Source: Veillonellaceae bacterium (lineage in GTDB: Bacteria; Bacillota; Negativicutes; Veillonellales; Negativicoccaceae). From it: a stretch of 64,000 bases of DNA. The stretch spans positions 62,001-126,000 of the forward strand of contig JALELM010000008.1 of assembly GCA_022771805.1 (NCBI GenBank), read 5' to 3'. The position numbers and the translations under genes are program-made. The notes under the pieces were generated by a model, which was given only the letters and a program-made list of their open reading frames with translations, searched no databases and was not told the origin of the DNA. Below, piece after piece: positions 1 to 64,000 of this stretch (position 1 is its first letter; each line of letters begins with the position of its first letter).

Positions 1-1536
1 GTTTTTGATTTGGAGCGGATTTTGACGCGGGTGGAAATGCAGCAGGCGACACCGAAAGATCTTGTCGCGCTGCGTGAATCGCTGGCGGTGTTGCCGGGAC
101 TGCGGGAAGAGATGGGCGAGTTGGCGGCGGTGCGGTGGCGACGGCTCGCCGAACGCACGGAAGAACATCGCGACATATATGATTTGCTGGTGCGAGGAAT
201 TGCGGAAAACGCAGGCTTGCAACGAGACGGGAACTATATCCGGGACGGGTATGATGCGGAGTTGGACGAATTGCGTCTGCTCGTACGGGATAACCGCCGC
301 TGGCTGGCGGATTTGGAAGCGCGCGAAAAAGAACAGGCGGGCGTCAAGCTGAAGATCGGCTTCAACAATGTATTCGGCTACTATTTTGAGGTGCCGCGCA
401 GTCAGGCCGAACAGGTGCCGGAATATTTTGTACGCAAGCAGACGCTGGCGAACTCCGAGCGGTATATTACGCCGGAATTGAAAGAGTTTGAAGTGCGGGT
501 TCTGCACGCGCAAGACGAGATCGTGCGACTGGAAGCGAAACTCTACCGTGAAATTTGCGACAGAATTCGGCCGGTATTGCCGCAGCTGCAGCGGACGGCT
601 CGGCAACTGGCGGAGGCCGACGTGCTGCTGTCCCTGGCGGAAACGGCGCAGAAGCGGCGCTATGTCCGGCCGAGTTGGAATATGCGGCGGCGGATCGAAA
701 TTCGCGACGGCCGGCATCCGATGCTGGCGGCCGCGATGAAAAATGAAGTGTTCGTACCGAATGATACGGTACTGGATTATGACGGCTGCCGCATGATGCT
801 GATCACCGGTCCGAATATGGCGGGAAAATCGACATATATGCGCCAAGTGGCGGTGCTGATGCTGTTGGCGCAGATCGGCTCGTACATTCCGGCGCGGGAA
901 GCGTCGCTTTGTGCGGTGCATCGCATTTTTACGCGGATCGGTGCCAGTGACGATATCGGCGGCGGTCGCAGTACGTTCATGGTGGAAATGGCAGAAGTGT
1001 CGCATATCCTGCGGGAAGCGGACGAACACAGTCTGGTTCTGCTCGATGAAATCGGCCGCGGGACGAGCACCTATGACGGCATGAGCATTGCGGGCGCGGT
1101 GGTGGCGTACATCATGGAAAAAGTGGGCGCATTTGCTTTGTTCGCGACACATTACCACGAGCTGACGGAATTGGCGGAGCAGTATCCGCAGCTGGAAAAT
1201 TTCACGGTGGCGGTAAAGGAAAACCGGGGCGATATCGTTTTCCTGCGCCGCATCGTACCGGGACGAGCGAACCGCAGCTACGGCATTCATGTGGCCAAGT
1301 TGGCGGGAATCCCCGCGCCGGTTCTGGCACGGGCGGAAAAAACGCTTGCGGAATTGGAAGCGGGACAGCGACCGACCGCCCCGGCGGCTGAACCGCAGAA
1401 CGGCTTGGAGGATCTGTTTACGGCGGGTCTTTGGGAGGAACTGGCGAGCCTGGATGTGTTCAGCCTGACCCCGCTGGAAGCGATGGAAGTGCTGCTCCGC
1501 CTGAGCAACGAGGCCAAGGAAAGGAAGGGACTGTAA
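1..1536 (+). CDS. mutS: DNA mismatch repair protein MutS, C-terminal part (5' end outside window)
   Basis: This is the C-terminal ~511 residues of MutS, the ATPase that recognises mismatches and recruits MutL. The frame is open from base 1, so the start and the mismatch-binding and connector domains lie upstream of the window; family members are usually about 850-900 residues. The visible part holds the core/lever and clamp regions, then the ABC-type ATPase: Walker A GPNMAGKST near nt 808, the SDDIGGGRSTF signature near nt 950, Walker B DEIGRGTSTYDG near nt 1045 and the ATHYHEL switch near nt 1145. The stop TAA shares its last base with the ATG of mutL, so the two are translationally coupled. 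All key ATPase motifs are intact. Confidence 0.97.
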   Translation, partial: VFDLERILTRVEMQQATPKDLVALRESLAVLPGLREEMGELAAVRWRRLAERTEEHRDIYDLLVRGIAENAGLQRDGNYIRDGYDAELDELRLLVRDNRRWLADLEAREKEQAGVKLKIGFNNVFGYYFEVPRSQAEQVPEYFVRKQTLANSERYITPELKEFEVRVLHAQDEIVRLEAKLYREICDRIRPVLPQLQRTARQLAEADVLLSLAETAQKRRYVRPSWNMRRRIEIRDGRHPMLAAAMKNEVFVPNDTVLDYDGCRMMLITGPNMAGKSTYMRQVAVLMLLAQIGSYIPAREASLCAVHRIFTRIGASDDIGGGRSTFMVEMAEVSHILREADEHSLVLLDEIGRGTSTYDGMSIAGAVVAYIMEKVGAFALFATHYHELTELAEQYPQLENFTVAVKENRGDIVFLRRIVPGRANRSYGIHVAKLAGIPAPVLARAEKTLAELEAGQRPTAPAAEPQNGLEDLFTAGLWEELASLDVFSLTPLEAMEVLLRLSNEAKERKGL

Positions 1537-3449
1537 TGGCACGGATTCACGTACTGGATGCCGTCACGGCGAACCAAATCGCGGCGGGCGAGGTCGTGGA
1601 ACGGCCGGCATCCATTGTGAAGGAATTGGTGGAAAATGCCATCGATGCCGGCGCAACCGAAATTGAAATCGAAATCGCCGAGGGCGGTTTGAGTTATTTG
1701 CGAGTGACGGATAACGGCAACGGCATGGAGCCGGAAGATGCGGAGCTGGCATTTGTGCGACACGCGACGAGCAAAATCCGTACGGCGGAAGATATTTTTG
1801 CCGTGGCTTCGCTCGGCTTTCGCGGTGAGGCGTTGCCGAGTATCGCCTCGGTTGCCAAGGTGCGCCTGCAGACGCGCCCGGCAACACGGGAAACCGGGGT
1901 TTTCCTGGCGATCGAAGGCGGCAAAGAGACAGAGCGCGGCGAAATCGGTGCGCCGAGCGGGACGACCGTCGAAGTGCGGGATCTGTTTTACAACACGCCG
2001 GCTCGCCGCAAGTTCATGAAGACGGAGCGAACCGAAAGCGGCCGGATCAATGCGCTGGTGGGGAAAATGGCACTGGCGGAGGCGGGGATCACTTTTCGCC
2101 TGATCAATAACGGGCGTATCGTGATCGACACGCCGGGAAACGGTAGTCTCGCCGATACCTTTGCCGGGATTTACGGCGCGGAACTGAGCGAGGCGATGCT
2201 GCCGGTGGAGTTCCAAGGCGACACGGCAACCGTACGGGGCTTGGTCGGCAAGCCCTCCGTGTTGAAGGGGACTCGCCAATGGCAGACGTTCATCGTCAAC
2301 CGGCGGGTGGTGGAAAGTCCGCTGATTGCGCGGGCGTTGACGAATGCATACCATTCGTTACTGCCGAAAAACGGCCATCCGGTAGCGGTGTTGCAGATTG
2401 AAACGACACCGGAAGAGGTGGATGTCAATGTCCATCCGCAAAAGCGGGAAATCCGTTTTTTGGCGGAACAGCAGATTTTTCGCCAGGTATCGCATGCAAT
2501 TCTAAGCGCCTTGACGGCAGCGGCGAAGCCGGCACAGGTGGCAACGGAGATCCGCCAACGTCCGGCAGCAGTTGAAAAGGATATGCGCTCGTTGCTGACG
2601 GATGAAAAGGAACAGCAGGAACGGCGTGACGCTTGGCGCGAAGCCTTGCGACAGGAGGCGGAAAAACGGGCGGCCGAACGGGCACCGGTGCAGGAAAGTG
2701 CCGAGCGGCCGGAGATATACACCTCGGGCACGGCGACGTCCGGGCGGAATGCGGCGACACAACCGGCGGAATACGTGCCGCCGAGCCCGCAGCGGATCGC
2801 GGAAAGCACGGCATTTACGGATTATCTTGCGGAACAACGCAGAGAAACGACGGCGGCTTTGTTCGAGCCGGCGACGGAAGCACCGTACCCGGTACCGCTG
2901 GGACAGGTTGCGGACTGTTTCATTATTTGCCAAATGGGCGAGGAACTGTATATTATCGACCAACACGCGGCGCACGAACGCATTCGCTACGATCGTCTGG
3001 CAGTCGCGACGGAGGGAATTCCGTCCCAGCAATTACTCGTGCCGGTGTTGCTGACGTTGGCTCCGGAGGAGATCCGGGTATTGACGGAGCGGGAAGAAGA
3101 TTTGCGTGAGCTCGGTTTCGTGCTTGCACAGGCGGGGCCGAACGTCATTCGGGTGGATGCCGCGCCGGCGGATGCGGAAGGCGCCGAGCAGGAGCGCATG
3201 ATTCGGGAAATCGCCGCCACCCTGCAGGATTCCCACGCACCGACACGGGAACAGCTGCGGCACCGTGTGCTGGCCTATGCCGCTTGCCGCGGGGCGATCA
3301 AGGCCGGCCATCGCTTGAATATCCGGCAAATGCGGGAACTGATCAGCGATCTGTTTGCGACTTCGCGACCCTTTGTCTGCCCGCACGGTCGTCCCGTCAT
3401 CGTGCGTTTTACCGCCAAGGATCTGGCGAATTTGTTTGAACGTACATGA
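1536..3449 (+). CDS. mutL: DNA mismatch repair protein MutL
   Basis: MutL, 637 residues, is the GHKL ATPase that links MutS to strand removal. The N-terminal domain shows ENAIDAGAT (about residue 33), DNGNGM (about 61) and GFRGEALPSI (about 94). A Gln/Glu-rich linker follows, then a C-terminal dimerisation/endonuclease domain with DQHAAHER at about residue 475, ACRGAIKAG, and CPHGRP at about 615. These are the metal-binding motifs of nicking MutLs found in bacteria without MutH, so strand incision is probably done by MutL itself. The ATG overlaps the mutS stop by one base; an in-frame upstream ATG at 1431 lies inside mutS and was rejected because residue 1 at 1536 begins the conserved MARIHVLD start. 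Confidence 0.97.
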   Translation: MARIHVLDAVTANQIAAGEVVERPASIVKELVENAIDAGATEIEIEIAEGGLSYLRVTDNGNGMEPEDAELAFVRHATSKIRTAEDIFAVASLGFRGEALPSIASVAKVRLQTRPATRETGVFLAIEGGKETERGEIGAPSGTTVEVRDLFYNTPARRKFMKTERTESGRINALVGKMALAEAGITFRLINNGRIVIDTPGNGSLADTFAGIYGAELSEAMLPVEFQGDTATVRGLVGKPSVLKGTRQWQTFIVNRRVVESPLIARALTNAYHSLLPKNGHPVAVLQIETTPEEVDVNVHPQKREIRFLAEQQIFRQVSHAILSALTAAAKPAQVATEIRQRPAAVEKDMRSLLTDEKEQQERRDAWREALRQEAEKRAAERAPVQESAERPEIYTSGTATSGRNAATQPAEYVPPSPQRIAESTAFTDYLAEQRRETTAALFEPATEAPYPVPLGQVADCFIICQMGEELYIIDQHAAHERIRYDRLAVATEGIPSQQLLVPVLLTLAPEEIRVLTEREEDLRELGFVLAQAGPNVIRVDAAPADAEGAEQERMIREIAATLQDSHAPTREQLRHRVLAYAACRGAIKAGHRLNIRQMRELISDLFATSRPFVCPHGRPVIVRFTAKDLANLFERT

Positions 3450-4234
3450 TTACGGCTTGGACGACGGCGGATCGGCCGACCCGCGAGCTGCGGGAAGCGG
3501 CGCAGGCGGCTGCTGCGGCACAGGGACTGGCGTACTATGAGCGCGGCCGGTATTCGCTGGCGAAATTGAGTGAGCAGCACGGCGTCGCAATCTGGCTTGT
3601 TGCCGGCAGAAACGGTGTGGAGGCTGTCCGCGGTGCGGCGCGTTACCGTTTCCAGCTGAATATGGCGGAATTGCGGATCCGGGAGTGGGAACGCAGCGGA
3701 ACGGATATCCCGGCGAACCTTGTTGCGGAATTTGCGCCGCAACGCATTCTGGACTGCACCTTCGGCAAGGGGAGCGATGCCGCCGTCTTGGCGTACACGC
3801 TGCCGGCGGCGCAAGTAACGGGATTGGAGTGCAGCCCGGCTTTATATGCGGTGAATGCATGGGGATTGCAACATTTCCGCCATCCGCGTAACGACCGGAT
3901 CACGGCGGCATTACGCCGCATTCGACTCTTGCCGGAGGAAGCGGGAGCTTATTTGCAACGCTGCGCGAGTGCGGAATTTGACGTGGTCTGCCTGGATTTC
4001 ATGTTTCGTTCGTCCGTGCGGCAGAGTACGAACTTGGATTCCTTTCGCCCGTTCGCCTCTCGCGGTGAATTGACACCGGAATTATTGGCGGCGGCACGCC
4101 ACGTGGCAAGGCGGGCGGTGATTTTGAAGACCCGTCCGCAGTCGCCCTGGTTGCGCGAGGAAGGAATAACAAAAACAGTCGGCGGCAAGTACAGCCGGGT
4201 GCATTACGGAGTATGGATATGCGAGAACGAATAG
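3446..4234 (+). CDS. RsmJ-like class I SAM-dependent methyltransferase
   Basis: A 262-residue protein with a SAM-binding motif I, DCTFGKGSDAAV, from about residue 103, followed by LECSP as the acidic motif II and DFMF near residue 184. The motif I form and the overall length resemble the PF04445 family that includes the 16S rRNA m2G1516 methyltransferase RsmJ; Firmicute members of this family are generally uncharacterised. The first ~90 residues carry no motif I recognise. The ATG overlaps the mutL stop (ATGA) and the 3' end overlaps miaA, so it is part of the mutS-mutL-miaA-hfq run. An RNA substrate fits the neighbouring tRNA-modification gene, but the exact target is inference. Confidence 0.75.
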   Translation: MITAWTTADRPTRELREAAQAAAAAQGLAYYERGRYSLAKLSEQHGVAIWLVAGRNGVEAVRGAARYRFQLNMAELRIREWERSGTDIPANLVAEFAPQRILDCTFGKGSDAAVLAYTLPAAQVTGLECSPALYAVNAWGLQHFRHPRNDRITAALRRIRLLPEEAGAYLQRCASAEFDVVCLDFMFRSSVRQSTNLDSFRPFASRGELTPELLAAARHVARRAVILKTRPQSPWLREEGITKTVGGKYSRVHYGVWICENE

Positions 4235-5157
4235 CGGTCATAATGGGGCCGACGGCTTCAGGGAAAACGGCTCTGAGTATTGAGTTGGCAAAGCGACTGA
4301 ACGGCGAAATTATTTCGGCGGATGCGTTTCAGGTCTATCGCGGGCTCGATATCGGAACTGCCAAGGTGACCGCGGCGGAGATGCAAGGCGTGCCGCATCA
4401 TTTGCTGGATATCAAGGAGCCGACCGAAGGCTATACCGCAGCGGAATTCTGCGCACGGGCGCGGGAATGTATCCGCGCGCTTACAGCCCGCGGGAAGTTG
4501 CCGATCATTGCCGGCGGTACGGGTCTGTATGTGCAGGCGTTGCTGGAAGGCTACGAATTTCCGGAAGCCGGGCCGTTACAGGAAGGGTATCGGCGCTGGG
4601 AGGCGGTATATGCCGTGGAGGGGCTGGCCGGACTGGTGCGGCATATGCGGGAACGTTCGCCGGAGTATTTTACCACGCGCCCCGTACCGGATCGGCAGCG
4701 TCTGATTCGCGCGCTGGCACTGCTGGATAGCGGCGCGGATTACCGGGCGGGCAAGAGCGGCGAACCGGTGTATCGGGCGAAAGTCATCGCGTTGGCACCG
4801 CCGACGGAAATCCTGAAAGAACGTATCGCGCAGCGCGTGCAGGCAATGCTGGCAGCCGGCCTGGAGGACGAAGCGAGGCGCTTGTGGTCATTGCCGCAAG
4901 CGGCCGAATTGCAGGCGACCAAGGGGATCGGTTATCGCGAGTGGGCGGCTTACTTTGCCGGCGAGGCTACGCGGGAAGAAACGGCTGCGGCGATCATTAA
5001 GGCGACGCGGCGTTTTGCGAAACGGCAACGAACCTGGCTGCGGCGAATGCCCTATGTGCATTACTTGGATCCGACCCGTTACACGGATCCGGCGGCCTTG
5101 ACGGAAGCCGCGACGGCATATATTCTCGGGAAAGGAGACGTTAGCGATGGAAAATAA
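4219..5157 (+). CDS. miaA: tRNA dimethylallyltransferase MiaA
   Basis: MiaA transfers a dimethylallyl group to A37 of tRNAs reading codons that start with U. The 312-residue protein has the P-loop GPTASGKT at about residues 10-17, the [15 protein letters not shown] segment, the GGTGLYV motif and the family's Arg/Lys-rich C-terminal region. I chose the ATG at 4219 because GGAG at 4208-4211 sits 7 bases upstream; the in-frame ATG at 4213 is only 1 base from that site. The gene starts 16 bases inside the methyltransferase gene and its last 11 bases overlap hfq. The miaA-hfq order is a conserved arrangement in many bacteria. Confidence 0.97.
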
Positions 5158-5353
5158 GAAACAGACTTTACAGGAAGCATTCTTGCGGGCATTATGTAAA
5201 AAACGCAGTAAAGTCAGCATTTTTTTAGTCAACGGCGTGCAACTAAAAGGTCAAATCAAAGATGCCGATAATTTTACGGTATTGCTGGTACAGGATGATC
5301 AGGAGCAACTGATTTACAAGCATGCCATATCGACGATACGGGAGTTGGCATGA
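5147..5353 (+). CDS. hfq: RNA chaperone Hfq
   Basis: Hfq is a hexameric Sm-like protein that binds A-rich and U-rich RNA and helps small RNAs pair with mRNAs. At 68 residues this is a short form without a C-terminal tail. The Sm1 region ([15 protein letters not shown]) and the Sm2 motif YKHAISTI are both clear. The start is set by GGAG at 5133-5136, nine to ten bases upstream, inside miaA; the 3' end overlaps the next gene by four bases (ATGA). Its presence is relevant to the candidate small RNA at 18696-18804, which ends in a Rho-independent terminator with a U tract of the kind Hfq can bind. Confidence 0.97.
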
Positions 5354-6615
5354 GCGACACGATGCAACAGATGCAACAATTGAATGAAATAAAAGAAGCG
5401 GCGCTCGCACGTTGCCGGGCATCCTTTTCGCATTATGACGAGGTCGCCACATACAATACGGAGAAAATATTGACGGCATTTCGGGAGGCCAAACTTTCGG
5501 ATTTTCATTTTCACGGTACGACGGGATACGGCTATAACGATGTCGGCCGGGAAAAGTTGGATGAAGTATTTGCGCTTGTTTTTCGCGGTGAAAAGGCGCT
5601 CGTGCGGCCGCATTTCGTTTCCGGGACACATGCCCTAGCGACCGTGTTGCTGGGCTTGCTGACACCCGGCGAGGAATTGGTCGCCGCAATGGGAACGCCG
5701 TATGACACGATGCAAAGCGTCATCGGTGTGCGCGGCGCGGCGCCGGGGAATCTGCTTTCCCGCGGTGTGCTGTATCGGGAAGTGCCGCTGCGGGACGGCG
5801 GCTACGATGCGGACGCGCTGCGGGCAACGGTGAGTGCAAAAACGAAGATGGTATTGATCCAGCGTTCACGCGGCTACGGCGACAGAAAGACGCTGACGAT
5901 TGACGATATTGCCGGTATCATTGCGGATGTACGCGCGCTTGCGCCGGAAGCGGTTTGCTTTGTCGATAATTGCTACGGTGAATTTACGGAAACGCGGGAA
6001 CCGTTGGAGGTCGGCGCGGATATCATTGCGGGTTCGCTCATCAAAAATGCGGGCGGCGGCTTGGCACCGACGGGGGGCTATGTCGTCGGCCGTGCGGATT
6101 TGGTGGAGCGGGTATCTCATGCGCTGACCGCGCCGGGGCTCGGTGACGAGATGGGCTCATATACGCCCGGTTACCGCCTCTTTTTCCAGGGGCTGTTCAT
6201 GGGGCCGCATGTCGTTTCTCAGGCGTTGCGCGGGGCGGATTTCGCCGCGGCGGTGTTCAGCGAATTGGGCTTTGTGGTCAGTCCGCAGGCGGGGGATGTG
6301 CGGAGCGATTTGATTCAGACCGTGCAGCTGCAGACGGCGGAAAACCTGTGCGCGTTTTGCGAGGGCTTGCAGGCGTATTCACCGGTGGACGGTTATGTCC
6401 GGCCGATCCCCGGTGACTTGCCGGGGTATACCGATCCGATCATTATGGCCTGCGGCGCGTTCGTCCAAGGCTCCTCGATCGAATTGAGCGCGGACGGCCC
6501 GTTGCGCGAGCCGTATACGGTGTTTTTGCAGGGCGGTCTCATCTTTGAACACAGCGTTCTCGGCGTGCTGGGAGCCGCCGCCCGAGTGCTTGCTCTGCGG
6601 GAACGAGAGGCTTGA
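5350..6615 (+). CDS. PLP-dependent methionine gamma-lyase-like protein (YnbB / 'aluminium resistance' family)
   Basis: A 421-residue fold-type I PLP enzyme of the family often annotated as methionine gamma-lyase-like or aluminium resistance protein. It has the [12 protein letters not shown] segment, [10 protein letters not shown], the aspartate-containing VDNCYGEF, and the likely PLP lysine in [10 protein letters not shown] at about residue 232. The family is found next to hfq and miaA in many Firmicutes, but its reaction is not settled; a C-S lyase on a sulfur amino acid is likely. The start ATG overlaps the hfq stop. The tRNA-Val promoter begins inside the last codons of this gene (TTGACA at 6612-6617), and there is no separate terminator before the tRNA. 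Confidence 0.9.
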
Positions 6616-6640
6616 CAGTAGCGGCCTGATCCTGTATAAT
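6612..6640 (+). promoter_or_regulatory. Consensus sigma-70-type promoter of tRNA-Val
   Basis: TTGACA at 6612-6617 and TATAAT at 6635-6640 are both perfect consensus hexamers with a 17-base spacer. The predicted start is about 6647, some 11 bases before the mature tRNA. The -35 box overlaps the stop codon of the preceding gene. Confidence 0.92.
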
Positions 6641-6657
6641 TTCTATTATCTTGTTAA

Positions 6658-6734
<77 letters not shown>

Positions 6735-6741
6735 GTCATAT

Positions 6742-6766
6742 ACCCCCGTTCGGGGGTTCTTTTTTT
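6742..6766 (+). terminator. Rho-independent terminator after tRNA-Val
   Basis: ACCCCC (6742-6747) pairs with GGGGGT (6752-6757) around the loop GTTC, followed by TC and seven T residues. Confidence 0.92.
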
Positions 6767-6788
6767 ACCGATTGCCCGAGGTAGCAAT

Positions 6789-7673
6789 ATGGAAAAACTG
6801 TTGGTCATTATTGCGGCGCTGTTGTGGGCGGGAAGCGGAGCTGTTACGCAGCATTTGTTTGCGCAGACGGCCATCGCCCCGCCGGAACTGACGACGGTAC
6901 GCATGGGCGCGGCGGGGCTGCTGTTTTTGGCGTACAGCCTGTGCCGGGAGCAAAGCAAACTGCGTGCGGCGGACTTTCGGCGGCAAGATTGGTATCGGAA
7001 TCTGCCGCTGTTCGGTCTTATTGGCATTTACGGCATGCAGTTTACTTATTTTCAGGCGATCTATCACGGCAATGCCGCCGCCGCAACGGTGCTGCAGGGG
7101 CTGGCTCCCATTTTGATCATTCTTTGGACGGTAATCACGACAAAAAAATGGCCGAATGTAACGGATTCGGTCGCTACATTCGGCGCGGTAATCGGTGTGT
7201 TTTTGTTGGTGACGGGCGGACGTGTCGGCGATTTGGTTATTCCGTATGCGGCGGTGTTTTGGGGCATATCGTCCGCTTTTTGTGCGGCCTTCTACATGAT
7301 TTACCCCCGGCGCTTGACACAGCGAATCCCGATGGCTTTTCTGCTCGGCTGGGGAATGCTGATGGGCACGCTGATGAGCATTGCGCTGACGGGTCTGCCG
7401 TCGCTGACGGATTTTTTGCAGCCCGTTGTTTTGCGGCACATGCTTTACATCGTGCTGCTCGGTACGGTAGCGCCGTTCTTTCTTTTCCTGTACGGCTTGC
7501 GGCGCTTGCCGCCGGCCGTCGCCGGTGTGCTGTTATGCGTGGAGCCGTTGTCGGTCGTGGTTTTCTCCATCCTGTTTCTGGGGATGCGTTTCGGCTTCGG
7601 TGAGTTGCTCGGAATCTGTCTCGTCGTCGGTGCGGTCGCCCTGATGTCGTGGAGTAAAGAGCCGCGGCCTTAA
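6789..7673 (+). CDS. EamA/DMT-family membrane transporter
   Basis: A 294-residue hydrophobic protein with about ten predicted membrane segments arranged as two EamA repeats (about residues 3-135 and 150-288), the layout of the drug/metabolite transporter superfamily. Members export amino acids, metabolites or small toxic compounds; nothing here identifies the substrate. The repeat-1 segment LLWAGSGAVTQHLF and repeat-2 segment VVFWGISSAFCAAFYMIYPR are typical. It starts 22 bases after the tRNA terminator's U tract, with no strong RBS or promoter visible, so it may be weakly expressed or fed by read-through. Its stop codon overlaps the stop of the opposite-strand aminopeptidase (TTAA, 7670-7673). 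Confidence 0.88.
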   Translation: MEKLLVIIAALLWAGSGAVTQHLFAQTAIAPPELTTVRMGAAGLLFLAYSLCREQSKLRAADFRRQDWYRNLPLFGLIGIYGMQFTYFQAIYHGNAAAATVLQGLAPILIILWTVITTKKWPNVTDSVATFGAVIGVFLLVTGGRVGDLVIPYAAVFWGISSAFCAAFYMIYPRRLTQRIPMAFLLGWGMLMGTLMSIALTGLPSLTDFLQPVVLRHMLYIVLLGTVAPFFLFLYGLRRLPPAVAGVLLCVEPLSVVVFSILFLGMRFGFGELLGICLVVGAVALMSWSKEPRP

Positions 7674-8914
7674 TCGGCGCTGAATTCTTCCGCCCATTTG
7701 CCGTCGCGGAACACGGGAATGTTCCGGCCGTCAACGGTGGTCGCAGTAATCTCGAGGTCAGGCGCACCGATCATGAAATCGACATGAATTTGGGAGCGGT
7801 TTAAGCCCGCGGCACGCAATTCGTCATCGTTGAGCGTCTTGCCGTCAGCGATGCAGGTGGGATAGGCGGCGCCCAAGGCGAGATGGCAGGAAGCGTTTTC
7901 GTCGATCAGCGTTTCCATGAAACTGTAAGGTATTTCGGCGATCGGCGAATCTTTGGGTACCAGGGCGACTTCGCCGAGGAAGCGCACACCTTCATCGGCT
8001 TCCAGCAGGTGTTGCAACGCATCGTTGCCTTGTTCCGCCGTTGCCCGGACGACTTTGCCGGCGCGGAATTCAAGGCGGATGCCTTCGATATGTTGGTTGT
8101 CGGCGATCAACGGCCGCGTACTGTAAACGACACCGTCCATGCGGCGGAAGTCCGGCGCGGTGAAAACTTCTTCGGTCGGAATGTTGGCGGCAAAGGGGAC
8201 AACCCGGCCGCTTTTTTCATTGCCGCCCTGCCAAATATGGGTAGGGGGCAAGCCGATGACGAAGTCCGTGCCGTTGACGGAGCGGTAGCGCAGCGAATCG
8301 ATGCGCAGGTCATTCAGACTGCGCCGCCGCCGGTGCAGATTGTCCAGGTGCGCCTGCCAATGTTCCAACGGCTGTTCGGCGGCAACACGCGAGACGTGGA
8401 AGATGTCCTCCCAGAGTTTTGCCAACGCGGCGGAACTTTCCAATTCCGGGTACAGTAAGGCGGCCCATGCCGGCGTGGCAACCGAAGCGACGAGCCATTG
8501 CAATTCGGAATTCATCACGGCGCGGGAGAAAAACTGCAGGGCTTCCCGCCGAGCCTGCTGCGAGGCGGCGATGCTGTCGCTCGACACCGCGGTGAAATAA
8601 GGCTCGTCACAAGACACCAGCGTGATGACGGCATAATTCTCGTCCAGCCAGTTTCGGCACTTGGCAATCTCCCAGTCGGCCACTTCGCGAAGTGTTTGCG
8701 GTGCGGCGAATTGCAGACGCTGCGCCTGACAGAAGGGCGAGTGCCAATTCATCTGGACATCACCGGCGCCATAGCGGTAGGCTTCCGCACAAAGCAATTC
8801 GGCGAATTCCGCCGCCGCTACCGGTGCGGACAGGCGCACTTTTTGGCCGGGTTGCAGATTTACGCCGTAACGTAATAAGATTTGACAATAGTTTTTGGCA
8901 AGTTTTCGGTTCAT
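7670..8914 (-). CDS. M29-family aminopeptidase
   Basis: A 414-residue cytosolic metallo-aminopeptidase of the AmpS/PepS/aminopeptidase T family, which removes N-terminal residues from peptides. The two-metal site is complete: Glu248/Glu249 in IPTEEVF, Glu315 in FLGEVALV, His344, Tyr351, and His377/Asp379 in HVDFMIG, in agreement with the spacing in the Thermus enzymes. The N-terminal half has the usual less conserved alpha/beta domain. An AGAGGT ribosome site lies just upstream of the ATG on the minus strand. It is one of only two minus-strand genes in the window and is convergent with the EamA gene, sharing the TTAA stop overlap. It is divergent from comEA. Confidence 0.93.
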   Translation of the reverse strand: MNRKLAKNYCQILLRYGVNLQPGQKVRLSAPVAAAEFAELLCAEAYRYGAGDVQMNWHSPFCQAQRLQFAAPQTLREVADWEIAKCRNWLDENYAVITLVSCDEPYFTAVSSDSIAASQQARREALQFFSRAVMNSELQWLVASVATPAWAALLYPELESSAALAKLWEDIFHVSRVAAEQPLEHWQAHLDNLHRRRRSLNDLRIDSLRYRSVNGTDFVIGLPPTHIWQGGNEKSGRVVPFAANIPTEEVFTAPDFRRMDGVVYSTRPLIADNQHIEGIRLEFRAGKVVRATAEQGNDALQHLLEADEGVRFLGEVALVPKDSPIAEIPYSFMETLIDENASCHLALGAAYPTCIADGKTLNDDELRAAGLNRSQIHVDFMIGAPDLEITATTVDGRNIPVFRDGKWAEEFSAD

Positions 8915-8916
8915 TT

Positions 8917-8946
8917 TTACCTCTTTCTTTAGCGTAGTGCTATAAT
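8917..8946 (+). promoter_or_regulatory. Probable comEA promoter
   Basis: TATAAT at 8941-8946 is a perfect -10 box; the best -35 is a weak TTTACC at 8917-8922 with an 18-base spacer. The predicted start near 8953 gives a very short leader before the comEA ATG at 8968, with AGGAGGG at 8956-8962. Confidence 0.5.
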
Positions 8947-8967
8947 GAATTGAGCAGGAGGGACATC

Positions 8968-9516
8968 ATGAGCAATAAAAAGCAATACGGTATTGCCGCA
9001 GCAATACTCGGCTCTTGTTGCGCAGCAGTCGCCGTCTTTATGTATTATAGCTTTTTTTCCGCACCGGACCAAGACTATGCGCCGCTGCAAACCGAGTTGA
9101 CGGAGCCGTCAACGGACATGGTCGTTTATGTTTCGGGGGCGGTGGAAGCGCCGGGGATCTATCGCTTGCCTGCGGGGAGCAGGATAGGCGATGCGGTTCG
9201 GGCGGCGGAGAATTTGCTGCCGTATGCCGATGCGGAAACGGCCAATATGGCGGCTAAATTGACGGACGGAGATCATGTGCGGGTCGGCTTTGCCTGGCAA
9301 CAACCGGAGGAGCGGCTGGGGATCCGGCTGGTCAATATCAATACGGCGGACGCCGTCGAATTACAGCGTATTCCGAGCGTAGGGGAAGCGACTGCGGAAC
9401 GCATTCTGGAATATCGACGTGAGCGGGGACTCTTCCGCAGTCCTGCCGACGTGATGAACGTGAAAGGGATCGGTGAAGGGAAATACCGACAAATGCGGAA
9501 ACATATTACCATCTGA
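8968..9516 (+). CDS. comEA: Competence protein ComEA (DNA receptor)
   Basis: ComEA is the membrane-anchored double-stranded DNA receptor of natural transformation. The 182-residue protein has an N-terminal membrane anchor (about residues 8-30), an SLBB domain (about 50-108, beginning VVYVSGAVEAPGIYRL) and two C-terminal helix-hairpin-helix motifs (VNINTADAVELQRIPSVGEATA and the segment around VMNVKGIGEGKY). I chose ATG 8968 because AGGAGGG lies five bases upstream; a TTG at 8950 would put the start before the ribosome site. It is followed directly by comEC. No other late-competence genes are in the window. Confidence 0.95.
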   Translation: MSNKKQYGIAAAILGSCCAAVAVFMYYSFFSAPDQDYAPLQTELTEPSTDMVVYVSGAVEAPGIYRLPAGSRIGDAVRAAENLLPYADAETANMAAKLTDGDHVRVGFAWQQPEERLGIRLVNINTADAVELQRIPSVGEATAERILEYRRERGLFRSPADVMNVKGIGEGKYRQMRKHITI

Positions 9517-9584
9517 TCGGCAAGTACGGTGCCGTTCTTTTCGCTGCCGCCGTTGCCTGCGGTGTTCGCCTCGGGGCATTCGGC

Positions 9585-11696
9585 GTGACGGGAGCGGCGG
9601 TGTGCATCGTGGCGGCAATCGGTGTCGGCGGGTATCGGCGTTTTGCCAAAGGCTCTCCGGCACTGCTTTTGCTTGCTCTTTTTTTATGCGGTCTGGCGGG
9701 CGGGATGTATCGTTGGGACGCTGCGGAACAGCGGTTTGAGGAAAATACGCTGCATTGGCAACAGCAAAAGGCGCGCTACACGGTGGTCGTGTACGGAGAG
9801 GGAGAACGTTTCGACAGCGATGCGGAGCCGGTCATTCGCTATCCCGTCGCGTTGCGGCAAGTGGCTTTTGCCGACGGTGAAAGTCGCAGCGGCAAGGGAA
9901 ATGCGTTCTTGTACCTGCCGGCGAGCGGCGATCTTGCCGTACCCGGCGACCGCTTCGATGTGACGGGGACGCTGCGCCCGTTTCGCTATTACGCAAACCC
10001 GGGGCGGATCTTGACGGAATACAGGCATCGGGCGGCGGATATGCTGGGGAATTTGTATCCGCAACACGGCATGGTGCCGAGCGGGCCGGTGCCGACGGGC
10101 GAGTTTGCCTTTGCCGCCAACGTGCAGGCGATTCGCGCCTATGTTGCCGAGGTGCTGCACTCCCGCCTGCCGCAAGCGGAGGCGGCGTTGGTACAGTCGC
10201 TGGTGTTCGGCGGCGGCTACAATGAATTGTCCGAGCAATTGGTGCGGGAATTTGCCGCGACGGGGATCATTCATATTCTCTCTGTTTCCGGCTCGCATAT
10301 AGCTTTGCTGTTCGGCGCCGTTTTCTGGCTCGGTCGGGCATTGCGTCTGCCCGATTTCGGCGTGGCTGTCGCGGGAACCGTATTGGTGGCGGTATATGCG
10401 ACGCTGGCGGGTTGGGTGCCGCCGGTGACGCGCTCTTTCATCATGGGAACGGCCGTGATCGGCGCACTCGTTTGGGGGCGGGAATATGCGGCGCTGCATT
10501 GGCTGGGACTGACTGTTGCTGGGATGTTGCTGTGGACACCCTATTTGCTGTACGATATCAGTTTTCAGCTTTCGGCGGGCTCCACGTTGGGGTTGGTACT
10601 GTTTTTCTCTCCGTGGCGCAATTTTTTACGCAGATACCTGCCGTTTGCGGGACGTTTGGCGGATGCGATCGCGTTGACGGCGGCCGCACAGGTACTGCTG
10701 ATTCCGTTGCAACTCTATTACTTCCAAGCGGTGCCCGTATATGCGGTGCTCGGCAACTTGCTTGTCGTGCCCTGGCTGGAAGCGGTGATTATACTGGTGC
10801 TGCCCGCGCTGCTGCTGGCTTCGTTGTGGCGGCTCCCGGCGGCGGGGCTCTTGCAGGCGGTGCATTGGCTGTTGCAGCCGGCATTGTACTTGAATTCCCG
10901 CCTGGCGGCGTTGCCGGGGGCATTGTGGTATTGGCGGGGACCGCAGGCGTTGGAAACGTTGTTCTACTATTTCCTTTTTGCGGCGGTTTATTTTGTCGTA
11001 CGGCGCCGTCCGGTACTGCCTCGCGCCGTGCAAATCGGCTCGGTCGTGTTGCTTTGTCTGGCGGCTCTTTACGGCTATAATGAGGCGACGCGACCGACGG
11101 TTTGCCTGCCGGATGCCGGTTCGACCACCGCAGTTTCCGTTGTCCACAAATATGCCAACATAGTGTATTATAGAGAGAGTGAACGACCGAGTCGGAGCGA
11201 GGTGCGTGCGCTGACGACCGCGCTGGCCTATGCGGGAGTGCGGGAGACGGATTGCCTGATCTTGGCGAAGCGGCCGCGGGAACGGAAGTTGCCGCTGCCG
11301 GCACGCCGGGTGGTCTGTCTGGAAGACGCTGCGGCGGGACAGGGCGCGGCAGGTGACTTGCAATGGCGACTGCACAACGGCATACTGCATATCGACTGCG
11401 GCGATGCCCGGGTGCAAATCGAAACGGATGCCGTAGGCACGCCGATCGCGGCACCGGCTCGGGGATTATATATTTATAACGGAGCGTGCCCGTCCGAGCG
11501 GCGGACGGAGCAAGTGGTGCAGGTGCAGCCCGCGGCGGTTTGGTTTTCGGGAGCACCGGCATTTTTGCGCGGCGAAGCGGCTGACGGCGGGCGCGATTTG
11601 TTGCGTACGGTCGGTATCGGTGTCTATTCCGGCAGGGAGAACGGAATGCTGCGGGCGACATACCGCGACGGGTGGCAGGTGGAAGCATATCGATGA
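9585..11696 (+). CDS. comEC: ComEC-family DNA uptake channel
   Basis: ComEC forms the inner-membrane channel that carries single-stranded DNA into the cell. From the GTG at 9585 it is 703 residues. It has the N-terminal DUF4131-like OB region, the multi-span Competence domain with the signature GIIHILSVSGSH, and a C-terminal ~200-residue soluble region. That region sits where other ComECs carry a metallo-beta-lactamase-like domain, but no HxHxDH metal motif is present. The frame stays open upstream to 9477 and encodes an extra hydrophobic stretch (GAVLFAAAVACGVRLG) that looks like the missing first membrane helix, so the real start may be a non-standard codon such as CTG 9513, which overlaps the comEA stop. 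It overlaps holA by four bases. Confidence 0.93.
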   Translation: MTGAAVCIVAAIGVGGYRRFAKGSPALLLLALFLCGLAGGMYRWDAAEQRFEENTLHWQQQKARYTVVVYGEGERFDSDAEPVIRYPVALRQVAFADGESRSGKGNAFLYLPASGDLAVPGDRFDVTGTLRPFRYYANPGRILTEYRHRAADMLGNLYPQHGMVPSGPVPTGEFAFAANVQAIRAYVAEVLHSRLPQAEAALVQSLVFGGGYNELSEQLVREFAATGIIHILSVSGSHIALLFGAVFWLGRALRLPDFGVAVAGTVLVAVYATLAGWVPPVTRSFIMGTAVIGALVWGREYAALHWLGLTVAGMLLWTPYLLYDISFQLSAGSTLGLVLFFSPWRNFLRRYLPFAGRLADAIALTAAAQVLLIPLQLYYFQAVPVYAVLGNLLVVPWLEAVIILVLPALLLASLWRLPAAGLLQAVHWLLQPALYLNSRLAALPGALWYWRGPQALETLFYYFLFAAVYFVVRRRPVLPRAVQIGSVVLLCLAALYGYNEATRPTVCLPDAGSTTAVSVVHKYANIVYYRESERPSRSEVRALTTALAYAGVRETDCLILAKRPRERKLPLPARRVVCLEDAAAGQGAAGDLQWRLHNGILHIDCGDARVQIETDAVGTPIAAPARGLYIYNGACPSERRTEQVVQVQPAAVWFSGAPAFLRGEAADGGRDLLRTVGIGVYSGRENGMLRATYRDGWQVEAYR

Positions 11697-12655
11697 AAGA
11701 AAAAGCCTTGATCGTGCTGGCCGGAGAGGACATTCCGGCGGTCTACGCGCGTAAAGAAAAATACATTCATGCGGAGGAAGACGGCGAGCGTTACGAGGAA
11801 GGGGTCAATGCCCGCCTGGTTGTGCAAATGCTGCAAATGCAAAGCCTGTTCGCCACGGCACGCCGCTTGGAGTTTATCAATCCCGCGTTCCTGCTCGGCA
11901 AGGACGAGAGCGTCCCGGCGGCCGAACTGCTGGATGCGTTGGCAAATATTCCCGCCGGTACGCGGGTGCTGTGCATTGTGGAAGGAAAACTCGATCGCCG
12001 GCGCAAATTTGTCAAGCAGGTGCTGGAATTGGCCGAGGTCTACATTGCGGAATTTATTCCGAAATGGAAGGTCGGCGAAGAAGCGGAAATGTATGTGCGA
12101 CGGCGGGGAGCAAAACTGACTGCGGGCGCACGCCGCTACCTGGAGAACGTGGCGGAGGGCTGGGAGAACGTTTCCTCCGTGTTCTTAAGTACGGAATGTG
12201 ATAAATGGCTGCTGATGGCCGACGGGAACGAAGTAACCGAGGCGGTGATTCGTGATTCGCTGCCGTCTTACATGGATTTGCAGGTATTTACTTTTTGGGA
12301 TCACCTGCTTGCGGGCAAGCGGCGCGAAGTACTTGCGGCAACTCCGATGCTTTTCGACAAAGCGGAGGACGAGCTGAAAAATATCGGCTATCTGACGGCG
12401 CAATTGCGCTATTGCTTGGCGCTGGTCGAAATGCAGGCGGCAGGAATACCCGAGCCGCAAATCCGCAAGGAATTGGGCGTGGCGAGCGCGTATCGTTGGA
12501 AGGGGATACAGGCTTCCGTGCGGCAAGTGCGGCCGCAGGCATTGAAAGCACTGCTGCTGGCAATCTATGACTGCCGGTTTCGTCAGCGCACGGAGGGCGG
12601 CAAGCCGGACTGGCAGGCGGTGTGGGTGGAATTTTTGGGAAGGCGTGGTATGTGA
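11693..12655 (+). CDS. holA: DNA polymerase III delta subunit (HolA-like, divergent)
   Basis: A 320-residue protein in the position after comEC where Firmicutes encode HolA, the clamp-loader delta subunit that opens the sliding clamp. Features that fit are a LFATARRLEFIN segment (like SLFGERRLVVV in the family), IPAGTRVLCIVEGKLDRRRKFVK, and the C-terminal helical domain with LTAQLRYCLALVEMQAAG and an AYRWKGIQASVRQ segment. The first beta strand region is short: the usual YLLYGEDEFL segment and about 30 residues around it are reduced to ALIVLAGED. The ATG overlaps the comEC stop (ATGA). Sequence similarity is modest, so position carries part of the call. Confidence 0.82.
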   Translation: MKEKALIVLAGEDIPAVYARKEKYIHAEEDGERYEEGVNARLVVQMLQMQSLFATARRLEFINPAFLLGKDESVPAAELLDALANIPAGTRVLCIVEGKLDRRRKFVKQVLELAEVYIAEFIPKWKVGEEAEMYVRRRGAKLTAGARRYLENVAEGWENVSSVFLSTECDKWLLMADGNEVTEAVIRDSLPSYMDLQVFTFWDHLLAGKRREVLAATPMLFDKAEDELKNIGYLTAQLRYCLALVEMQAAGIPEPQIRKELGVASAYRWKGIQASVRQVRPQALKALLLAIYDCRFRQRTEGGKPDWQAVWVEFLGRRGM

Positions 12656-14154
12656 TGGACAGGATCCGGCTGTATGGCCTTGCGGCGGTGCTGTTGGCTG
12701 CGGCAGGGGCGTTCGTGCCGTTTGCTTTGTATGCGGGCGACGAAGCCGTTGCGGGCGTTATGTTGGGCGATACTTCTTTGGCGGGGAAAAACCGTCGGGA
12801 AATTACGACCTTACTGCAGGAACGCAATCGGGAAATTCGTACGGGAACACTCGTTTTTCAGCACGCTGCGTTTCACAAAGATTTGCCTTTACGGCAGTTG
12901 GAGATGCAAGTCGATGTGGATGCCTGTGTCACGCAGGCTTTGAGCTACGGTCGCAGCGGCGATTGGCTGCAGCAATGGTGGGAACGTGTCAGCGGTTGGT
13001 GGACGGAGCGGCCGCTGTCGTGTGCCGTGCAATACCGGGAAGATGTACTGACGGAGTTCGTGCAGCAATTGCACACACAGGCGGCCGCGGAGCCTGCCGA
13101 TGCGAAATTGCGGCTGACGGGCAACGGCGGCGTGGAGATCGTTCCGGAAGTATCGCATCTGGAATTTGATGTCGGCGAGGTGTTGGCGCAGGCCAAATTG
13201 CAGTTGCGGCAGCAGGACAGCCGACCGATCGAGTTGCACGCACAACATGTGGTTCTGCCTACGGTGAAGGCGGCGGATCTGCAGGGGCTGGACACGATAC
13301 TCGGCGAGTACACGACCTATTACGGCGGCGACCGTAATCGCGGCTACAATATCAGTCTGGCGGCGCGGGCGATCTCCGATCGGTTGGTGCCTGCCGGCAC
13401 ATTCTTTTCTTTCAATGACACGACGGGGCCGCGCTCCTATGACGCGGGCTACCGTGAGGCGCCCGTGTTCATTAACGGCAAACTGGAGCCGGGCAGCGGC
13501 GGCGGTGTATGCCAGGTCAGCTCGACACTGTTCAATGCGGCGTTGTTTGCAGGCATGGGGATCGCGGAGCGGACGGAACATTTTGCGCCGGTCGGCTACA
13601 TGGAGATCGGCCGGGATGCAACGGTGTCATACGGCTCGCTGGATTTTGTTTTCCGCAATGATTTTGCCCGCCCGGTATATGTATTGGCCGACGACGAGCC
13701 GGGAGCGTTGACGATCTATATTCTCGGCAATGCTGCGGATAAGCCGGCGGATACGGACTTGCATCATGGCGGAGTCGAAGTGATTCCGCATGAAGAAACA
13801 GTGGAGGTCGTGCCCGGGCAGCAGGAACCGGAAACGACGCGGGAAGGGCATGACGGGTATACGGTGACTTGGTACCGCAATTTGCGCTGGGCGGACGGCC
13901 GGACTTTGTTTGATTCCTTTTCTTCCTACTATGAGCCCGTCACGACACGCAAACAACTGTCGCCGGCACGGGAAGCCGAACTGAAGAAGAGGGAAGAGGA
14001 AAAACGCAAAGCGGAACAGAAAGAAAAAACAAAAGCAACCGAAACAAAAGCAACCGAGCGCACGACAGCGCCGGAACACCCCGGTGTGAAAGGCGCGCCG
14101 GCGGCAGCAGCGGACGAGACGGCACAGCGGCAGGCAGAGAAAACCGAGCCGTGA
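12655..14154 (+). CDS. VanW-family membrane-anchored protein with peptidoglycan-binding-like domain
   Basis: A 499-residue exported protein: a membrane anchor at about residues 4-24, a putative peptidoglycan-binding-like region (about 40-205, YoaR type), and a VanW domain from about residue 210 (ISLAARAISDRLVPAGTFFSFND, GGGVCQVSSTLFNAALFAG). The last ~65 residues are a Lys/Glu-rich low-complexity tail, probably extended in or near the wall. VanW domains occur in vancomycin-resistance clusters and in many unrelated wall proteins; their function is not established, and nothing here points to resistance. The ATG shares a base with the holA stop (TGATG). Confidence 0.88.
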   Translation: MDRIRLYGLAAVLLAAAGAFVPFALYAGDEAVAGVMLGDTSLAGKNRREITTLLQERNREIRTGTLVFQHAAFHKDLPLRQLEMQVDVDACVTQALSYGRSGDWLQQWWERVSGWWTERPLSCAVQYREDVLTEFVQQLHTQAAAEPADAKLRLTGNGGVEIVPEVSHLEFDVGEVLAQAKLQLRQQDSRPIELHAQHVVLPTVKAADLQGLDTILGEYTTYYGGDRNRGYNISLAARAISDRLVPAGTFFSFNDTTGPRSYDAGYREAPVFINGKLEPGSGGGVCQVSSTLFNAALFAGMGIAERTEHFAPVGYMEIGRDATVSYGSLDFVFRNDFARPVYVLADDEPGALTIYILGNAADKPADTDLHHGGVEVIPHEETVEVVPGQQEPETTREGHDGYTVTWYRNLRWADGRTLFDSFSSYYEPVTTRKQLSPAREAELKKREEEKRKAEQKEKTKATETKATERTTAPEHPGVKGAPAAAADETAQRQAEKTEP

Positions 14155-14193
14155 GCGAGAGTATTATAAATAACGGAGAGAAAACGGATTTGC

Positions 14194-17100
14194 ATGTATC
14201 AGTATAAATTGGTGCCGAACGATTCCCGGGCGATTACTTCGCTGCAGGTGGATATCATTACGGGGTGTTGGCAGGTAACCTTGCGCCGTAAAGATGAACG
14301 CTTGGCGCATCAAATTCAACAATTTTTGCAGACGGAAGCGACCGGCACGGCTGTCCGTTTCTTTGTGGACGAAACGGAATGGCAGGTATCGCCGCCGGCA
14401 CCGCCGTTCGCCGCGCCGGAACCGGCACCTGCCGCACCGCAGAGCGAAGCATCGCTGCCGGCGGACTGGAACAAGATCCTGTACAACGCCCAGGTGCGCG
14501 AAGCGGGAGCGGCCCGCTCGACCCGCCGCAAGAACGGTGTACTGCTGGGAAGGCGGGTCATCAAGACCGCACCGCAAGATATTGCCGCGGTGACGGAAGA
14601 AACCGATCGGGTAGTCATCGAAGGGCGCGTCATCGAAGCGGACTGGCGTGAATTGCGTACGGGACGCAAACTGCTGAAGCTGAAAGTGGCGGACGACACG
14701 AACGGGATCCTGGCGCAAAGCTTCTTCGAAGCGGAGGAGACGACGGGCCATTTGGAAAACGCGCTGCATAAAGGCGTGTCGGTTCGGATCAGCGGCAGCG
14801 CCCGCTACGACAAGTACAGCGGCGACCTCATCCTGCATATGCGCGGTTTGATGCTGGTGGAAGAAGAGCGGACGGAACATGTGGACGACCATCCCACGCC
14901 GCGCGTGGAACTTCACCTGCACACGAAGATGAGCACGGATGCGCTGATCGACGTCGGCCGCCTGTTGGACACGGTGAAAAAATGGAATCACCCGGCGGTC
15001 GCTATTACCGATCACGGTGTGGTGCAGTCCTTCCCGATGGTTCAGGCGCTGGCAGCGGAAAAAGGTGTAAAAATCATCTACGGGATGGAAGGCTACCTGA
15101 TCGAGGAAATTCCGACGGATATTGCACAGGATCGCCAAAAATATACGCATATTATCATCTTGGCGGAAAATATGACCGGTCTGCGTAATTTGTACCGACT
15201 GGTCTCCCTTTCGCATTTGCGCTATTTCAAAAAACGCCCGCTGATTCCGCGGGCTATCCTGTCTCAATATCGTGAGGGGCTGATCTTGGGCTCGGCGTGT
15301 GTCGCGGGGGATTTGTTTCGGGCGATCCTGCAGGAGGAGAGCGAGGAGCGGATCGAGGGGATTGCCCGCTACTATGACTACCTGGAAGTGCAGCCGATTT
15401 CCGACAATACCTTCCTCCTGCGTGACGAGCGGTACCCCGCCGTCCGTACGGACGATGATCTGCGCGCGCTGAATACCCGGATCGTCGAATTGGGCGAAAA
15501 ACTGGGCATTCCGGTCTGCGCGACCTGCGACTCACACTACCTGTTTGAAGAGGACAAGGTATATCGCGATATCCTGCTCAGCAAGTGGAGCAAAGGCGAA
15601 CTGGACGAAGCGATGCCGGATCTGTTTTTGCGTACGACGAAAGAAATGCTGGCGGAGTTCGCTTACCTGGGCGAGGAAAAGGCGAAGGAGATCGTCATCA
15701 CCAACACCCGCGCCATAGCCGAGCGAGTGGACGCCATCGCACCCTTGCCGCCGGACGGCAAGCTCTATGCCCCGAAAATCAACGGCTCGGACGAAGAATT
15801 GAAACGTATGTGCTACGCCAAGGCGCACCGCCTGTACGGCGAGACCTTGCCGGAACCGGTCGCCGCGCGGCTGGAAAGCGAACTCGCCGCGATCATCGGC
15901 AACGGCTTCGGCGTGCTCTACTACATTGCACATAAACTGGTGAAGAAATCCCTGGACGACGGCTACCTGGTCGGTTCACGCGGCTCCGTCGGCTCGTCCT
16001 TCGTGGCGACCATGGCGGATATCACGGAAGTGAATCCGCTGCCGCCGCACTACCTTTGCCTCCATTGCCGATACAGCAAATTTTTCCCGGACGGCAGATT
16101 CGGCGGCGGTTTCGACCTGCCGGACGAAAACTGCCCGCATTGCGGCAAGCCCTTGCACAAAGACGGACACAATATTCCCTTTGCGGTTTTCATGGGCTTT
16201 GAAGGCGACAAAGTGCCGGATATCGACCTGAATTTTTCCGGCGATTACCAACCGAATGCACACAAGTACACGGAAGAACTGTTCGGCAAAGATAATGTGT
16301 TTCGCGCGGGGACGATCAGCGGGATAAAGGATCGGACGGCGTTCGGCTATGTGAAAAAATACACCGAACAACGCCAAATCGCCTGCAACGACATCTATGT
16401 CAGCAGCTTGATGGACGGCATTACCAAGGTTAAGAACACGACGGGACAGCACCCCGGCGGCATCATGGTCTGCCCGCGGGATATGGATATTCTGGCCTTT
16501 ACGCCGATCCAGCACCCGGCGAATAAAAAAGAGTCCGGTATCATCACGACACATTTCGACTACCACTCCATCGAGGGGCGCATGGTCAAGCTCGACATTC
16601 TCGGCCACGATGACCCGACCGTCATTCGTATGCTGGAAGACCTCACGGGAGTCAGCCCGCAAAGCATCCCGTTCGACGATCCGGCGACACTCAGCCTGTT
16701 TTCCTCAACCGAAGCGTTGGGACTGAGCAGCGACGACTTGAACGGCGATGTCGTGGGGACGCTCGGCATCCCGGAATACGGCACGAAATTCGTCCGGCAA
16801 ATGCTGGCGGACACCTTGCCGAAAAATTTCAGCGAACTCGTTCGGATCAGCGGCTTTTCGCACGGAACGGACGTCTGGCTGAACAATGCGAAAGACTTGA
16901 TCACGGCCGGGCAAGTAAAACTGGACGAAGCGATCTCCACCCGGGACGACATCATGACCTACCTCATCCAACAGAACGTGCCGTCGAAACTGGCCTTTAA
17001 CATCATGGAAAACGTCCGCAAGGGCAAAGGCCTGGAAAAGAAAAACAAGCAGGGTGAGCCCGTTACGCAAAACGAAGCGGCGCTGCGCGAATACCGAATA

Positions 17101-17676
17101 CCGGCGTGGTTCATCGAATCCTGCAAAAAGATTTCCTACCTGTTTCCGCGCGCACATGCGGTAGCCTATGTCATGATGGCGTTTCGCATCGCCTGGTTCA
17201 AGATCAACTACCCGCTGGCATTCTATGCAGCGTATTTCTCGGTGCGAGCCAGCGGCAAATTTGACGGCAAAGCGATTCTGCCGGGCCTGCAGGCACAACG
17301 CAAAGCTTGGAACTACATCTTGGCAAAAGGGCGCGAAGCGAGCGCCGTGGAAAAGGACTCCGCCACGCATATCGAAGTGGCGATGGAAATGTCGCTGCGC
17401 GGCTTCGGATTCAAGACGGTATCCCTCGAACGATCCGATGTGCGAAACTTCCTCATCGAAGACGGAATGCTTCTGCCGCCGCTGTCCAGCGTGCCGGGAT
17501 TGGGCGTGACCGTTGCGGAGGAAATTGTCGCGGCGCGAGTCGACGGCCCCTTTACCTCGAAAGAAGACCTGCGAAAACGGGGGAAAGTCAGCCAAAGCAT
17601 CATCGACACCCTCGCCGAACTCGGCGCGCTGCAAGGCATGCCGGAAGAGGAACAAATCAGCCTGTTCGAGATGTAA
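14194..17676 (+). CDS. polC: PolC-type DNA polymerase III alpha subunit lacking the inserted 3'-5' exonuclease
   Basis: PolC is the leading replicative polymerase of low-GC Gram-positive lineages. This 1160-residue version has a short N-terminal region, an OB domain (about residues 140-225), a PHP domain beginning VELHLHTKMSTD (about 238) with AITDHG, a zinc-binding pair CLHC/CPHC at about 622-650, the polymerase catalytic PDIDLNF (Asp676, Asp678) and a C-terminal helix-hairpin-helix (PGLGVTVAEEIVAAR). In Bacillus PolC (about 1437 residues) a DnaQ-like exonuclease with a DxETTG motif is inserted in the PHP domain after YGMEANL. Here IYGMEGYLIEE runs straight into the second PHP half, and no DxE exonuclease motif exists anywhere. 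GGAGAG is 13 bases upstream of the ATG. Confidence 0.95.
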   Translation: MYQYKLVPNDSRAITSLQVDIITGCWQVTLRRKDERLAHQIQQFLQTEATGTAVRFFVDETEWQVSPPAPPFAAPEPAPAAPQSEASLPADWNKILYNAQVREAGAARSTRRKNGVLLGRRVIKTAPQDIAAVTEETDRVVIEGRVIEADWRELRTGRKLLKLKVADDTNGILAQSFFEAEETTGHLENALHKGVSVRISGSARYDKYSGDLILHMRGLMLVEEERTEHVDDHPTPRVELHLHTKMSTDALIDVGRLLDTVKKWNHPAVAITDHGVVQSFPMVQALAAEKGVKIIYGMEGYLIEEIPTDIAQDRQKYTHIIILAENMTGLRNLYRLVSLSHLRYFKKRPLIPRAILSQYREGLILGSACVAGDLFRAILQEESEERIEGIARYYDYLEVQPISDNTFLLRDERYPAVRTDDDLRALNTRIVELGEKLGIPVCATCDSHYLFEEDKVYRDILLSKWSKGELDEAMPDLFLRTTKEMLAEFAYLGEEKAKEIVITNTRAIAERVDAIAPLPPDGKLYAPKINGSDEELKRMCYAKAHRLYGETLPEPVAARLESELAAIIGNGFGVLYYIAHKLVKKSLDDGYLVGSRGSVGSSFVATMADITEVNPLPPHYLCLHCRYSKFFPDGRFGGGFDLPDENCPHCGKPLHKDGHNIPFAVFMGFEGDKVPDIDLNFSGDYQPNAHKYTEELFGKDNVFRAGTISGIKDRTAFGYVKKYTEQRQIACNDIYVSSLMDGITKVKNTTGQHPGGIMVCPRDMDILAFTPIQHPANKKESGIITTHFDYHSIEGRMVKLDILGHDDPTVIRMLEDLTGVSPQSIPFDDPATLSLFSSTEALGLSSDDLNGDVVGTLGIPEYGTKFVRQMLADTLPKNFSELVRISGFSHGTDVWLNNAKDLITAGQVKLDEAISTRDDIMTYLIQQNVPSKLAFNIMENVRKGKGLEKKNKQGEPVTQNEAALREYRIPAWFIESCKKISYLFPRAHAVAYVMMAFRIAWFKINYPLAFYAAYFSVRASGKFDGKAILPGLQAQRKAWNYILAKGREASAVEKDSATHIEVAMEMSLRGFGFKTVSLERSDVRNFLIEDGMLLPPLSSVPGLGVTVAEEIVAARVDGPFTSKEDLRKRGKVSQSIIDTLAELGALQGMPEEEQISLFEM

Positions 17677-17714
17677 ATGCATGGCAGAAGGGTGTCTTGT
17701 AGTGTATGGGAAGG

Positions 17715-17757
17715 CAAGAAAACGGTCGCTCCGGCCATTTTCTTGTTTTTTCTTTTT
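17715..17757 (+). terminator. Rho-independent terminator after polC
   Basis: CAAGAAAA (17715-17722) pairs with TTTTCTTG (17738-17745), with further imperfect pairing of GG/CC inside, followed by a T-rich tract to 17757. Confidence 0.8.
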
Positions 17758-17784
17758 GCAAGGTTAAAATGCATATGCTATACT
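17756..17784 (+). promoter_or_regulatory. Promoter of the small lipoprotein gene
   Basis: TTGCAA (17756-17761), 17-base spacer, TATACT (17779-17784). The predicted start near 17791 places the 16-bp palindromic array entirely in the 5' leader. Confidence 0.75.
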
Positions 17785-17793
17785 GGTTACGTA

Positions 17794-17857
17794 ATAGCGT
17801 AACTACGCTATAGCGTAACAACGTAATTACGTAATAGCGCTATAGCGTAACTTATAT
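17794..17857 (+). repeat. Tandem array of a 16-bp dyad unit in the leader of the lipoprotein gene
   Basis: Four 16-base units start at 17794, 17810, 17826 and 17842. ATAGCGTAAC is exact in units 1, 2 and 4 and degenerate in unit 3. The array is full of perfect palindromes: TACGCTATAGCGTA (17804-17817), ACGTAATTACGT (17821-17832), ATAGCGCTAT (17834-17843) and, at its edges, TTACGTAA (17787-17794) and CTTATATAAG (17851-17860). It lies between the -10 box and the AAGGAGG ribosome site. It could be an operator cluster or an RNA structure; no coding role is seen. Confidence 0.9.
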
Positions 17858-17872
17858 AAGGAGGATATTGCT

Positions 17873-18277
17873 ATGAAAAAGCTCGTGTGGGGGATGTTCT
17901 TCATGTTATTTGCTTTTATTCTTTCCGGATGTGCTGGAGAAAAAGATATAAGCGGGGTTTATTTGCGGACGAAGATAGATAATGGGATTAAATCTGTTGT
18001 TGTACTTAAAAAAATGCAAGACTCGGAAAATTTGTATGAGTACAAATCCTATTCAGCGAATGAAAACCAAGACAATAAGTATTGGCATAATCAAAACAAG
18101 ATGCTGCAATATGATAAAAAGAACAAAGTGCTAACCGAATATAATATTCCTAGCATGTTTAGAATAATTATTAAGGATGAAGATACTATTGTTCGTCACA
18201 CAAGTCAGTCGGAAAATGAGTTTAAACGCCTTTCTCCGGAAGAAGCGGCGAAGCTGCAACTCCCGGAAAAGAAATAG
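17873..18277 (+). CDS. Small predicted lipoprotein of unknown function
   Basis: A 134-residue exported lipoprotein: a basic start, a hydrophobic stretch and a lipobox LSGC with the modified Cys at residue 20. The mature part is hydrophilic and Lys/Asn/Glu/Tyr-rich (ENQDNKYWHNQNK region); I recognise no family. The RBS AAGGAGG (17858-17864) is 8 bases upstream. Base composition is clearly AT-richer than the flanking polC and rpsB genes, with AAA/ATA/AAT codons frequent, which suggests recent transfer or weak selection. It has its own promoter, an unusual palindromic leader and its own terminator, so it is a self-contained unit. Confidence 0.85.
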   Translation: MKKLVWGMFFMLFAFILSGCAGEKDISGVYLRTKIDNGIKSVVVLKKMQDSENLYEYKSYSANENQDNKYWHNQNKMLQYDKKNKVLTEYNIPSMFRIIIKDEDTIVRHTSQSENEFKRLSPEEAAKLQLPEKK

Positions 18278-18298
18278 CAGCCTCCTTCATAATACAAG

Positions 18299-18336
18299 AT
18301 ACCCCGTCCGTCAGGGCGGGGTATTCCTTTTCTTTC
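18299..18336 (+). terminator. Rho-independent terminator after the lipoprotein gene
   Basis: ATACCCCGTCC (18299-18309) pairs with GGGCGGGGTAT (18314-18324) around GTCA, with one G-U pair, followed by a T-rich tract. Confidence 0.85.
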
Positions 18337-18660
18337 TTTTTCCTGTTTTTCGCCTGTTTTGGGGCAGACTACTCCTTAAATCTTTACAAACATTCAAGGC
18401 AACTTACTACATATCTAGTAGCCATAATCTGTATATTTATTCAGAGTAGTGACTGTAGGCCATAATACCACATTCATATATCCTTTTTTCTGCTAAACAT
18501 CTCCTCGGGCGGCTGGGCAGAAATCCCCCCCCCTTAGGTGAACTAAGAGGAGGGAATGATTGATAAAAAACTTGTATTCGTGTCATATGATCCGCCGCCG
18601 TCATTGTTCGTTATTCTGCCCCCCGAACTCCGGCTAAGCAACCCCACGGCTGAGGCACAT
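18337..18660. other. Non-coding stretch with a hairpin and a C9 tract
   Basis: I see no gene here. It is AT-richer than the flanks up to about 18480. Between 18501 and 18552 CTCCTC pairs with GAGGAG, enclosing a run of nine C residues (18525-18533) and a small CTTAG/CTAAG hairpin (18533-18547). An ATG at 18556 opens 91 codons but runs through the downstream promoter, hairpins and terminator, has its purine-rich site only one base away, and gives a composition unlike a real protein. Confidence 0.6.
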
Positions 18661-18689
18661 TTGACAAGTCATGCGTGCTCAAATATAAT
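18661..18689 (+). promoter_or_regulatory. Perfect consensus promoter driving the candidate small RNA
   Basis: TTGACA (18661-18666), 17-base spacer, TATAAT (18684-18689). The predicted start is about A18696. No plausible coding sequence lies between it and the terminator at 18779-18804. Confidence 0.88.
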
Positions 18690-18699
18690 GCTATCAGAA

Positions 18700-18775
18700 A
18701 GCGGTTTGCCCCACCAACATAAAAGGGGAGCGAAAAAAGCGGTTTGCCCTACCAACACAAAAAGGGGGCGAAAAA
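18700..18775 (+). repeat. 38-bp direct tandem repeat, two copies
   Basis: Copies at 18700-18737 and 18738-18775 are identical at 34 of 38 positions and directly adjacent. They form the body of the candidate small RNA. Confidence 0.95.
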
Positions 18776-18778
18776 AGC

Positions 18779-18804
18779 GGCGGGCGAAAGCCCGCCTTTT
18801 TCTT
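18779..18804 (+). terminator. Rho-independent terminator of the candidate small RNA
   Basis: GGCGGGC (18779-18785), tetraloop GAAA, GCCCGCC (18790-18796), then TTTTTCTT. The stem is perfect. Confidence 0.93.
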
Positions 18805-18937
18805 GCGGTTTTCGGGAGTGCTATATATTGACCCTTGCAAATGTGCAAGGTAACCGATCATATGTCTGTCACGCTAAAAGTATTTGCAATATGTTTTAAC
18901 AGCTGAAGAATTTACGGATCGCATCGTGCGGCATATC

Positions 18938-18966
18938 TTGCCAAGCGGTGCGGTTTGTGCTATACT
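18938..18966 (+). promoter_or_regulatory. rpsB-tsf promoter
   Basis: TTGCCA (18938-18943), 17-base spacer, TATACT (18961-18966). The predicted start near 18973 leaves a structured leader of about 97 bases before rpsB. Confidence 0.75.
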
Positions 18967-18981
18967 CTTATAGGTTTAATT

Positions 18982-19069
18982 ACACACGCTGGGGATTCGA
19001 GCAGCTGTGTCTCGTGGGAGGCTCTGCCGGAGAGGAAACAGCGGAGGTTAAAAACAGGAGGTTTTACAA
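18982..19069 (+). promoter_or_regulatory. Structured 5' leader of rpsB, possible autoregulatory element
   Basis: ACACA-C-GCTG (18982-18991) pairs with CAGC-TGTGT (19002-19010) around a purine-rich loop, followed by GGAGGCTC/GCCGGAGAG elements and the ribosome site AGGAGG. Ribosomal-protein leaders often bind their own product; this one matches no specific family I can name. Confidence 0.45.
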
Positions 19070-19837
19070 ATGGCAGTAGTATCAATGAAACAATTGTTGG
19101 AAGCGGGCGTTCATTTCGGACACCAGACGCGTCGTTGGAATCCGAAGATGGCGAAGTACATCTTCACGGAACGTAACGGGATCTACATCATCGACTTGCA
19201 GCAGACGGTGAAAAAAGTAGATGAAGCGTATGATTTTCTGCGTGATGTTGCGGCATCCGGCAAGTCGGTGCTGTTCGTCGGCACGAAAAAGCAGGCGCAG
19301 ACGACTATCCAGGAAGAAGCGGAACGCTGCAATATGTTCTATGTCAAAGAACGCTGGTTGGGCGGTATGCTGACCAACTACAAGACAATTCAGACGCGGA
19401 TCAAGCGGTTGAGAGATCTGGAAGCCATGGAAGAAGATGGTCGCTTCGATCTTTTGCCGAAGAAAGAAGTCATCGTGCTGCGCCGCGAAATGGCGAAGCT
19501 GGAAAAGTATCTCAACGGTATTAAAGACATGAAATCCTTGCCGGGCGCATTGGTTATCGTCGATCCGAAAAAAGAGCGGATCGCGGTGGCGGAAGCTCGC
19601 AAGCTGAATATCCCGATCGTGGCGACGGTGGACACGAACTGCGATCCGGACGAAATCGATTATCCGATTCCGGCCAATGACGATGCCATTCGGGCGGTAA
19701 AATTGCTGGTCGGCAAGATGGCGGATGCCGTGTTGGAAGGTCGCCAGGGCGAACAGAACGAAGAGGCGGCAGGCGAAGAAGTCGTGGAAGCGGCAGAAAT
19801 CGCAACGGAAGAAGCGGAAGAAACGACAGCAGAATAA
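19070..19837 (+). CDS. rpsB: 30S ribosomal protein S2
   Basis: S2, 255 residues, binds at the head-body junction of the 30S subunit and is needed for S1/mRNA binding. The N-terminal [22 protein letters not shown], the [11 protein letters not shown] segment, the GTKKQAQ motif, RWLGGMLTN and the [23 protein letters not shown] region are all standard. The C-terminal ~25 residues are a Glu/Ala-rich acidic tail. AGGAGG lies nine bases upstream of the ATG. It is followed after 27 bases by tsf, the usual rpsB-tsf pair, both served by the promoter at 18938. Confidence 0.98.
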
Positions 19838-19864
19838 ACTGAGTACAAGAACAGGGGGACCCCA

Positions 19865-20512
19865 ATGATTACAGCGAGCATGGTAAAAGAATTGCGCGAA
19901 AAAACCGGCGCCGGCATGATGGACTGCAAGAAAGCACTCACGGCGGTGGACGGCGATATGGAAAAAGCGGTCGATTACCTGCGTGAGAAAGGGCTGGCGG
20001 CCGCTGCGAAGAAAGCGGATCGCGTTGCCGCGGAAGGCGCGGTCGGTTCCTACATTCATGCGGGCGGAAAGATCGGTGTCTTGGTCGAAGTCAACTGCGA
20101 AACGGACTTCGTTGCCAAGACCGAAGAGTTCCAGGATCTGGTGAAGGATATTGCGATGCAGGTGGCGGCGGCAAATCCGTTGTACCTGCGGCGGGAAGAC
20201 GTGCCGGCGGAAGTGATCGAGCATGAACGCGAAGTATTGCGCCAGCAGGCCTTGAACGAAGGAAAGCCGGAAGCGATTGTGGAGCGCATGATCGACGGTC
20301 GAATTGAAAAGTATTATCGTGAAAATTGCCTCTTGGAGCAGGCATTCATCAAAGACGGCGATAAGTCGGTAGCCGATGTCATTACGGAAAAGATTGCGAA
20401 GATCGGTGAAAACATCAGTGTTCGTCGCTACGCGCGCTATCAACTCGGCGAAGGAATTGAAAAGAGACAGGATGACTTCGTATCGGAAGTAATGGCCACA
20501 GTGAAACAATAA
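19865..20512 (+). CDS. tsf: Elongation factor Ts (short form)
   Basis: EF-Ts exchanges GDP for GTP on EF-Tu. The 215-residue protein has the N-terminal UBA-like domain ([16 protein letters not shown]), the core [10 protein letters not shown] motif in [15 protein letters not shown], and [15 protein letters not shown] near the C-terminus. It is a short form like those of some thermophiles and clostridia, compared with about 283-293 residues in E. coli and Bacillus; the second core subdomain is reduced. A GGGGG ribosome site is a few bases upstream. Its stop codon lies within the first arm of the terminator hairpin that ends the operon. Confidence 0.97.
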
Positions 20513-20539
20513 GAGAACACATTTGTGTTCTCTTATTTT
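20508..20539 (+). terminator. Rho-independent terminator after tsf, overlapping its stop codon
   Basis: AATAAGAGAACAC (20508-20520) pairs with GTGTTCTCTTATT (20525-20537) around ATTT. The T tract is short, so termination may be partial and let transcription reach pyrH, which has no clear promoter of its own. Confidence 0.7.
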
Positions 20540-20543
20540 CTAG

Positions 20544-21849
<1,306 letters not shown>

Positions 21850-21856
21850 GTCCGAC

Positions 21857-22102
21857 ATGACCGGAGATATCCTAGGCAGACCGTTTGCCGAGGTCAGCGC
21901 AGAGCTGAACAAGGCCGGTCTGCCTTGTTCCGTTTCTGAAACACATACGACAAGTCGTTTTTTCCGGGTGGCACCGGCAGTGCAGTATATCGTGCGCTGT
22001 ACCGGCGACGGCCGGGTGGTGACTTGTGCCAAACAGGTGTACAGCGATTCGGTGAATGCATGCTTGCGAGCCGAAGGTAAGGAGGAGTATGTCATCGAGT
22101 AG
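21857..22102 (+). CDS. Small conserved-context protein of unknown function
   Basis: An 81-residue soluble protein between frr and uppS. The first half (ILGRPFAEVSAELNKAGL) has the pattern of a PASTA or similar small alpha/beta unit, a helix then strands, but I cannot assign a family with confidence. The second half has two cysteines in YIVRCTGDGRVVTCAKQV. GGAGG at 21840-21844 is the likely ribosome site, twelve bases upstream, a little far. Codon use matches the neighbours and the gene overlaps the uppS start by 14 bases, which supports it being real and translated as part of the operon. Confidence 0.65.
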   Translation: MTGDILGRPFAEVSAELNKAGLPCSVSETHTTSRFFRVAPAVQYIVRCTGDGRVVTCAKQVYSDSVNACLRAEGKEEYVIE

Positions 22103-22814
22103 CAAAGCCGTTTTGCCGAAGCATGTGGCGATTATTCTGGACGGCAACGGGCGTTGGGCGAAACAACGCGGTCTGCCGCGCAATTTCGGCCATAAAAAAG
22201 GTGCGGAGAATGTCAAGGAAATTGTACGCGCGGCGAGCGATGCGGGCGTAAAGATTTTGACGCTGTATGCGTTTTCCACGGAGAATTGGAAGCGTTCGGC
22301 TGCCGAAGTGCGAATTTTAATGGAATTGTTCGGCATCTATCTGGAGAGTTATACGGAGGAGCTCCGGGCGCAGCAGGTGCGGGTGCATATCATCGGCGAA
22401 AGAGGGGATTTGGCAGCCGGTCTGCAGGCGAAGGCGGAGCGACTGGAAGCCGCCACGGCGATGAATACCGGCATGGTGCTGAATATCGCCATCAATTACG
22501 GCGGCCGCACGGAATTGCTGCGGGCGATGGCGGCGTATGCGGCGACCTTGCCGCAACCGGCCGAGCCGTCGGCATGGACGGAAGAGGGCTTGGCGGCGCA
22601 CTTGTATCCTGGGGCGCAGGACGATGTGGATCTGCTGATCCGCACGGGCGGCGATTTTCGAATTAGCAATTTTCTGCTGTGGCAGATCTCGTATGCGGAG
22701 CTGTATTTTACGCCGACATTATGGCCGGACTTTACCGCGGCGGAGCTGCGGAGCGCTTTGCAGAATTTCGGCCGGCGTGAGCGGCGCTTCGGCGGCGTAA
22801 GCGAAGGGGGGTAG
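22089..22814 (+). CDS. uppS: Isoprenyl transferase (undecaprenyl diphosphate synthase)
   Basis: UppS condenses isopentenyl units onto farnesyl diphosphate to make the C55 lipid carrier for wall polymers. The cis-prenyltransferase motifs are complete: HVAIILDGNGRWAKQRG with the catalytic Asp, FGHKKGAENV, TLYAFSTENWKR, AINYGGRTELLRA and the C-terminal DVDLLIRTGGDFRISNFLLWQISYAELYF. Length from ATG 22089 is 241 residues. AAGGAGG is close upstream; the longer in-frame start at 22056 precedes that site and was rejected. It works with cdsA, dxr, ispG and ispDF in this window on the isoprenoid and lipid side. Confidence 0.97.
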   Translation: MSSSSKAVLPKHVAIILDGNGRWAKQRGLPRNFGHKKGAENVKEIVRAASDAGVKILTLYAFSTENWKRSAAEVRILMELFGIYLESYTEELRAQQVRVHIIGERGDLAAGLQAKAERLEAATAMNTGMVLNIAINYGGRTELLRAMAAYAATLPQPAEPSAWTEEGLAAHLYPGAQDDVDLLIRTGGDFRISNFLLWQISYAELYFTPTLWPDFTAAELRSALQNFGRRERRFGGVSEGG

Positions 22815-22816
22815 AG

Positions 22817-23626
22817 ATGTTACGAGTCAGGATATGGACGGCGCTCCTGGGAGTATCAGTCAGCATACCCGTCGTCTATTACGGCGGTGTGGTATTGACC
22901 TTGACCGTCTGGGCCTTGGCCATGTTGGCATTAAACGAATATCGTGATATGTTGGCAGCGAGGGGCAGTGAAACTTCGCTTCCGCTTATGGCACTGGGAG
23001 GGACGATCCTGCTCGGCGTGGCTCATTGGCGGCCGGTTTTTCTGCCGGTCATGTTGCCGCTCGTGCTGCCGCTTCTCTTCGGTTTGTTGCTGCTCAGTCA
23101 TCGCGACGATTTTCGTTCGATCCTGTTTACGATGTTCGGCACCTGGTACGTTGCGATCGGTTTCGGCAGCATGGTGCTGCTGCGGCAGTTGGACGGTATC
23201 CCTTGGTACTTGCCGAATACGGGGGTGTTTTGGCTGATGTTTGCGGTCTTGGGCACATGGCTGAGCGACGTCGGCGCATTCTTTCTCGGTCGGCGTTACG
23301 GCCGGCGGCCGCTGGCTCCGACAATCAGCCCGAACAAGACTTGGGAGGGCTTTGTCGGCGGGGGCGTGGTGGCGGTATTGGGGCTGCTTTTGTATGCGGC
23401 GGCATTCGGCCATTATTCCTCGCAAGTGGCGGTATTGGCCGTTCTCGTCGCGATGGCGGCGCCTTTGGGAGATCTGTTCGAATCTTCGCTGAAGCGGTAC
23501 TGTCGGGTGAAGGACTCGGGAACGTTGTTGCCGGGACACGGCGGTATTTTAGACCGATTTGACAGCCTGATGTTCGTTTCGCCGGTGTTGTATGCGGGGA
23601 TAATGTTGTTTACGGGTGGAATATGA
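22817..23626 (+). CDS. cdsA: Phosphatidate cytidylyltransferase
   Basis: CdsA makes CDP-diacylglycerol from phosphatidate and CTP, the branch point of phospholipid synthesis. The 269-residue integral membrane protein has about seven to eight hydrophobic segments and the C-terminal signature SSLKRYCRVKDSG followed by PGHGGILDRFDSL, which holds the metal-binding Asp residues. The DVGAFFLGRRYGRRPLAPTISPNKTWEG segment is also characteristic. Only two bases separate it from uppS; its stop overlaps the dxr start. Confidence 0.96.
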   Translation: MLRVRIWTALLGVSVSIPVVYYGGVVLTLTVWALAMLALNEYRDMLAARGSETSLPLMALGGTILLGVAHWRPVFLPVMLPLVLPLLFGLLLLSHRDDFRSILFTMFGTWYVAIGFGSMVLLRQLDGIPWYLPNTGVFWLMFAVLGTWLSDVGAFFLGRRYGRRPLAPTISPNKTWEGFVGGGVVAVLGLLLYAAAFGHYSSQVAVLAVLVAMAAPLGDLFESSLKRYCRVKDSGTLLPGHGGILDRFDSLMFVSPVLYAGIMLFTGGI

Positions 23627-24789
23627 ATCATATAGCCATACTGGGAAGTACCGGCTCGATCGGCACACAGGCGCTGGAGGTCATCCGCCATTTGCCGGAA
23701 CGCTCGCGGGTGACGGTATTGACGGCACATACGCAAATTGATTTGCTGGAACGGCAGATGCGGGAGTTTGAGCCTCTGGCGGTTGCCGTGACGGATCCGG
23801 AGGCGGCGGCACGTCTGCGGGCGCGCTATGCGGGACCCGTGCGGATCTTCAGCGGTGCGCGGGCGCTTTGTGAGGCAGCGGTTCTGCCTGAGACGGATAC
23901 GGTATTGACGGCGGTTTCGGGCGCGGTCGGTATCGAGCCGACACTGGCGGCGATCGCCGCGGGGAAAACGATTGCGCTGGCGAATAAAGAAACATTGGTC
24001 GCCGCGGGCGATCTGGTTACCGCCCGGGCGGCCGAAGCCGGGGTGCGTATCCTGCCGGTAGACAGCGAACACAGCGCTATTTTTCAGTGCTTGGAAGGGC
24101 GGGGGCCCGCAGCGGCGGAACGATTGATTCTGACCGCATCCGGCGGCCCGTTCCGCGGCTACGCGAAGTCGCAGCTGGCGGAGGTCACCGTGGCGGACTG
24201 TTTGCGGCATCCCACTTGGAATATGGGGAGAAAAATTACCATCGATTCCGCGACCTTATTCAATAAAGGACTGGAAGTGATTGAGGCGCATCATCTGTTC
24301 GGGATGGACTATGATGCGATTCGGGTTACGGTACATCCGCAGAGTATCGTCCATTCCATGGTGGAATTGCGAGACGGGGCGGTACTGGCACAATTGGGCG
24401 TGCCGGACATGAAGTTGCCGATTCAGCTGGCATTTACCTACCCGGAACGCTTGCCGGTTCCGGAGGAACGATTGAATTGGGCGGAAACGCTTGACCTGCA
24501 CTTTGAACCGCCGGCAACGGATGTATTCCGTTCGCTGCCTTTGGCCTATGCGGCGGGAAAGGTCGGGAAATCCGCACCGCTGGCGCTGAATGCGGCGAAT
24601 GAAGTCGCCGTGGCTGCTTTTTGTGACGGGGCGATCGGCTTTTTGGCCATCTTCGCCGTCGTCGAGAATGTGTTGGCGGCACATCAGCCCGCCGAATTGC
24701 GCGACTGGGCAGATATCGTTGCGGCGGATACGGCGGCGCGGGCGCGGGCGAAAGAAGAAGTGCGGCGTTTGCAAAAGCTGCGGGTCTGA
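23623..24789 (+). CDS. dxr: 1-deoxy-D-xylulose 5-phosphate reductoisomerase
   Basis: DXR converts DXP to MEP with NADPH, the first committed step of the non-mevalonate isoprenoid pathway. The 388-residue protein has the N-terminal nucleotide motif LGSTGSIGTQALEV, the central LANKETLVAAG, the metal/substrate segment PVDSEHSAIFQ, the flexible loop region SGGPFRG, HPTWNMGRKITIDSATLFNKGLE, and the C-terminal helical domain. The ATG overlaps the cdsA stop (ATGA). With ispG and ispDF in this window, four MEP-pathway activities are encoded here. Confidence 0.97.
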   Translation: MNHIAILGSTGSIGTQALEVIRHLPERSRVTVLTAHTQIDLLERQMREFEPLAVAVTDPEAAARLRARYAGPVRIFSGARALCEAAVLPETDTVLTAVSGAVGIEPTLAAIAAGKTIALANKETLVAAGDLVTARAAEAGVRILPVDSEHSAIFQCLEGRGPAAAERLILTASGGPFRGYAKSQLAEVTVADCLRHPTWNMGRKITIDSATLFNKGLEVIEAHHLFGMDYDAIRVTVHPQSIVHSMVELRDGAVLAQLGVPDMKLPIQLAFTYPERLPVPEERLNWAETLDLHFEPPATDVFRSLPLAYAAGKVGKSAPLALNAANEVAVAAFCDGAIGFLAIFAVVENVLAAHQPAELRDWADIVAADTAARARAKEEVRRLQKLRV

Positions 24790-24807
24790 CAGACGGGAGG
24801 AAGCATA

Positions 24808-25845
24808 GTGATTACGATACTTGCCACCATTTTCGTGTTTGCCGTGATCGTGTTGGTACATGAGTGGGGGCATTTCATTACGGCGAAGCTCACGGGGATG
24901 CGTGTGGACGAATTTGCGATCGGTTTCGGTCCCAAGCTGTGGAGCCGCCGCCGGGGGGAAACCGTATATTCCGTGCGGGCGTTGCCGTTGGGCGGGTTTA
25001 ACCAAATCGCCGGCATGACGGAAGAACAGGCGGCGGAAGAACAGGTTCCGCGGGAGAAGGCCTTTATTTACAAGTCAGCGCCGGCAAGATTGCTGGTCAT
25101 TTGCGCGGGCGCATTGATGAATTTTGTTTTGGCGTATGTACTGATTACCGGCGTATTTTTGACGAACGGTATGAGCACGGTGGATGATCGGCCGATCGTC
25201 GGAACGATTTTGCCCACGGCAACCGCATCGGTGCAGCAACTGGAGCCGGGCGATCGGATTCTGGCGATTCAGAACGAGCCGGTGACGCATTGGCGGGAGA
25301 TTTCACCGTTGATGCAAACGCATCGCGGCGAAGTGGTATCGCTCCGGATCGAACGGGCGGGCGAGGAACGGACGATCGAAGTTATTCCGGGAGAAGCCGA
25401 AGGCCGTGTCGTGCTGGGGATCATGCCGAATGTACTGCAACGTGATTTGAGTTTCGGCGAGGCGTTGCGGGAGGGATATAATCGTTGTGTCGATATTTTG
25501 CGCCAGATGTATGCCGGTCTCGCCGAGCTGGTCAGCGGCAAAGGGGATGCTTCCGGTTTTGCCGGGCCGTTGGGAATTGCGCAAATGGCAGGCTCGGTCG
25601 CCAGCATCGGCTTTGTCAATCTGATTTTGTTTACGGCGATCCTCAGCTTGAATCTGGGTGTCATCAATTTGTTGCCGATCCCGTTGCTGGATGGCGGGCG
25701 GCTGGTCGTGATCGTTGTGGAGAGCCTGCTCGGGCGGCATTTGGACGAAAAAGTATTGTATTATATTCAAATGACGGGAGCGGCGGTTCTGTTTATGATT
25801 TTCATCTTTGCGACAGGTAATGATTTGTGGAGACTGTTCCGCTAA
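24808..25845 (+). CDS. rseP: Site-2 intramembrane metalloprotease RseP/RasP
   Basis: An integral membrane zinc protease that cuts anti-sigma factors and leftover signal peptides within the bilayer. The 345-residue protein has the HExxH motif in the first membrane helix (His18, Glu19, His22 in VHEWGHF), a PDZ domain (about residues 130-205, VQQLEPGDRILAIQNEPV), and the third zinc ligand in LLPIPLLDGGRL (Asp295). It starts with GTG; GGGAGGAAG is about five bases upstream. Position between dxr and ispG is the usual one in Firmicutes. Confidence 0.96.
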   Translation: MITILATIFVFAVIVLVHEWGHFITAKLTGMRVDEFAIGFGPKLWSRRRGETVYSVRALPLGGFNQIAGMTEEQAAEEQVPREKAFIYKSAPARLLVICAGALMNFVLAYVLITGVFLTNGMSTVDDRPIVGTILPTATASVQQLEPGDRILAIQNEPVTHWREISPLMQTHRGEVVSLRIERAGEERTIEVIPGEAEGRVVLGIMPNVLQRDLSFGEALREGYNRCVDILRQMYAGLAELVSGKGDASGFAGPLGIAQMAGSVASIGFVNLILFTAILSLNLGVINLLPIPLLDGGRLVVIVVESLLGRHLDEKVLYYIQMTGAAVLFMIFIFATGNDLWRLFR

Positions 25846-25856
25846 CGGAGAAAGAC

Positions 25857-26918
25857 ATGCGTAGAAAGACAAGACAGATTCGCCTCGGCGGGGTACCGAT
25901 CGGTGGCGATGCGCCGGTATCCATTCAATCCATGTCGACGTTCAGCCCGACGGATACGGCTGCCTGCGCGGCGCAAATACAGGCCTTGGGCGAGCTCGGT
26001 TGCGATATTGTCCGGGTGGCCGTGCCGAATCGGGCGGCGGCGCTGGCGATTGCCGAGTTGAAACAGAGGACGGAAGTCCCGCTGGTGGCGGATATTCATT
26101 TCGATTATCGTCTGGCGCTGGATGCATTGGCTGCCGGTGTGGACGGCTTGCGGATCAATCCGGGCAATATCGGCGGGATGGATAATGTCCTGGCCGTGGT
26201 GGAGCGAGCCAAGCCGAAGCAAATTCCGATTCGGATCGGGATCAATGCGGGCTCGCTGCCGGAGCATATTCTGGCCGAGTACGGCGGACATCCGACGGCG
26301 GCAGGGATGGTCGCCGCCGCGTTGGAACATATCCGGCTGCTGGAACAGGCGGACTATCGGGAAATGAAAATATCGCTGAAATCGACCGATGTGCCGATGA
26401 TGGTGCGCGCCTATCGCAGCCTGGCGGAAAAAGTGGAGTATCCGCTGCATTTGGGTGTTACCGAAGCGGGAACTCTCATGCGCGGCAGTATCAAGTCGGC
26501 GATGGGGATCGGCGCCCTGCTCTTGGACGGCATCGGCGATACGATCCGCGTCTCGTTGACGGCGGATCCGGCGGAAGAGGTGCGGGTCGCAAAATGGATC
26601 CTTTCCTCCGCCGGCATATCTTCGTACGGCGCGATCCTGATTTCCTGCCCGACCTGCGGACGTTGCCAAGTTGACTTGATCGGCATGGCTCGTGAGGTGG
26701 AGCAGCGGATCGAGAAGATCAAGGCACCGCTGCGGATTGCCGTGATGGGTTGTATCGTCAACGGACCCGGCGAAGCGCGTGAAGCGGATTTCGGTATCGC
26801 GGGAGGAAACGGCCGCGGCGTGATTTTCCGCAAGGGCGAAGTATTGCGGACGGTTCCGGAAGCGGAATTGGTCGATGAATTGATGAAAGAAATTGAATTA
26901 TATCTTCAGGGGGAATGA
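25857..26918 (+). CDS. ispG: 4-hydroxy-3-methylbut-2-en-1-yl diphosphate synthase (flavodoxin type)
   Basis: IspG reduces MEcPP to HMBPP with a 4Fe-4S cluster, the penultimate MEP-pathway step. The 353-residue short bacterial form has a TIM-barrel start (VPIGGDAPVSIQSMSTFS), DIHFDYRLAL, RINPGNIGG, and cluster ligands Cys264 and Cys267 in SCPTCGRC and Cys299 in GCIVNGPGEA. The ATG at 25857 has GGAGAAAG upstream; the in-frame 25827 start lies inside rseP. Its stop overlaps a possible ATG of proS. Confidence 0.97.
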   Translation: MRRKTRQIRLGGVPIGGDAPVSIQSMSTFSPTDTAACAAQIQALGELGCDIVRVAVPNRAAALAIAELKQRTEVPLVADIHFDYRLALDALAAGVDGLRINPGNIGGMDNVLAVVERAKPKQIPIRIGINAGSLPEHILAEYGGHPTAAGMVAAALEHIRLLEQADYREMKISLKSTDVPMMVRAYRSLAEKVEYPLHLGVTEAGTLMRGSIKSAMGIGALLLDGIGDTIRVSLTADPAEEVRVAKWILSSAGISSYGAILISCPTCGRCQVDLIGMAREVEQRIEKIKAPLRIAVMGCIVNGPGEAREADFGIAGGNGRGVIFRKGEVLRTVPEAELVDELMKEIELYLQGE

Positions 26919-26920
26919 GC

Positions 26921-28633
26921 ATGTTAGCATCGCAAATGTACAGTCCGACGCTGCGGGAAGTGCCCGCCGATGCGGAGGTGGTCAGCCATCAGTTGATGTT
27001 GAGAGCGGGGTTTATCCGCCGGATCGGCGCCGGTATCTACACATACTTGCCGTTGGCCTGGCGCACGTTACGCAAGATTGAAGCCATCGTGCGCGAGGAA
27101 ATGGATGCCGTCGGCGGTCAGGAAATTCTGATGCCGATTGTGCAGCCCGCGGAAATTTGGCAGGAAACGGGACGTTGGAATGTCTACGGCGAAGAGATGT
27201 TTCGCCTGACGGATCGGCATCAGCGGCATTTCTGTCTGGCGCCCACGCATGAAGAATTGGTGACTACGTTGGTAAAAGCGGATGTCACTTCGTACAAGCA
27301 GGTGCCGCTGACACTGTACCAGATTCAGAATAAATATCGAGACGAAGTACGGCCGCGTTTCGGCTTGATGCGCAGCCGGGAATTCATCATGAAAGACGCG
27401 TATTCGTTCCATACGGATACGGACTCGCTGGCCAAAACATACCAGGATATGTACGATGCATACAGTCGGATTTTCACCCGCTGCGGACTCTATTTCCGTC
27501 CGGTGGAAGCCGACTCCGGGGCGATCGGCGGCAGCGGTTCGCATGAATTTATGGTGTTGGCGCAGTCCGGCGAGGCGGCAGTGGTGCATTGCTCGCAGTG
27601 CGACTATGCGGCGAATCTGGAGGTGGCGATCCCGACAGCGGTGCCGGTGAACCCGACCGAACCGGCGGGCGAATTGGAAGAGGTGGCGACACCGGGGATG
27701 AATACCATCCAAGCGTTGGTGGACGGGCTGCAGATCCCGGTGATACAGACGATCAAAGCGGTCGCCTACGCCGCCGGCGAGACCGTGGTGCTTGTCATGG
27801 TGCCCGGGGATGCGGAAGTAAATGAGGTGCATGTCGCGGGGCTGTTCGGTGAAGTGGAATTGCCGCCGGCAAGTGAAGAAGCCTTGCACGCGCTCGGTTT
27901 TGCGCCGGGGTATATGAGCCCGGTGGGGATTGCGCCGAGCGATAACTTGGTCGTTTTGGTCGATCCGACCGTAATGAATATGAATGATGCGGTTTGCGGT
28001 GCCAATCGCAAGGATGTGCATTACCGCCATGTGTCGCCGCAACGGGATTTCAAGAACGTGCGGGTCGAGTCGGTTCGCTTGCTGCACGAAACGGACGGCT
28101 GTCCGCACTGTGGCGGCAAGGTCTCGATCGATCGCGGGATCGAAGTCGGTCAGGTATTTAAGTTGGGCACGAAGTACAGTGAAGCGCTCGGTGCCACCGT
28201 CCTCGATGCCGACGGGAAATCCGTGCCGCTGATCATGGGCTGCTACGGGGTCGGCGTTTCGCGGACGATGGCGGCTTCCATCGAACAGAACCATGACGAC
28301 GACGGGATCATTTGGCCGGCGGCCATTGCGCCGTATGAAGTCGTGGTCGTGCCGGCGAACGCGAAAGATGAAGTGCAATTTGCGGCGGCGCGCGAGTTGT
28401 ATGACGATCTTTCCGCTGCGGGCGTGGAAACGGTCCTGGACGACCGCCGGGAGCGAGCCGGCATCAAATTTAAGGATGCGGATCTGATCGGTTACCCGCT
28501 GCGGGTGACGGTCGGCAAGCATTTTGCCGAAGACGGTCAAGTCGAGCTCAAAGTACGCAAGACGGGTGTGGTGGAAACGTTGCCGCCGACCGCCGTCGTA
28601 GAGCGTGTACGGGAATTGTTGCGGGAACTCTAA
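26921..28633 (+). CDS. proS: Prolyl-tRNA synthetase (bacterial type with editing domain)
   Basis: ProS charges tRNA-Pro. The 570-residue class II enzyme has motif 1 in the N-terminal region, motif 2 around YRDEVRPRFGLMRSREFIMKDAYSFH, the INS editing domain (about residues 225-400) that clears Ala-tRNA-Pro, motif 3 GCYGVGVSRTMAASIEQNHDDDGIIWP, and the anticodon-binding domain at the end. I place the start at ATG 26921 because AGGGGG (26908-26913) is seven bases away; ATG 26915 would be one base away. No T-box leader is present; it is transcribed with ispG. A terminator follows. Confidence 0.97.
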   Translation: MLASQMYSPTLREVPADAEVVSHQLMLRAGFIRRIGAGIYTYLPLAWRTLRKIEAIVREEMDAVGGQEILMPIVQPAEIWQETGRWNVYGEEMFRLTDRHQRHFCLAPTHEELVTTLVKADVTSYKQVPLTLYQIQNKYRDEVRPRFGLMRSREFIMKDAYSFHTDTDSLAKTYQDMYDAYSRIFTRCGLYFRPVEADSGAIGGSGSHEFMVLAQSGEAAVVHCSQCDYAANLEVAIPTAVPVNPTEPAGELEEVATPGMNTIQALVDGLQIPVIQTIKAVAYAAGETVVLVMVPGDAEVNEVHVAGLFGEVELPPASEEALHALGFAPGYMSPVGIAPSDNLVVLVDPTVMNMNDAVCGANRKDVHYRHVSPQRDFKNVRVESVRLLHETDGCPHCGGKVSIDRGIEVGQVFKLGTKYSEALGATVLDADGKSVPLIMGCYGVGVSRTMAASIEQNHDDDGIIWPAAIAPYEVVVVPANAKDEVQFAAARELYDDLSAAGVETVLDDRRERAGIKFKDADLIGYPLRVTVGKHFAEDGQVELKVRKTGVVETLPPTAVVERVRELLREL

Positions 28634-28639
28634 CATACC

Positions 28640-28672
28640 AAAAGCGTTGCTCACGGAGCAGCGCTTTTGTTG
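28640..28672 (+). terminator. Rho-independent terminator after proS
   Basis: AAAAGCGTTGCTC (28640-28652) pairs with GAGCAGCGCTTTT (28656-28668), one T-G wobble, loop ACG, then a T-rich run. Confidence 0.85.
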
Positions 28673-28702
28673 TGTGCGCCGGGAAACGACATAGCGGATC
28701 TA

Positions 28703-28711
28703 TGTTATAAT
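28703..28711 (+). promoter_or_regulatory. Extended -10 promoter of the U32 peptidase gene
   Basis: TG-T-TATAAT at 28703-28711 is an extended -10 element; no good -35 is seen. The start would be near 28718, giving a leader of about 15 bases with AGAGGTGA before the ATG. Confidence 0.65.
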
Positions 28712-28732
28712 TAAATGATAAGAGGTGAAACA

Positions 28733-31138
28733 ATGGAATTATTAGCACCGGCCGGCTCGATTCGGCATTTGCGTGCGGCATTGGATGCCGGTGCGGATGC
28801 GGTCTATCTCGGCGGGAAATCATTCAATGCCAGACGCAGTGCGGTGAATTTTACCTTGGCGGAACTGGCGGAAGCAACGGAATTGTGTCACGTATACGCG
28901 GCAGCCGTGTACGTGACTCTAAATATTTTATTGGGAGATTCGGAACTGCAGTCGCTGGCGGAGTACGTTGCGACGTTGGAACGGATCGGCGTCGATGCCG
29001 TGATCGTGCAGGATATCGGCGTGGCGGAGGCGGTTCGTCGCGCGGCGCCCGCGTTGCCCCTTCATGCCAGTACGCAGATGACGGTGAGCGATTTGGCCGG
29101 GGTACGTTTTCTGGCTACGCAGGGGTTTACCCGGGTGGTGCTTGCGCGGGAATTGTCCTTGGCGGAAGTATGCGCCATTGCCCGGCAAAGCCCGATAGAA
29201 ATCGAAGTGTTCATCCACGGCGCGATTTGCGTTTCCTATTCCGGGCAATGCCTGATGAGCAGCATGGCCGGAGCGCGCAGCGGGAACCGCGGCGCATGCG
29301 CGCAGCCTTGCCGCTTGCCGTATGAGTTGGTGAAGAACGGCACAACGGTAGTGAATCCCGAGCAGGAAAAATACATTCTCAGTCCGAAAGACATGATCTC
29401 GGCGGCCGAGTTGCAGGATTTGGCGGCGGCCGGCGTGGCCTCGCTCAAGATCGAAGGACGGATGAAGGAGATTTCCTATGTCCGGCAGGTGGTCGGCACC
29501 TATCGGGAACTGCTGGCCGGAAGTTGCGCGCCGGCAGCGGCTGAAAAACGTTTGGCAAACGGCTTCAATCGCGGTTTTACCGAAGATTATTGGCATGATA
29601 CGGTCGGGCGAACGACACTGACGGCATTTGCACCGAATCGGCACGGCCGCGTTATCGGCAAATTGCGGGAGTATGAGAAATCGAGCGGCACGGCGATTTT
29701 TCGCTTGCACGATGCGGTGCCGGCAGCGGGGATTGCCAAGTATGTGACACAAGCAGGCGGGTTTGCGTATTTCGACTTGCAGGCCGCCGGTGCCATCCGC
29801 AAGGGGGATACCCTGCAGGTGCGGACGGAGGAGCGGCCGTTGTTCGGTACGGAGTTGTATTGGCAAGACGACATGGCGCAAACGGCAGCCGGCGAAATGA
29901 AACATATGCAAAATAAGATTCCCTTGCGGCTGGCGGTAACGGCAACGATCGGTGAGCCTTTGCGGCTGCGACTGACGGATCCGGAAGGGAATACGGCGGA
30001 GATCACGGCGGATTATGTCGTGCCGGCGGCGAAGAACCGTCCGACGGATGTGGCGACCGTGCGGGAACAGTTGCAACGTTTGGGCAACACTCCGTTTGCT
30101 TTGGCGGAACTCACGCTGACGGACGGGGAATACATGCTCCCGAAGTCCGTCCTGAACGGCTTACGCACGGCAGGAATTGCCCGTTTGACGGAACTTCGCC
30201 GGGAGCGTTATGAAGAACGGCGGGTCGCAGCGGGAACCAGGATCGAGGCGGAGTATATGCCGCGTCGGTATCAAACGGCGGACAGTCTCAGCATCCGTGC
30301 GCGCAGCGAAGAGGAGGTTCGCCTTGCGTTAGCCGCCGGCGTAAAGGAAATAATTTACGGTGGCGACTCCTATGATCGGCGGCGTTATCGTGCGACCGAT
30401 TACTGCCGGGCGGTCGCGTTGTGCCGGGAATACGGTGCGGCCTGCGGGCTCGCAACGCCTCGCATCGTGCGCGAAAAAGAAGCGGCGCAAGCGGTGGCGG
30501 ACTTACGGGAGATGATCGGCGCCGAACCCGATTTCCTGTACATACACTCCTACGGCGATCTGCAACGTTTGCACGAAGCCGGTACGGATATTCCTTTCGT
30601 GGTGGCGGCTTCGCTGAACGTGTTCAATGCGGCGGCATTGAAGTTTTGGCGGCGGCAGGGGGCGTCGCGCGTTACCTTGTCGCAGGAACTCAATTATAAT
30701 CAAATCGCAGCTTTGGCGCGCTCCGGTAATATGCCGGTGGAGGTGTTTGCCGCCGGGCGCACGGAAGTAATGGTGACGGAGAACTGCGTGATCAATGCCT
30801 ATGAAAACGGCGAGCCGAAGCGGCGGTGTCCGGGTTCATGCCGGCACGCCGATTATGTATTGCGAGACCGATTGCAGCAGGAGTTTCCGCTGGTGACAGA
30901 TCAATTTTGCCGCCTGCATATTTTGAACAGCTATACCACGGATATATTGCCCTATGCGGAGCGCTTGCGCCGGGCGGGTGTTGCGGCCTTGCAACTGGAT
31001 GCCGGCAGTCTGCCGCGGGCGGAACTGCACGCGATCATCGCCGCCTATCGGGAGGAATGGCGGGAAAGCACCGGTCGCAAGACGGCGGGAAGCTGGCGGC
31101 AGTTTACCCGGGGGCATTTGAACAGAGGAATTGTCTGA
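28733..31138 (+). CDS. U32-family peptidase / 23S rRNA hydroxylation-type protein (DUF3656)
   Basis: An 801-residue member of the collagenase-like U32 family. The N-terminal TIM-barrel-like domain shows LLAPAGSIRHLRAALDAGADAVYLGG and the signature EVFIHGAICVSYSGQCLMSS with the cysteines in RGACAQPCR; a second DUF3656 half repeats similar elements. The family includes RlhA, which hydroxylates 23S rRNA C2501, TrhP, which acts on tRNA U34, and proteins annotated as collagenases; the two-part layout here is closest to the RlhA type. The start ATG 28733 has AAGAGGTGA upstream. The stop shares a base with mutS2 (TGATG). Confidence 0.88.
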   Translation: MELLAPAGSIRHLRAALDAGADAVYLGGKSFNARRSAVNFTLAELAEATELCHVYAAAVYVTLNILLGDSELQSLAEYVATLERIGVDAVIVQDIGVAEAVRRAAPALPLHASTQMTVSDLAGVRFLATQGFTRVVLARELSLAEVCAIARQSPIEIEVFIHGAICVSYSGQCLMSSMAGARSGNRGACAQPCRLPYELVKNGTTVVNPEQEKYILSPKDMISAAELQDLAAAGVASLKIEGRMKEISYVRQVVGTYRELLAGSCAPAAAEKRLANGFNRGFTEDYWHDTVGRTTLTAFAPNRHGRVIGKLREYEKSSGTAIFRLHDAVPAAGIAKYVTQAGGFAYFDLQAAGAIRKGDTLQVRTEERPLFGTELYWQDDMAQTAAGEMKHMQNKIPLRLAVTATIGEPLRLRLTDPEGNTAEITADYVVPAAKNRPTDVATVREQLQRLGNTPFALAELTLTDGEYMLPKSVLNGLRTAGIARLTELRRERYEERRVAAGTRIEAEYMPRRYQTADSLSIRARSEEEVRLALAAGVKEIIYGGDSYDRRRYRATDYCRAVALCREYGAACGLATPRIVREKEAAQAVADLREMIGAEPDFLYIHSYGDLQRLHEAGTDIPFVVAASLNVFNAAALKFWRRQGASRVTLSQELNYNQIAALARSGNMPVEVFAAGRTEVMVTENCVINAYENGEPKRRCPGSCRHADYVLRDRLQQEFPLVTDQFCRLHILNSYTTDILPYAERLRRAGVAALQLDAGSLPRAELHAIIAAYREEWRESTGRKTAGSWRQFTRGHLNRGIV

Positions 31139-33489
31139 TGGAAATAAAAACTTTAACCGCGCTGGATTTTCAGGAAATACAGCAACTGCTGGCGGCGGAA
31201 TGCGATTCGCTCGGAGCCAAGGAAGCGGCGCTGGCAGCATGGCCGTTGCGTGATGCGGCGGCGGTACAGGAGCTTCTCGACCGCACCGAAGAAGCGTACC
31301 GCTTACTCCTGGACAGGGGCGGCTGCTCCTTCGCCGGGCTGCGGACGATTGCGGCGGCGGTGGAACGGGCAGAAAAGGAAGCGATTCTCGCGCCGCAGGA
31401 ATGCTTGGATATCGCGCGTTCGCTGGCCGTTTATGAAGATATCGGCGCATATTTCCGGGAAGCGGCGGAGGACGCGCCGAAATTGGCGGCGACGGCGGCG
31501 GAAATTACACCGTTGCCGCAGTTGCGGCGGCTGCTGGAACGCGTTTTCGATGAGCGCGGCCGCATACAGGATTCCGCCTCCGTGCAACTGGGGCGTTTGC
31601 GGGCGAAACAGGCACGCTTGCAGGAACGTATCAAACGGGAAATGAACTCCCTGATCCAACAGCGCGAAGTCGGCAAGGTTTTGCAGGAAGCGCTCGTCAC
31701 CTTGCGCAACGAACGATATGTCGTGCCGGTGAAAGCGGAATACCGCTATGCCTTGCCGGGAATTGTGCACGATCGTTCGGCGACGGGACAGACACTGTAT
31801 ATCGAGCCGATGGTATCCGTCGAACTGAATAATGATCTGCAGGAAGCGGCACTGGCGGAACGAGAAGAAATCAAGCGGATTCTGGTGGAGATCACCGCCG
31901 CAGTCGCCCGTGATGCACAGGCGCTGCTGGCGAATGCGGCCGCTGCCGCCGAACTGGACTTGGTGACGGCACGCGGCAAATTGGCGCATAATCTGCGGGC
32001 GGTGCGGGCACAGGAGACGGCGCACATGATCCGTCTGGAACAGGCGCGCCATCCGCTCTTGCCGCCGGCGACGGCGGTGCCGATCGATGTCCGCATCGGC
32101 GACGGGTATCGTATTTTGGTCGTAACCGGTTCCAATACGGGCGGGAAAACCGTGGCGTTGAAGACGACGGGACTGCTGGCCGCCATGAATCAGGCCGGCT
32201 TGTTTATACCGGCCGCACCGGGCGCGGCGTTGCCGGTGTTTGAAAACATTTGGGTCAGTATCGGCGACGAGCAGAATATGGCGGAAAATCTGTCTACATT
32301 TTCAGGTCATATGCGGCGGATTGTGACGATCATGGACGCCTCCGGCGAACGGGATTTGGTGTTGCTGGACGAGTTGGGTTCGGGAACGGATCCTGTGGAA
32401 GGCGCGGCACTGGCCATCGCCGTTTTGGATTATTTCTGGGAACGCGGTGCGCTGGCCATGGTCACCACGCATTACAGCGAGTTGAAGCAGTACGTATACA
32501 CACATACGGGCATGGAAAATGCACATGTGGAATTCGACGAAAAAACGCTCACGCCGACATACCATTTGCATATCGGCATCGCCGGAAACAGTCAGGCGCT
32601 GAATATCACTCGCCGTCTGGGCATGAACGAGGCGGTGCTGGCTCGTGCGGAAGCGTTGAAGCAGGAGTCCGCTTTTTATGAAATGGAACAGGTGCTTGCC
32701 GAGCTGAACGAGAAGCGCAAGGAAATGACAAGGCAGGAAGAGCATCTGCAGGGAGAAATTCGCAAAGCGGAACGCGCGCATGCCAAGTGGGATGCCGAGC
32801 GGCGTGAATTGGCGGAAAAGAAGCGCGAAATTCTTGAAAAAACTCGCAACGATGCAAGACAAATGAAGAGGGAATTGCGCGTACAGGCGGAACAAATTAT
32901 CAAGGATTTGAAAAAATCAGCCAAAGAAGCCGCGGCGGGCAGCGTTTCCGCGGTGGCGGAAACCCGCCGTCGCATTGACGATATGGAAATTCCTGCCGGC
33001 GAAGAGCGGGCGAAAATTCCGCTGCGTAAACTGCAGGCGGGACGACAGGTATATGTCGATACCTTGGAAAAGATCGGCACGATTGTCGCCGTGCGCGGGA
33101 AAAAATTACAAGTGGAAGTGCAGGGAATGACGATTTCCGTCGAAGCCAAGCATTGCCGTGAATTGCTGCCGGGAGAAGCTCCGGCGGCGAAAGCGGCACC
33201 GGCACGCAGACCGAGCAGGAGGACGCCGCAACCGAGCCTGCGTACGGTGGAAACGTCTCTGAACATTATCGGCGAGCGGGTGGCAGATGCCGTGCCGCAG
33301 ATCGAGGCTTTTTTGGATGCCGCATTGTTGGCCGGGCTGGATTTCGTTGAGATTATTCACGGCAAAGGCACGGGCGCATTGCGGGAAGGCGTACACGAAG
33401 TGCTGCGGCGGCATGCTTACGTGAAATCTTTTGCGGTTGCCGATGCGGGGCAAGGCGGCAGCGGGGTGACGGTGGTGTATTTCAAGTGA
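31138..33489 (+). CDS. mutS2: Endonuclease MutS2
   Basis: MutS2 resembles MutS in its clamp and ATPase but has no mismatch-binding domain. Members suppress recombination and, in Bacillus, rescue collided ribosomes. The 783-residue protein has Walker A TGSNTGGKT at about residue 330, the IGDEQNMAENLSTFSGHM signature, Walker B LLDELGSGTDPVEG, a long coiled coil (about 510-600), a KOW-like segment, and a C-terminal Smr domain with IIHGKGTGALREGV. The Smr LDLIGE motif reads LNIIGE, so the usual Asp is Asn. The start at 31138 overlaps the U32 stop; an in-frame extension to 30826 lies wholly within that gene and was rejected. Confidence 0.95.
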   Translation: MEIKTLTALDFQEIQQLLAAECDSLGAKEAALAAWPLRDAAAVQELLDRTEEAYRLLLDRGGCSFAGLRTIAAAVERAEKEAILAPQECLDIARSLAVYEDIGAYFREAAEDAPKLAATAAEITPLPQLRRLLERVFDERGRIQDSASVQLGRLRAKQARLQERIKREMNSLIQQREVGKVLQEALVTLRNERYVVPVKAEYRYALPGIVHDRSATGQTLYIEPMVSVELNNDLQEAALAEREEIKRILVEITAAVARDAQALLANAAAAAELDLVTARGKLAHNLRAVRAQETAHMIRLEQARHPLLPPATAVPIDVRIGDGYRILVVTGSNTGGKTVALKTTGLLAAMNQAGLFIPAAPGAALPVFENIWVSIGDEQNMAENLSTFSGHMRRIVTIMDASGERDLVLLDELGSGTDPVEGAALAIAVLDYFWERGALAMVTTHYSELKQYVYTHTGMENAHVEFDEKTLTPTYHLHIGIAGNSQALNITRRLGMNEAVLARAEALKQESAFYEMEQVLAELNEKRKEMTRQEEHLQGEIRKAERAHAKWDAERRELAEKKREILEKTRNDARQMKRELRVQAEQIIKDLKKSAKEAAAGSVSAVAETRRRIDDMEIPAGEERAKIPLRKLQAGRQVYVDTLEKIGTIVAVRGKKLQVEVQGMTISVEAKHCRELLPGEAPAAKAAPARRPSRRTPQPSLRTVETSLNIIGERVADAVPQIEAFLDAALLAGLDFVEIIHGKGTGALREGVHEVLRRHAYVKSFAVADAGQGGSGVTVVYFK

Positions 33490-33536
33490 CGGAGACGGTA
33501 TCCGGAGAAACGAAACAGACAACGGAGACGCAAAGC

Positions 33537-34466
33537 ATGGCGACGAAAGCCGTTAAATGGCTTTTACGCTTGAGCGGCGTGAAGGCGCTGACGGATTGGA
33601 CCGACGGCGATATTCTCAGCTGGGTGATCAGCAAAGACCTGGTGTGGGATGCCGAGGTGCCGCGCTGGTTGGAGTTGCGCCATTCGGTCGCCGAAGAAAG
33701 AACGGTCTCGGGGCGTTTTATACGCTGCCGTTCGCGGCAGGCGGCACCGACGACGGGCTACGTGTTTTATTTGCACGGCGGCGGTTTTTTGATGGAAATG
33801 TACTTTTTGTACTGGCTTTTTATCGGACGTTTGCTATCCGCCATGCCTTGCGAAGTGGCGGTACCCCTGTATCCGCTTTTACCCGAAGCGGACATGGATG
33901 CGGCGTATGCGGATGTACTCGCTTCCTACTTGGCTTGGGCGGAGCGGATACCGCCGGACGTTCCGATCCACTTGATCGGGGACTCCTCGGGCTGTGCATT
34001 GGCGTTGCGCTTGGCACAGGAGCTGCGTGATACGGGACGTCGCGGGGCGGCGAATGTGGTGCTGATTTCGCCTTGGATCGACATGGAAGTCGAGCAGAAT
34101 CTGTTGCGGGATTATGAGCAACAGGATCCCTTCATTTCCGTTGCGGCGCTCAAGCATTGCGCGGAGTTGACGGTGCCGTCCCGCGCTTATGCCGAACCGC
34201 GGTACAGTCCCGTGTACGGCGACCTGCATGATCTCGGTCGCCTGACCGTTTATACGGGGACGGCGGATACGCTGTATCCGGATGCCCGCGCCCTGTACAG
34301 TAAAGCGAAAAGTACGGGCGTGCCGATAAATTATTATGAACATCGCAATATGTTTCATATTTATCCGCATTTTCCTATCCGGGAAGGCATCCTTGCCTTT
34401 GATACATTGATAGAAGTACTGACCGGAAGCAAGGAAACCAAAGCGGGATTTGAAATATATTTATAA
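33537..34466 (+). CDS. Alpha/beta hydrolase, HSL-type esterase/deacetylase
   Basis: A 309-residue protein of the hormone-sensitive-lipase branch (Abhydrolase_3). It has the oxyanion HGGG at about His80, the nucleophile elbow GDSSG with Ser150, Asp244 in TADTLYPD and His274 in MFHIYP, giving a complete catalytic triad. Substrates in this branch are short acyl esters or acetylated glycans and drugs; none is indicated here. ATG 33537 has GGAG nine bases upstream and is my preferred start; a GTG at 33486 overlapping the mutS2 stop would add 17 residues. It precedes an unknown gene and the DegV/FakA pair. Confidence 0.85.
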   Translation: MATKAVKWLLRLSGVKALTDWTDGDILSWVISKDLVWDAEVPRWLELRHSVAEERTVSGRFIRCRSRQAAPTTGYVFYLHGGGFLMEMYFLYWLFIGRLLSAMPCEVAVPLYPLLPEADMDAAYADVLASYLAWAERIPPDVPIHLIGDSSGCALALRLAQELRDTGRRGAANVVLISPWIDMEVEQNLLRDYEQQDPFISVAALKHCAELTVPSRAYAEPRYSPVYGDLHDLGRLTVYTGTADTLYPDARALYSKAKSTGVPINYYEHRNMFHIYPHFPIREGILAFDTLIEVLTGSKETKAGFEIYL

Positions 34467-34475
34467 GGAGGATAT

Positions 34476-34829
34476 ATGTTCAACAATACGGAGAAGATGG
34501 TCGATGTCGCCGGTTTTCAAATTCCGGAAAGCAAGGCGGCGGAATTTGCGGCTTCGCGTGAACGCATGGCGACGGCGGCGACGGAAATACTGAAAACATT
34601 TTGCCCGAAAGTGGAACGCCGGGTTCTGGACGAAGTGTTGGGCGAAGGCGTTATCGGTTACCAGCCGAACGGCGAGGAAGAAGCTCGCATCACGCTGGAT
34701 CCCTTCGAAGTTCCGGTTATGGAAGTGGCGGTCGATCGCGGTAAACTGTTGGAGTATATATTGGCGGCGAACGGCCTGACCAAAGAATATTACGAGCACC
34801 GTAAACAGGCCTTGGCGGGCGCTGAATAG
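34476..34829 (+). CDS. Conserved-looking protein of unknown function
   Basis: A 117-residue, acidic, soluble protein with no signal peptide or membrane segment. It is predicted mainly helical with a short strand pair (ARITLDPFEVPVMEVAVD). I recognise no motif. A near-ideal AAGGAGG lies six bases before the ATG and the codon use matches neighbouring genes, so it is very likely translated, and well. It sits nine bases after the esterase gene and so probably shares its transcript. It is separated from degV by a promoter. Confidence 0.75.
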   Translation: MFNNTEKMVDVAGFQIPESKAAEFAASRERMATAATEILKTFCPKVERRVLDEVLGEGVIGYQPNGEEEARITLDPFEVPVMEVAVDRGKLLEYILAANGLTKEYYEHRKQALAGAE

Positions 34830-34838
34830 CGGTGCGCC

Positions 34839-34867
34839 TTGTTGGATACGTCAAATTATTGTAAAAT
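34839..34867 (+). promoter_or_regulatory. Probable promoter of degV-fakA
   Basis: TTGTTG (34839-34844), 17-base spacer, TAAAAT (34862-34867). The start near 34874 leaves about 43 bases before degV. Confidence 0.6.
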
Positions 34868-34916
34868 AGACCTATAAAAAATAATAATCATGGCGTATGC
34901 CGGATAGGAGATTACT

Positions 34917-35762
34917 ATGATTCATATCATTACCGATTCGACTGCCGCTCTTCCGGAGGAGTATTTGGCTCGGCATGAGAATATTCAGGTTGTCCCTCTC
35001 TATGTCATGTTGGACGGTGAATACCGTGACGAGCGCGAAGTGTCGCCGCAGGAAGTGGTCGATTTCGTGCTGGTTGCCGACGGACAGCCGAAGACCAGCC
35101 AACCTTCCGTTGCCGCATGGCAGGAAGCGATCGATGCGGTTCCCGAAACGGACGAAATCCTGATTATCACGTTGACATCAGCGGTCAGCGGTACATACCA
35201 ATCGGCCTGTATGGTTGCCAAACAGAATCCCGACCGGAAAATCACGGTGGTGGATTCGGAAACGACCAACGGCGGCCAAGCACAATTGGTATATGAAGCG
35301 GTTGCGGAGCGGGATGCCGGCAAGACATTGGAGGAGATCGTTTCCCGGCTGCGCCGAAGCATCAAGAACGGTCGGACGATGCTCATGCCGTCGAGCTTGG
35401 AATTTTTGCGGCGCGGCGGGCGGATCGGCAGAGCGGCCACGCTGCTCGGATCCATTCTGCAAGTACGGCCGATTTTGTATTTACGAGAGGATAACGAACT
35501 GGATATCCTTACGAAAGTACGAACGACGAAAAAGGCACTGGCGGAAATGAAGAAGGACGCACTCAGCCGGCCGGTGCGCGAGCTGAACGTCGCGGGAATT
35601 TTGACGGACGGCCTTTCGGCGCAGTTCCGCGACGAATTGCAGGAGGCCTTGCCGGATGTTAAGGTCACGCTGACGGAAGGCACGGCGGCCACCGCTACAC
35701 ACTTGGGACCGGGGCTGGTAGCCATTATGGTTCGCTGGCATGAGGAGGAAGAGGATGTATAA
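34917..35762 (+). CDS. DegV-family fatty-acid-binding protein (FakB-like)
   Basis: DegV proteins (FakB) bind a fatty acid and present it to the kinase FakA to make acyl-phosphate for phospholipid synthesis. The 281-residue protein starts IHIITDSTAALP, has VVPLYVMLDGEYRD, the KTSQPS loop, ITLTSAVSGTYQSA and a C-terminal GPGLVAIM motif, all typical of the two-domain fold. A GGAGA ribosome site is seven bases upstream. It overlaps the fakA start by eight bases, so binding protein and kinase are co-expressed, which supports the functional assignment. Confidence 0.92.
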   Translation: MIHIITDSTAALPEEYLARHENIQVVPLYVMLDGEYRDEREVSPQEVVDFVLVADGQPKTSQPSVAAWQEAIDAVPETDEILIITLTSAVSGTYQSACMVAKQNPDRKITVVDSETTNGGQAQLVYEAVAERDAGKTLEEIVSRLRRSIKNGRTMLMPSSLEFLRRGGRIGRAATLLGSILQVRPILYLREDNELDILTKVRTTKKALAEMKKDALSRPVRELNVAGILTDGLSAQFRDELQEALPDVKVTLTEGTAATATHLGPGLVAIMVRWHEEEEDV

Positions 35763-37356
35763 TCAGATCGACGGCAAACAGTATAAAGACATGCTGATCG
35801 GTGCCTATGCGGCATTCAAAGAAAACTATGAACATATCAATCAATTGAACGTGTTTCCCGTACCGGATGGAGATACGGGAACGAATATGCTGAATACATT
35901 GCGTTCGATGTACAGCATGATCGTGAATGAAGAGAATGAATCGATCGGCATCATTGCGGAAAAAGCCGCAACGGGTGCCATCATGGGCGCAAGAGGCAAC
36001 TCCGGGGTCATTCTTTCGCAGATTATCCAAGGGCTTGCCAAAGGCTTGCGCGGTAAAAAGCAGGCCTCCTGCCGGGAGATCGGCAAAGCATTTCAGTACG
36101 GTATACTGTACGCATATCGCGCCGTCGTCAAGCCGGTGGAAGGGACGATCCTCTCTGTGGCGCGCGGTATTGCCAAGGGAACGCGAGATGTAACCAAGCG
36201 GGAACGGGACTTTTCGCAAGTATTGCGGACAGCGATCGAGAGCGGCCAGGAAGCATTGGCAATGACGCCGGAACAGCTGCCCATTCTCAAGGAAGCGAAT
36301 GTGGTCGATGCCGGCGGGCAGGGACTGCTTCTTTTCCTGGAGGGGTGTCTGCAGGGATTGACCGGCGAAACGCATATTGTCGAGGACAAAGTTCCGGAAA
36401 CGGTCAAGAAGCTGGAAGTCAAAGGCGAGTCCTTCTCCATCGATTATCCGTATTGTACGGAATTTATCGTCAGCCCCTGCAAAGTTCGCGGCGCGGAAGC
36501 ACGCAAGGCGCTGGAGTCCTGGGGCGAGTCGATGATTGTCGCCGAAGGCGAGAACCTGCTGAAAGTGCATATTCATGCCCAGCGTCCCGGTCATGTATTG
36601 GATATGGCGGCGGATTGGGGAACGCTGCACGACATCAAGGTCGATAATATGATGGATCAGTTCAAGCGCAATAAGCATATCGCGCATGATCAGGCCAAAC
36701 GGGAGATCGGCGTACTGGCCGTGGTTTCCGGTGAAGGCTGGAAGCGAATCATGGAAGGTATGCATGCACAGGTGCTGGCCGGCGGTCAGACGATGAACCC
36801 GTCGGTGCAGGAAATCATGCAGGCGTTGGACGGTCTCGGCTCGAAGCATTATATTATTTTGCCGAACAATAAGAACATTATTCTGGCAGCAAAACAGGTA
36901 CAAAAAATTCTCGGACCGACACTGCAAGTCATCCCGACGGCGAACCCGGCGGAAGGTGCGGCGGTCGGAATGGTTTATGATCCGCAGGCGGACATCGAAA
37001 CCAATGTGGCAGCCATGCAGGCTCGCTTGCTCGAAATCCGTTCGGCCGGTATTACGCAGGCGGTACGCGACAGCTCGGTGGACGGGATTCGCATCCAAAA
37101 AGACGACTACATGGGTCTTGCGGCAGGCTTCCCCGTTGTCACGGCACGCGCTCTGGACGAGTGTCTCGGCAACGTGCTGGAGAATTTGTTGGACGCAGGT
37201 GAAGCGGAAATCGTCACGCTTTACTTCGGCGCGGATTTGCCGCAAGAAGAGGCGGAAGGGTTGCTTGCCGCTCAGGAAGAACGGTATCCGGAAGTGGAAT
37301 TTGAACTGCAGAACGGCGGTCAGCCGCTGTATCCTTTCTTCATTTCGGTAGAATAA
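35755..37356 (+). CDS. fakA: Fatty acid kinase catalytic subunit FakA (DAK2/YloV family)
   Basis: FakA phosphorylates fatty acids held by FakB (DegV) proteins. The 533-residue protein has an N-terminal DhaL-like ATP domain (about residues 8-200) with the metal-binding VFPVPDGDTGTNM (Asp38, Asp40), the GARGNSGVILSQII loop, and VDAGGQGLLLFLEG. A middle domain and a C-terminal FakB-like domain follow. I start it at ATG 35755, after GAGGAAGAGG; the in-frame 35740 start is inside the ribosome-site region. The partner DegV is immediately upstream. A bidirectional terminator follows. Confidence 0.93.
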   Translation: MYNQIDGKQYKDMLIGAYAAFKENYEHINQLNVFPVPDGDTGTNMLNTLRSMYSMIVNEENESIGIIAEKAATGAIMGARGNSGVILSQIIQGLAKGLRGKKQASCREIGKAFQYGILYAYRAVVKPVEGTILSVARGIAKGTRDVTKRERDFSQVLRTAIESGQEALAMTPEQLPILKEANVVDAGGQGLLLFLEGCLQGLTGETHIVEDKVPETVKKLEVKGESFSIDYPYCTEFIVSPCKVRGAEARKALESWGESMIVAEGENLLKVHIHAQRPGHVLDMAADWGTLHDIKVDNMMDQFKRNKHIAHDQAKREIGVLAVVSGEGWKRIMEGMHAQVLAGGQTMNPSVQEIMQALDGLGSKHYIILPNNKNIILAAKQVQKILGPTLQVIPTANPAEGAAVGMVYDPQADIETNVAAMQARLLEIRSAGITQAVRDSSVDGIRIQKDDYMGLAAGFPVVTARALDECLGNVLENLLDAGEAEIVTLYFGADLPQEEAEGLLAAQEERYPEVEFELQNGGQPLYPFFISVE

Positions 37357-37358
37357 GT

Positions 37359-37391
37359 AAAAGGATGTCGACATAAGTCGACATCCTTTTT
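37359..37391. terminator. Bidirectional terminator between fakA and the speD-like gene
   Basis: AAAAGGATGTCGAC (37359-37372) and GTCGACATCCTTTT (37377-37390) form a perfect 14-bp stem around ATAA with T runs on both sides. It serves both convergent genes. Confidence 0.92.
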
Positions 37392-37872
37392 ATTTGCTTT
37401 GCCTGCCGGGGCGAAGTACCTTCAGTACTTTTCCTCCCGTTGTTTTGATTCTCTTGCCGGTAGTTTTCATGCGCCGCCATTGCGTTGTTTTGGAATTTGT
37501 TTTCGGTTTCATATCGCGGGCGGGTTCGACCTTGCCGCGTTTTACGCTGGTCGCGCGGATTTTATCCGGACGAAAATGTTGCCGGAAAATTTTCATGGTG
37601 GCCGTCGCCTCAATCAGCGTGTCGAAGGTAAAGACATCGACAGCAACGTAGTCGTAGTCCGGATAGGCATGCAGGCAAATATGGCTGTTCATCCCGATTG
37701 CCGTCATGGAGTAACCTTCCGGATGCGCATGGACATGCGTGTCATAGTTATCGGAAAGAAGCTCGGCCATCGCTTCGGAAACCGCCGCCTGCAACGATGC
37801 CGGCGAATCGATTCGCGCCGCGCGGCAACCGTAGCAGTCGATCAATATATGTTTGCCGATGGATTGGGTCAT
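37390..37872 (-). CDS. SpeD-like pyruvoyl-dependent decarboxylase, variant active site
   Basis: A 160-residue homologue of bacterial S-adenosylmethionine decarboxylase, the enzyme that supplies aminopropyl groups for spermidine. Numbering matches the Thermotoga enzyme: Ser63, which would form the pyruvoyl group, and His68 in NSHICLHAYP are kept. However, residue 62 is Asn rather than Glu, and the residue at the proton-donor Cys83 is Phe (VDVFTF instead of VFTC). A ~50-residue Lys/Arg-rich tail follows. No spermidine synthase gene is adjacent. Substitutions like these have been reported in SpeD homologues that decarboxylate ornithine or arginine; the substrate here is unknown. AAGGCGGTG lies upstream of the ATG. 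Confidence 0.8.
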   Translation of the reverse strand: MTQSIGKHILIDCYGCRAARIDSPASLQAAVSEAMAELLSDNYDTHVHAHPEGYSMTAIGMNSHICLHAYPDYDYVAVDVFTFDTLIEATATMKIFRQHFRPDKIRATSVKRGKVEPARDMKPKTNSKTTQWRRMKTTGKRIKTTGGKVLKVLRPGRQSK

Positions 37873-37893
37873 AGTGTCACCGCCTTTCGCTTT

Positions 37894-37923
37894 ATTATAG
37901 CATAGGAGAAAAGCGGAGAACAA
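37894..37923 (-). promoter_or_regulatory. Promoter of the speD-like gene
   Basis: On the minus strand TG-C-TATAAT (37894-37902) is an extended -10; TTGTTC (37918-37923) is a fair -35 with an 18-base spacer. Confidence 0.6.
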
Positions 37924-38028
37924 AAGCGGCAGCCGCGCGCGAGACAATCGCCTGGCGGCAATCAGAACGATAAATACTTGCGCTGCGGCAGTTACGACGA
38001 TAGATATGTAAAGAAATGCAAAAAGTAC

Positions 38029-38057
38029 TTGCAAAAAGTCAAAAGGTTATATATAAT
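38029..38057 (+). promoter_or_regulatory. Promoter of the ctsR operon with flanking direct repeats
   Basis: TTGCAA (38029-38034), 17-base spacer, TATAAT (38052-38057). GTCAAAAGG (38038-38046) and GTCAATAGG (38058-38066) flank the -10 at a 20-base period. Each contains the GTCAA core of a CtsR half-site, but the standard heptamer pair with a 3-base gap is absent. Confidence 0.7.
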
Positions 38058-38121
38058 GTCAATAGGACAAAACAACAAAAGGTAATATGCGAAGAATAAA
38101 GATAAAGGATGAGGTGAGGAT

Positions 38122-38556
38122 ATGAGCCGAGTACTGGCGGATCGAATTGAAAAGTATATTTTGCGGCAGCTTTTGGAGAATGCCGGACCGGAAGTCATTT
38201 TACAGCGAAAGGATATTGCGGAGGCGCTGAATTGTGCGCCGTCACAGATCAGCTATGTGCTGAGCACCCGTTTTTCGAACGAGCGCGGCTATTCCGTGGA
38301 ATCCAGGCGGGGGATCGGCGGTTTCATTCGGATTACGGTGACGGAACGGCCGGTGCCGATCGAGGAGACGGAATGGACTCTGGGCGAGTTGGATCGGCAA
38401 TTGTATGAATATCTGCAAGCGAAACTCATTACACAGCGTGAGGCGAAGCTGATGCACGAGGTGTATGCGGCAGTCTTCCGGACGACGGAAGGCGCCCGTC
38501 GGAGCCGCTTGCTGGCTGAACTGCAGGAACGTCTGCAGGCATGGACGGAGGAATAA
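38122..38556 (+). CDS. ctsR: Class III stress-gene repressor CtsR
   Basis: CtsR represses clp and other protein-quality genes; heat and McsB activity remove it. The 144-residue protein has the N-terminal winged helix (about residues 5-75: ILQRKDIAEALNCAPSQISYVLSTRF, then the glycine wing GIGGFIRI, which senses heat) and the C-terminal dimer/McsB-interaction helices. GAGGTGAGG is upstream of the ATG. As in other Firmicutes, it is first in ctsR-mcsA-mcsB-clpC and probably represses its own promoter. Confidence 0.96.
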   Translation: MSRVLADRIEKYILRQLLENAGPEVILQRKDIAEALNCAPSQISYVLSTRFSNERGYSVESRRGIGGFIRITVTERPVPIEETEWTLGELDRQLYEYLQAKLITQREAKLMHEVYAAVFRTTEGARRSRLLAELQERLQAWTEE

Positions 38557-38557
38557 T

Positions 38558-39058
38558 ATGCGGTGTGAACAATGCGGCGAACGGGAAGCGAATATGCATT
38601 TCACCGTAGTGCAAAACGGCAAGAAAACGGAACGGCATTTGTGTTCCGCCTGCGCGGCCAAGCAGGAAGGCGGCGCGGGAACCTTTGATTTGTGGGACAA
38701 TGATTTTTTCAAAAGTCTGGTCAATCCGTACCTGTACCGGGAAACGGAAGTGCCGCATTGCGAGACTTGCGGGCTGACTTTGGACGAGTTTAACGAAAAC
38801 GGGCGCTTCGGCTGCCCGCAGTGCTATACATCGTTTCGGGAGCAGATCATGCAGATGCTGCCTCGCCTGCAGGGACGCACACGGCATGTCGGCAAAGTGC
38901 CTTTGCGCGGCACGGGTGTATTTACGACGGAACGACAATTACAACGTTTGCAACAGATGCTGGCGGATGCCCTGCAAAAAGAAGAATACGAGCGGGCAGC
39001 CGAATTGCGGGATGAAATTCACAGCTTGCAGCGTACGGACGATACGGGAGGGATATGA
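38558..39058 (+). CDS. mcsA: McsA, zinc-binding activator of the arginine kinase McsB
   Basis: McsA binds metals and stimulates McsB. The 166-residue protein has four CxxC motifs (CEQCGE, CSAC, CETCGL, CPQC) arranged as two zinc sites in the first ~90 residues and a C-terminal UVR motif (ADALQKEEYERAAELRDEI) that mediates contacts with McsB or ClpC. The start at ATG 38558 follows GGAGGA; an in-frame extension to 38465 lies inside ctsR and was rejected. It overlaps mcsB by four bases. Confidence 0.95.
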   Translation: MRCEQCGEREANMHFTVVQNGKKTERHLCSACAAKQEGGAGTFDLWDNDFFKSLVNPYLYRETEVPHCETCGLTLDEFNENGRFGCPQCYTSFREQIMQMLPRLQGRTRHVGKVPLRGTGVFTTERQLQRLQQMLADALQKEEYERAAELRDEIHSLQRTDDTGGI

Positions 39059-40125
39059 TGCAAATCCGAGAAATTTTGGATCGGCCGGTACAAGACTGGT
39101 TTTCCGGTGAGCAGCCGGAAGGGGATGTGGTGCTGTCCGGACGAGTTCGCCTGGCGCGCAATTTGGCGGGTGTGCGCTTCCCCGGCTATGCGTCGCCGGA
39201 AGAGCGGGCGCAGGTCGAACAACAAACCCGGCGCGTACTGAGCAATTTGGCGAAAGAAGAAAACACGGAAACGGCGTATATCCGCATGGAAGAGCTGACG
39301 GATGCCGATCGTCAGGTGCTCGTCGAAAAGCACCTGATCAGCCCGCAGCTGGTCGCCGATACGCAGGGGAGCGGGATCGTGGTCGACAAAGATGCCGGCC
39401 TGACGATCATGGTCAACGAAGAGGATCATTACCGGATCCAGTGCCTGGGCGGCGGTTTGCAATTACCCCGACTCTGGCAGCGCGCCTCGCATATCGACGA
39501 TTTATTGGAAGCGCAATTGGATTTTGCGTATGACAACAGTCTCGGTTATCTGACCGCCTGCCCGACGAATGTGGGCACCGGCCTGCGCGCTTCGGTCATG
39601 GTTCACGTACCGGCACTGGTGCGTACACGCAAAATTCAGCGGCTGATTCAAAGCATGTTGAAGGTGGATTTTTCCGTTCGCGGCTTGTACGGCGAAGGTA
39701 CGGATATGGCCGGGAATATTTTGCAAATATCGAATCAAGTGACATTGGGCGTGCGGGAGGAAGATGTCGTCGCTCGTTTGCAGTCGCTCGGCGAGCAGCT
39801 GGCAAAAGAAGAACGGGCGGCCAGGGAGCAGCTGAAAGGGATCCCGGCGCTGACGGACGAAGTCTGGCGGGCTTACGGCGTCTTGCGCTATGCCCGCGCG
39901 CTCAGCGGCGATGAAGCATTGACTTTGCTCAGCACGGTGGAACTGGGGCGTATCCTGGGAATTATTCCGCACATTTCTGCCGATGCGTTTCGGGAAATGC
40001 TGGTCACGACACGACCCGGCTTTTTACAACGCTATGCCCACAGTGAAGAACAGGATGTACAAACGCGTGATACCCTGCGTGCGGCAGTGGTTCGCGACTC
40101 ATTACAGAAAATGGAAAAGGAGTGA
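39055..40125 (+). CDS. mcsB: Protein-arginine kinase McsB
   Basis: McsB phosphorylates arginine residues on proteins, marking them for ClpCP and inactivating CtsR. The 356-residue protein has the phosphagen-kinase fold: VVLSGRVRLARNLAGVRFPGYAS in the phosphate-binding region, VNEEDHYRIQ with the acidic base residues, and CPTNVGTGLRASVMVHVP in the ATP site. The C-terminal helical part contains the pArg-binding region. Start overlaps mcsA (ATG followed directly by a second ATG at 39058; either is possible). Confidence 0.96.
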   Translation: MMQIREILDRPVQDWFSGEQPEGDVVLSGRVRLARNLAGVRFPGYASPEERAQVEQQTRRVLSNLAKEENTETAYIRMEELTDADRQVLVEKHLISPQLVADTQGSGIVVDKDAGLTIMVNEEDHYRIQCLGGGLQLPRLWQRASHIDDLLEAQLDFAYDNSLGYLTACPTNVGTGLRASVMVHVPALVRTRKIQRLIQSMLKVDFSVRGLYGEGTDMAGNILQISNQVTLGVREEDVVARLQSLGEQLAKEERAAREQLKGIPALTDEVWRAYGVLRYARALSGDEALTLLSTVELGRILGIIPHISADAFREMLVTTRPGFLQRYAHSEEQDVQTRDTLRAAVVRDSLQKMEKE

Positions 40126-40130
40126 ATACT

Positions 40131-42575
40131 ATGGATAATAAATTTACGCAAAGTGCACGGAAGGCCTTGGCCTATGCACAGAATCTGGCGCAACGCGGCA
40201 ACTCGGAAGTCGTCGGGACGGAACATCTGCTGGCGGGGATTGCCTCGGAAGAGAAAAGTCTCGGCGGGAAGGTGCTGCACGAAATCGGCATGACGGCGCA
40301 GGCAATCGAAGCGCGGCTGGGAATTGACGAAACGAGCCCGGTTGCCGAACGGATCGTGCCGATGAGCCCGCGAACCAAGCGTGTCATTCAGTTGGCCGTG
40401 ATGGAGGCAAATCGTCTCGGTCATACCTATGTCGGCACGGAGCATTTCCTGCTCGGTATTTTGCGTGACGGCGGCGGTGTCGGTTTACGACTGCTGTTGG
40501 AAGGCGGCGTAACGAAGGAAAAACTGGCGCAGGCTTTCAATAAGTATCTGAACGGCGAACCGAGCGAAGAGAGCTCGGCCGGCGGTGAAAGTGCGCTCGG
40601 CGAATTGGGGGACTATGCCCGCAATTTGAATGAATTGGCGGAGCAGGGCAAGATTGACCCCGTGATCGGTCGGGAAGAAGAAGTCGATCGCGTCATCCAG
40701 ATCCTGAGCCGGCGCACGAAGAACAACCCGGTGTTGATCGGTGAACCGGGGGTCGGTAAAACAGCCATTGCGGAAGGCCTCGCCCAGCGGATTGTCGCGG
40801 GGAATGTGCCGGAAATTCTGCGCGGCCGGAAGATCATTTCGCTGAATCTGTCTTCCGCCGTAGCCGGGACGAAGTATCGCGGGGAATTTGAGGAACGACT
40901 GAAAAAAATTATCGATGAAGTTCGCAATCATGAGGATTGGATCTTGTTCATTGACGAGCTGCATATGCTGATCGGTGCCGGTGCAACGGAAGGCGGAATG
41001 GATGCGGCGAATATTTTGAAACCGGCGTTGGCTCGCGGTGAACTGCAATGTATCGGAGCGACGACGCTGGATGAGTACAAGAAACACATCGAAAAAGACG
41101 CCGCACTGGAACGGCGCTTCCAGCCGGTCATGGTGGACGAACCGACACCCGAAGATGCGGAGCGTATTCTCTTCGGACTGCGCGACCGGTACGAAGCGTT
41201 CCACAAGGCGAAGATCACGGATGAAGCGCTGAAAGCGGCGGTACGTTTGTCGGCGCGCTACATTGCGGATCGCTTCCTGCCGGACAAGGCGATCGACGTC
41301 ATGGACGAAGCGGCGGCCAAAGTACGCATCGCCGCGGCGGCCACCCCGCCGGATTTGAAGGATCTGGAAATGAAGCTGGCGCGCATTCTGAAAGAAAAGG
41401 AAGCGGCGGTTACGGCGCAGGAATACGAACGTGCGGCCACGCTTCGCGACGAAGAGCGGCAGGCGCAGGAAGAATTGGAAAAACTGCAAAGTTCTTGGGA
41501 TAAAGGAGATGTAGATAATCTTGTCGTGGACAAGGCGGATATCGAGGAAGTGGTGGCGCGTTGGACGGGCGTTCCGCTGAAACAGATGCAGGAAGACGAA
41601 GCCGTGCACTTGCTCCATCTGGAAGAAGAATTGCACAAGCGGGTCGTCGGTCAGGATGATGCGGTCACCGCCGTGGCGAAAGCGATTCGCCGTTCGCGGG
41701 CGGGGCTGCAGGATCCGAAACGCCCGATCGGCTCCTTCCTGTTCCTCGGACCGACCGGCGTCGGCAAGACGGAATTGGCTCGCACCTTGGCGGAAACGAT
41801 GTTCGGCGATGAAGATGCGCTGATCCGTCTGGATATGTCCGAGTACATGGAAAAGCACACGGTCTCCCGTCTGGTCGGGGCGCCTCCCGGCTATGTCGGT
41901 TACGATGACGGCGGCCAGCTGACGGATGCCGTCCGCCGCCGTCCGTACAGTGTCATTCTGCTGGACGAAGTGGAAAAGGCGCATGCCGATTTCTTCAATA
42001 TGCTCTTGCAGGTATTGGATGACGGTCGCCTGACTGACAGCCAGGGACGTACGGTCGATTTCCGCAATACCGTCATCATCATGACGAGTAACCTCGGCTC
42101 GGGGAATTTGCAGGCGGACAGCGCGGAGATGGGGTTCCTCTCCGGTAATCGCGATGCGGCAAGCGAACAGCAGGCGGAGGAAGCGGCGAAAAAAGCCGTA
42201 ATGGATGCGGTGAAACGTTTCTTCCGACCGGAATTCATCAACCGAATTGATGAAATGATCGTGTTCCACCCGCTGCGGAAGGAAGATCTGAAACAAATCG
42301 TCGATATCATGCTGGGGCAGGTCAACCGTCGTCTGGCGGACAGCGATATGCATCTCGAGGTAGCGGCCGCAGCCAAGGATCTGCTGATCGAGAAAGGCAG
42401 CGACACGGAGTACGGGGCGCGGCCTCTGAAACGGGCGATCCGGCAGCTGCTGGAAGATCCGCTGGCCGAAGAAGTCATTGCCGGCAGGATTGCGAAAGGA
42501 AGCACGGTGGCCGTCACCGTGGAAGACGGCAAGCTGGTATTCCGTCCGGAAACGGAGAAAACGGCGGAAAAATAA
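40131..42575 (+). CDS. clpC: ClpC-type AAA+ chaperone
   Basis: ClpC unfolds substrates for ClpP, including arginine-phosphorylated proteins marked by McsB. The 814-residue protein has two N-terminal Clp repeats (about 5-150), AAA1 with GEPGVGKT near residue 204, a UVR-containing middle domain ([18 protein letters not shown]), and AAA2 with GPTGVGKT near residue 540. A C-terminal D2-small domain follows. I start it at ATG 40131 because AAGGAG (40116-40121) is nine bases away; a GTG at 40122 overlapping the mcsB stop is less suitable. A strong terminator ends the operon. Confidence 0.97.
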
Positions 42576-42577
42576 GA

Positions 42578-42604
42578 CAAGGGGCGGCTCAGCCGCCCTT
42601 TTTG
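42578..42604 (+). terminator. Rho-independent terminator after clpC
   Basis: GGGCGGC (42582-42588) pairs with GCCGCCC (42592-42598) around TCA, then five T residues; the outer GACAA/TTGTC bases can extend the stem. Confidence 0.9.
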
Positions 42605-42647
42605 TCGTTTAATATGGTACACTGAAAACAAAAACGGGAAGTGAAGT

Positions 42648-44018
42648 ATGGCTAAAGAGAAGCGTATTTATTTTTGTACGGAATGCGGTTGGGAGTCGCC
42701 GCGCTGGGGCGGTCAGTGCGGGGCTTGCGGCGCCTGGAATACACTTGCCGAAATGAAAGTCGCCAAGACGAGCACGGCGGCTCGCGCCGCGGTGCGGGAA
42801 GTCAATCCGCCGGTGCCGTTGACAGAAATCCGGGACGATGAGCGGAGCCGCTGCCCGATCGGCAATGCCGAGTGGGATCGCACGCTCGGCGGCGGGATCG
42901 TGCCGGGCAGCCTGATGCTGCTCGGCGGAGCGCCCGGTGTCGGTAAATCGACACTGATCATGCAGGTGGCTGCAGCCGTGGCGAAGCAATACGGGGCGGT
43001 TCTCTATGCAACCGGCGAAGAGTCCGAGGCGCAGGTCGGCATGCGGGCGAAACGCTTGGGGCTGCTGGAGGCGGCATGCTATGTGCAGGCGACGACTTCG
43101 CCGACGGGAATCATGAACGAGGCGCGGCGCTTACGGGCGCGTTTTCTGATCATCGATTCCATCCAAACGATGCAGGCGGAAGATACGGACGGCTTGGCCG
43201 GCAGCGTGACCCAGATCAAAAAATGTACGGAGCTGTTGCTGCGTTTTGCCAAAGAGACGGGCACCGCCGTAATCATTATCGGCCATGTGACCAAGGAAGG
43301 CGTCGTCGCCGGGCCGAGAATGCTGGAGCACATGGTGGACACCGTCCTGTATCTGGAGGGCGAGGCGGGTCATCCGCTGCGGTTGCTGCGTGCGACGAAA
43401 AATCGTTTCGGCGACACATCGGAAAGCGGGGTATTTCTGATGCAGGCAAACGGTTTGCAGCCGGTTTCGGATCTGTCGCGGCTGTTGCTTGCGGAGCGCA
43501 GTACGGATCAAATCGGGACGGTCGTTTTTGCCGGCTTGGAAGGAATTCGCCCGATGCTGGCCGAAGTGCAGGCACTGACAAATCCGACATACTACGGCAA
43601 TGCCCGCCGCACCGCGATCGGCTACGATCAGAACCGGCTGACGGTGCTGCTGGCGGTATTGGAAAAGAAGGCCGGCTTTGCCTTGGCGCAGCAGGATGTC
43701 TATGTCAATGTCGCCGGCGGTATTCGCATTGATGAGCCCGGCATGGACTTGGCCGTGGCGACGGCGGTCATCTCCGTCTACACGGAAACGCCGGTTGCGG
43801 CGACTGTGGCCGCATTGGGAGAAGTCGGCCTTACGGGAGATGTGCGCCGGGTGCAGCAGGTGGAAAAGCGCCTGCAGGAATTAACGCAGATGGGGTTTCG
43901 CACGGTGTTTCTGCCGGCGGCCAATCTGAGCGGGTTGGAGCGGGAGAAATGGCCGTTGCGCCTGATCGGCATACAACATATCAATGAAATCGCGAGCAAG
44001 CTTCGGGGTGACTTATAA
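42648..44018 (+). CDS. radA: DNA repair protein RadA/Sms
   Basis: RadA is a RecA-like branch-migration helicase used in recombination and in natural transformation. The 456-residue protein has an N-terminal C4 zinc finger (CTECGW ... CGACGAW), Walker A GAPGVGKST near residue 94, the KNRFGDTSESGVF motif specific to RadA, and a C-terminal Lon-protease-like domain (about 270-456). GGAAGTGAAG lies upstream of the ATG. Its presence together with comEA/comEC fits a transformable or formerly transformable lineage. Confidence 0.96.
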   Translation: MAKEKRIYFCTECGWESPRWGGQCGACGAWNTLAEMKVAKTSTAARAAVREVNPPVPLTEIRDDERSRCPIGNAEWDRTLGGGIVPGSLMLLGGAPGVGKSTLIMQVAAAVAKQYGAVLYATGEESEAQVGMRAKRLGLLEAACYVQATTSPTGIMNEARRLRARFLIIDSIQTMQAEDTDGLAGSVTQIKKCTELLLRFAKETGTAVIIIGHVTKEGVVAGPRMLEHMVDTVLYLEGEAGHPLRLLRATKNRFGDTSESGVFLMQANGLQPVSDLSRLLLAERSTDQIGTVVFAGLEGIRPMLAEVQALTNPTYYGNARRTAIGYDQNRLTVLLAVLEKKAGFALAQQDVYVNVAGGIRIDEPGMDLAVATAVISVYTETPVAATVAALGEVGLTGDVRRVQQVEKRLQELTQMGFRTVFLPAANLSGLEREKWPLRLIGIQHINEIASKLRGDL

Positions 44019-44048
44019 TTGTCGCGCAAGGCGTACTTGTGATATAGT
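44019..44048 (+). promoter_or_regulatory. Possible promoter upstream of the PIN/TRAM gene
   Basis: TTGTCG (44019-44024) and TATAGT (44043-44048) with an 18-base spacer; weaker than the other promoters listed. Confidence 0.4.
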
Positions 44049-44082
44049 ATAGAGATAGAAAAAATGAAAGGAGTGGACGGAA

Positions 44083-45183
44083 TTGATTGAGAAGGTGCTA
44101 CGCACAACCTTCATTTGTCTGTTCATGATTATCGGCGTAGTACTGGCCGTTCAACTGTACCCGTTAGTCGAATCCTTCGGCCAACCGGACTTCCTGAGCC
44201 CTACCGTACTGTATGTCGTTACGGCTGTTGCGGGCGGCGTGATCGGCGGGCTGGTCGGGATCTCCGTTTCGCCGTTTTTGTTACGCCAGTTGCGGGCGTT
44301 TGCCGCATGGGGGGAGCGTACCGTAACGGGCATTTCGCTGACGGACTTATTGCTCGGTGTGGCGGGCTTGCTGGTCGGTTTGCTGATTGCCAACCTGCTC
44401 GGGATGGCCTTTTCGAACTTACCGCTGGTCGGGCCGTATGTTTCCATCGTGCTGAATATCGTTTTGGGTTACACGGGGATGTACCTGGCGATCGGGCAAA
44501 AAGATAAGATGGCCGGCATGGTGCATGCCTGGCGGGCGGGGCGTGAGAAAGACGGTCGTGAAAAAACCGTGCGCGGTACGGGGAAAGTGCTCGATACCAG
44601 CGTGGTGATCGACGGCAGAATTGCCGACATTGCCAAGACCGGTTTTCTGGAAGGGCCGCTGATCGTCCCGGTATTCGTGTTAGAAGAACTGCAGTACATT
44701 GCGGATTCGGCCGATGTGCTGAAGCGCAATCGCGGCCGGCGCGGGCTGGATATTCTTAACGAAATGCAAAAAAAGAAAATCATCGAGGTACAAATTGTCA
44801 CGGACGACTTCGAGGATATCGGCGAAGTGGACAGCAAACTGATACAGCTGTGCCGAAAAAATGGAACACCGATTATTACTAATGACTATAATCTGAACAA
44901 GGTCGCCGAATTGCAGGGAGTTCGTGTTCTCAATATCAATGATTTGGCCAATTCGGTCAAACCGGTCGTCATTCCCGGCGAACAATTGCAGGTGGATATC
45001 GTCAAGCCGGGGAAAGAGGAGGGACAGGGAATCGCCTACCTGGACGACGGGACGATGATCGTTATCGAGGACGGGCGCAGACAAATAGGCAACCATGTCT
45101 TTGTCGTAGTGACATCGGTCTTGCAGACCTCGGCGGGGAAAATGATTTTTGCGCGGTATGAAGAGGCGGGTGGAGAGCAATGA
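44083..45183 (+). CDS. YacL-like membrane PIN/TRAM-domain protein
   Basis: A 366-residue protein with four N-terminal membrane segments (within residues 7-136), a PIN-type nuclease domain (about 165-285, with [26 protein letters not shown] and TNDYNL acidic positions), and a C-terminal TRAM RNA-binding domain. The radA-yacL-ispD-ispF-gltX order is conserved in Firmicutes. The nuclease target is not known. The start is a TTG, supported by AAAGGAG nine bases upstream (44067-44073). The stop overlaps the ispDF start. Confidence 0.92.
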
Positions 45184-46340
45184 GGGTCGGCCTGGTCTTG
45201 GCGGCCGGCAGGGGTACGCGTGTCGGCGCCGCACGGAATAAAATGCTGCTGCCGGTAGCGGGGCGAACATTGCTGGAACATACACTGGACCGAGTAGTCC
45301 GGGCGGATTGCCTGGACTACTTGCTTGTTGCGGCCGCTCCGGAGGAATATGAGATCGTGGCGGAGTTGGTCGAACAATTGCCGACCGAGATGCCGCGTGC
45401 GGTCTGTCGCGGCGGGGCGACCCGGCAGGAATCCGTGCAGGCGGCGTTGGCGGCGTTGCCGGCGGAGACGACGGCGGTCTGTATCCACGACGGCGCCCGG
45501 CCGTACATCGACCCGGCAGAAATCGAGCGGGTGATGGCGGCACTGGCGACGCACGAGGGAGCGTTGCTGGCGCGGCCGGCGACGGATACGGTGAAAATCC
45601 GCGCGACGGATGACAGTCTGTATACCCAACCGCGAGAGACGGTATGGCTGGCGGAAACACCGCAGGCCTTCCGGCTTGAAACTTTGCGTGAAATGTATGC
45701 CGTACCGACACAAGTGCAGGCGGCGGCAACGGACGACAGCTCACTTCTGGAGCGGCTCGGCCGGGTGCCGGCGCTCATTGTCGCCGAAAAGCCGAACGGG
45801 AAAATCACGACTCGCGAGGATTGGCAACGCTTTGCCGCTTATGTGGCGGGGGAAGGCGTTCTGCGCGTCGGCAACGGCTATGATGTACACCGCACCTGTG
45901 CGGGGCGGCCGTTGATTATCGGCGGCGTGTCGATTCCGGCGGACTTCGGACTGGACGGCCATTCGGATGCGGATGTATTGACGCATGCCGTGATGGATGC
46001 GCTGCTGGCGGCGGCCGGTTTGCGCGATATCGGCTACTATTTTCCGAATACGGACGAACGCTTTCGGGATGCCGACAGCCTGCTGCTGCTGGTCGAAGTG
46101 CGACGCCTCCTGACGGCTCGGAACGTACTGATCGGCAATGTCAGCGCGGCCTTGATCGCCGAGCGGCCGAAGCTGGCACCGTATATTGAAACGATGCGGG
46201 AAAATCTGGCGCGCGTATTGCGCGTGGAGCCGGCACGGGTTGCGATTCAGGTAACGACAAATGAAGGTTTGGACGATTTGGGGGCGGGGAAAGGTATTGC
46301 CGCAACGGCAACCGCCTGTGTAATCGAGAGGATGGTATAA
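45180..46340 (+). CDS. ispDF: Bifunctional IspD/IspF (MEP cytidylyltransferase - MECDP synthase)
   Basis: A 386-residue fusion of two MEP-pathway enzymes. Residues ~1-215 are IspD, which couples MEP to CTP ([49 protein letters not shown]). Residues ~228-386 are IspF, which cyclises the CDP product ([50 protein letters not shown]-like end). In most Firmicutes they are separate adjacent genes; here a single frame runs through without a stop. IspE, the intervening step, is not in the window. The start overlaps the PIN/TRAM stop (ATGA). Confidence 0.95.
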
Positions 46341-47792
46341 ATGGAAAATAATAACGTGCGAGTGCGGTTTGCGCCGAGTCCTACCGGCCCTTTTCATATC
46401 GGCGGAGCCCGGTCGGCATTGTTTAACTGGCTGTTGGCAAAACATTCCCAAGGGACTTTTATTTTACGTATTGAAGATACGGACACGGCTCGATCCACTC
46501 GCGAGTCGGAAGAGAATATCAAAGCCGCTTTGCAATGGCTGGGCATGAATTGGGATGAAGGCGTCGATGTCGGCGGCAGCGATGCGCCGTACCGGCAGAG
46601 CGAACGTCTGGATATTTACCGGCAGTACACGGAAGAACTTTTGGCCAAGGGCGAAGCCTATCGCTGCTATTGCACGGAGGAAGAGCTGAACGCTTCGCGT
46701 GAAGAACAACTCGCCGCCGGCAAGACGCCGATCTACAACGGCCGTTGCCGCCATCTGACACGGGAGCAGGAAGAAGCCTTCCTGGCGGAGGGGCGCAAGC
46801 CGACCATTCGTCTGCGCTGTCCGGAAAACACGGCACTGGCCTTTGATGATATGGTTCGCGGTCATGTCAGTTTCGACTCGAACGGTGTCGGCGACTTCAT
46901 TATTGTCAAGTCCGACGGGATGCCCGTCTACAACTACGGTGTCGTTATCGACGATGCACGTATGGGAGTAACGCATGTCATTCGGGCGGAAGAACATCTT
47001 TCCAATACACCGCGCCAGCTGGTCATCTATCGTGCGCTCGGGTTTGCGGTGCCGAAGTTCGGCCATATTTCCCTCATCCTCGGTAAGGATCATAAGAAGA
47101 TGAGCAAGCGGCACGGCGCGACTTCGGTGGATCAGTATCGGCAAATGGGGTATTTGCCGGAAGCCCTGCTGAACTTCCTCGCCCTGCTCGGCTGGTCGCC
47201 GACCGATGAAGAAGAAATTTTCAGCGTGGAGGAATTGATTCAGCGGTTCAGCATGGATCATGTGTCGAAAAATCCGGCCGTGTTCGATATCGACAAATTG
47301 AATTGGATCAATTTCCACTACATGAAACAGCTTTCCGCGCCGGATCTGGTTGCGGTTACCTTGCCGCACTTGATAGAAGCGGGCTACGTGACCGAGCCGG
47401 TCGATGCGAAACTGCAGGAAAAGCTGGAAGCGATGGTGGAAGTGCTGCGCGACTATCTCTACTTCGGCGCGCAGATCCGGGAACACGCCAAGCCGTTCTT
47501 CGTTCGGCCGGAAGTCGCGGACGAGGAGGCACGGGCGATGCTGGCGGAAGAAACGACGGCGACGGTACTGGCAGCCTTTGCCGCCAAGGTTCGCGAGGCG
47601 GAAGTCGCGGATGCGGTTACGCTGCGAGCGGCAATCAAAGCGGTACAAAAGGAAACGAAGATCAAGGGTAAAAATCTGTATGCCCCGCTACGGATTGCGT
47701 TTACGGGAGTAATGCACGGACCGGATGTGGCTGCGGTGGGCGCCATCCTCGGCAAAGAGGAAATGCTTTGGCGTTTGGAGCACTGTAAATAA
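46341..47792 (+). CDS. gltX: Glutamyl-tRNA synthetase
   Basis: GltX charges tRNA-Glu, and in many Firmicutes also tRNA-Gln for later amidation. The 483-residue class I enzyme has the HIGH-type motif in APSPTGPFHIGGARSALFNWL, the EDTDTARSTRES segment, KSDGMPVYNYGVVIDDARM, and KMSKR in GKDHKKMSKRHG. The C-terminal anticodon domain is typical length. It directly follows ispDF with no gap, a conserved order in this group, and has no T-box. A terminator follows. Confidence 0.97.
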   Translation: MENNNVRVRFAPSPTGPFHIGGARSALFNWLLAKHSQGTFILRIEDTDTARSTRESEENIKAALQWLGMNWDEGVDVGGSDAPYRQSERLDIYRQYTEELLAKGEAYRCYCTEEELNASREEQLAAGKTPIYNGRCRHLTREQEEAFLAEGRKPTIRLRCPENTALAFDDMVRGHVSFDSNGVGDFIIVKSDGMPVYNYGVVIDDARMGVTHVIRAEEHLSNTPRQLVIYRALGFAVPKFGHISLILGKDHKKMSKRHGATSVDQYRQMGYLPEALLNFLALLGWSPTDEEEIFSVEELIQRFSMDHVSKNPAVFDIDKLNWINFHYMKQLSAPDLVAVTLPHLIEAGYVTEPVDAKLQEKLEAMVEVLRDYLYFGAQIREHAKPFFVRPEVADEEARAMLAEETTATVLAAFAAKVREAEVADAVTLRAAIKAVQKETKIKGKNLYAPLRIAFTGVMHGPDVAAVGAILGKEEMLWRLEHCK

Positions 47793-47810
47793 AGCAATCA
47801 AGGCGAGGAG

Positions 47811-47838
47811 AAGGACCGAATTGTAAAGGTCCTTTTTT
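47811..47838 (+). terminator. Rho-independent terminator after gltX
   Basis: AAGGACC (47811-47817) pairs with GGTCCTT (47828-47834) around a 10-base loop, then T residues. Confidence 0.85.
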
Positions 47839-47852
47839 ATTTCAGAAAGGTA

Positions 47853-47881
47853 TTGACTATTTATGCATAAATGTGTATAAT
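47853..47881 (+). promoter_or_regulatory. Promoter of the first amino-acid-binding lipoprotein with palindromic operator
   Basis: TTGACT (47853-47858), 17-base spacer, TATAAT (47876-47881). The spacer holds a perfect 14-bp palindrome ATTTATG-CATAAAT (47859-47872), a likely repressor site. Confidence 0.8.
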
Positions 47882-47908
47882 CATGAAAAACATAAAGGAG
47901 TGATTGAG

Positions 47909-48697
47909 ATGAAAAAGAAAGGATTGGTATTGGCGGGTATTCTCTGTGCCGGGTTGTTGGTATTGGCCGGTTGCGGTGACGAAGGGAAAAAAGAGGGGAC
48001 TGCGGCAAATGTTTGGCGCGTCGGCACGAATGCGACCTTCGTTCCGTTCGAGTTTGCCAATGAGAAGCAGGAATTGAGCGGGTTTGATATCGAATTGGTG
48101 CAGGAACTGGCGAAGAAAGCGGGCGCGACGGTCGAATTCAAAAATGTCGCCTTTGACGGCTTGATTCCGGCTCTCGCGTCCAAGCAAATCGATCTTGCCG
48201 CATCGGGGATGACTATTACTCCCGCGCGGGCGGAAAAAATTGATTTCTCGTTGCCGTATTACGAAGCGGGGCTTTCCATTTTGGTGAAGGATGACAGCGC
48301 GATCACTTCTGTCGACGAATTGGCCGGTAAAATGATTGCCGTTCAGCTGGGGACGACGGGAGCGGATCGCGCGGCGGAAATCCCGGGCGCACAACTGCGG
48401 ACTTTTGATCACAACTCCGAGGCGTTGCTGGAAATGAAAAAAGGCGGCGTGGATGCCGTGCTTTCCGATACGGCGGTATTGCAGTATTATGCCGGTACCA
48501 CGGCGGATGCACATGTTAAGGTAATTCCGATCCAAAGCGATGAGCCGAAATATTTCGGTCTGGCGATGGCTAAAGGGAATACCGCGTTGAAAGAAAAAGT
48601 CGACAATGCGTTGCGCGAGATGAAAAAAGACGGCTCGCTGGATGCATTGCACATGAAGTATTTCAATACGCCCTCCGCCGAGTTGCCCGATAAGTAA
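47909..48697 (+). CDS. Polar amino-acid ABC transporter substrate-binding lipoprotein (1)
   Basis: A 262-residue lipoprotein: signal peptide with lipobox LAGC (Cys near residue 22), then a type II periplasmic-binding fold (SBP_bac_3) with VGTNATFVPFEF, GFDIELVQELAKKAGA, DLAASGMTITPARAEKIDFSLPYYEAG and the C-terminal lobe. The ligand-contact pattern is that of polar amino-acid binders (Arg, Gln, His, Cys); the exact amino acid is not determinable here. AAGGAGTG is upstream of ATG 47909. It is related to the next gene, and both probably feed the permease/ATPase at 49676-51047. Confidence 0.92.
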   Translation: MKKKGLVLAGILCAGLLVLAGCGDEGKKEGTAANVWRVGTNATFVPFEFANEKQELSGFDIELVQELAKKAGATVEFKNVAFDGLIPALASKQIDLAASGMTITPARAEKIDFSLPYYEAGLSILVKDDSAITSVDELAGKMIAVQLGTTGADRAAEIPGAQLRTFDHNSEALLEMKKGGVDAVLSDTAVLQYYAGTTADAHVKVIPIQSDEPKYFGLAMAKGNTALKEKVDNALREMKKDGSLDALHMKYFNTPSAELPDK

Positions 48698-48704
48698 ATA
48701 GGGC

Positions 48705-48733
48705 TTGCAAGTTACGGATAATCTTCGTACAAT
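48705..48733 (+). promoter_or_regulatory. Promoter of the second amino-acid-binding lipoprotein
   Basis: TTGCAA (48705-48710), 17-base spacer, TACAAT (48728-48733). Confidence 0.7.
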
Positions 48734-48764
48734 ACAAGTAACTATAACGGAGGAGGAAGAAACT

Positions 48765-49541
48765 ATGTTACGTAAGTGGTGGGTTGTGACGGCCATGGCG
48801 GTGTGCTGCCTGGCATTATTGATTACCGGTTGCGGCAGCGATCAGCCGAAAGCGGGCGAAGCGGCCAAGACGATTCGCGTGGGTGCGGAAACGACGTTCC
48901 CGCCGTTTGAGTTTGCCGACGAAAAAGGCGATTATGCGGGCTTCGACTTGGATCTGATCCATGCCGTCGCGAAAGAAATCGGTGCGGAAGTCGAATTCAA
49001 AAGCATGGGCTTTGACGCGTTGATTCCGGCGCTGAACAGCAAGCAGATCGATGTCATCATTTCCGCGATGTCGATCACGGATGAACGCAAGCAGGCGGTT
49101 CTCTTCAGCGATCCGTACTACAAATCCGGCGTGGCCATCGTAGTACGAAAAGACGAAACCGGTATTCAGGGCAAGGACGATTTGGAAGGCAAGACGATTG
49201 CCTGCCAGATCGGCAACACGGGTTCGATGAGTGCGGCGGAAATTCCCGGTGCCAAGGTAATCAACTTCGACGGTGCGAACCAGGCGTTCCTGCAGTTGAA
49301 GAACGGCGGCGCGGATGCGGTCATGATCGATTTGCCGGTGGCGCAGGACTACATGAAAAAAGATGCGGATCAGAGCTTCATGGTAGTCGGCGACGTATTG
49401 GAAGCGGAATACTACGGTATTGCGGTGAACAAGGACAACAAAGAGCTGATGGATAAAATCAATGCGGCTTTGAAGAAGCTCCAAGAGAATGGCGAATACG
49501 ACAAGATCTACCAAAAGTGGTTCGGAGATACCAAGCAGTAA
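48765..49541 (+). CDS. Polar amino-acid ABC transporter substrate-binding lipoprotein (2)
   Basis: A 258-residue paralogue of the preceding binding protein with lipobox ITGC, VGAETTFPPFEF, GFDLDLIHAVAKEIGAEVEF, DVIISAMSITDERKQAVLFSDPYYKSG and the GKDDLEGKTIACQIGNTGS hinge region. It has its own promoter and a terminator after it, so it can be made independently of the permease. GGAGGAGG is upstream of ATG 48765; a longer frame from 48705 begins within the -35 box and was rejected. Two binding proteins for one transporter suggest two ligands or affinities. Confidence 0.92.
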   Translation: MLRKWWVVTAMAVCCLALLITGCGSDQPKAGEAAKTIRVGAETTFPPFEFADEKGDYAGFDLDLIHAVAKEIGAEVEFKSMGFDALIPALNSKQIDVIISAMSITDERKQAVLFSDPYYKSGVAIVVRKDETGIQGKDDLEGKTIACQIGNTGSMSAAEIPGAKVINFDGANQAFLQLKNGGADAVMIDLPVAQDYMKKDADQSFMVVGDVLEAEYYGIAVNKDNKELMDKINAALKKLQENGEYDKIYQKWFGDTKQ

Positions 49542-49545
49542 ACCG

Positions 49546-49573
49546 AAAAGACGAGCACTTGCTCGTCTTTTTT
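49546..49573 (+). terminator. Rho-independent terminator after the second binding protein
   Basis: AAAAGACGAGC (49546-49556) pairs with GCTCGTCTTTT (49561-49571) around ACTT, ending in T residues. Confidence 0.9.
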
Positions 49574-49602
49574 CGCGGCCGCCGAACAACGCATAATATC
49601 TC

Positions 49603-49631
49603 TTGACAATGCATAAAAATACAAATATAAT
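49603..49631 (+). promoter_or_regulatory. Perfect consensus promoter of the permease-ATPase pair
   Basis: TTGACA (49603-49608), 17-base spacer, TATAAT (49626-49631). The spacer begins ATGCATAAA, the same 9-mer found in the spacer palindrome of the 47853 promoter. Confidence 0.9.
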
Positions 49632-49675
49632 ACTATCTATACGTTAGGGGAATAAGGAGGAAACCGGGTGATATT

Positions 49676-50341
49676 ATGAGTTTTAATTTCCAGCTGATTA
49701 TTGATTCGTTGCCGCTGTTATTGGCGGGGGCGCTGGTAACTATCGAGATCACGGCCATGGCGGTCGGGATCGGGTTCTTTATCGGGCTCTGTGTCGGGGT
49801 GGCGCGCCTGTCGCAAATAAAAATATTGAAATACTTGGCCATCGTCTATGCGGATACGATTCGCGGCACGCCGCTGTTGGTGCAAATCTTTCTGATCTAT
49901 TTCGCATTGCCTCTGTTGATTCACCGGCAAATCAATCCGTTTGCCGCGGCGGTCATCGCCTGCAGTATCAACAGCGGTGCCTATGTATCGGAAATTTTTC
50001 GCGCGGGGATTCAGGCCATCGACAAAGGCCAGATGGAAGCGGCACGTTCGCTCGGTCTGACCTGGTGGCAAAGCATGAAAATAATTATCCTGCCGCAGGC
50101 GTTCAGTAAGATCTTGCCGCCGCTCGGCAATGAATTTATCGCCATGCTGAAAGACACTTCGCTAGTTTCGGTCATCGGCTTTGAAGAGTTGACCCGCCGC
50201 GGCCAGCTGATCATTGCCAAGACATACGGCTCGTTTGAAATTTGGAGCACGGTTGCGATTCTCTACCTGATTATGACGGTAAGCATTACACAACTGGTCG
50301 CATTTTTGGAAAGGAGACATCAGGTACATGATAAGCGTTAA
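49676..50341 (+). CDS. Amino-acid ABC transporter permease
   Basis: A 221-residue HisM/GlnP-type permease with about five membrane segments and the EAA loop [22 protein letters not shown] that contacts the ATPase. The start segment [23 protein letters not shown] is typical. AAGGAGG (49654-49660) is 15 bases upstream of the ATG, long for direct initiation; between them is a three-codon frame GTG-ATA-TTA-TGA (49668-49679) whose stop overlaps this ATG. It overlaps the ATPase gene by 14 bases. Confidence 0.93.
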
Positions 50342-51047
50342 GCATTTATATAAAAGTTTCGGTCACCTGGATGTCTTGAAAGATATCAATTTGGAAGTGG
50401 CGGAAAAAGAAGTCGTCGTCATCATCGGACCGTCCGGCTCCGGCAAGAGCACCGTCCTGCGGTGCATTAACTACCTGGAAGTACCGACCAGCGGCCAAAT
50501 TATTGTCAATGGTCTGGATTTGAGCAACAGCAAGAATTTGAACGAAGCCCGCAAGGAAGTGGGCATGGTATTCCAACGCTTCAACCTGTTTCCGCATAAG
50601 ACGGTACTGGAAAATATTACCCTGGCACCGTTGAATGTGAGAAAAATCGGCTTGGAAGAAGCGAATGCAACCGCCCGGTCGCTGTTGCAGAAAGTCGGCC
50701 TGGCGGACAAAGAAAATGCATATCCGGAGCAGCTCTCCGGCGGCCAGCAGCAGCGTGTCGCGATTGCCCGGGCGCTGGCCATGAAACCGAAGGCATTGCT
50801 GTTTGACGAGCCGACGTCGGCGCTGGATCCGGAAATGGTTCGCGAGGTGCTGGATGTCATGAAAAAACTCGCAATGGAAGGCATGACCATGATCGTCGTA
50901 ACGCACGAAATGGGGTTTGCCAGAGAAGTCGGCGACCGGGTCATCTTCATGGACGAAGGGATGCTGGTGGAAGAGGGAACACCGGAACAAATATTTACCG
51001 CGCCGCAAGAACCGCGTACACAGTCGTTTTTGTCGAAAATTCTTTAA
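50328..51047 (+). CDS. Amino-acid ABC transporter ATP-binding protein
   Basis: A 239-residue GlnQ/ArtP-type ATPase that powers import through the preceding permease. It has Walker [10 protein letters not shown] near residue 35, the Q-loop, signature [15 protein letters not shown], Walker [14 protein letters not shown] and the H-loop [12 protein letters not shown]. The length and motif set are typical for polar amino-acid importers. No terminator follows in the 50 bases before the cold-shock promoter. Confidence 0.95.
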
Positions 51048-51097
51048 TGGCATCTTGTGTATGTTTTTTGATTCGAAAAATAAATATTAAAGTTTGA

Positions 51098-51126
51098 TTG
51101 ACAGACCCCACCCGGTGTGCTAAGAT
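51098..51126 (+). promoter_or_regulatory. Promoter of the cold-shock gene
   Basis: TTGACA (51098-51103), 17-base spacer, TAAGAT (51121-51126). The leader of about 46 bases has a small CCGCA/TGCGG hairpin. Confidence 0.8.
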
Positions 51127-51178
51127 AAGCGAAGTAACCGCATGTGCGGCAGTTTGTTTAGTGTCAGGAGGAATTGAC

Positions 51179-51376
51179 ATGCAAGGTAAAGTAAAATGGT
51201 TCAGTGGTGAAAAAGGTTACGGTTTCATCGAACGCGAAGACGGCGGCGACGTATTTGTACACTTCTCCGCAATTCAGGAAGACGGTTACAAAAACCTCTC
51301 CGAAGGTCAGGAAGTCGAGTTCGAAATCGTTGACGGCCCGCGCGGACCGCAAGCAGCGAACGTATATAAGAAATAA
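51179..51376 (+). CDS. Cold-shock protein (CspA family)
   Basis: A 65-residue single-stranded nucleic-acid-binding protein with a five-strand OB fold. RNP1 is KGYGFIE and RNP2 is VFVHF, both complete with the stacking aromatic residues. Such proteins act as RNA chaperones in cold shock and in normal growth. AGGAGG lies eight bases upstream of the ATG. The leader is short compared with E. coli cspA, so the temperature-sensing leader of that gene is not present here. It is monocistronic: promoter and terminator on either side. Confidence 0.97.
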
Positions 51377-51396
51377 TATTTTCGATTATACAAGCC

Positions 51397-51424
51397 AAGG
51401 CACATTTCCGAATGTGCCTTTTTA
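51397..51424 (+). terminator. Rho-independent terminator after the cold-shock gene
   Basis: AAGGCACATT (51397-51406) pairs with AATGTGCCTT (51411-51420) around TCCG, followed by T residues. Confidence 0.9.
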
Positions 51425-51512
51425 CTTGCCATAAAAGAATAAAGGGATTTCTCCGCCTGCGGAGAAGATATATACAGCCGCAAACGGACGGCAGGAAGAG
51501 AGGTCGATGATT

Positions 51513-52055
51513 ATGGCAATCAGTGTACGCGGAAAAAATATTGAAGTGACGACGGCATTACAAAATGCGGTGGAACGGCATGAAGGAAAAGTGCAACGGT
51601 ATTTTGACAAACCGATCCGGATTCAGGTGCTCCTCTCCGTTGTGAAGGAATCGCAGACGGCGGAGGCCACGGTACATGTCGACGGTGTTATCATTCGTGC
51701 GGTGGAACGCTCGGAGGATATGTACAGATCCATTGACAATGTATTTGACAAAGTGGAACGCCAGATTCACAAATATAAAACACGCTTGGCACGTCGTTTC
51801 AAAGGGAACGAACGCTTGGTCGACTCGTTGCAGGCGACACAGGCTCAGGTGCAGCAGGAAGAAGCCCGGGACGAATTCGAAGTGGTTCGCCACAAAACGT
51901 TCGGAATGAAGCCGATGACTGTGGACGAGGCCATTTTGCAAATGAATCTTCTGAATCACGATTTCTTCATCTTCCTCAATGCGGCAACGGATGAAGTGTC
52001 GGTCATCTATCGCCGGGAAGATGAAAAATACGGCCTGATCGAAGCGAAAAAGTAA
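51513..52055 (+). CDS. hpf: Ribosome hibernation-promoting factor, long form
   Basis: Long HPF dimerises 70S ribosomes into inactive 100S particles in slow growth. The 180-residue protein has the N-terminal RaiA/YfiA fold (about 1-105: VRGKNIEVTTALQNAVERHEGK, SIDNVFDKVERQIHKYKTRL) and the C-terminal dimerisation domain (about 125-180: VVRHKTFGMKPMTVDEAILQMNLLNHDFFIFLNAATDEVSVIYRREDEKYGLIEA). I use ATG 51513 because GAGAGG is nine bases away; ATG 51507 is three bases away. The hpf-secA-prfB order is common in Firmicutes. Confidence 0.96.
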   Translation: MAISVRGKNIEVTTALQNAVERHEGKVQRYFDKPIRIQVLLSVVKESQTAEATVHVDGVIIRAVERSEDMYRSIDNVFDKVERQIHKYKTRLARRFKGNERLVDSLQATQAQVQQEEARDEFEVVRHKTFGMKPMTVDEAILQMNLLNHDFFIFLNAATDEVSVIYRREDEKYGLIEAKK

Positions 52056-52073
52056 GGCGCGCGGGCGCAAATG

Positions 52074-52101
52074 AAAGGAAGGGGAACCCCCTTCCTTTTT
52101 T
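52074..52101 (+). terminator. Rho-independent terminator after hpf, overlapping the secA -35 box
   Basis: AAAGGAAGGGG (52074-52084) pairs with CCCCTTCCTTT (52088-52098) around AAC, followed by T residues that lead into TTGACT of the secA promoter. Confidence 0.9.
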
Positions 52102-52128
52102 GACTACGGAAACTACATCTGTTACAAT
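52100..52128 (+). promoter_or_regulatory. secA promoter
   Basis: TTGACT (52100-52105), 17-base spacer, TACAAT (52123-52128); start near 52135. Confidence 0.8.
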
Positions 52129-52179
52129 GAATTAGATGTGGCGGAAGGTCGCATAATTATCAGGCGAGGAGAGGATTTT

Positions 52180-54633
52180 GTGCTCGGATTTTTAGAAAAA
52201 ATCTTTGGCAGTTCGCAAGACGGCGAATTGAAAAAGATGGGCAAAATAGTAAACGAAATTAACGGTTACGAAGAGTCGCTGCAGAATATGAGCGATGCTT
52301 CGCTGGCCGCCAAAACGGCGGAATTCAAACGCCGTCTCCGTGACGGAGAAACTTTGGACGATATTCTGCCGGAAGCCTTTGCGGTAGTGCGGGAAGCATC
52401 GCGCCGCGTGCTCGGCATGCGTCATTTCGATGTGCAGATGTTGGGCGGTATCGTTCTGCATCGCGGCAATATCGCCGAAATGAAAACGGGGGAAGGGAAG
52501 ACCCTGGTGGCGACGCTGCCGGTCTATTTGAATGCGTTGACCGGCAAGGGCGTGCATGTCATTACCGTCAACGATTATCTGGCTCGCCGCGACAGCGAGT
52601 GGATGGGTAAACTGTATGCATTCCTCGGGCTTTCCGTCGGCCTGATCGTTCACGATTTGGATTTCGGCCAGCGCAAGCAGGCGTATGCCGCCGATATTAC
52701 CTACGGTACCAATAACGAATTCGGCTTCGACTACCTGCGCGACAACATGGTGGCGCATGTCGAGCAGATGGTGCAACGGGACTTGAATTACTGTATTGTC
52801 GACGAAGTGGACAGTATCCTCATCGATGAAGCGCGCACGCCGTTGATTATCTCCGGCCCGGGCGAACGCTCGACGGACAATTACTACATTATGGCGAAAA
52901 TCGTGCCGCAGCTGGTGCGCGATGAAGATTATACCGTGGACGAAAAAGCGCGAACCATTGCCCCGACGGAGCAGGGGATCGCCAAAGTCGAAGAGATGCT
53001 GCATGTCGAAAACCTGTACGATTCGGAAAACCTGGAACTGAATCACTTGTTGGTGCAGGCATTGCGGGCGCATGCCATGATGGAACGCGACAAGGATTAT
53101 GTCGTCAAAGACGGCGAAGTCGTCATCGTCGACGAGTTCACCGGCAGGCTCATGTTCGGCCGCCGCTATTCGGACGGTTTGCATCAGGCGATCGAAGCGA
53201 AAGAAGGCCTGAAAGTGGAACGCGAAAGCCAGACGTTGGCGGCGATTACCTTTCAGAACTACTTCCGCATGTACAAAAAGCTGGCCGGGATGACCGGTAC
53301 GGCAAAGACGGAAGAGCAGGAATTTATCAAGATTTACGGTCTGGAAGTATATGTCATTCCGCCGAACAAGCCCGTGCGGCGTGATGATATGTCCGATGTC
53401 ATCTACAAGACGAAACAGGCCAAGTATAATGCGGTCGTTGCGGAGATCGAGCAGCGGCACGCCACCGGGCAGCCGTTGCTGGTCGGGACGACTTCCATCG
53501 CGCAGTCGGAAGAGCTCAGTCGGATGCTCGACAAGCGGCATATTCCGCACAATGTACTGAACGCCAAATTCCATGAACAGGAAGCGGAGATCGTCGCACA
53601 GGCCGGACAGCGCGGCCAGGTTACGATTGCGACGAACATGGCGGGGCGCGGTACGGACATCGTCCTCGGCGAAGGTGTGCCGGAGCTGGGCGGTCTGCAT
53701 ATTATCGGTACGGAACGGCACGAAAGCCGCCGGATCGACAATCAGTTGCGCGGTCGTGCCGGACGGCAGGGAGACCCGGGATCGACACAGTTTTTCCTGT
53801 CGCTCGAAGACGATCTGATGCGTATTTTCGGCTCGGACAACATTGCCAAAGTCATGGACAAGTTGGGAATGGAAGATCACGAAGAAATCAAGAGCGGGGT
53901 CGTCACCAAGTCGATCGCTTCGGCGCAGAAAAAAGTGGAAAACCGCAACTTCAATATTCGTAAATATATTCTTGAATACGATGATGTCATGAATCAGCAG
54001 CGCGAGGTCATGTATGATCAGCGCCGCCGGATTTTGCTCGGTCAGGATCTGAAAGAGCAAATCGTCGCCATGACGGACAGGATCATCGAAGAGGCGATGA
54101 ATCGTTTTGCCGATGAAAAACTGTATCCGGAAGAATGGGACTACCCGGGGCTGTTGAAGCATTTGGAAAACTATTTCCTGGCGCCCGGCCAGATCACGTC
54201 GGCACAAATCGAATCGCTGAATCGCTCGGAAGTACAGGATCTGCTGTTGGAAACGGCACATCGCATGTACGAAGAACGCGAAAAGCAAATCGGCTCGGAA
54301 AATATGCGCGAGCTGGAAAAGGCGATCTTACTGAAGGTCGTCGATGCGAAATGGATGGATCATCTCGATGCGATGGATATGCTCAAGGAAGGGATCGGCC
54401 TGCGTTCGTACGGCCAGAAAAACCCGTTGGTCGAGTACAAATTCGAAGCCTATGAAATGTTCCAAGAGATGATGCAGTCCATTCAGGACATGGTCGTTAT
54501 GTACCTCTACCATATCCAAATCCAATTCGCGGAGATGCGCGGCGCGGAAGAGGGGACGGGAGATCATCTGGAGCATGCTACGGCGCGTCACGGTGACGAA
54601 GTATCCGCAGCAGATCCGGAAGCGGAAAAATAA
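52180..54633 (+). CDS. secA: Preprotein translocase ATPase SecA
   Basis: SecA pushes unfolded preproteins through SecYEG. The 817-residue protein has the DEAD-type motor: MKTGEGKT Walker A near residue 102, [19 protein letters not shown], the preprotein cross-linking domain, NBD2 with [10 protein letters not shown] and [12 protein letters not shown], and the helical scaffold/wing domains. The C-terminus ends shortly after the scaffold in an acidic tail with no CxCxSG zinc motif, so the SecB/phospholipid-binding SEC-C element is missing. The start is GTG 52180 (LGFLEKIFG is the family start), with GAGGAGAGG upstream; an earlier in-frame GTG at 52138 lies at the transcription start. Confidence 0.97.
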
Positions 54634-54645
54634 GGATGTGAGAAC

Positions 54646-55747
54646 ATGTTGGAAGACTTGAAACAACCGATTGAAACAATGTATGGTCGCATCATGGAAA
54701 TCAGGGATTCACTTTGACCTCCCTGTATTGCGGGAACAAATTGCAGACTATGATGTAAAAATGAGCGACCCGTCCTTTTGGGAGGATGCGGACGCCGCCA
54801 AAAAAGTTTCCAAAGAGGCGACGGATTTGAAGGATACCGTCGCAGCGTATGAACATTTGGCAAATAAAATAGAAGACGTCAAGACGCTCTGGGAAATGGC
54901 CGTGGAGGAAGGCGATGTCTCCGTCGAAAACGACCTCAAAGAGGAACTTGCGACGATCGAACGGGGAGTCGAAGCGAAAGAGACGGAGCTGTTGCTTGCG
55001 GGCGAGTACGATGCCAAAAACGCCATTCTGACGTTGCATGCAGGCGCCGGCGGCACGGAGGCGCAGGATTGGACGCAGATGTTGCTGCGGATGTACACGC
55101 GCTGGGCCGAGCAGCACGGTTACGGCATCGATCTGGCGGATCTCCAGCCCGGCGACGAGGCGGGGGTAAAGAGCGCCACCATGGTCATCAGCGGCCGCAA
55201 TGCGTACGGGATGTTGCGCTCGGAAAAAGGCGTGCATCGCCTGGTTCGCATCTCGCCGTTCGATTCCTCGGCACGGCGTCATACTTCGTTCTCGGCCTTG
55301 GATGTCATGCCCGAGATCGATGACGATGTGGAAGTGGAAATCAACATGGACGATGTCCGGGTCGATTACTTCCGTGCCAGCGGCGCCGGCGGTCAGCACG
55401 TCAATAAGACCAGTTCGGCGGTGCGGATGACACATATCCCGACGGGGGTCGTCGTGCAGTGCCAAAACGAACGGTCGCAGGCGCAAAACCGCGAGCAGGC
55501 GATGCGTTTTCTGCGGGCTAAGCTGTTCGAGATGGAATTGGAAAAACGCGAACAGCTGAAAAACGAGCTGACGGGAGATCAGAAGAAAATCGAGTGGGGC
55601 AGTCAGATTCGCTCCTACGTATTCCACCCGTACACGATGGTGAAAGACCATCGGACGAAAGCGGAAACGGGGAATGTCCAGGCCGTTATGGACGGCGAAC
55701 TGGATATGTTTATCGAAAGCTACTTGCGTAAGCAACTGAAGGAATAA
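54646..55747 (+). CDS. prfB: Peptide chain release factor 2 (programmed +1 frameshift)
   Basis: RF2 terminates translation at UGA and UAA. The gene is read in two frames: codons 1-23 from ATG 54646, then UGA at 54715-54717; skipping one base at CTT-TGA continues as Asp from GAC 54716, giving 366 residues. The joined protein has the standard N-terminal helices, the SPF tripeptide (ISPFDSSARRHTSF) that reads the stop codon, and the GGQ loop in ASGAGGQHVNKTSSAVRM. An AGGGA sequence upstream of the slip site fits the known stimulatory element. This is the classical autoregulation: low RF2 favours shifting. AAGGATGTGAG precedes the ATG. Confidence 0.96.
54703..54718 (+). promoter_or_regulatory. 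prfB programmed +1 frameshift site
   Basis: Internal Shine-Dalgarno-like AGGGA (54703-54707), slippery CTT (54712-54714), in-frame stop TGA (54715-54717) followed by C. This is the conserved RF2 recoding arrangement; the downstream frame is +1. Confidence 0.93.
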
Positions 55748-55759
55748 GGAGTGATCCGG

Positions 55760-56461
55760 GTGAAAAAAGTATTCGCAGCTCTTTTGGTTATCGTTTTAGT
55801 GATTTTCGGCTTGGGTTGGCTGTACTTGCCGAGTGTGGTCGAAGCCGGTCTGGATCAGTACCTGGCCGACAATATCCCTATGCAGAACCGAAAAGTGCGT
55901 CTGGGCTGGCAGAATCCGTTCACATTGCTGGGCGGCAAAGTCGTTGACGTCGAGGCTTCCGGTGAACAAGCGGAACTGGATAAGCTGGTTTACGACTCCC
56001 TGCATATTCACCTGCAAAATGTAGAATTCGAGCCGCAGGAATTATTCCAAAATCATCATTTCGTCATCCGAAAAATCGGCGGCGGCAGCATCAGCGCCAC
56101 GCTGACACAGGAAGAATTGCAGCGTTACCTGGTCGAGGAAGTGGACGAAACTCGCGATGTGGAAAATCTTTCCGTGCGGTTGGCGAATCAGCGCCTGATT
56201 GTCAGCGGTCATGTGCAGATCGGCAAATTGCTTTCCGGCGATGTGGAAGTAGTCGGCGAGCCGCTGCTGAACGACAATGTACTGCTGATTCAGCCGCGTG
56301 AAGTGAAGCTGAACAAAATGGGAATCAGCGGCTTGGGCAATCATTTGGTCGGGCCGATCGTCATCTATGATTTCCGCAAGTTTCCGATTCCGGTGACGGC
56401 CAATCAGGTGGTCGCGGCGGACGGAAAGGTTACGGCGACCGCCGTACCGCATAAGGAGTAA
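55760..56461 (+). CDS. DUF2993 (LmeA-like) membrane-anchored protein
   Basis: A 233-residue protein with one N-terminal membrane segment (about residues 3-23) and a mainly beta extracytoplasmic domain of the DUF2993/LmeA type, seen in QNHHFVIRKIGGGSISATLTQEELQRYLVE and the repeating LSVRLANQRLIVSGHVQ strand pattern. These proteins are thought to bind lipid or envelope glycolipid; in actinobacteria LmeA affects mannan lipid synthesis. GTG 55760 is eight bases after AAGGAG; GTG 55751 overlaps that site. It precedes the envelope genes DUF5693 and csaB. Confidence 0.82.
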   Translation: MKKVFAALLVIVLVIFGLGWLYLPSVVEAGLDQYLADNIPMQNRKVRLGWQNPFTLLGGKVVDVEASGEQAELDKLVYDSLHIHLQNVEFEPQELFQNHHFVIRKIGGGSISATLTQEELQRYLVEEVDETRDVENLSVRLANQRLIVSGHVQIGKLLSGDVEVVGEPLLNDNVLLIQPREVKLNKMGISGLGNHLVGPIVIYDFRKFPIPVTANQVVAADGKVTATAVPHKE

Positions 56462-56469
56462 CGTGCTAC

Positions 56470-58503
56470 ATGAATGATTTGCGACGTGTCCGGCTCGGTT
56501 TCCTGGTGGCAATCGTCATCGGGCTGTGCGCGGCACTCAGTATCAGTTTCAGTCGAATAGATGCGGAGAACAGCAACCGCAGCGTGGAGATGGTCTATGA
56601 CTATGGCCGCCTGTGGGCGCTGGCTCCTGTGGAAGAAAAGACGATAGACGAGGCACTGGACTTGTTCCGCAAGGCGGGTGTCACGTCTTTTGCGCTTTAC
56701 GATGAGACGCCGGAAGCATTGTTGCGGCAAGGCTATGTGCAGATCGAAAACGGCCTGGTCGCCTCGGCGGGGCGCTTTGCGGGAGCGACCGGTTTGCCGA
56801 CCGACGGGATTTATCTCGCGGCGACGGACAAAGCGGAGGCGCCGGCGTTTTTTGCCGAATTGGTCGAAGATTTGCGATTGCGCCTGCCGGCCGACAGCTT
56901 GACAATGTATACGGGAGAGAACGGGCGGCAGATTGTGCGGGTTGCGGGTGTCGATTACGATGCGTTTCTCGAAATGCCGACGGGCATTTCCGCCGTTCGG
57001 ATCCGCCTGCTGGAAGAAAAAGGTTTCGGTGTCGTGGTACGACCGACGAATTATGCGGTCGCGAGCGAGGCAAAGATCCGACATTTTCTGCAACGCATTG
57101 CCGGCGGCGATGTGCGCGGAGTCATGTTCGTAGGGCAGGAGGCATTGGGCTATCCGGACGAACACCGGGCGCTGGCGCAGGTGTTGGCGGCGAAGAAGAT
57201 TCCGGTCATCGTGATCGAAGCGCCTTCGCAGCTGCAATTTGAAAACCAACAAGGCGCGTTGGAAATGTTGGAGGCTGCCGATTACTACGGCGCCCGAGCC
57301 TACAGCATGCACCGTGACGAGTTGGTCAAGCTGTCGGCGGAAGAAGCCTCGCAGCGCTACTTCATCAGCGATATCGAGCGGAATATCCGGCTCAATTTTT
57401 TGGCTTCGTACAAACGGCCGTTGCCGGGGCAGACGATCTTGGCTTCGGATGCCGATTATATCGGCAGGACTACACATAAGCTGCAGGAGCGCGGTTACGA
57501 AACAGGCAAGCCGGGCGTAATGCAGGCCTTGCCGGACAAACCGGCCGCGCAGGCATTCGTCCTGCTCGGGATCGCCGGGCTTTTCGGCGGGATGTTGCAG
57601 GCGCTGACCGGTCGGCCGCGTCCGGCAGTCGGCGGCGCAGTGTTTTTCGCCGTGTGCGGCACGGCGGCACTTTTCACGCCGTACGAGGTATTGGCTCGCC
57701 AAGTTGCTGCCCTGACGGCCGCCATCGCCACGCCGACGGTGACGATGGATCTGGCCATAGCCGCCTGGCGCAGTCGCCGTTTCCGGCAGGCGACATCTCG
57801 TCTGCAGCTCGGTCTGGCGGCGGCGGGGTTGTTGCTGCTGATCGGCGCGGCCTCTCTGGGCGGCGGTTGGCTGCTCGGCTCAATCCTGGCGGACACACGT
57901 TTTCTTTTGGAATTGGAAATTTTCCGCGGGGTAAAACTCGCGTTCATTGCACCGGTTATCTGCATGGTCATTCTCTATCTTCGCAACTATCCGACCTTGC
58001 TCGCGGTGCCGGTGGATTCGGCGGCGCAATGGTACACCTTTGCCCGCCGGGCATTCGCTTTGCCGGTGCGTTTGGGGATGCTGCTGTTGCTGGGCTTTGT
58101 CGCTTTGGCCGGGCTGGTATTGGTCGGCCGCAGCGGTCATACCGAGGGAGTTCCCGTCTCCGGTCTGGAAATTGCCTTCCGGCGTTACTTGGAGGGGGCA
58201 TTGGCGGCGCGGCCGCGCATGAAAGAATTGCTGATCGGTCATCCCGTCTTTTTCCTGGTTCCGTTTGCGCTGCGCTACGCTTGGCCGCAATGGCTGCATA
58301 TGCTGCTGGTTATCGCGGCGGGGATCGGCCAGGCATCCATGGTGGAAACGTTCGCCCATCTGCGCTCACCCTTGTGGATGAGCACGGTCCGGGGGTTGAA
58401 CGGGCTGGCTTTGGGCTTATGTATCGGCGTGCTTGCGGCATTCGGTGCCTATGCGCTGACGGTGTTGGCACATTGGGGGAAACCGAATGATGAAGCCGAA
58501 TAG
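56470..58503 (+). CDS. DUF5693-family multi-pass membrane protein
   Basis: A 677-residue protein: one N-terminal membrane segment (about 9-29), an extracytoplasmic alpha/beta domain (about 35-350, with EEKTIDEALDLFRKAGVTSFALYDETPE) and about nine further membrane segments from residue ~365 to the end. The DUF5693 family is typically encoded next to csaB in Firmicutes, as here, and is probably involved in exporting or modifying a wall-linked polysaccharide, but its activity is unknown. It overlaps csaB by 17 bases. Confidence 0.85.
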   Translation: MNDLRRVRLGFLVAIVIGLCAALSISFSRIDAENSNRSVEMVYDYGRLWALAPVEEKTIDEALDLFRKAGVTSFALYDETPEALLRQGYVQIENGLVASAGRFAGATGLPTDGIYLAATDKAEAPAFFAELVEDLRLRLPADSLTMYTGENGRQIVRVAGVDYDAFLEMPTGISAVRIRLLEEKGFGVVVRPTNYAVASEAKIRHFLQRIAGGDVRGVMFVGQEALGYPDEHRALAQVLAAKKIPVIVIEAPSQLQFENQQGALEMLEAADYYGARAYSMHRDELVKLSAEEASQRYFISDIERNIRLNFLASYKRPLPGQTILASDADYIGRTTHKLQERGYETGKPGVMQALPDKPAAQAFVLLGIAGLFGGMLQALTGRPRPAVGGAVFFAVCGTAALFTPYEVLARQVAALTAAIATPTVTMDLAIAAWRSRRFRQATSRLQLGLAAAGLLLLIGAASLGGGWLLGSILADTRFLLELEIFRGVKLAFIAPVICMVILYLRNYPTLLAVPVDSAAQWYTFARRAFALPVRLGMLLLLGFVALAGLVLVGRSGHTEGVPVSGLEIAFRRYLEGALAARPRMKELLIGHPVFFLVPFALRYAWPQWLHMLLVIAAGIGQASMVETFAHLRSPLWMSTVRGLNGLALGLCIGVLAAFGAYALTVLAHWGKPNDEAE

Positions 58504-59587
58504 GATCGTGATTTCCGGCTACTACGGTTTCGGCAATACCGGTGATGAAGCCATGCTGACCGCAATCGTGGAGGCTCTGTATGAGCGTAACCCGGCCGTA
58601 CATATTACGGTGATTTCCGGAGATCCGCAAGCGACAAAACGAATGCACGGCGTACACTCCGTGTCGCGGCTGCATTTTCCGAATATTTTTCAGGCGCTGC
58701 TCCGCTGTGATTTGCTTCTGAGCGGCGGCGGCAGTCTGTTGCAGGATGTGACGAGCCGGCGCAGTTTATACTATTATTTGAGCATCATGCGGCTGGCGCG
58801 GGCGCTGCGCAAGAAAGTATTCCTGTATGCGCAGGGGATCGGGCCGCTGCACTCGCCGAAAGCCCGGCGAACGGTGTGCGACGTGCTGAACCACGTGACG
58901 GCGATTACCGTCCGGGACGAAGCCTCGGCGCAACTGTTGCGGGAAATCGGCGTGACCCGGCCGGTGACGGTCACGGCGGATGCGGTGTTGGCCATGCATC
59001 CGGCCGATCCGGGCATCGGGCGGCTCTTGCTGCAGCGGTACGGCAGCGGCGGCGTGGCACCGAAAGTCGGCGTATCCGTGCGCTATTGGGGCAACGAGAC
59101 CGGCTATCTGACGGAGATGGCGAGGACTCTTGACGAATTGCGCCGCAAAACCGGTTGCGAGCTTATCTTTCTGCCGATGCAGTATCCGGAAGATATGCGG
59201 GCGGCGGCAGTTGTCGCTTCGCAGATGCGGGAACCCGCGACGGTATTGCGGGAGCCGTATACGACGGCGGAGATGATGGGCATTATCGGTGCGCTGGATC
59301 TGGTGGTCGGGATTCGTCTGCATGCGCTGATTTTTGCGGCGCTGATGCGAGTTCCTTTTATCGGGATCTCCTATGACCCGAAAGTGGACAGTTTCCTGGC
59401 CACGTTGGGAAAAAAACCGATTTGTCGGATCAACGAGATCTGCCCCGCTGTCTTGGTACCGGCGGCGGCCGCGGCGTTAGCCGGCGGCGGTCTCACCGCC
59501 AAAGAGCGGGAACGGATCGCGGAATTGGCGAAATTGTCGGAATCAACGGCCGAGGCGGCCCTTACATTATTGGAAACGGAGGAGTAA
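58487..59587 (+). CDS. csaB: Polysaccharide pyruvyl transferase CsaB
   Basis: CsaB adds ketal-pyruvate to a secondary wall polysaccharide; in Bacillus and relatives this modification is the anchor for SLH-domain surface proteins. The 366-residue protein has RIVISGYYGFGNTGDEAML, LLLSGGGSLLQDVTS, YAQGIGPLHSPKAR and the C-terminal VGIRLHALIFAALMRVPFIGISYDPKV of this transferase family. Two ATGs overlap at the start (58487, 58490). In a diderm Firmicute the tether could instead involve outer-membrane anchoring; the surface proteins are not in this window. Confidence 0.9.
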   Translation: MMKPNRIVISGYYGFGNTGDEAMLTAIVEALYERNPAVHITVISGDPQATKRMHGVHSVSRLHFPNIFQALLRCDLLLSGGGSLLQDVTSRRSLYYYLSIMRLARALRKKVFLYAQGIGPLHSPKARRTVCDVLNHVTAITVRDEASAQLLREIGVTRPVTVTADAVLAMHPADPGIGRLLLQRYGSGGVAPKVGVSVRYWGNETGYLTEMARTLDELRRKTGCELIFLPMQYPEDMRAAAVVASQMREPATVLREPYTTAEMMGIIGALDLVVGIRLHALIFAALMRVPFIGISYDPKVDSFLATLGKKPICRINEICPAVLVPAAAAALAGGGLTAKERERIAELAKLSESTAEAALTLLETEE

Positions 59588-59589
59588 GA

Positions 59590-60423
59590 ATGGCAACACT
59601 TACAGCAGAGCAGCGGGCGCGAGTGCAGGATTTGGCCGCGCGGATGCGGCGCGATATTATTACCATGATTACGGAAGCCAAGAGCGGCCACCCCGGCGGC
59701 TCTCTGTCGATTACGGATGCCTTGGCGCTCTTGTATGAGGTCGTCTTGCGGGTTGATCCGCAGCAGCCGAAACTGCCGAACCGGGATCGCGTCGTTCTCT
59801 CCAAAGGGCATGCCGCGCCGGGACTGTACGCGGTTCTGGCGGAGAAGGGGTATTTTCCGAAAGAAGAGTTATTGAAATTACGTAAAATTGATGCCATGCT
59901 GCAAGGTCACCCGGACATGAAGCATACTCCGGGAGTAGAAATGACGACCGGCTCGCTGGGGCAGGGATTCAGCGCATCCTGCGGGATGGCACTGGCTGCG
60001 AAAAACGACGGCCGGCCGTTCCATGTATATGCTTTTCTCGGCGACGGCGAGTTGCAGGAAGGACAGGTCTGGGAGGCGGCAATGTTCGCCGGTCACTACG
60101 GCCTGGACACCCTGACGATATTGGTCGACAACAACGGCCTGCAAATCGACGGGGATGTCACGCAGGTAATGAATCCGCTGCCGATTGCAGAGAAATTCCG
60201 TGCGTTCCGTTGGCATGTCCTGGAGGTCTGCGGGCATGATCTCGATGAATTGTATGCGGCAATTCAAGAGGCGCAGGCGACGCTCGATCAGCCGACCGCC
60301 ATCGTGATGAAAACGGTGAAGGGCAAAGGCTTTGCCCGCATGGAAAACAATGCGGGCTGGCACGGCAAAGCGCCGACTCGGGAAGAATATGAAGAACTGG
60401 TTGCGGAATGGGAGGGGAGATAA
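59590..60423 (+). CDS. Transketolase, N-terminal subunit
   Basis: First half of a split transketolase that moves two-carbon units between pentose-phosphate sugars using thiamine diphosphate. The 277-residue subunit carries the ThDP diphosphate-binding elements: EAKSGHPGGSLSITDAL, SKGHAAPGLYAVL, GSLGQGFSASCGMA, GDGELQEGQVWEA and NNNGLQIDG. GGAG is upstream of ATG 59590; a longer frame from 59422 lies in csaB and was rejected. The partner subunit follows after one base. Confidence 0.94.
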   Translation: MATLTAEQRARVQDLAARMRRDIITMITEAKSGHPGGSLSITDALALLYEVVLRVDPQQPKLPNRDRVVLSKGHAAPGLYAVLAEKGYFPKEELLKLRKIDAMLQGHPDMKHTPGVEMTTGSLGQGFSASCGMALAAKNDGRPFHVYAFLGDGELQEGQVWEAAMFAGHYGLDTLTILVDNNGLQIDGDVTQVMNPLPIAEKFRAFRWHVLEVCGHDLDELYAAIQEAQATLDQPTAIVMKTVKGKGFARMENNAGWHGKAPTREEYEELVAEWEGR

Positions 60424-61356
60424 ATGGGCAAGGCGACACGTGATGCATACGGTGAAGTACTGCAGGAGCTCGGTGCCGAATATCCGGAGATGTATGTGCT
60501 GGATGCCGATCTTTCCAAATCGACCAAGACGTATGAGTTCAAAAAACTGTTTCCGGAACGGCATTTCAATGTCGGCATCGCCGAGCAGAATATGATCAGC
60601 GTTGCGGCGGGATTGGCGACGACGGGGAAGATTCCTTTCGCCTCGACCTTTGCCATTTTCGCGGCCGGACGGGCATATGAGCAGATCCGCAATTCGGTCT
60701 GCTACCCGCAATTGAATGTAAAAGTGGCCGTCACGCATGCCGGGCTTACGGTCGGTGAAGACGGCGCGACACACCAGATGGTGGAAGATATCGCGCTGAT
60801 GCGGGCGTTGCCGAATATGACGGTCACGGTACCGGCGGATGCCGCCGAGACCAAGGCCGTCGTGCGTTGGGCTGCGGCGTATCGGGGGCCGGTGTATATC
60901 CGCATGGGACGCAGCGGCGTGCCGGATGTGATGCCGGAAGATACCGTATTCGAGCCGGGCAAGGCGACCGTCTTGCGTGACGGCAAGGATCTCACGCTGA
61001 TCGCCTGCGGCATTATGGTGGCGGCGGCACTGGCGGCGGCCGATAAACTGGCTGCGGACGGGATTTCCGCCCGCGTGCTCAATATGAGTTCGATCAAGCC
61101 GATCGACCGGGCGGCGATCATTGCGGCCGCACGGGAAACGGGTGCCATCGTGACGGCGGAAGAACACACGATTTACGGCGGCCTCGGCGGTGCGACGGCG
61201 GAAGTCGTCGCCGCGGAAGCGCCGGTGCCGATGGCGTTCGTCGGGGTGAAAGACACCTTCGGCGAGTCCGGTACGCCGGCCGATTTGCTGGCAAAATACG
61301 GTTTGACTGCGGACGACATCGTGGCGGCGGCGCAGCAGGTTTTGCGGAGAAAGTAA
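60424..61356 (+). CDS. Transketolase, C-terminal subunit
   Basis: Second half of the split transketolase: the 310-residue pyrimidine and C-terminal subunit with DADLSKSTKTYEFKKLFPERHFNVGIAEQNM (containing the catalytic Glu), FASTFAIFAAGRAYEQIRNSV, THAGLTVGEDGATHQMVEDIALMRALPNM, and the transketolase C-terminal domain around GLGGATAEVVAA. Both subunits are adjacent and in phase, so the enzyme works as a heterodimer or heterotetramer. This split form is common in Firmicutes. Confidence 0.94.
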   Translation: MGKATRDAYGEVLQELGAEYPEMYVLDADLSKSTKTYEFKKLFPERHFNVGIAEQNMISVAAGLATTGKIPFASTFAIFAAGRAYEQIRNSVCYPQLNVKVAVTHAGLTVGEDGATHQMVEDIALMRALPNMTVTVPADAAETKAVVRWAAAYRGPVYIRMGRSGVPDVMPEDTVFEPGKATVLRDGKDLTLIACGIMVAAALAAADKLAADGISARVLNMSSIKPIDRAAIIAAARETGAIVTAEEHTIYGGLGGATAEVVAAEAPVPMAFVGVKDTFGESGTPADLLAKYGLTADDIVAAAQQVLRRK

Positions 61357-61363
61357 GATAGCT

Positions 61364-62047
61364 ATGATTCGATTTGAGCATGTAACCAAGAAATTCGACC
61401 ATAATGCGGCCATCCGCGACCTCAGCCTGCATATCGACAAGGGCGAGTTCGTCTTCCTCGTGGGGGCGAGCGGAGCGGGGAAATCCACGTTCATTCGCCT
61501 GCTGTCTCACGAAGTCGTGCCGGATTCCGGCAGCGTTTTTGTCGACGGCGTGGAAGTCAACAAGCTGAAAAAGAGCAAGATCCCGTATTTACGTCGTAAA
61601 TTGGGGATCGTCTTTCAGGATTTCCGCCTGCTGCCGAACAAAACGGCGTTCGAAAATGTGGCCTTTGCGCTGGAAGTAATCGAAGCGCCGCGGGAGGAGA
61701 TCGACAAAAAAGTCCGGCAGGCTCTGGAATTGGTAAAGCTCGGCAATAAAGCGCATCAGTTCCCGGCGAGCCTTTCCGGCGGCGAGCAGCAGCGCGTGGC
61801 TATTGCGCGGGCATTGGTCAATCGCCCGATCCTGCTGATTGCCGACGAGCCGACGGGAAACCTCGATCCGGAAAACGCCAAGGCGATCATGGATCTGTTC
61901 AAGCAAATCAATCATTTGGGAACGACCATTATCATGGTGACCCATGCACGCGAACTGGTCAATACGATGCATAAACGCGTCATTACGTTAGAAAACGGCA
62001 GCATTGTCCGCGACGTGCAGAAAGGGGAGTACGGCGATGAAGATTAG
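61364..62047 (+). CDS. ftsE: Cell-division ATP-binding protein FtsE
   Basis: FtsE, with FtsX, forms an ABC-type complex at the septum that activates cell-wall hydrolases rather than transporting a substrate. The 227-residue protein has Walker [10 protein letters not shown] (Lys40), the signature [15 protein letters not shown], Walker [15 protein letters not shown] and the H-loop [31 protein letters not shown] is the FtsE-specific segment. It overlaps ftsX by 11 bases; the encoded coiled-coil M23 protein downstream is the expected partner. Confidence 0.96.
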
Positions 62048-62924
62048 GACATTGCGCTACTATTTCCATGAAGCCGTGACTTCGTTTTTTCGCAACAGTT
62101 TAATGTCGCTGGCATCCGTTGCGACGGTGACTCTGTCGCTCTTTATTCTCGGTCTTTTCATGACGACTGTGTACAACTTGAACCATATGGCTTCCTACCT
62201 GGAAAATCAGGTGGAATTGAGCGTGTATCTGAAAGACGGTCTGACGGCGGAGCAGGTGCAATCCGTCGAAACGCGTTTGCGCGCGTTGCCGCATACGGAA
62301 AAAGTCCAATTTGTCAATAAGGACGAGGCGTTGAAAGTCTTCCGGGAACGCTTGGGAGACCAGAGTTATCTGCTGGACAGCATGCAGGGGAACCCCTTGC
62401 CGGCTTCGTTTGAAGTCGTGTACTCCGGGCCGGATGCGGTACGTGCCGGAGCCGCCGCCGCGGCGCAGTATGCGGAAGTGGACAGTGTCCAGTACGGTCA
62501 GGAAACGATCGAGCAGCTGTTTGAGTTTACCCGGATCGTTCGTATCGGCGGTGCCGTTCTGATTGTTTTCTTAGCATTCTCCACGCTCTTTATTATCTCG
62601 AATACCATTCGCCTGACCGTTTTCGCCCGGCGACAGGAAATTGAAATCATGAAATATGTCGGCGCGACGAACTCGTTTATTCGTTGGCCGTTTCTGCTCG
62701 AAGGGATGATTCTCGGCCTGATCGGCTCGATTATTGCCGGGATTCTCCTGTGGCAAATGTATCTTTGGTCGATTCGGAAGCTGGTCGAAAGCGGTCTGGC
62801 ATTCCTGCCGCTGATTCCGGTATATCCGTTTGTAGCACAGCTGGCGTTGTTGCTTGTCGTCATCGGGATCGGGATCGGCATCCTCGGCAGCGCGATATCC
62901 GTGCGGAAATACATGCAGGTCTGA
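62037..62924 (+). CDS. ftsX: Cell-division protein FtsX
   Basis: FtsX, 295 residues, has four membrane segments: one near residue 25-45, an extracytoplasmic domain (about 50-165), then three more. The cytoplasmic loop FARRQEIEIMKYVGATNSFIRWPFLLEGM is the family signature. It transmits FtsE ATPase activity to an external peptidoglycan hydrolase or its activator. ATG 62037 has GGGGAG upstream; a longer frame from 62004 lies within ftsE. The murein-hydrolase-activator-like gene starts three bases later. Confidence 0.96.
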   Translation: MKIRTLRYYFHEAVTSFFRNSLMSLASVATVTLSLFILGLFMTTVYNLNHMASYLENQVELSVYLKDGLTAEQVQSVETRLRALPHTEKVQFVNKDEALKVFRERLGDQSYLLDSMQGNPLPASFEVVYSGPDAVRAGAAAAAQYAEVDSVQYGQETIEQLFEFTRIVRIGGAVLIVFLAFSTLFIISNTIRLTVFARRQEIEIMKYVGATNSFIRWPFLLEGMILGLIGSIIAGILLWQMYLWSIRKLVESGLAFLPLIPVYPFVAQLALLLVVIGIGIGILGSAISVRKYMQV

Positions 62925-62926
62925 TT

Positions 62927-64000
62927 ATGAAACGTTGGCAAAAAGCACTCGCGATCGGCCTCTTGTGCACTTCCTTTGCCTGGCAGGCGGAGCAGGCCGT
63001 CGCCGATGATCTGAGCGATCAATTGGCGGAAGTACAGTCGCAGATGCAAGAGCAGCAGCGGCGCAAAGAATTGGCCGAAATGGAGATCGGCTCGGTCTCC
63101 GAAGTCTTGCGCTCCATTCAGGCGGAACTGGATGTCGCCCTGGCGGAATTGCGGCAAATCGAAGCGGAGCTGAGTGCGGTAACCGCGAAGATTCAGGTCA
63201 CGGAACAGGAGCTGGCGGAAGCACAGGCACGTCTGGAGCGGCGGGAAGCCGTCATGAATAAACGCCTGCGTGATATTTATATGCACGGCAAGTTGAACTA
63301 CTTGGAAGTCATCATGGGCGCGAAAAGTTTCGGCGATTTTGTCAATCGCCTGGAATTTCTGAAACGGATCGTTTCTGCGGATTTGCGCCTGATTGAAGAA
63401 ATACGGAAAGAACGCGAAGTAATTCTCGCCAAGAAGCAGGTTCTGGAAGAGCAGCGACTGGAACTTGCCAGGTTGCAGCAACAGGCACAGGCGAAGAAAG
63501 ACATGGTGGAAGAAAAGAAAGAGGAACAGCTGATCGTTCTGAATCGTCTGCAATACGAAAAATCCCTGGCGGAAGAATCGTACAATGAACTGCAGGCGAC
63601 GAGTCAGGCGATTGAGGAACGGATCCGCGCCCGCCAAAACGCCGGCACCAGTGCCGGTCAGGCTACGCAGGGCACGGGCGTCTTCATGTGGCCGGTGCAG
63701 GGGCCGATCACGTCGCCCTTCGGCTATCGTATTCACCCGATTTTCGGCACGCAGATTTATCACTCGGGGATAGATATCGGCGTGGACAGCGGTACGCCCG
63801 TTGCCGCGGCGGACAGCGGTGTCGTGGTGGACGCGGATTGGCTCGGCGGTTACGGTTATGCCGTCATTATCGACCACGGGAACGGTTTGAGTACCTTGTA
63901 TGCACACAACTCGGAATTGATCGTTTCCCCGGGGCAGTCGGTGCAAAAAGGGCAGACGATCGCATATTCCGGCTCTACCGGCTATTCGACCGGGCCGCAT
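62927..64000 (+). CDS. EnvC-like coiled-coil M23 peptidase-domain protein (3' end outside window)
   Basis: The first 358 codons of an exported protein: a signal peptide (about 1-26), a long coiled coil (about 30-230, rich in Glu/Gln/Arg), and the start of a LytM/M23 domain (from about 252: VQGPITSPFGYRIHPIFGTQIYHSGIDIG, then ...DADWLGGYGYAVIIDHGNGLSTLYAHNSEL). His and Asp zinc ligands of the first motif are present (YHSGIDIG), and YAHN is seen; the sequence ends before the last conserved His can be checked. Placed directly after ftsEX, it is the probable hydrolase or activator controlled by that complex. Confidence 0.9.
   Translation, partial: MKRWQKALAIGLLCTSFAWQAEQAVADDLSDQLAEVQSQMQEQQRRKELAEMEIGSVSEVLRSIQAELDVALAELRQIEAELSAVTAKIQVTEQELAEAQARLERREAVMNKRLRDIYMHGKLNYLEVIMGAKSFGDFVNRLEFLKRIVSADLRLIEEIRKEREVILAKKQVLEEQRLELARLQQQAQAKKDMVEEKKEEQLIVLNRLQYEKSLAEESYNELQATSQAIEERIRARQNAGTSAGQATQGTGVFMWPVQGPITSPFGYRIHPIFGTQIYHSGIDIGVDSGTPVAAADSGVVVDADWLGGYGYAVIIDHGNGLSTLYAHNSELIVSPGQSVQKGQTIAYSGSTGYSTGPH

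Follow-up and report, generated by a model that had tools for sequence, protein, structure and literature searches.

A consensus promoter, two tandem repeats and a GC-rich terminator follow one another between polC (14194-17676) and rpsB (19070-19837) in a Veillonellaceae bacterium, which raises the question of what RNA is encoded there and what use the cell may have for it. An earlier note on this DNA placed the array correctly at the polC-rpsB boundary and read it as an undescribed titrating or Hfq-dependent small RNA. All coordinates below refer to the window, that is, the whole stretch of 64,000 nucleotides analyzed.

A predicted small-RNA gene within a lineage-specific insert

The promoter (TTGACA-N17-TATAAT, 18661-18689, forward strand) agrees with the consensus at 12 of 12 positions, with TTGACA at 18661-18666, a 17-nt spacer and TATAAT at 18684-18689, and it is the sole perfect promoter site within 17600-19100. 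Two 38-nt direct repeats with 34/38 identity follow on the same strand, unit 1 at 18698-18735 and unit 2 at 18736-18773. Tandem Repeats Finder delimits the array at 18698-18780 (period 38 nt, 2.2 copies, score 138), including a partial third unit, AAAGCGG (18774-18780), that reaches into the terminator. The intrinsic terminator (GGCGGGC-GAAA-GCCCGCC-TTTTT, 18779-18801, forward strand) has a 7-bp all-GC stem (18779-18796) and then TTTTT to 18801; terminator-like sites in the region number 7, compared with 1.2 expected from shuffles. The transcript predicted from promoter and terminator would extend from 18696 to 18801 on the forward strand, about 106 nt. The promoter, the repeats and the terminator with its T-tract are thus as the earlier note described them, and its impression that a small RNA has a gene of its own here, made of two structured units in tandem, appears right as far as sequence can tell. 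A mechanical open reading frame of 91 aa (18556-18831) runs across the array, and the relatives have no such frame. With a period of 38 nt, not divisible by 3, the two units fall in different reading frames, which rules out a coding repeat; a CRISPR array is ruled out by the lack of spacers between the units.

The segment between polC and the rpsB promoter (17677-18935, right boundary approximate) is missing in three family relatives (G001-G003), in which rpsB comes directly after polC. The array is therefore not conserved at this junction in the family members examined, the place at which the earlier note had suggested searching related genomes. The insert of about 1.26 kb, which holds a small lipoprotein gene and the RNA assigned below to the ToxI type, is lineage-specific among the genomes compared (one genome per species). 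The lipoprotein gene (17873-18277) matches no Pfam family above the cut-off; G002 and G003 carry distant relatives of it (about 30% identity) at other genomic positions. Just upstream of it, dense overlapping palindromes at 17789-17851 (ACGTAATAGCGTAAC / GCTATAGCGTAAC) resemble an operator region. A run of nine C at 18525-18533, followed by an inverted repeat (CCCTTAG-gtgaa-CTAAGAGG), lies upstream of the RNA promoter; homopolymers as long as this tend to undergo slippage.

Relationship to ToxI antitoxin RNAs

To find relatives of the array, a blastn search was made of 60 genomes, consisting of the own genome and 59 relatives. The sole match outside the own genome is an array in G059 with the same order of elements (E 1.2e-7). 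The G059 array has three 36-nt units (AAAAAAGCGGTTAGCCTATCCAACCAAAATAGGAGC) downstream of a promoter, TTGACA-17-TATACT, that lies at the same distance from unit 1 as in the window; a terminator and then a ToxN gene (PF13958, E 1.8e-41) follow. The G059 locus thus belongs to the ToxIN type III toxin-antitoxin systems, with the repeats as its ToxI antitoxin RNA. Further arrays of this kind with a linked ToxN came from Negativicutes genomes (G011, G062, G242, G370 and G094) and from viral contigs (L137-L142), so that ToxIN loci with related ToxI units also occur on viral contigs. Most of the collected ToxN-linked arrays share the start AAAGCGG, and all collected arrays have a short stem 1, a longer stem 2, an A-rich second loop and A-rich linkers. 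Searches of the window locus by blastn gave no match in phages; in plasmids the sole match, a 23-nt stretch at the terminator, is due to chance. The unit type GCGGUUNG...CCAAC is a ToxI type belonging to some ToxNs; in one genus the ToxN genes (L088, L090, L091, L093 and L096) come with a longer ToxI unit of another type (about 54-60 nt), and G039 bears two ToxIN loci side by side. The 35 viral-contig matches to the pattern AGCGGTTNGCCNNNCCAAC are all single, none tandem and none significant with the covariance model, and were set aside as chance.

Solved ToxI RNAs fold as H-type pseudoknots (PMC5086642, PMC8860590). Each window unit is compatible with such a fold in our model, with stem 1 GGU/ACC (18703-18705/18713-18715 in unit 1 and 18741-18743/18751-18753 in unit 2) and stem 2 CCCC/GGGG in unit 1 (18709-18712/18725-18728) or CCCU/AGGG in unit 2 (18747-18750/18763-18766), a change from C-G to U-A. 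A simple pseudoknot score was reached by 3.4% (unit 1) and 1.4% (unit 2) of shuffles and by none of 1500 joint permutations. The claim of one hairpin per unit holds insofar as the tandem units are structured; the single-hairpin picture is incomplete because each unit fits a pseudoknot, which also accounts for the ACCAACA and A-rich sequence formerly taken for a loop and now seen to belong to the conserved ToxI unit. The predicted fold of 18696-18804 exceeds dinucleotide shuffles in stability (z -2.4), and in its minimum-free-energy structure units 1 and 2 pair with each other.

The differences between the units preserve pairing, as the earlier note had claimed for most of them: two of the four form the compensated pair, one lies in a loop and one in a bulge, and stems 1 and 2 are kept in both units. 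When four random changes were simulated, all pairs including a compensated one were kept in 1.4% of cases. Stem 2 also covaries among the ToxN-linked arrays, with 77% paired cells against 53% in shuffles and 42 cells with double-sided changes against 16.9 (0/500 shuffles), in a structural register fitted partly by hand. All covariation measures drop when the stem 2 partner is slid by 1-3 columns. The register of stem 1 varies between subgroups and is not fixed by sequence alone.

A covariance model, R2, was trained solely on ToxN-linked ToxI arrays with the window held out. The window RNA is detected with a score of 37.4 bits, and its E-value is 4e-7 when 89 kb are searched and 6.3e-6 for the whole own genome (both rough, as are all E-values from models built in this analysis). 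Two ToxN-linked arrays outside the model, from other classes elsewhere in the phylum, score 50.2 bits (G705) and 37.5 bits (G425). Membership among ToxI RNAs is therefore independent of training on the window. Rfam, at gathering and permissive thresholds, places no relevant family at the locus and at gathering score only a tRNA in the window. We do not count this against membership because a genuine ToxN-linked array, L002, also obtains no antitoxin match. The RNA is thus almost certainly a ToxI-type antitoxin RNA. The earlier note knew of no described RNA with this layout; however, a promoter, tandem pseudoknot units of the 34-38-nt class, A-rich linkers and a terminator are the layout of ToxI, and sequence, covariation and the held-out model place the RNA there, with no support found for titration or Hfq.

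The missing toxin and other toxin-less arrays

At every ToxN-linked locus inspected, the toxin gene lies directly behind the terminator; the window has rpsB there instead, an unusual trait that escaped the earlier note. A six-frame examination of the interval from the terminator to rpsB gave no toxN remnant, and a PF13958 search of the assembled genome (1.44 Mb, 95% complete, 20 contigs) gave no ToxN. With the G059 toxin as a query against the own genome, only a chance match was obtained (E 0.18). The same family search finds ToxN in 10 of 80 genomes, which indicates that the method works. Because rpsB follows the array, no toxN remnant is left and the assembled genome has no PF13958, the window holds a solitary ToxI-type RNA and not a complete ToxIN system.

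To see whether such arrays recur, models R1 and R2 were run over 380 Negativicutes genomes. ToxN is directly downstream of the array in six genomes (G059, G011, G062, G370, G094 and G242), and toxin-less arrays are present in seven, at six loci: the window, G060/G034, G069, G090, G171 and G343. PF13958 was found nowhere in G060, G034, G069, G090 (89% complete) or G343 (82% complete); G171 bears a ToxN at another genomic place. Held-out E-values in 132 kb, rough as above, give strong support to G060 (2e-11) and G069 (9e-7) and moderate support to G171 and G343 (1e-4 each). Support is weak for G034 and G090 (about 0.01), whose tandem units and linkers were assessed visually. On inspection, weak matches in G131, G226, G243, G256, G120, G339 and G630 had no array or no more than one unit, and were not counted. 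Beyond the Negativicutes, both true arrays found in the phylum (G705 and G425) have ToxN.

The toxin-less arrays of G060 (L187:8511-8586, two units) and G034 (L191:6975-7057, one unit, decayed) occupy the same position, with a deaminase-like gene in front, in two congeneric species; of five other species of this genus, three have no match and two have short weak matches. In G069 some 300 bases separate an array of 38-nt units (L188:5234-5420) from the start of a divergent cas9-like gene (1695-4913). The cas9-like gene is followed by cas1- and cas2-like genes, and a CRISPR array with spacers occupies 1-426; this locale is possibly a defence island. Behind the terminator of the G343 array (L183:1440-1620), at about 80 bases, is a gene with no Pfam match, which may be a coincidence. 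A second ToxIN locus in G059 (L095:1413-1602) is apparently broken, with one ToxI unit and a toxN reduced to its first codons.

Solitary antitoxin or remnant

ToxN processes the ToxI precursor to single pseudoknots, which keep the toxin inactive in a closed complex; free ToxI folds by itself, and about 1.8 to 2.5 repeats are enough for activity in two systems studied (PMC5086642, PMC8860590). ToxN is also blocked in trans by an excess of ToxI or pseudo-ToxI RNA, and phage PhiTE evades ToxIN through expanded pseudo-ToxI repeats (PMC3475682). Because excess antitoxin RNA blocks ToxN elsewhere, we infer a role in trans for the window RNA. The reading that we prefer, at a probability of roughly 0.55 for the statement as a whole, is that the locus is a solitary type III antitoxin gene of the ToxIN/AbiQ family, kept without its toxin and active against ToxN arriving on mobile DNA. 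The consensus promoter would give the RNA of about 106 nt with two ToxI units, each of which would fold as an H-type pseudoknot with A-rich tails. When a ToxN endoribonuclease of matching type enters on a plasmid, phage or other mobile element, the RNA would still bind it, be cut by it into single units and keep it inactive. The cell would thereby be immune to the addiction or abortive-infection killing of the element, which could be lost without cell death. ToxI-ToxN pairing can be specific, as the Pectobacterium and Bacillus systems show no cross-talk (PMC5086642). Among the collected loci there is no ToxN whose own ToxI units equal those of the window. Counting against an active role, conservation of the array does not extend to the three family relatives, and with the genome 95% complete the assembly may miss a ToxN.

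The main rival, to which we give a serious though lesser chance, is that a full toxIN once occupied this site, toxN was deleted and the antitoxin was left without function. Loss of the toxin first is safe and loss of the antitoxin first is not, and the lineage-specific insert fits such a history. Decay of ToxIN-type loci is moreover common, since G034, whose array corresponds in position to the G060 array, has only one unit left and toxN is broken at other loci (the second loci of G059 and G011, and G062). A functionless remnant is harder to reconcile with the perfect promoter and terminator, the two intact units and the compensated divergence between them, or with the lack of any toxN trace between terminator and rpsB. 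The intact elements and compensated divergence speak for function, but they could predate the loss of the toxin.

It is improbable that the RNA instead neutralizes in trans an unseen toxin, whether one of another family or a ToxN encoded on a plasmid or in the 5% of the genome that the assembly lacks. The incompleteness of the genome, spread over 20 contigs, leaves room for one, G171 offers a precedent in combining a toxin-less array with a ToxN elsewhere, and the genome-wide search covered ToxN and not the TenpN or CptN types; yet the PF13958 and G059-toxin searches found no ToxN, and rpsB stands where all inspected ToxN-linked loci have the toxin. Least probable is a regulatory RNA, Hfq-dependent or titrating and possibly a re-used ToxI, acting on mRNAs or proteins: the gene is a free-standing promoter-RNA-terminator unit and hfq is indeed present at 5147 (PF17209, E 2.6e-25), but the ACCAACA and A-rich motif is explained by the ToxI pseudoknot and no Rfam small-RNA family reaches its cut-off at the locus.

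Under the preferred reading of a solitary antitoxin, the locus can be set beside three known systems. It resembles ToxIN/AbiQ (ToxI RNA with ToxN, PF13958) in its promoter, tandem 34-38-nt units with one pseudoknot each (here as modelled), A-rich linkers, terminator directly behind the array and sequence match to ToxN-linked arrays, and differs in having no toxin behind the terminator or in the assembled genome and two full units where many ToxIN arrays have three or more. Like the pseudo-ToxI of phage PhiTE, which suppresses ToxN in trans once expanded (PMC3475682), it has ToxI-like repeats without its own toxN; however, the PhiTE locus lies in a phage genome and its wild type has 1.5 repeats with no complete unit, whereas the window has two complete units, a consensus promoter and a terminator on a bacterial chromosome. 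By analogy, it may also be likened to type II orphan antitoxins, which are kept without a toxin and proposed to act against incoming toxins (anti-addiction), although those are proteins and this antitoxin is an RNA. The RNA family itself is already known; what is new is the toxin-less, stand-alone chromosomal form. Among open-licence PMC papers we came across none that describes solitary ToxI genes on bacterial chromosomes; orphan antitoxins are discussed for other types. Catalogues of type III systems have started from the toxin (PMC5086642, PMC8860590), so that toxin-less antitoxin RNAs have been invisible to them.

More tentatively, solitary ToxI RNAs might form a recurrent class of small-RNA genes in the Negativicutes, serving as chromosomal antidotes that immunize against ToxN-carrying plasmids and phages. 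The six toxin-less loci provide a natural set for mapping which ToxN each ToxI recognizes. If these RNAs are active in trans, some bacteria would own an RNA-only immunity against addiction and abortive-infection modules, a host-side counterpart of the pseudo-ToxI strategy of PhiTE.

Follow-up and report, generated by a model that had tools for sequence, protein, structure and literature searches.

The closest described systems are the class 1b AdoMet decarboxylases (SpeD), such as TM0655 of Thermotoga maritima (1tlu, 1vr7 and 1tmi). Known SpeDs dimerise. A SpeD-like fold also forms the N-terminal part of human spermine synthase (3c6k), where it is non-catalytic and sits in a larger aminopropyltransferase. 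Residues S63, H68 and C83 are required for self-processing, and are marked in SpeD and in the groups that decarboxylate arginine or ornithine (Li et al. 2023, PMC10407285). These SpeD-derived decarboxylases (SpeDA and SpeDC) occur, in the account of Li et al., in genomes lacking canonical SpeA or SpeC, and the authors searched for them partly by the presence of two SpeD homologues in a single genome. SpeDC is marked by diagnostic Gln, Thr, Phe and Tyr residues. It also describes a fusion from Victivallis vadensis whose C-terminal SpeD domain lacks the critical active-site residues and cannot self-cleave; its main text mentions neither Veillonella, nor Negativicutes, nor Selenomonas. Another dead AdoMet decarboxylase paralogue is the prozyme of trypanosomes (PMC5201418). 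Finally, Negativicutes carry polyamines on the D-glutamate of their peptidoglycan, which are recognised by OmpM (PMC10628300).

We analysed a window of 64,000 nucleotides (the whole stretch of DNA under study, from a Veillonellaceae bacterium), which encodes a SpeD-fold protein with a basic C-terminal tail. What is new here is a stand-alone, class-wide family of enzymes, dead or dying, that has conserved its tail; we found no description of this tailed family in the open-licence literature. The features of the locus are the following.

37390–37872, minus strand: tailed SpeD-fold protein of 160 amino acids, with its ATG at 37872 and the stop codon within the span.
37534–37872, minus strand: SpeD-fold core, residues 1–113 (Pfam AdoMet_dc, AlphaFold2 and VIA-align).
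37393–37533, minus strand: basic C-terminal tail, residues 114–160, class-specific, with a DMKP motif and a helix predicted at 128–153 with low confidence.
37687–37689, minus strand: Asn62 codon (Glu62 in T. maritima), by alignment.
37684–37686, minus strand: Ser63 codon, the processing serine position, present in the window protein.
37669–37671, minus strand: His68 codon, present, by alignment.
37624–37626, minus strand: Phe83 codon (catalytic Cys83 in T. maritima), by alignment.
37359–37390, no strand assigned: putative terminator-like symmetric hairpin between the tailed gene and a convergent FakA-like gene, from a consensus scan only.
38122–38556, plus strand: ctsR, first gene of a ctsR-mcsA-mcsB-clpC operon (Pfam CtsR; synteny).
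38465–42575, plus strand: mcsA, mcsB (PF00217) and clpC (Clp_N, AAA_2), from Pfam, with mcsA named by position.

The window protein shares with class 1b SpeD the fold, Ser63, His64, His68 and the Pfam AdoMet_dc domain (PF02675), which matches residues 8–113 with 88.4 bits for a curated cut-off of 25; this score and the SpeD fold place it in the superfamily. It differs from class 1b SpeD by Phe83, by Asn62, by the class-specific basic tail and by its score against the NCBIfam AdoMet decarboxylase equivalog (TIGR03330), which at 72.8 bits is narrowly below the cut-off of 75.65. It also differs in that the tailed protein is kept without spermidine genes in other members of the class. The equivalog cut-off is a weak test: of 10 tailed proteins whose active site is not intact, five (L091, L094, L101, L106 and L116) also pass it, and an intact relative (L102) lies well above it at 144 bits. 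In the alignment with T. maritima SpeD, window residues 62, 63, 64, 68 and 83 are N, S, H, H and F. Hence, two of the three residues shared by class 1b AdoMet decarboxylases, Ser63 and His68, are there and Cys83 is not, and the same Phe83 breaks the S63, H68 and C83 set of SpeDA and SpeDC. The original prediction, made from the letters of the window, had described a SpeD homologue with Phe at position 83, Asn at position 62, Ser63 and His68 kept and a basic tail of about 50 residues. The alignment agrees on every residue and puts no Cys at the active site, and the tail, at residues 114–160, has a net charge of +14 (counted after the equivalent of T. maritima position 116).

We predicted the structure with AlphaFold2 from 20 aligned proteins of the window and other Veillonellales. 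The block pLDDT is 88–97 for residues 11–110 and 51–58 for the tail, where the helix at 128–153 is drawn. The best Foldseek match in the PDB is the non-processing S63A mutant of the T. maritima enzyme, followed by further SpeD entries of T. maritima and A. aeolicus. VIA-align superposes the window protein on T. maritima SpeD with a Z of 18.5 and an rmsd of 1.9 over 115–116 residues at 20% identity. Its rows also include the N-terminal part of human spermine synthase (Z 11.1, 97 residues), and trypanosome AdoMetDC/prozyme chains are present among the fold matches. The predicted model thus shows a core with the SpeD fold.

The tailed gene is divergent from ctsR-mcsA-mcsB-clpC in the window. We found a gene of the ctsR operon in the fetched stretch in 20 of the 26 loci L088–L113, and in 14 of the 26 loci from Veillonellales, the window among them. 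Such a gene was near the tailed gene in none of the 11 loci of the groups coded f14 and f18. The neighbours often found between or beside them in L088–L113 are a nitronate monooxygenase, a flavodiiron-type protein, a PUA-domain methyltransferase and a rubrerythrin. The common ctsR-operon locus supports the orthology of intact copies and the window copy, and the synteny supports a family that would have been inherited vertically. We recognised no polyamine gene, speD or speE, and no envelope genes, in the shared neighbourhood of the tailed gene. Control by CtsR was considered and set aside: a scan for a CtsR-type box, allowing up to three mismatches, gave no site between 37800 and 38300. The open reading frame at the mcsA position (38465–39058) has no Pfam match at E 1e-10 and was named by its position and by the impression given by its sequence. 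On the other side, at 34917–37356, the FakA-like protein directly follows an open reading frame that resembles, by eye, a DegV/FakB-type fatty-acid-binding protein, and the two may be a fatty acid kinase pair.

We then delimited the family. Orthologues of the window protein were found in 58 of 60 relatives, and an 18-row profile retrieved the tailed protein in 236 of 250 genomes of the class, including 193 of the 196 better-quality ones. The named relatives with the protein are Negativicoccus, Megasphaera, Dialister, Anaeroglobus, Allisonella, Colibacter and Veillonellaceae; the closest is Negativicoccus massiliensis (64% identity). By these names, the class is very probably Negativicutes. We computed dN/dS by the Nei–Gojobori method for eight close orthologue pairs, seven of them from Veillonellales, and set distant pairs aside for saturated or biased dS. 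The values are 0.027 (L034–L005), 0.027 (L036–L037), 0.099 (L036–L038), 0.155 (L037–L038), 0.069 (L042–L044), 0.041 (L046–L049, with Ala63), 0.019 (L053–L055) and 0.051 (L090–L088, with Gly63), i.e. 0.02–0.07 in six of the eight pairs, which have Phe83 or Gly63. They are low in core and tail alike. Both parts are under purifying selection, and these low values rule out a pseudogene. Given the orthologues in 58 of 60 relatives and the low dN/dS, the window open reading frame is not a chance one. Mobile elements do not account for the family. Two phage records match, at 27–30% identity over 70% of the query; one of them, a small unannotated record from human faeces (MT839461.1, 1132–1470), has a SpeD-like stretch 29.9% identical to the window core. 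The 35 plasmid records are all below 60% identity to L102, and three have one place covering at least 80% of this query.

The active site has not been kept with the same constancy. We compared 98 tailed sequences (100 minus two identical rows), picked for diversity and not at random among the 236 genomes with the protein, with 19 canonical SpeD rows. The canonical rows all have E62, S63, H64, H68, E72 and C83. Only 23 of the 98 tailed sequences keep Ser63, His68 and Cys83 together, and 75 miss at least one of them: Ser63 is missing in 60, any of Ser, Cys or Thr at position 63 in 50, and Cys83 in 40. The 24 Veillonellales rows all have Phe83, and their residue 63 is Ser (7), Ala (7), Thr (4), Cys (4), Val (1) or Phe (1). 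In f14 (11 rows) and f18 (15 rows), Gly63 is present in every sampled row, mostly with Cys83. Neither Ala nor Gly at position 63 can yield a pyruvoyl group. Since the processing serine was lost several times while strong selection continued, selection in those lineages must be maintaining something other than the pyruvoyl group.

To count the losses, we used a tree built without columns 62, 63 and 83. It is unrooted, and the tool warned of long branches. The placement in a SpeD phylogeny, which the original prediction had suggested as a check, separates the tailed rows from the canonical ones: a starred branch (99/99) sets all of the latter apart, which allows the tailed rows to be a single clade. 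Under parsimony, the fewest changes are 10 for position 63, 11 for position 83 and 10 for the label intact or broken; the latter ranges from 8 to 11 over bootstraps, and the well-supported (starred) branches force at least 4. That the active site was lost several times is thus beyond doubt, the exact number being uncertain because of the long branches and because the root was not inferred. The window protein, with its order-wide Phe83, has probably lost decarboxylase chemistry, and most likely the tailed protein does another, non-decarboxylase job.

Some residues around the former active site are nevertheless retained, as expected of a ligand sensor whose pocket would bind AdoMet, decarboxylated AdoMet or a polyamine without turnover and relay this to the tail. 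His64 is present in 97 and His68 in 94 of the 98 tailed sequences, despite the loss of Ser63 in 60 of them, and Asp79, Tyr70 and Pro71 are near invariant. The retention of both histidines without Ser63 hints at a pocket that may have been kept, and the match to the N-terminal part of human spermine synthase fits a role of this kind. However, conserved residues may be structural, and the broken group varies at position 55 and at position 72, the latter a Glu in all canonical rows. We regard sensing as rather unlikely, yet it survives better than the other alternatives.

The remaining alternatives depend on the polyamine genes of these genomes. The window genome encodes a class-1a SpeD (412 bits to TIGR03331), one Orn/Arg decarboxylase-type match and three PLP decarboxylase matches of the OKR type (OKR_DC_1) over the cut-off. 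Its sole TIGR00417 match, SpeE, is on contig C19, while the window is on C13. The original prediction was right that no spermidine synthase gene is nearby, and the search it proposed for polyamine genes elsewhere in the genome was fruitful. Because the genome has speE and a class-1a speD elsewhere, the absence of speE near the tailed gene is not diagnostic. Across the class, SpeE was matched in 201 of 250 genomes and missing in 49. Among the 20 of these 49 that were listed, 19 keep the tailed gene and 17 have the tailed protein as only PF02675 match (15 of the 17 are at least 90% complete). As the tailed gene is kept in listed genomes without SpeE or another SpeD, the family is independent of spermidine synthesis.

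Two SpeD matches occur in many genomes of the class, and some genomes with SpeE (e.g. G069, G115, G124 and G131) have the tailed protein as their only one. One could suspect that the tailed protein is active in the latter. The class-2 AdoMet decarboxylase (PF01536) was found in none of 10 SpeE-only genomes, in a search whose PF01536 control itself matched nowhere. Two loci from genomes without class-1a SpeD have other polyamine genes. In L204 (G069:C15:29000–40000), speE lies between an OKR-type decarboxylase gene and genes for a carboxynorspermidine-synthase-like protein (below cut-off), NspC and agmatine deiminase; in L206 (G014:C2:435000–445000), it is clustered with an OKR-type decarboxylase gene, a carboxynorspermidine-synthase-like gene and the NspC gene. 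From its gene content, G069 may make spermidine by the carboxy route. Upstream of a class-1a speD, L002:43–1338 looks by eye like an RNase PH fused to an RdgB-type nucleotide diphosphatase.

A dead paralogue could also act as an activator of the cell's own canonical SpeD, in the manner of the trypanosome prozyme. The class-1a SpeD of the window genome, the two SpeD matches of many class genomes and the trypanosome chains among the fold matches are consistent with this, and the status of dead AdoMet decarboxylase paralogue is common to both. Yet the tailed protein is not bound to an active partner in the class: co-occurrence with an active SpeD fails in the 17 of 20 listed speE-less genomes where it is the only SpeD match. 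In addition, 23 of the 98 sequences are intact, no speD or speE was recognised beside the gene, and the tailed protein, unlike the prozyme, is a single domain of class-1b size with a basic tail. It likewise resembles the C-terminal SpeD domain of V. vadensis in lacking critical active-site residues, but that domain is fused to an active SpeD and the tailed protein is stand-alone. A prozyme-like partner is therefore improbable in our view. We give just as little credit to a residual AdoMet decarboxylase that would be processed slowly at Ser63 and, lacking Cys83, would be only weakly active. Ser63 and His68 are present, the window protein might still self-process, and the intact L102 scores high on the equivalog; but equally selected relatives have Ala or Gly at position 63, and the genome already has a class-1a SpeD.

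The original prediction proposed a different pyruvoyl-dependent decarboxylase, or an inactive protein. Its second half fares well, given the Phe83 of all Veillonellales rows and a residue 63 that drifts. A neofunctionalised decarboxylase of the SpeDA or SpeDC type, on the contrary, is very doubtful, and we rejected it as main reading. It would fit a protein that keeps Ser63 and His68 and stands in one genome with a second, canonical SpeD, which is one of the signs used by Li et al. (PMC10407285). However, C83 is required for processing according to that paper, and all 24 Veillonellales rows have Phe83. Ser63 is not conserved in the order either, where 17 of the 24 rows have Ala, Cys, Thr, Val or Phe. 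The canonical polyamine pathway is present in the genome, no polyamine cluster or gene was recognised at the locus, and SpeDA and SpeDC are described from genomes without canonical arginine or ornithine decarboxylases, whereas the window genome has its three OKR_DC_1 matches, which may be such enzymes. Lastly, the tailed family is class-wide and appears vertical, while SpeDA and SpeDC, as described, are scattered.

We therefore turn to the tail. Its net charge in the 98 tailed sequences is +6 to +21 (median +10), for a core median of -2. Arg112 and Pro123 are present in all 98 and the DxKP pattern in 95; the window protein carries these marks, basic tail included. When the tail alone was used as the query, all 15 genomes searched had a single match each. 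Compared with their own shuffles, 53% of the 98 tails show an amphipathic helix tendency at p < 0.05, and the window tail has p 0.09. Pfam gave nothing for the tail under E 0.07. A known domain was not found in the PDB profiles either: 9szu_A (PLZ2.3) matched 18 residues at E 0.0014, none of its stretches passing alone, and another match had E 1.3. We also drew 299 genomes across the phylum, 196 of which had a SpeD match (10 of them listed as members of the class or order), and the matches listed are an incomplete set. Outside the class, those listed end at about position 114–127 of 153, except for three rows that reach 129 or 141 solely across an in-frame stop. Among the matches listed, the tail thus belongs to the class, and it is a class-wide conserved feature, not an incidental addition.

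Such a tail might serve the envelope, with an amphipathic basic helix bound to the membrane and a protein working for the polyamine-modified peptidoglycan typical of the class and recognised by OmpM (PMC10628300); its class restriction and helix tendency agree with this, but inspection by eye shows neither a signal peptide nor a membrane segment, and no envelope genes were recognised in the shared neighbourhood, so that this role is very unlikely.

A strongly basic tail, a slightly acidic core and amphipathic tendency in about half of the tails favour a polyanion-binding scaffold. Our leading reading, held tentatively and just short of even confidence, is that the window protein is a non-decarboxylating scaffold of SpeD fold whose function resides in its class-specific basic tail and is most likely the binding of a polyanion (RNA or DNA). 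After polyanion binding, the next candidates are ligand sensing and membrane binding; the helix tendency of the tails would also fit the latter. In the proposed course of events, the ancestor would be a SpeD homologue with an intact active site that was probably self-processing. Pyruvoyl chemistry would then have been abandoned in many lineages, very probably including that of the window protein. What survived would be a scaffold without decarboxylation, whose conserved job lies on fold and tail: the compact, slightly acidic core would present basic tails to RNA, ribosomes or DNA, two of them if the protein dimerises like known SpeDs. For the order of events, we think it slightly more likely than not that one bacterial class made an AdoMet decarboxylase into a core protein without enzymatic function: the tail came first, on an active enzyme, and became the selected function, and the pyruvoyl machinery then decayed on four or more occasions, perhaps ten, in a protein that is strongly selected even without spermidine genes.

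If this is true, one orthologous family holds a class-wide series of transitions from enzyme to non-enzyme, in which intact orthologues coexist with broken ones. These make it possible to test directly whether the tail preceded the loss of chemistry. Passing the SpeD equivalog model may not mean being a decarboxylase for many proteins of the class, as five of 10 broken-site proteins pass it, and their automatic annotation as decarboxylases would mislead the reconstruction of polyamine pathways. We found no mutant-library paper on essentiality in Veillonella by title in the open-licence literature. A protein that is near-universal in the class lends itself well to genetic study, for instance in laboratory strains of Veillonella.
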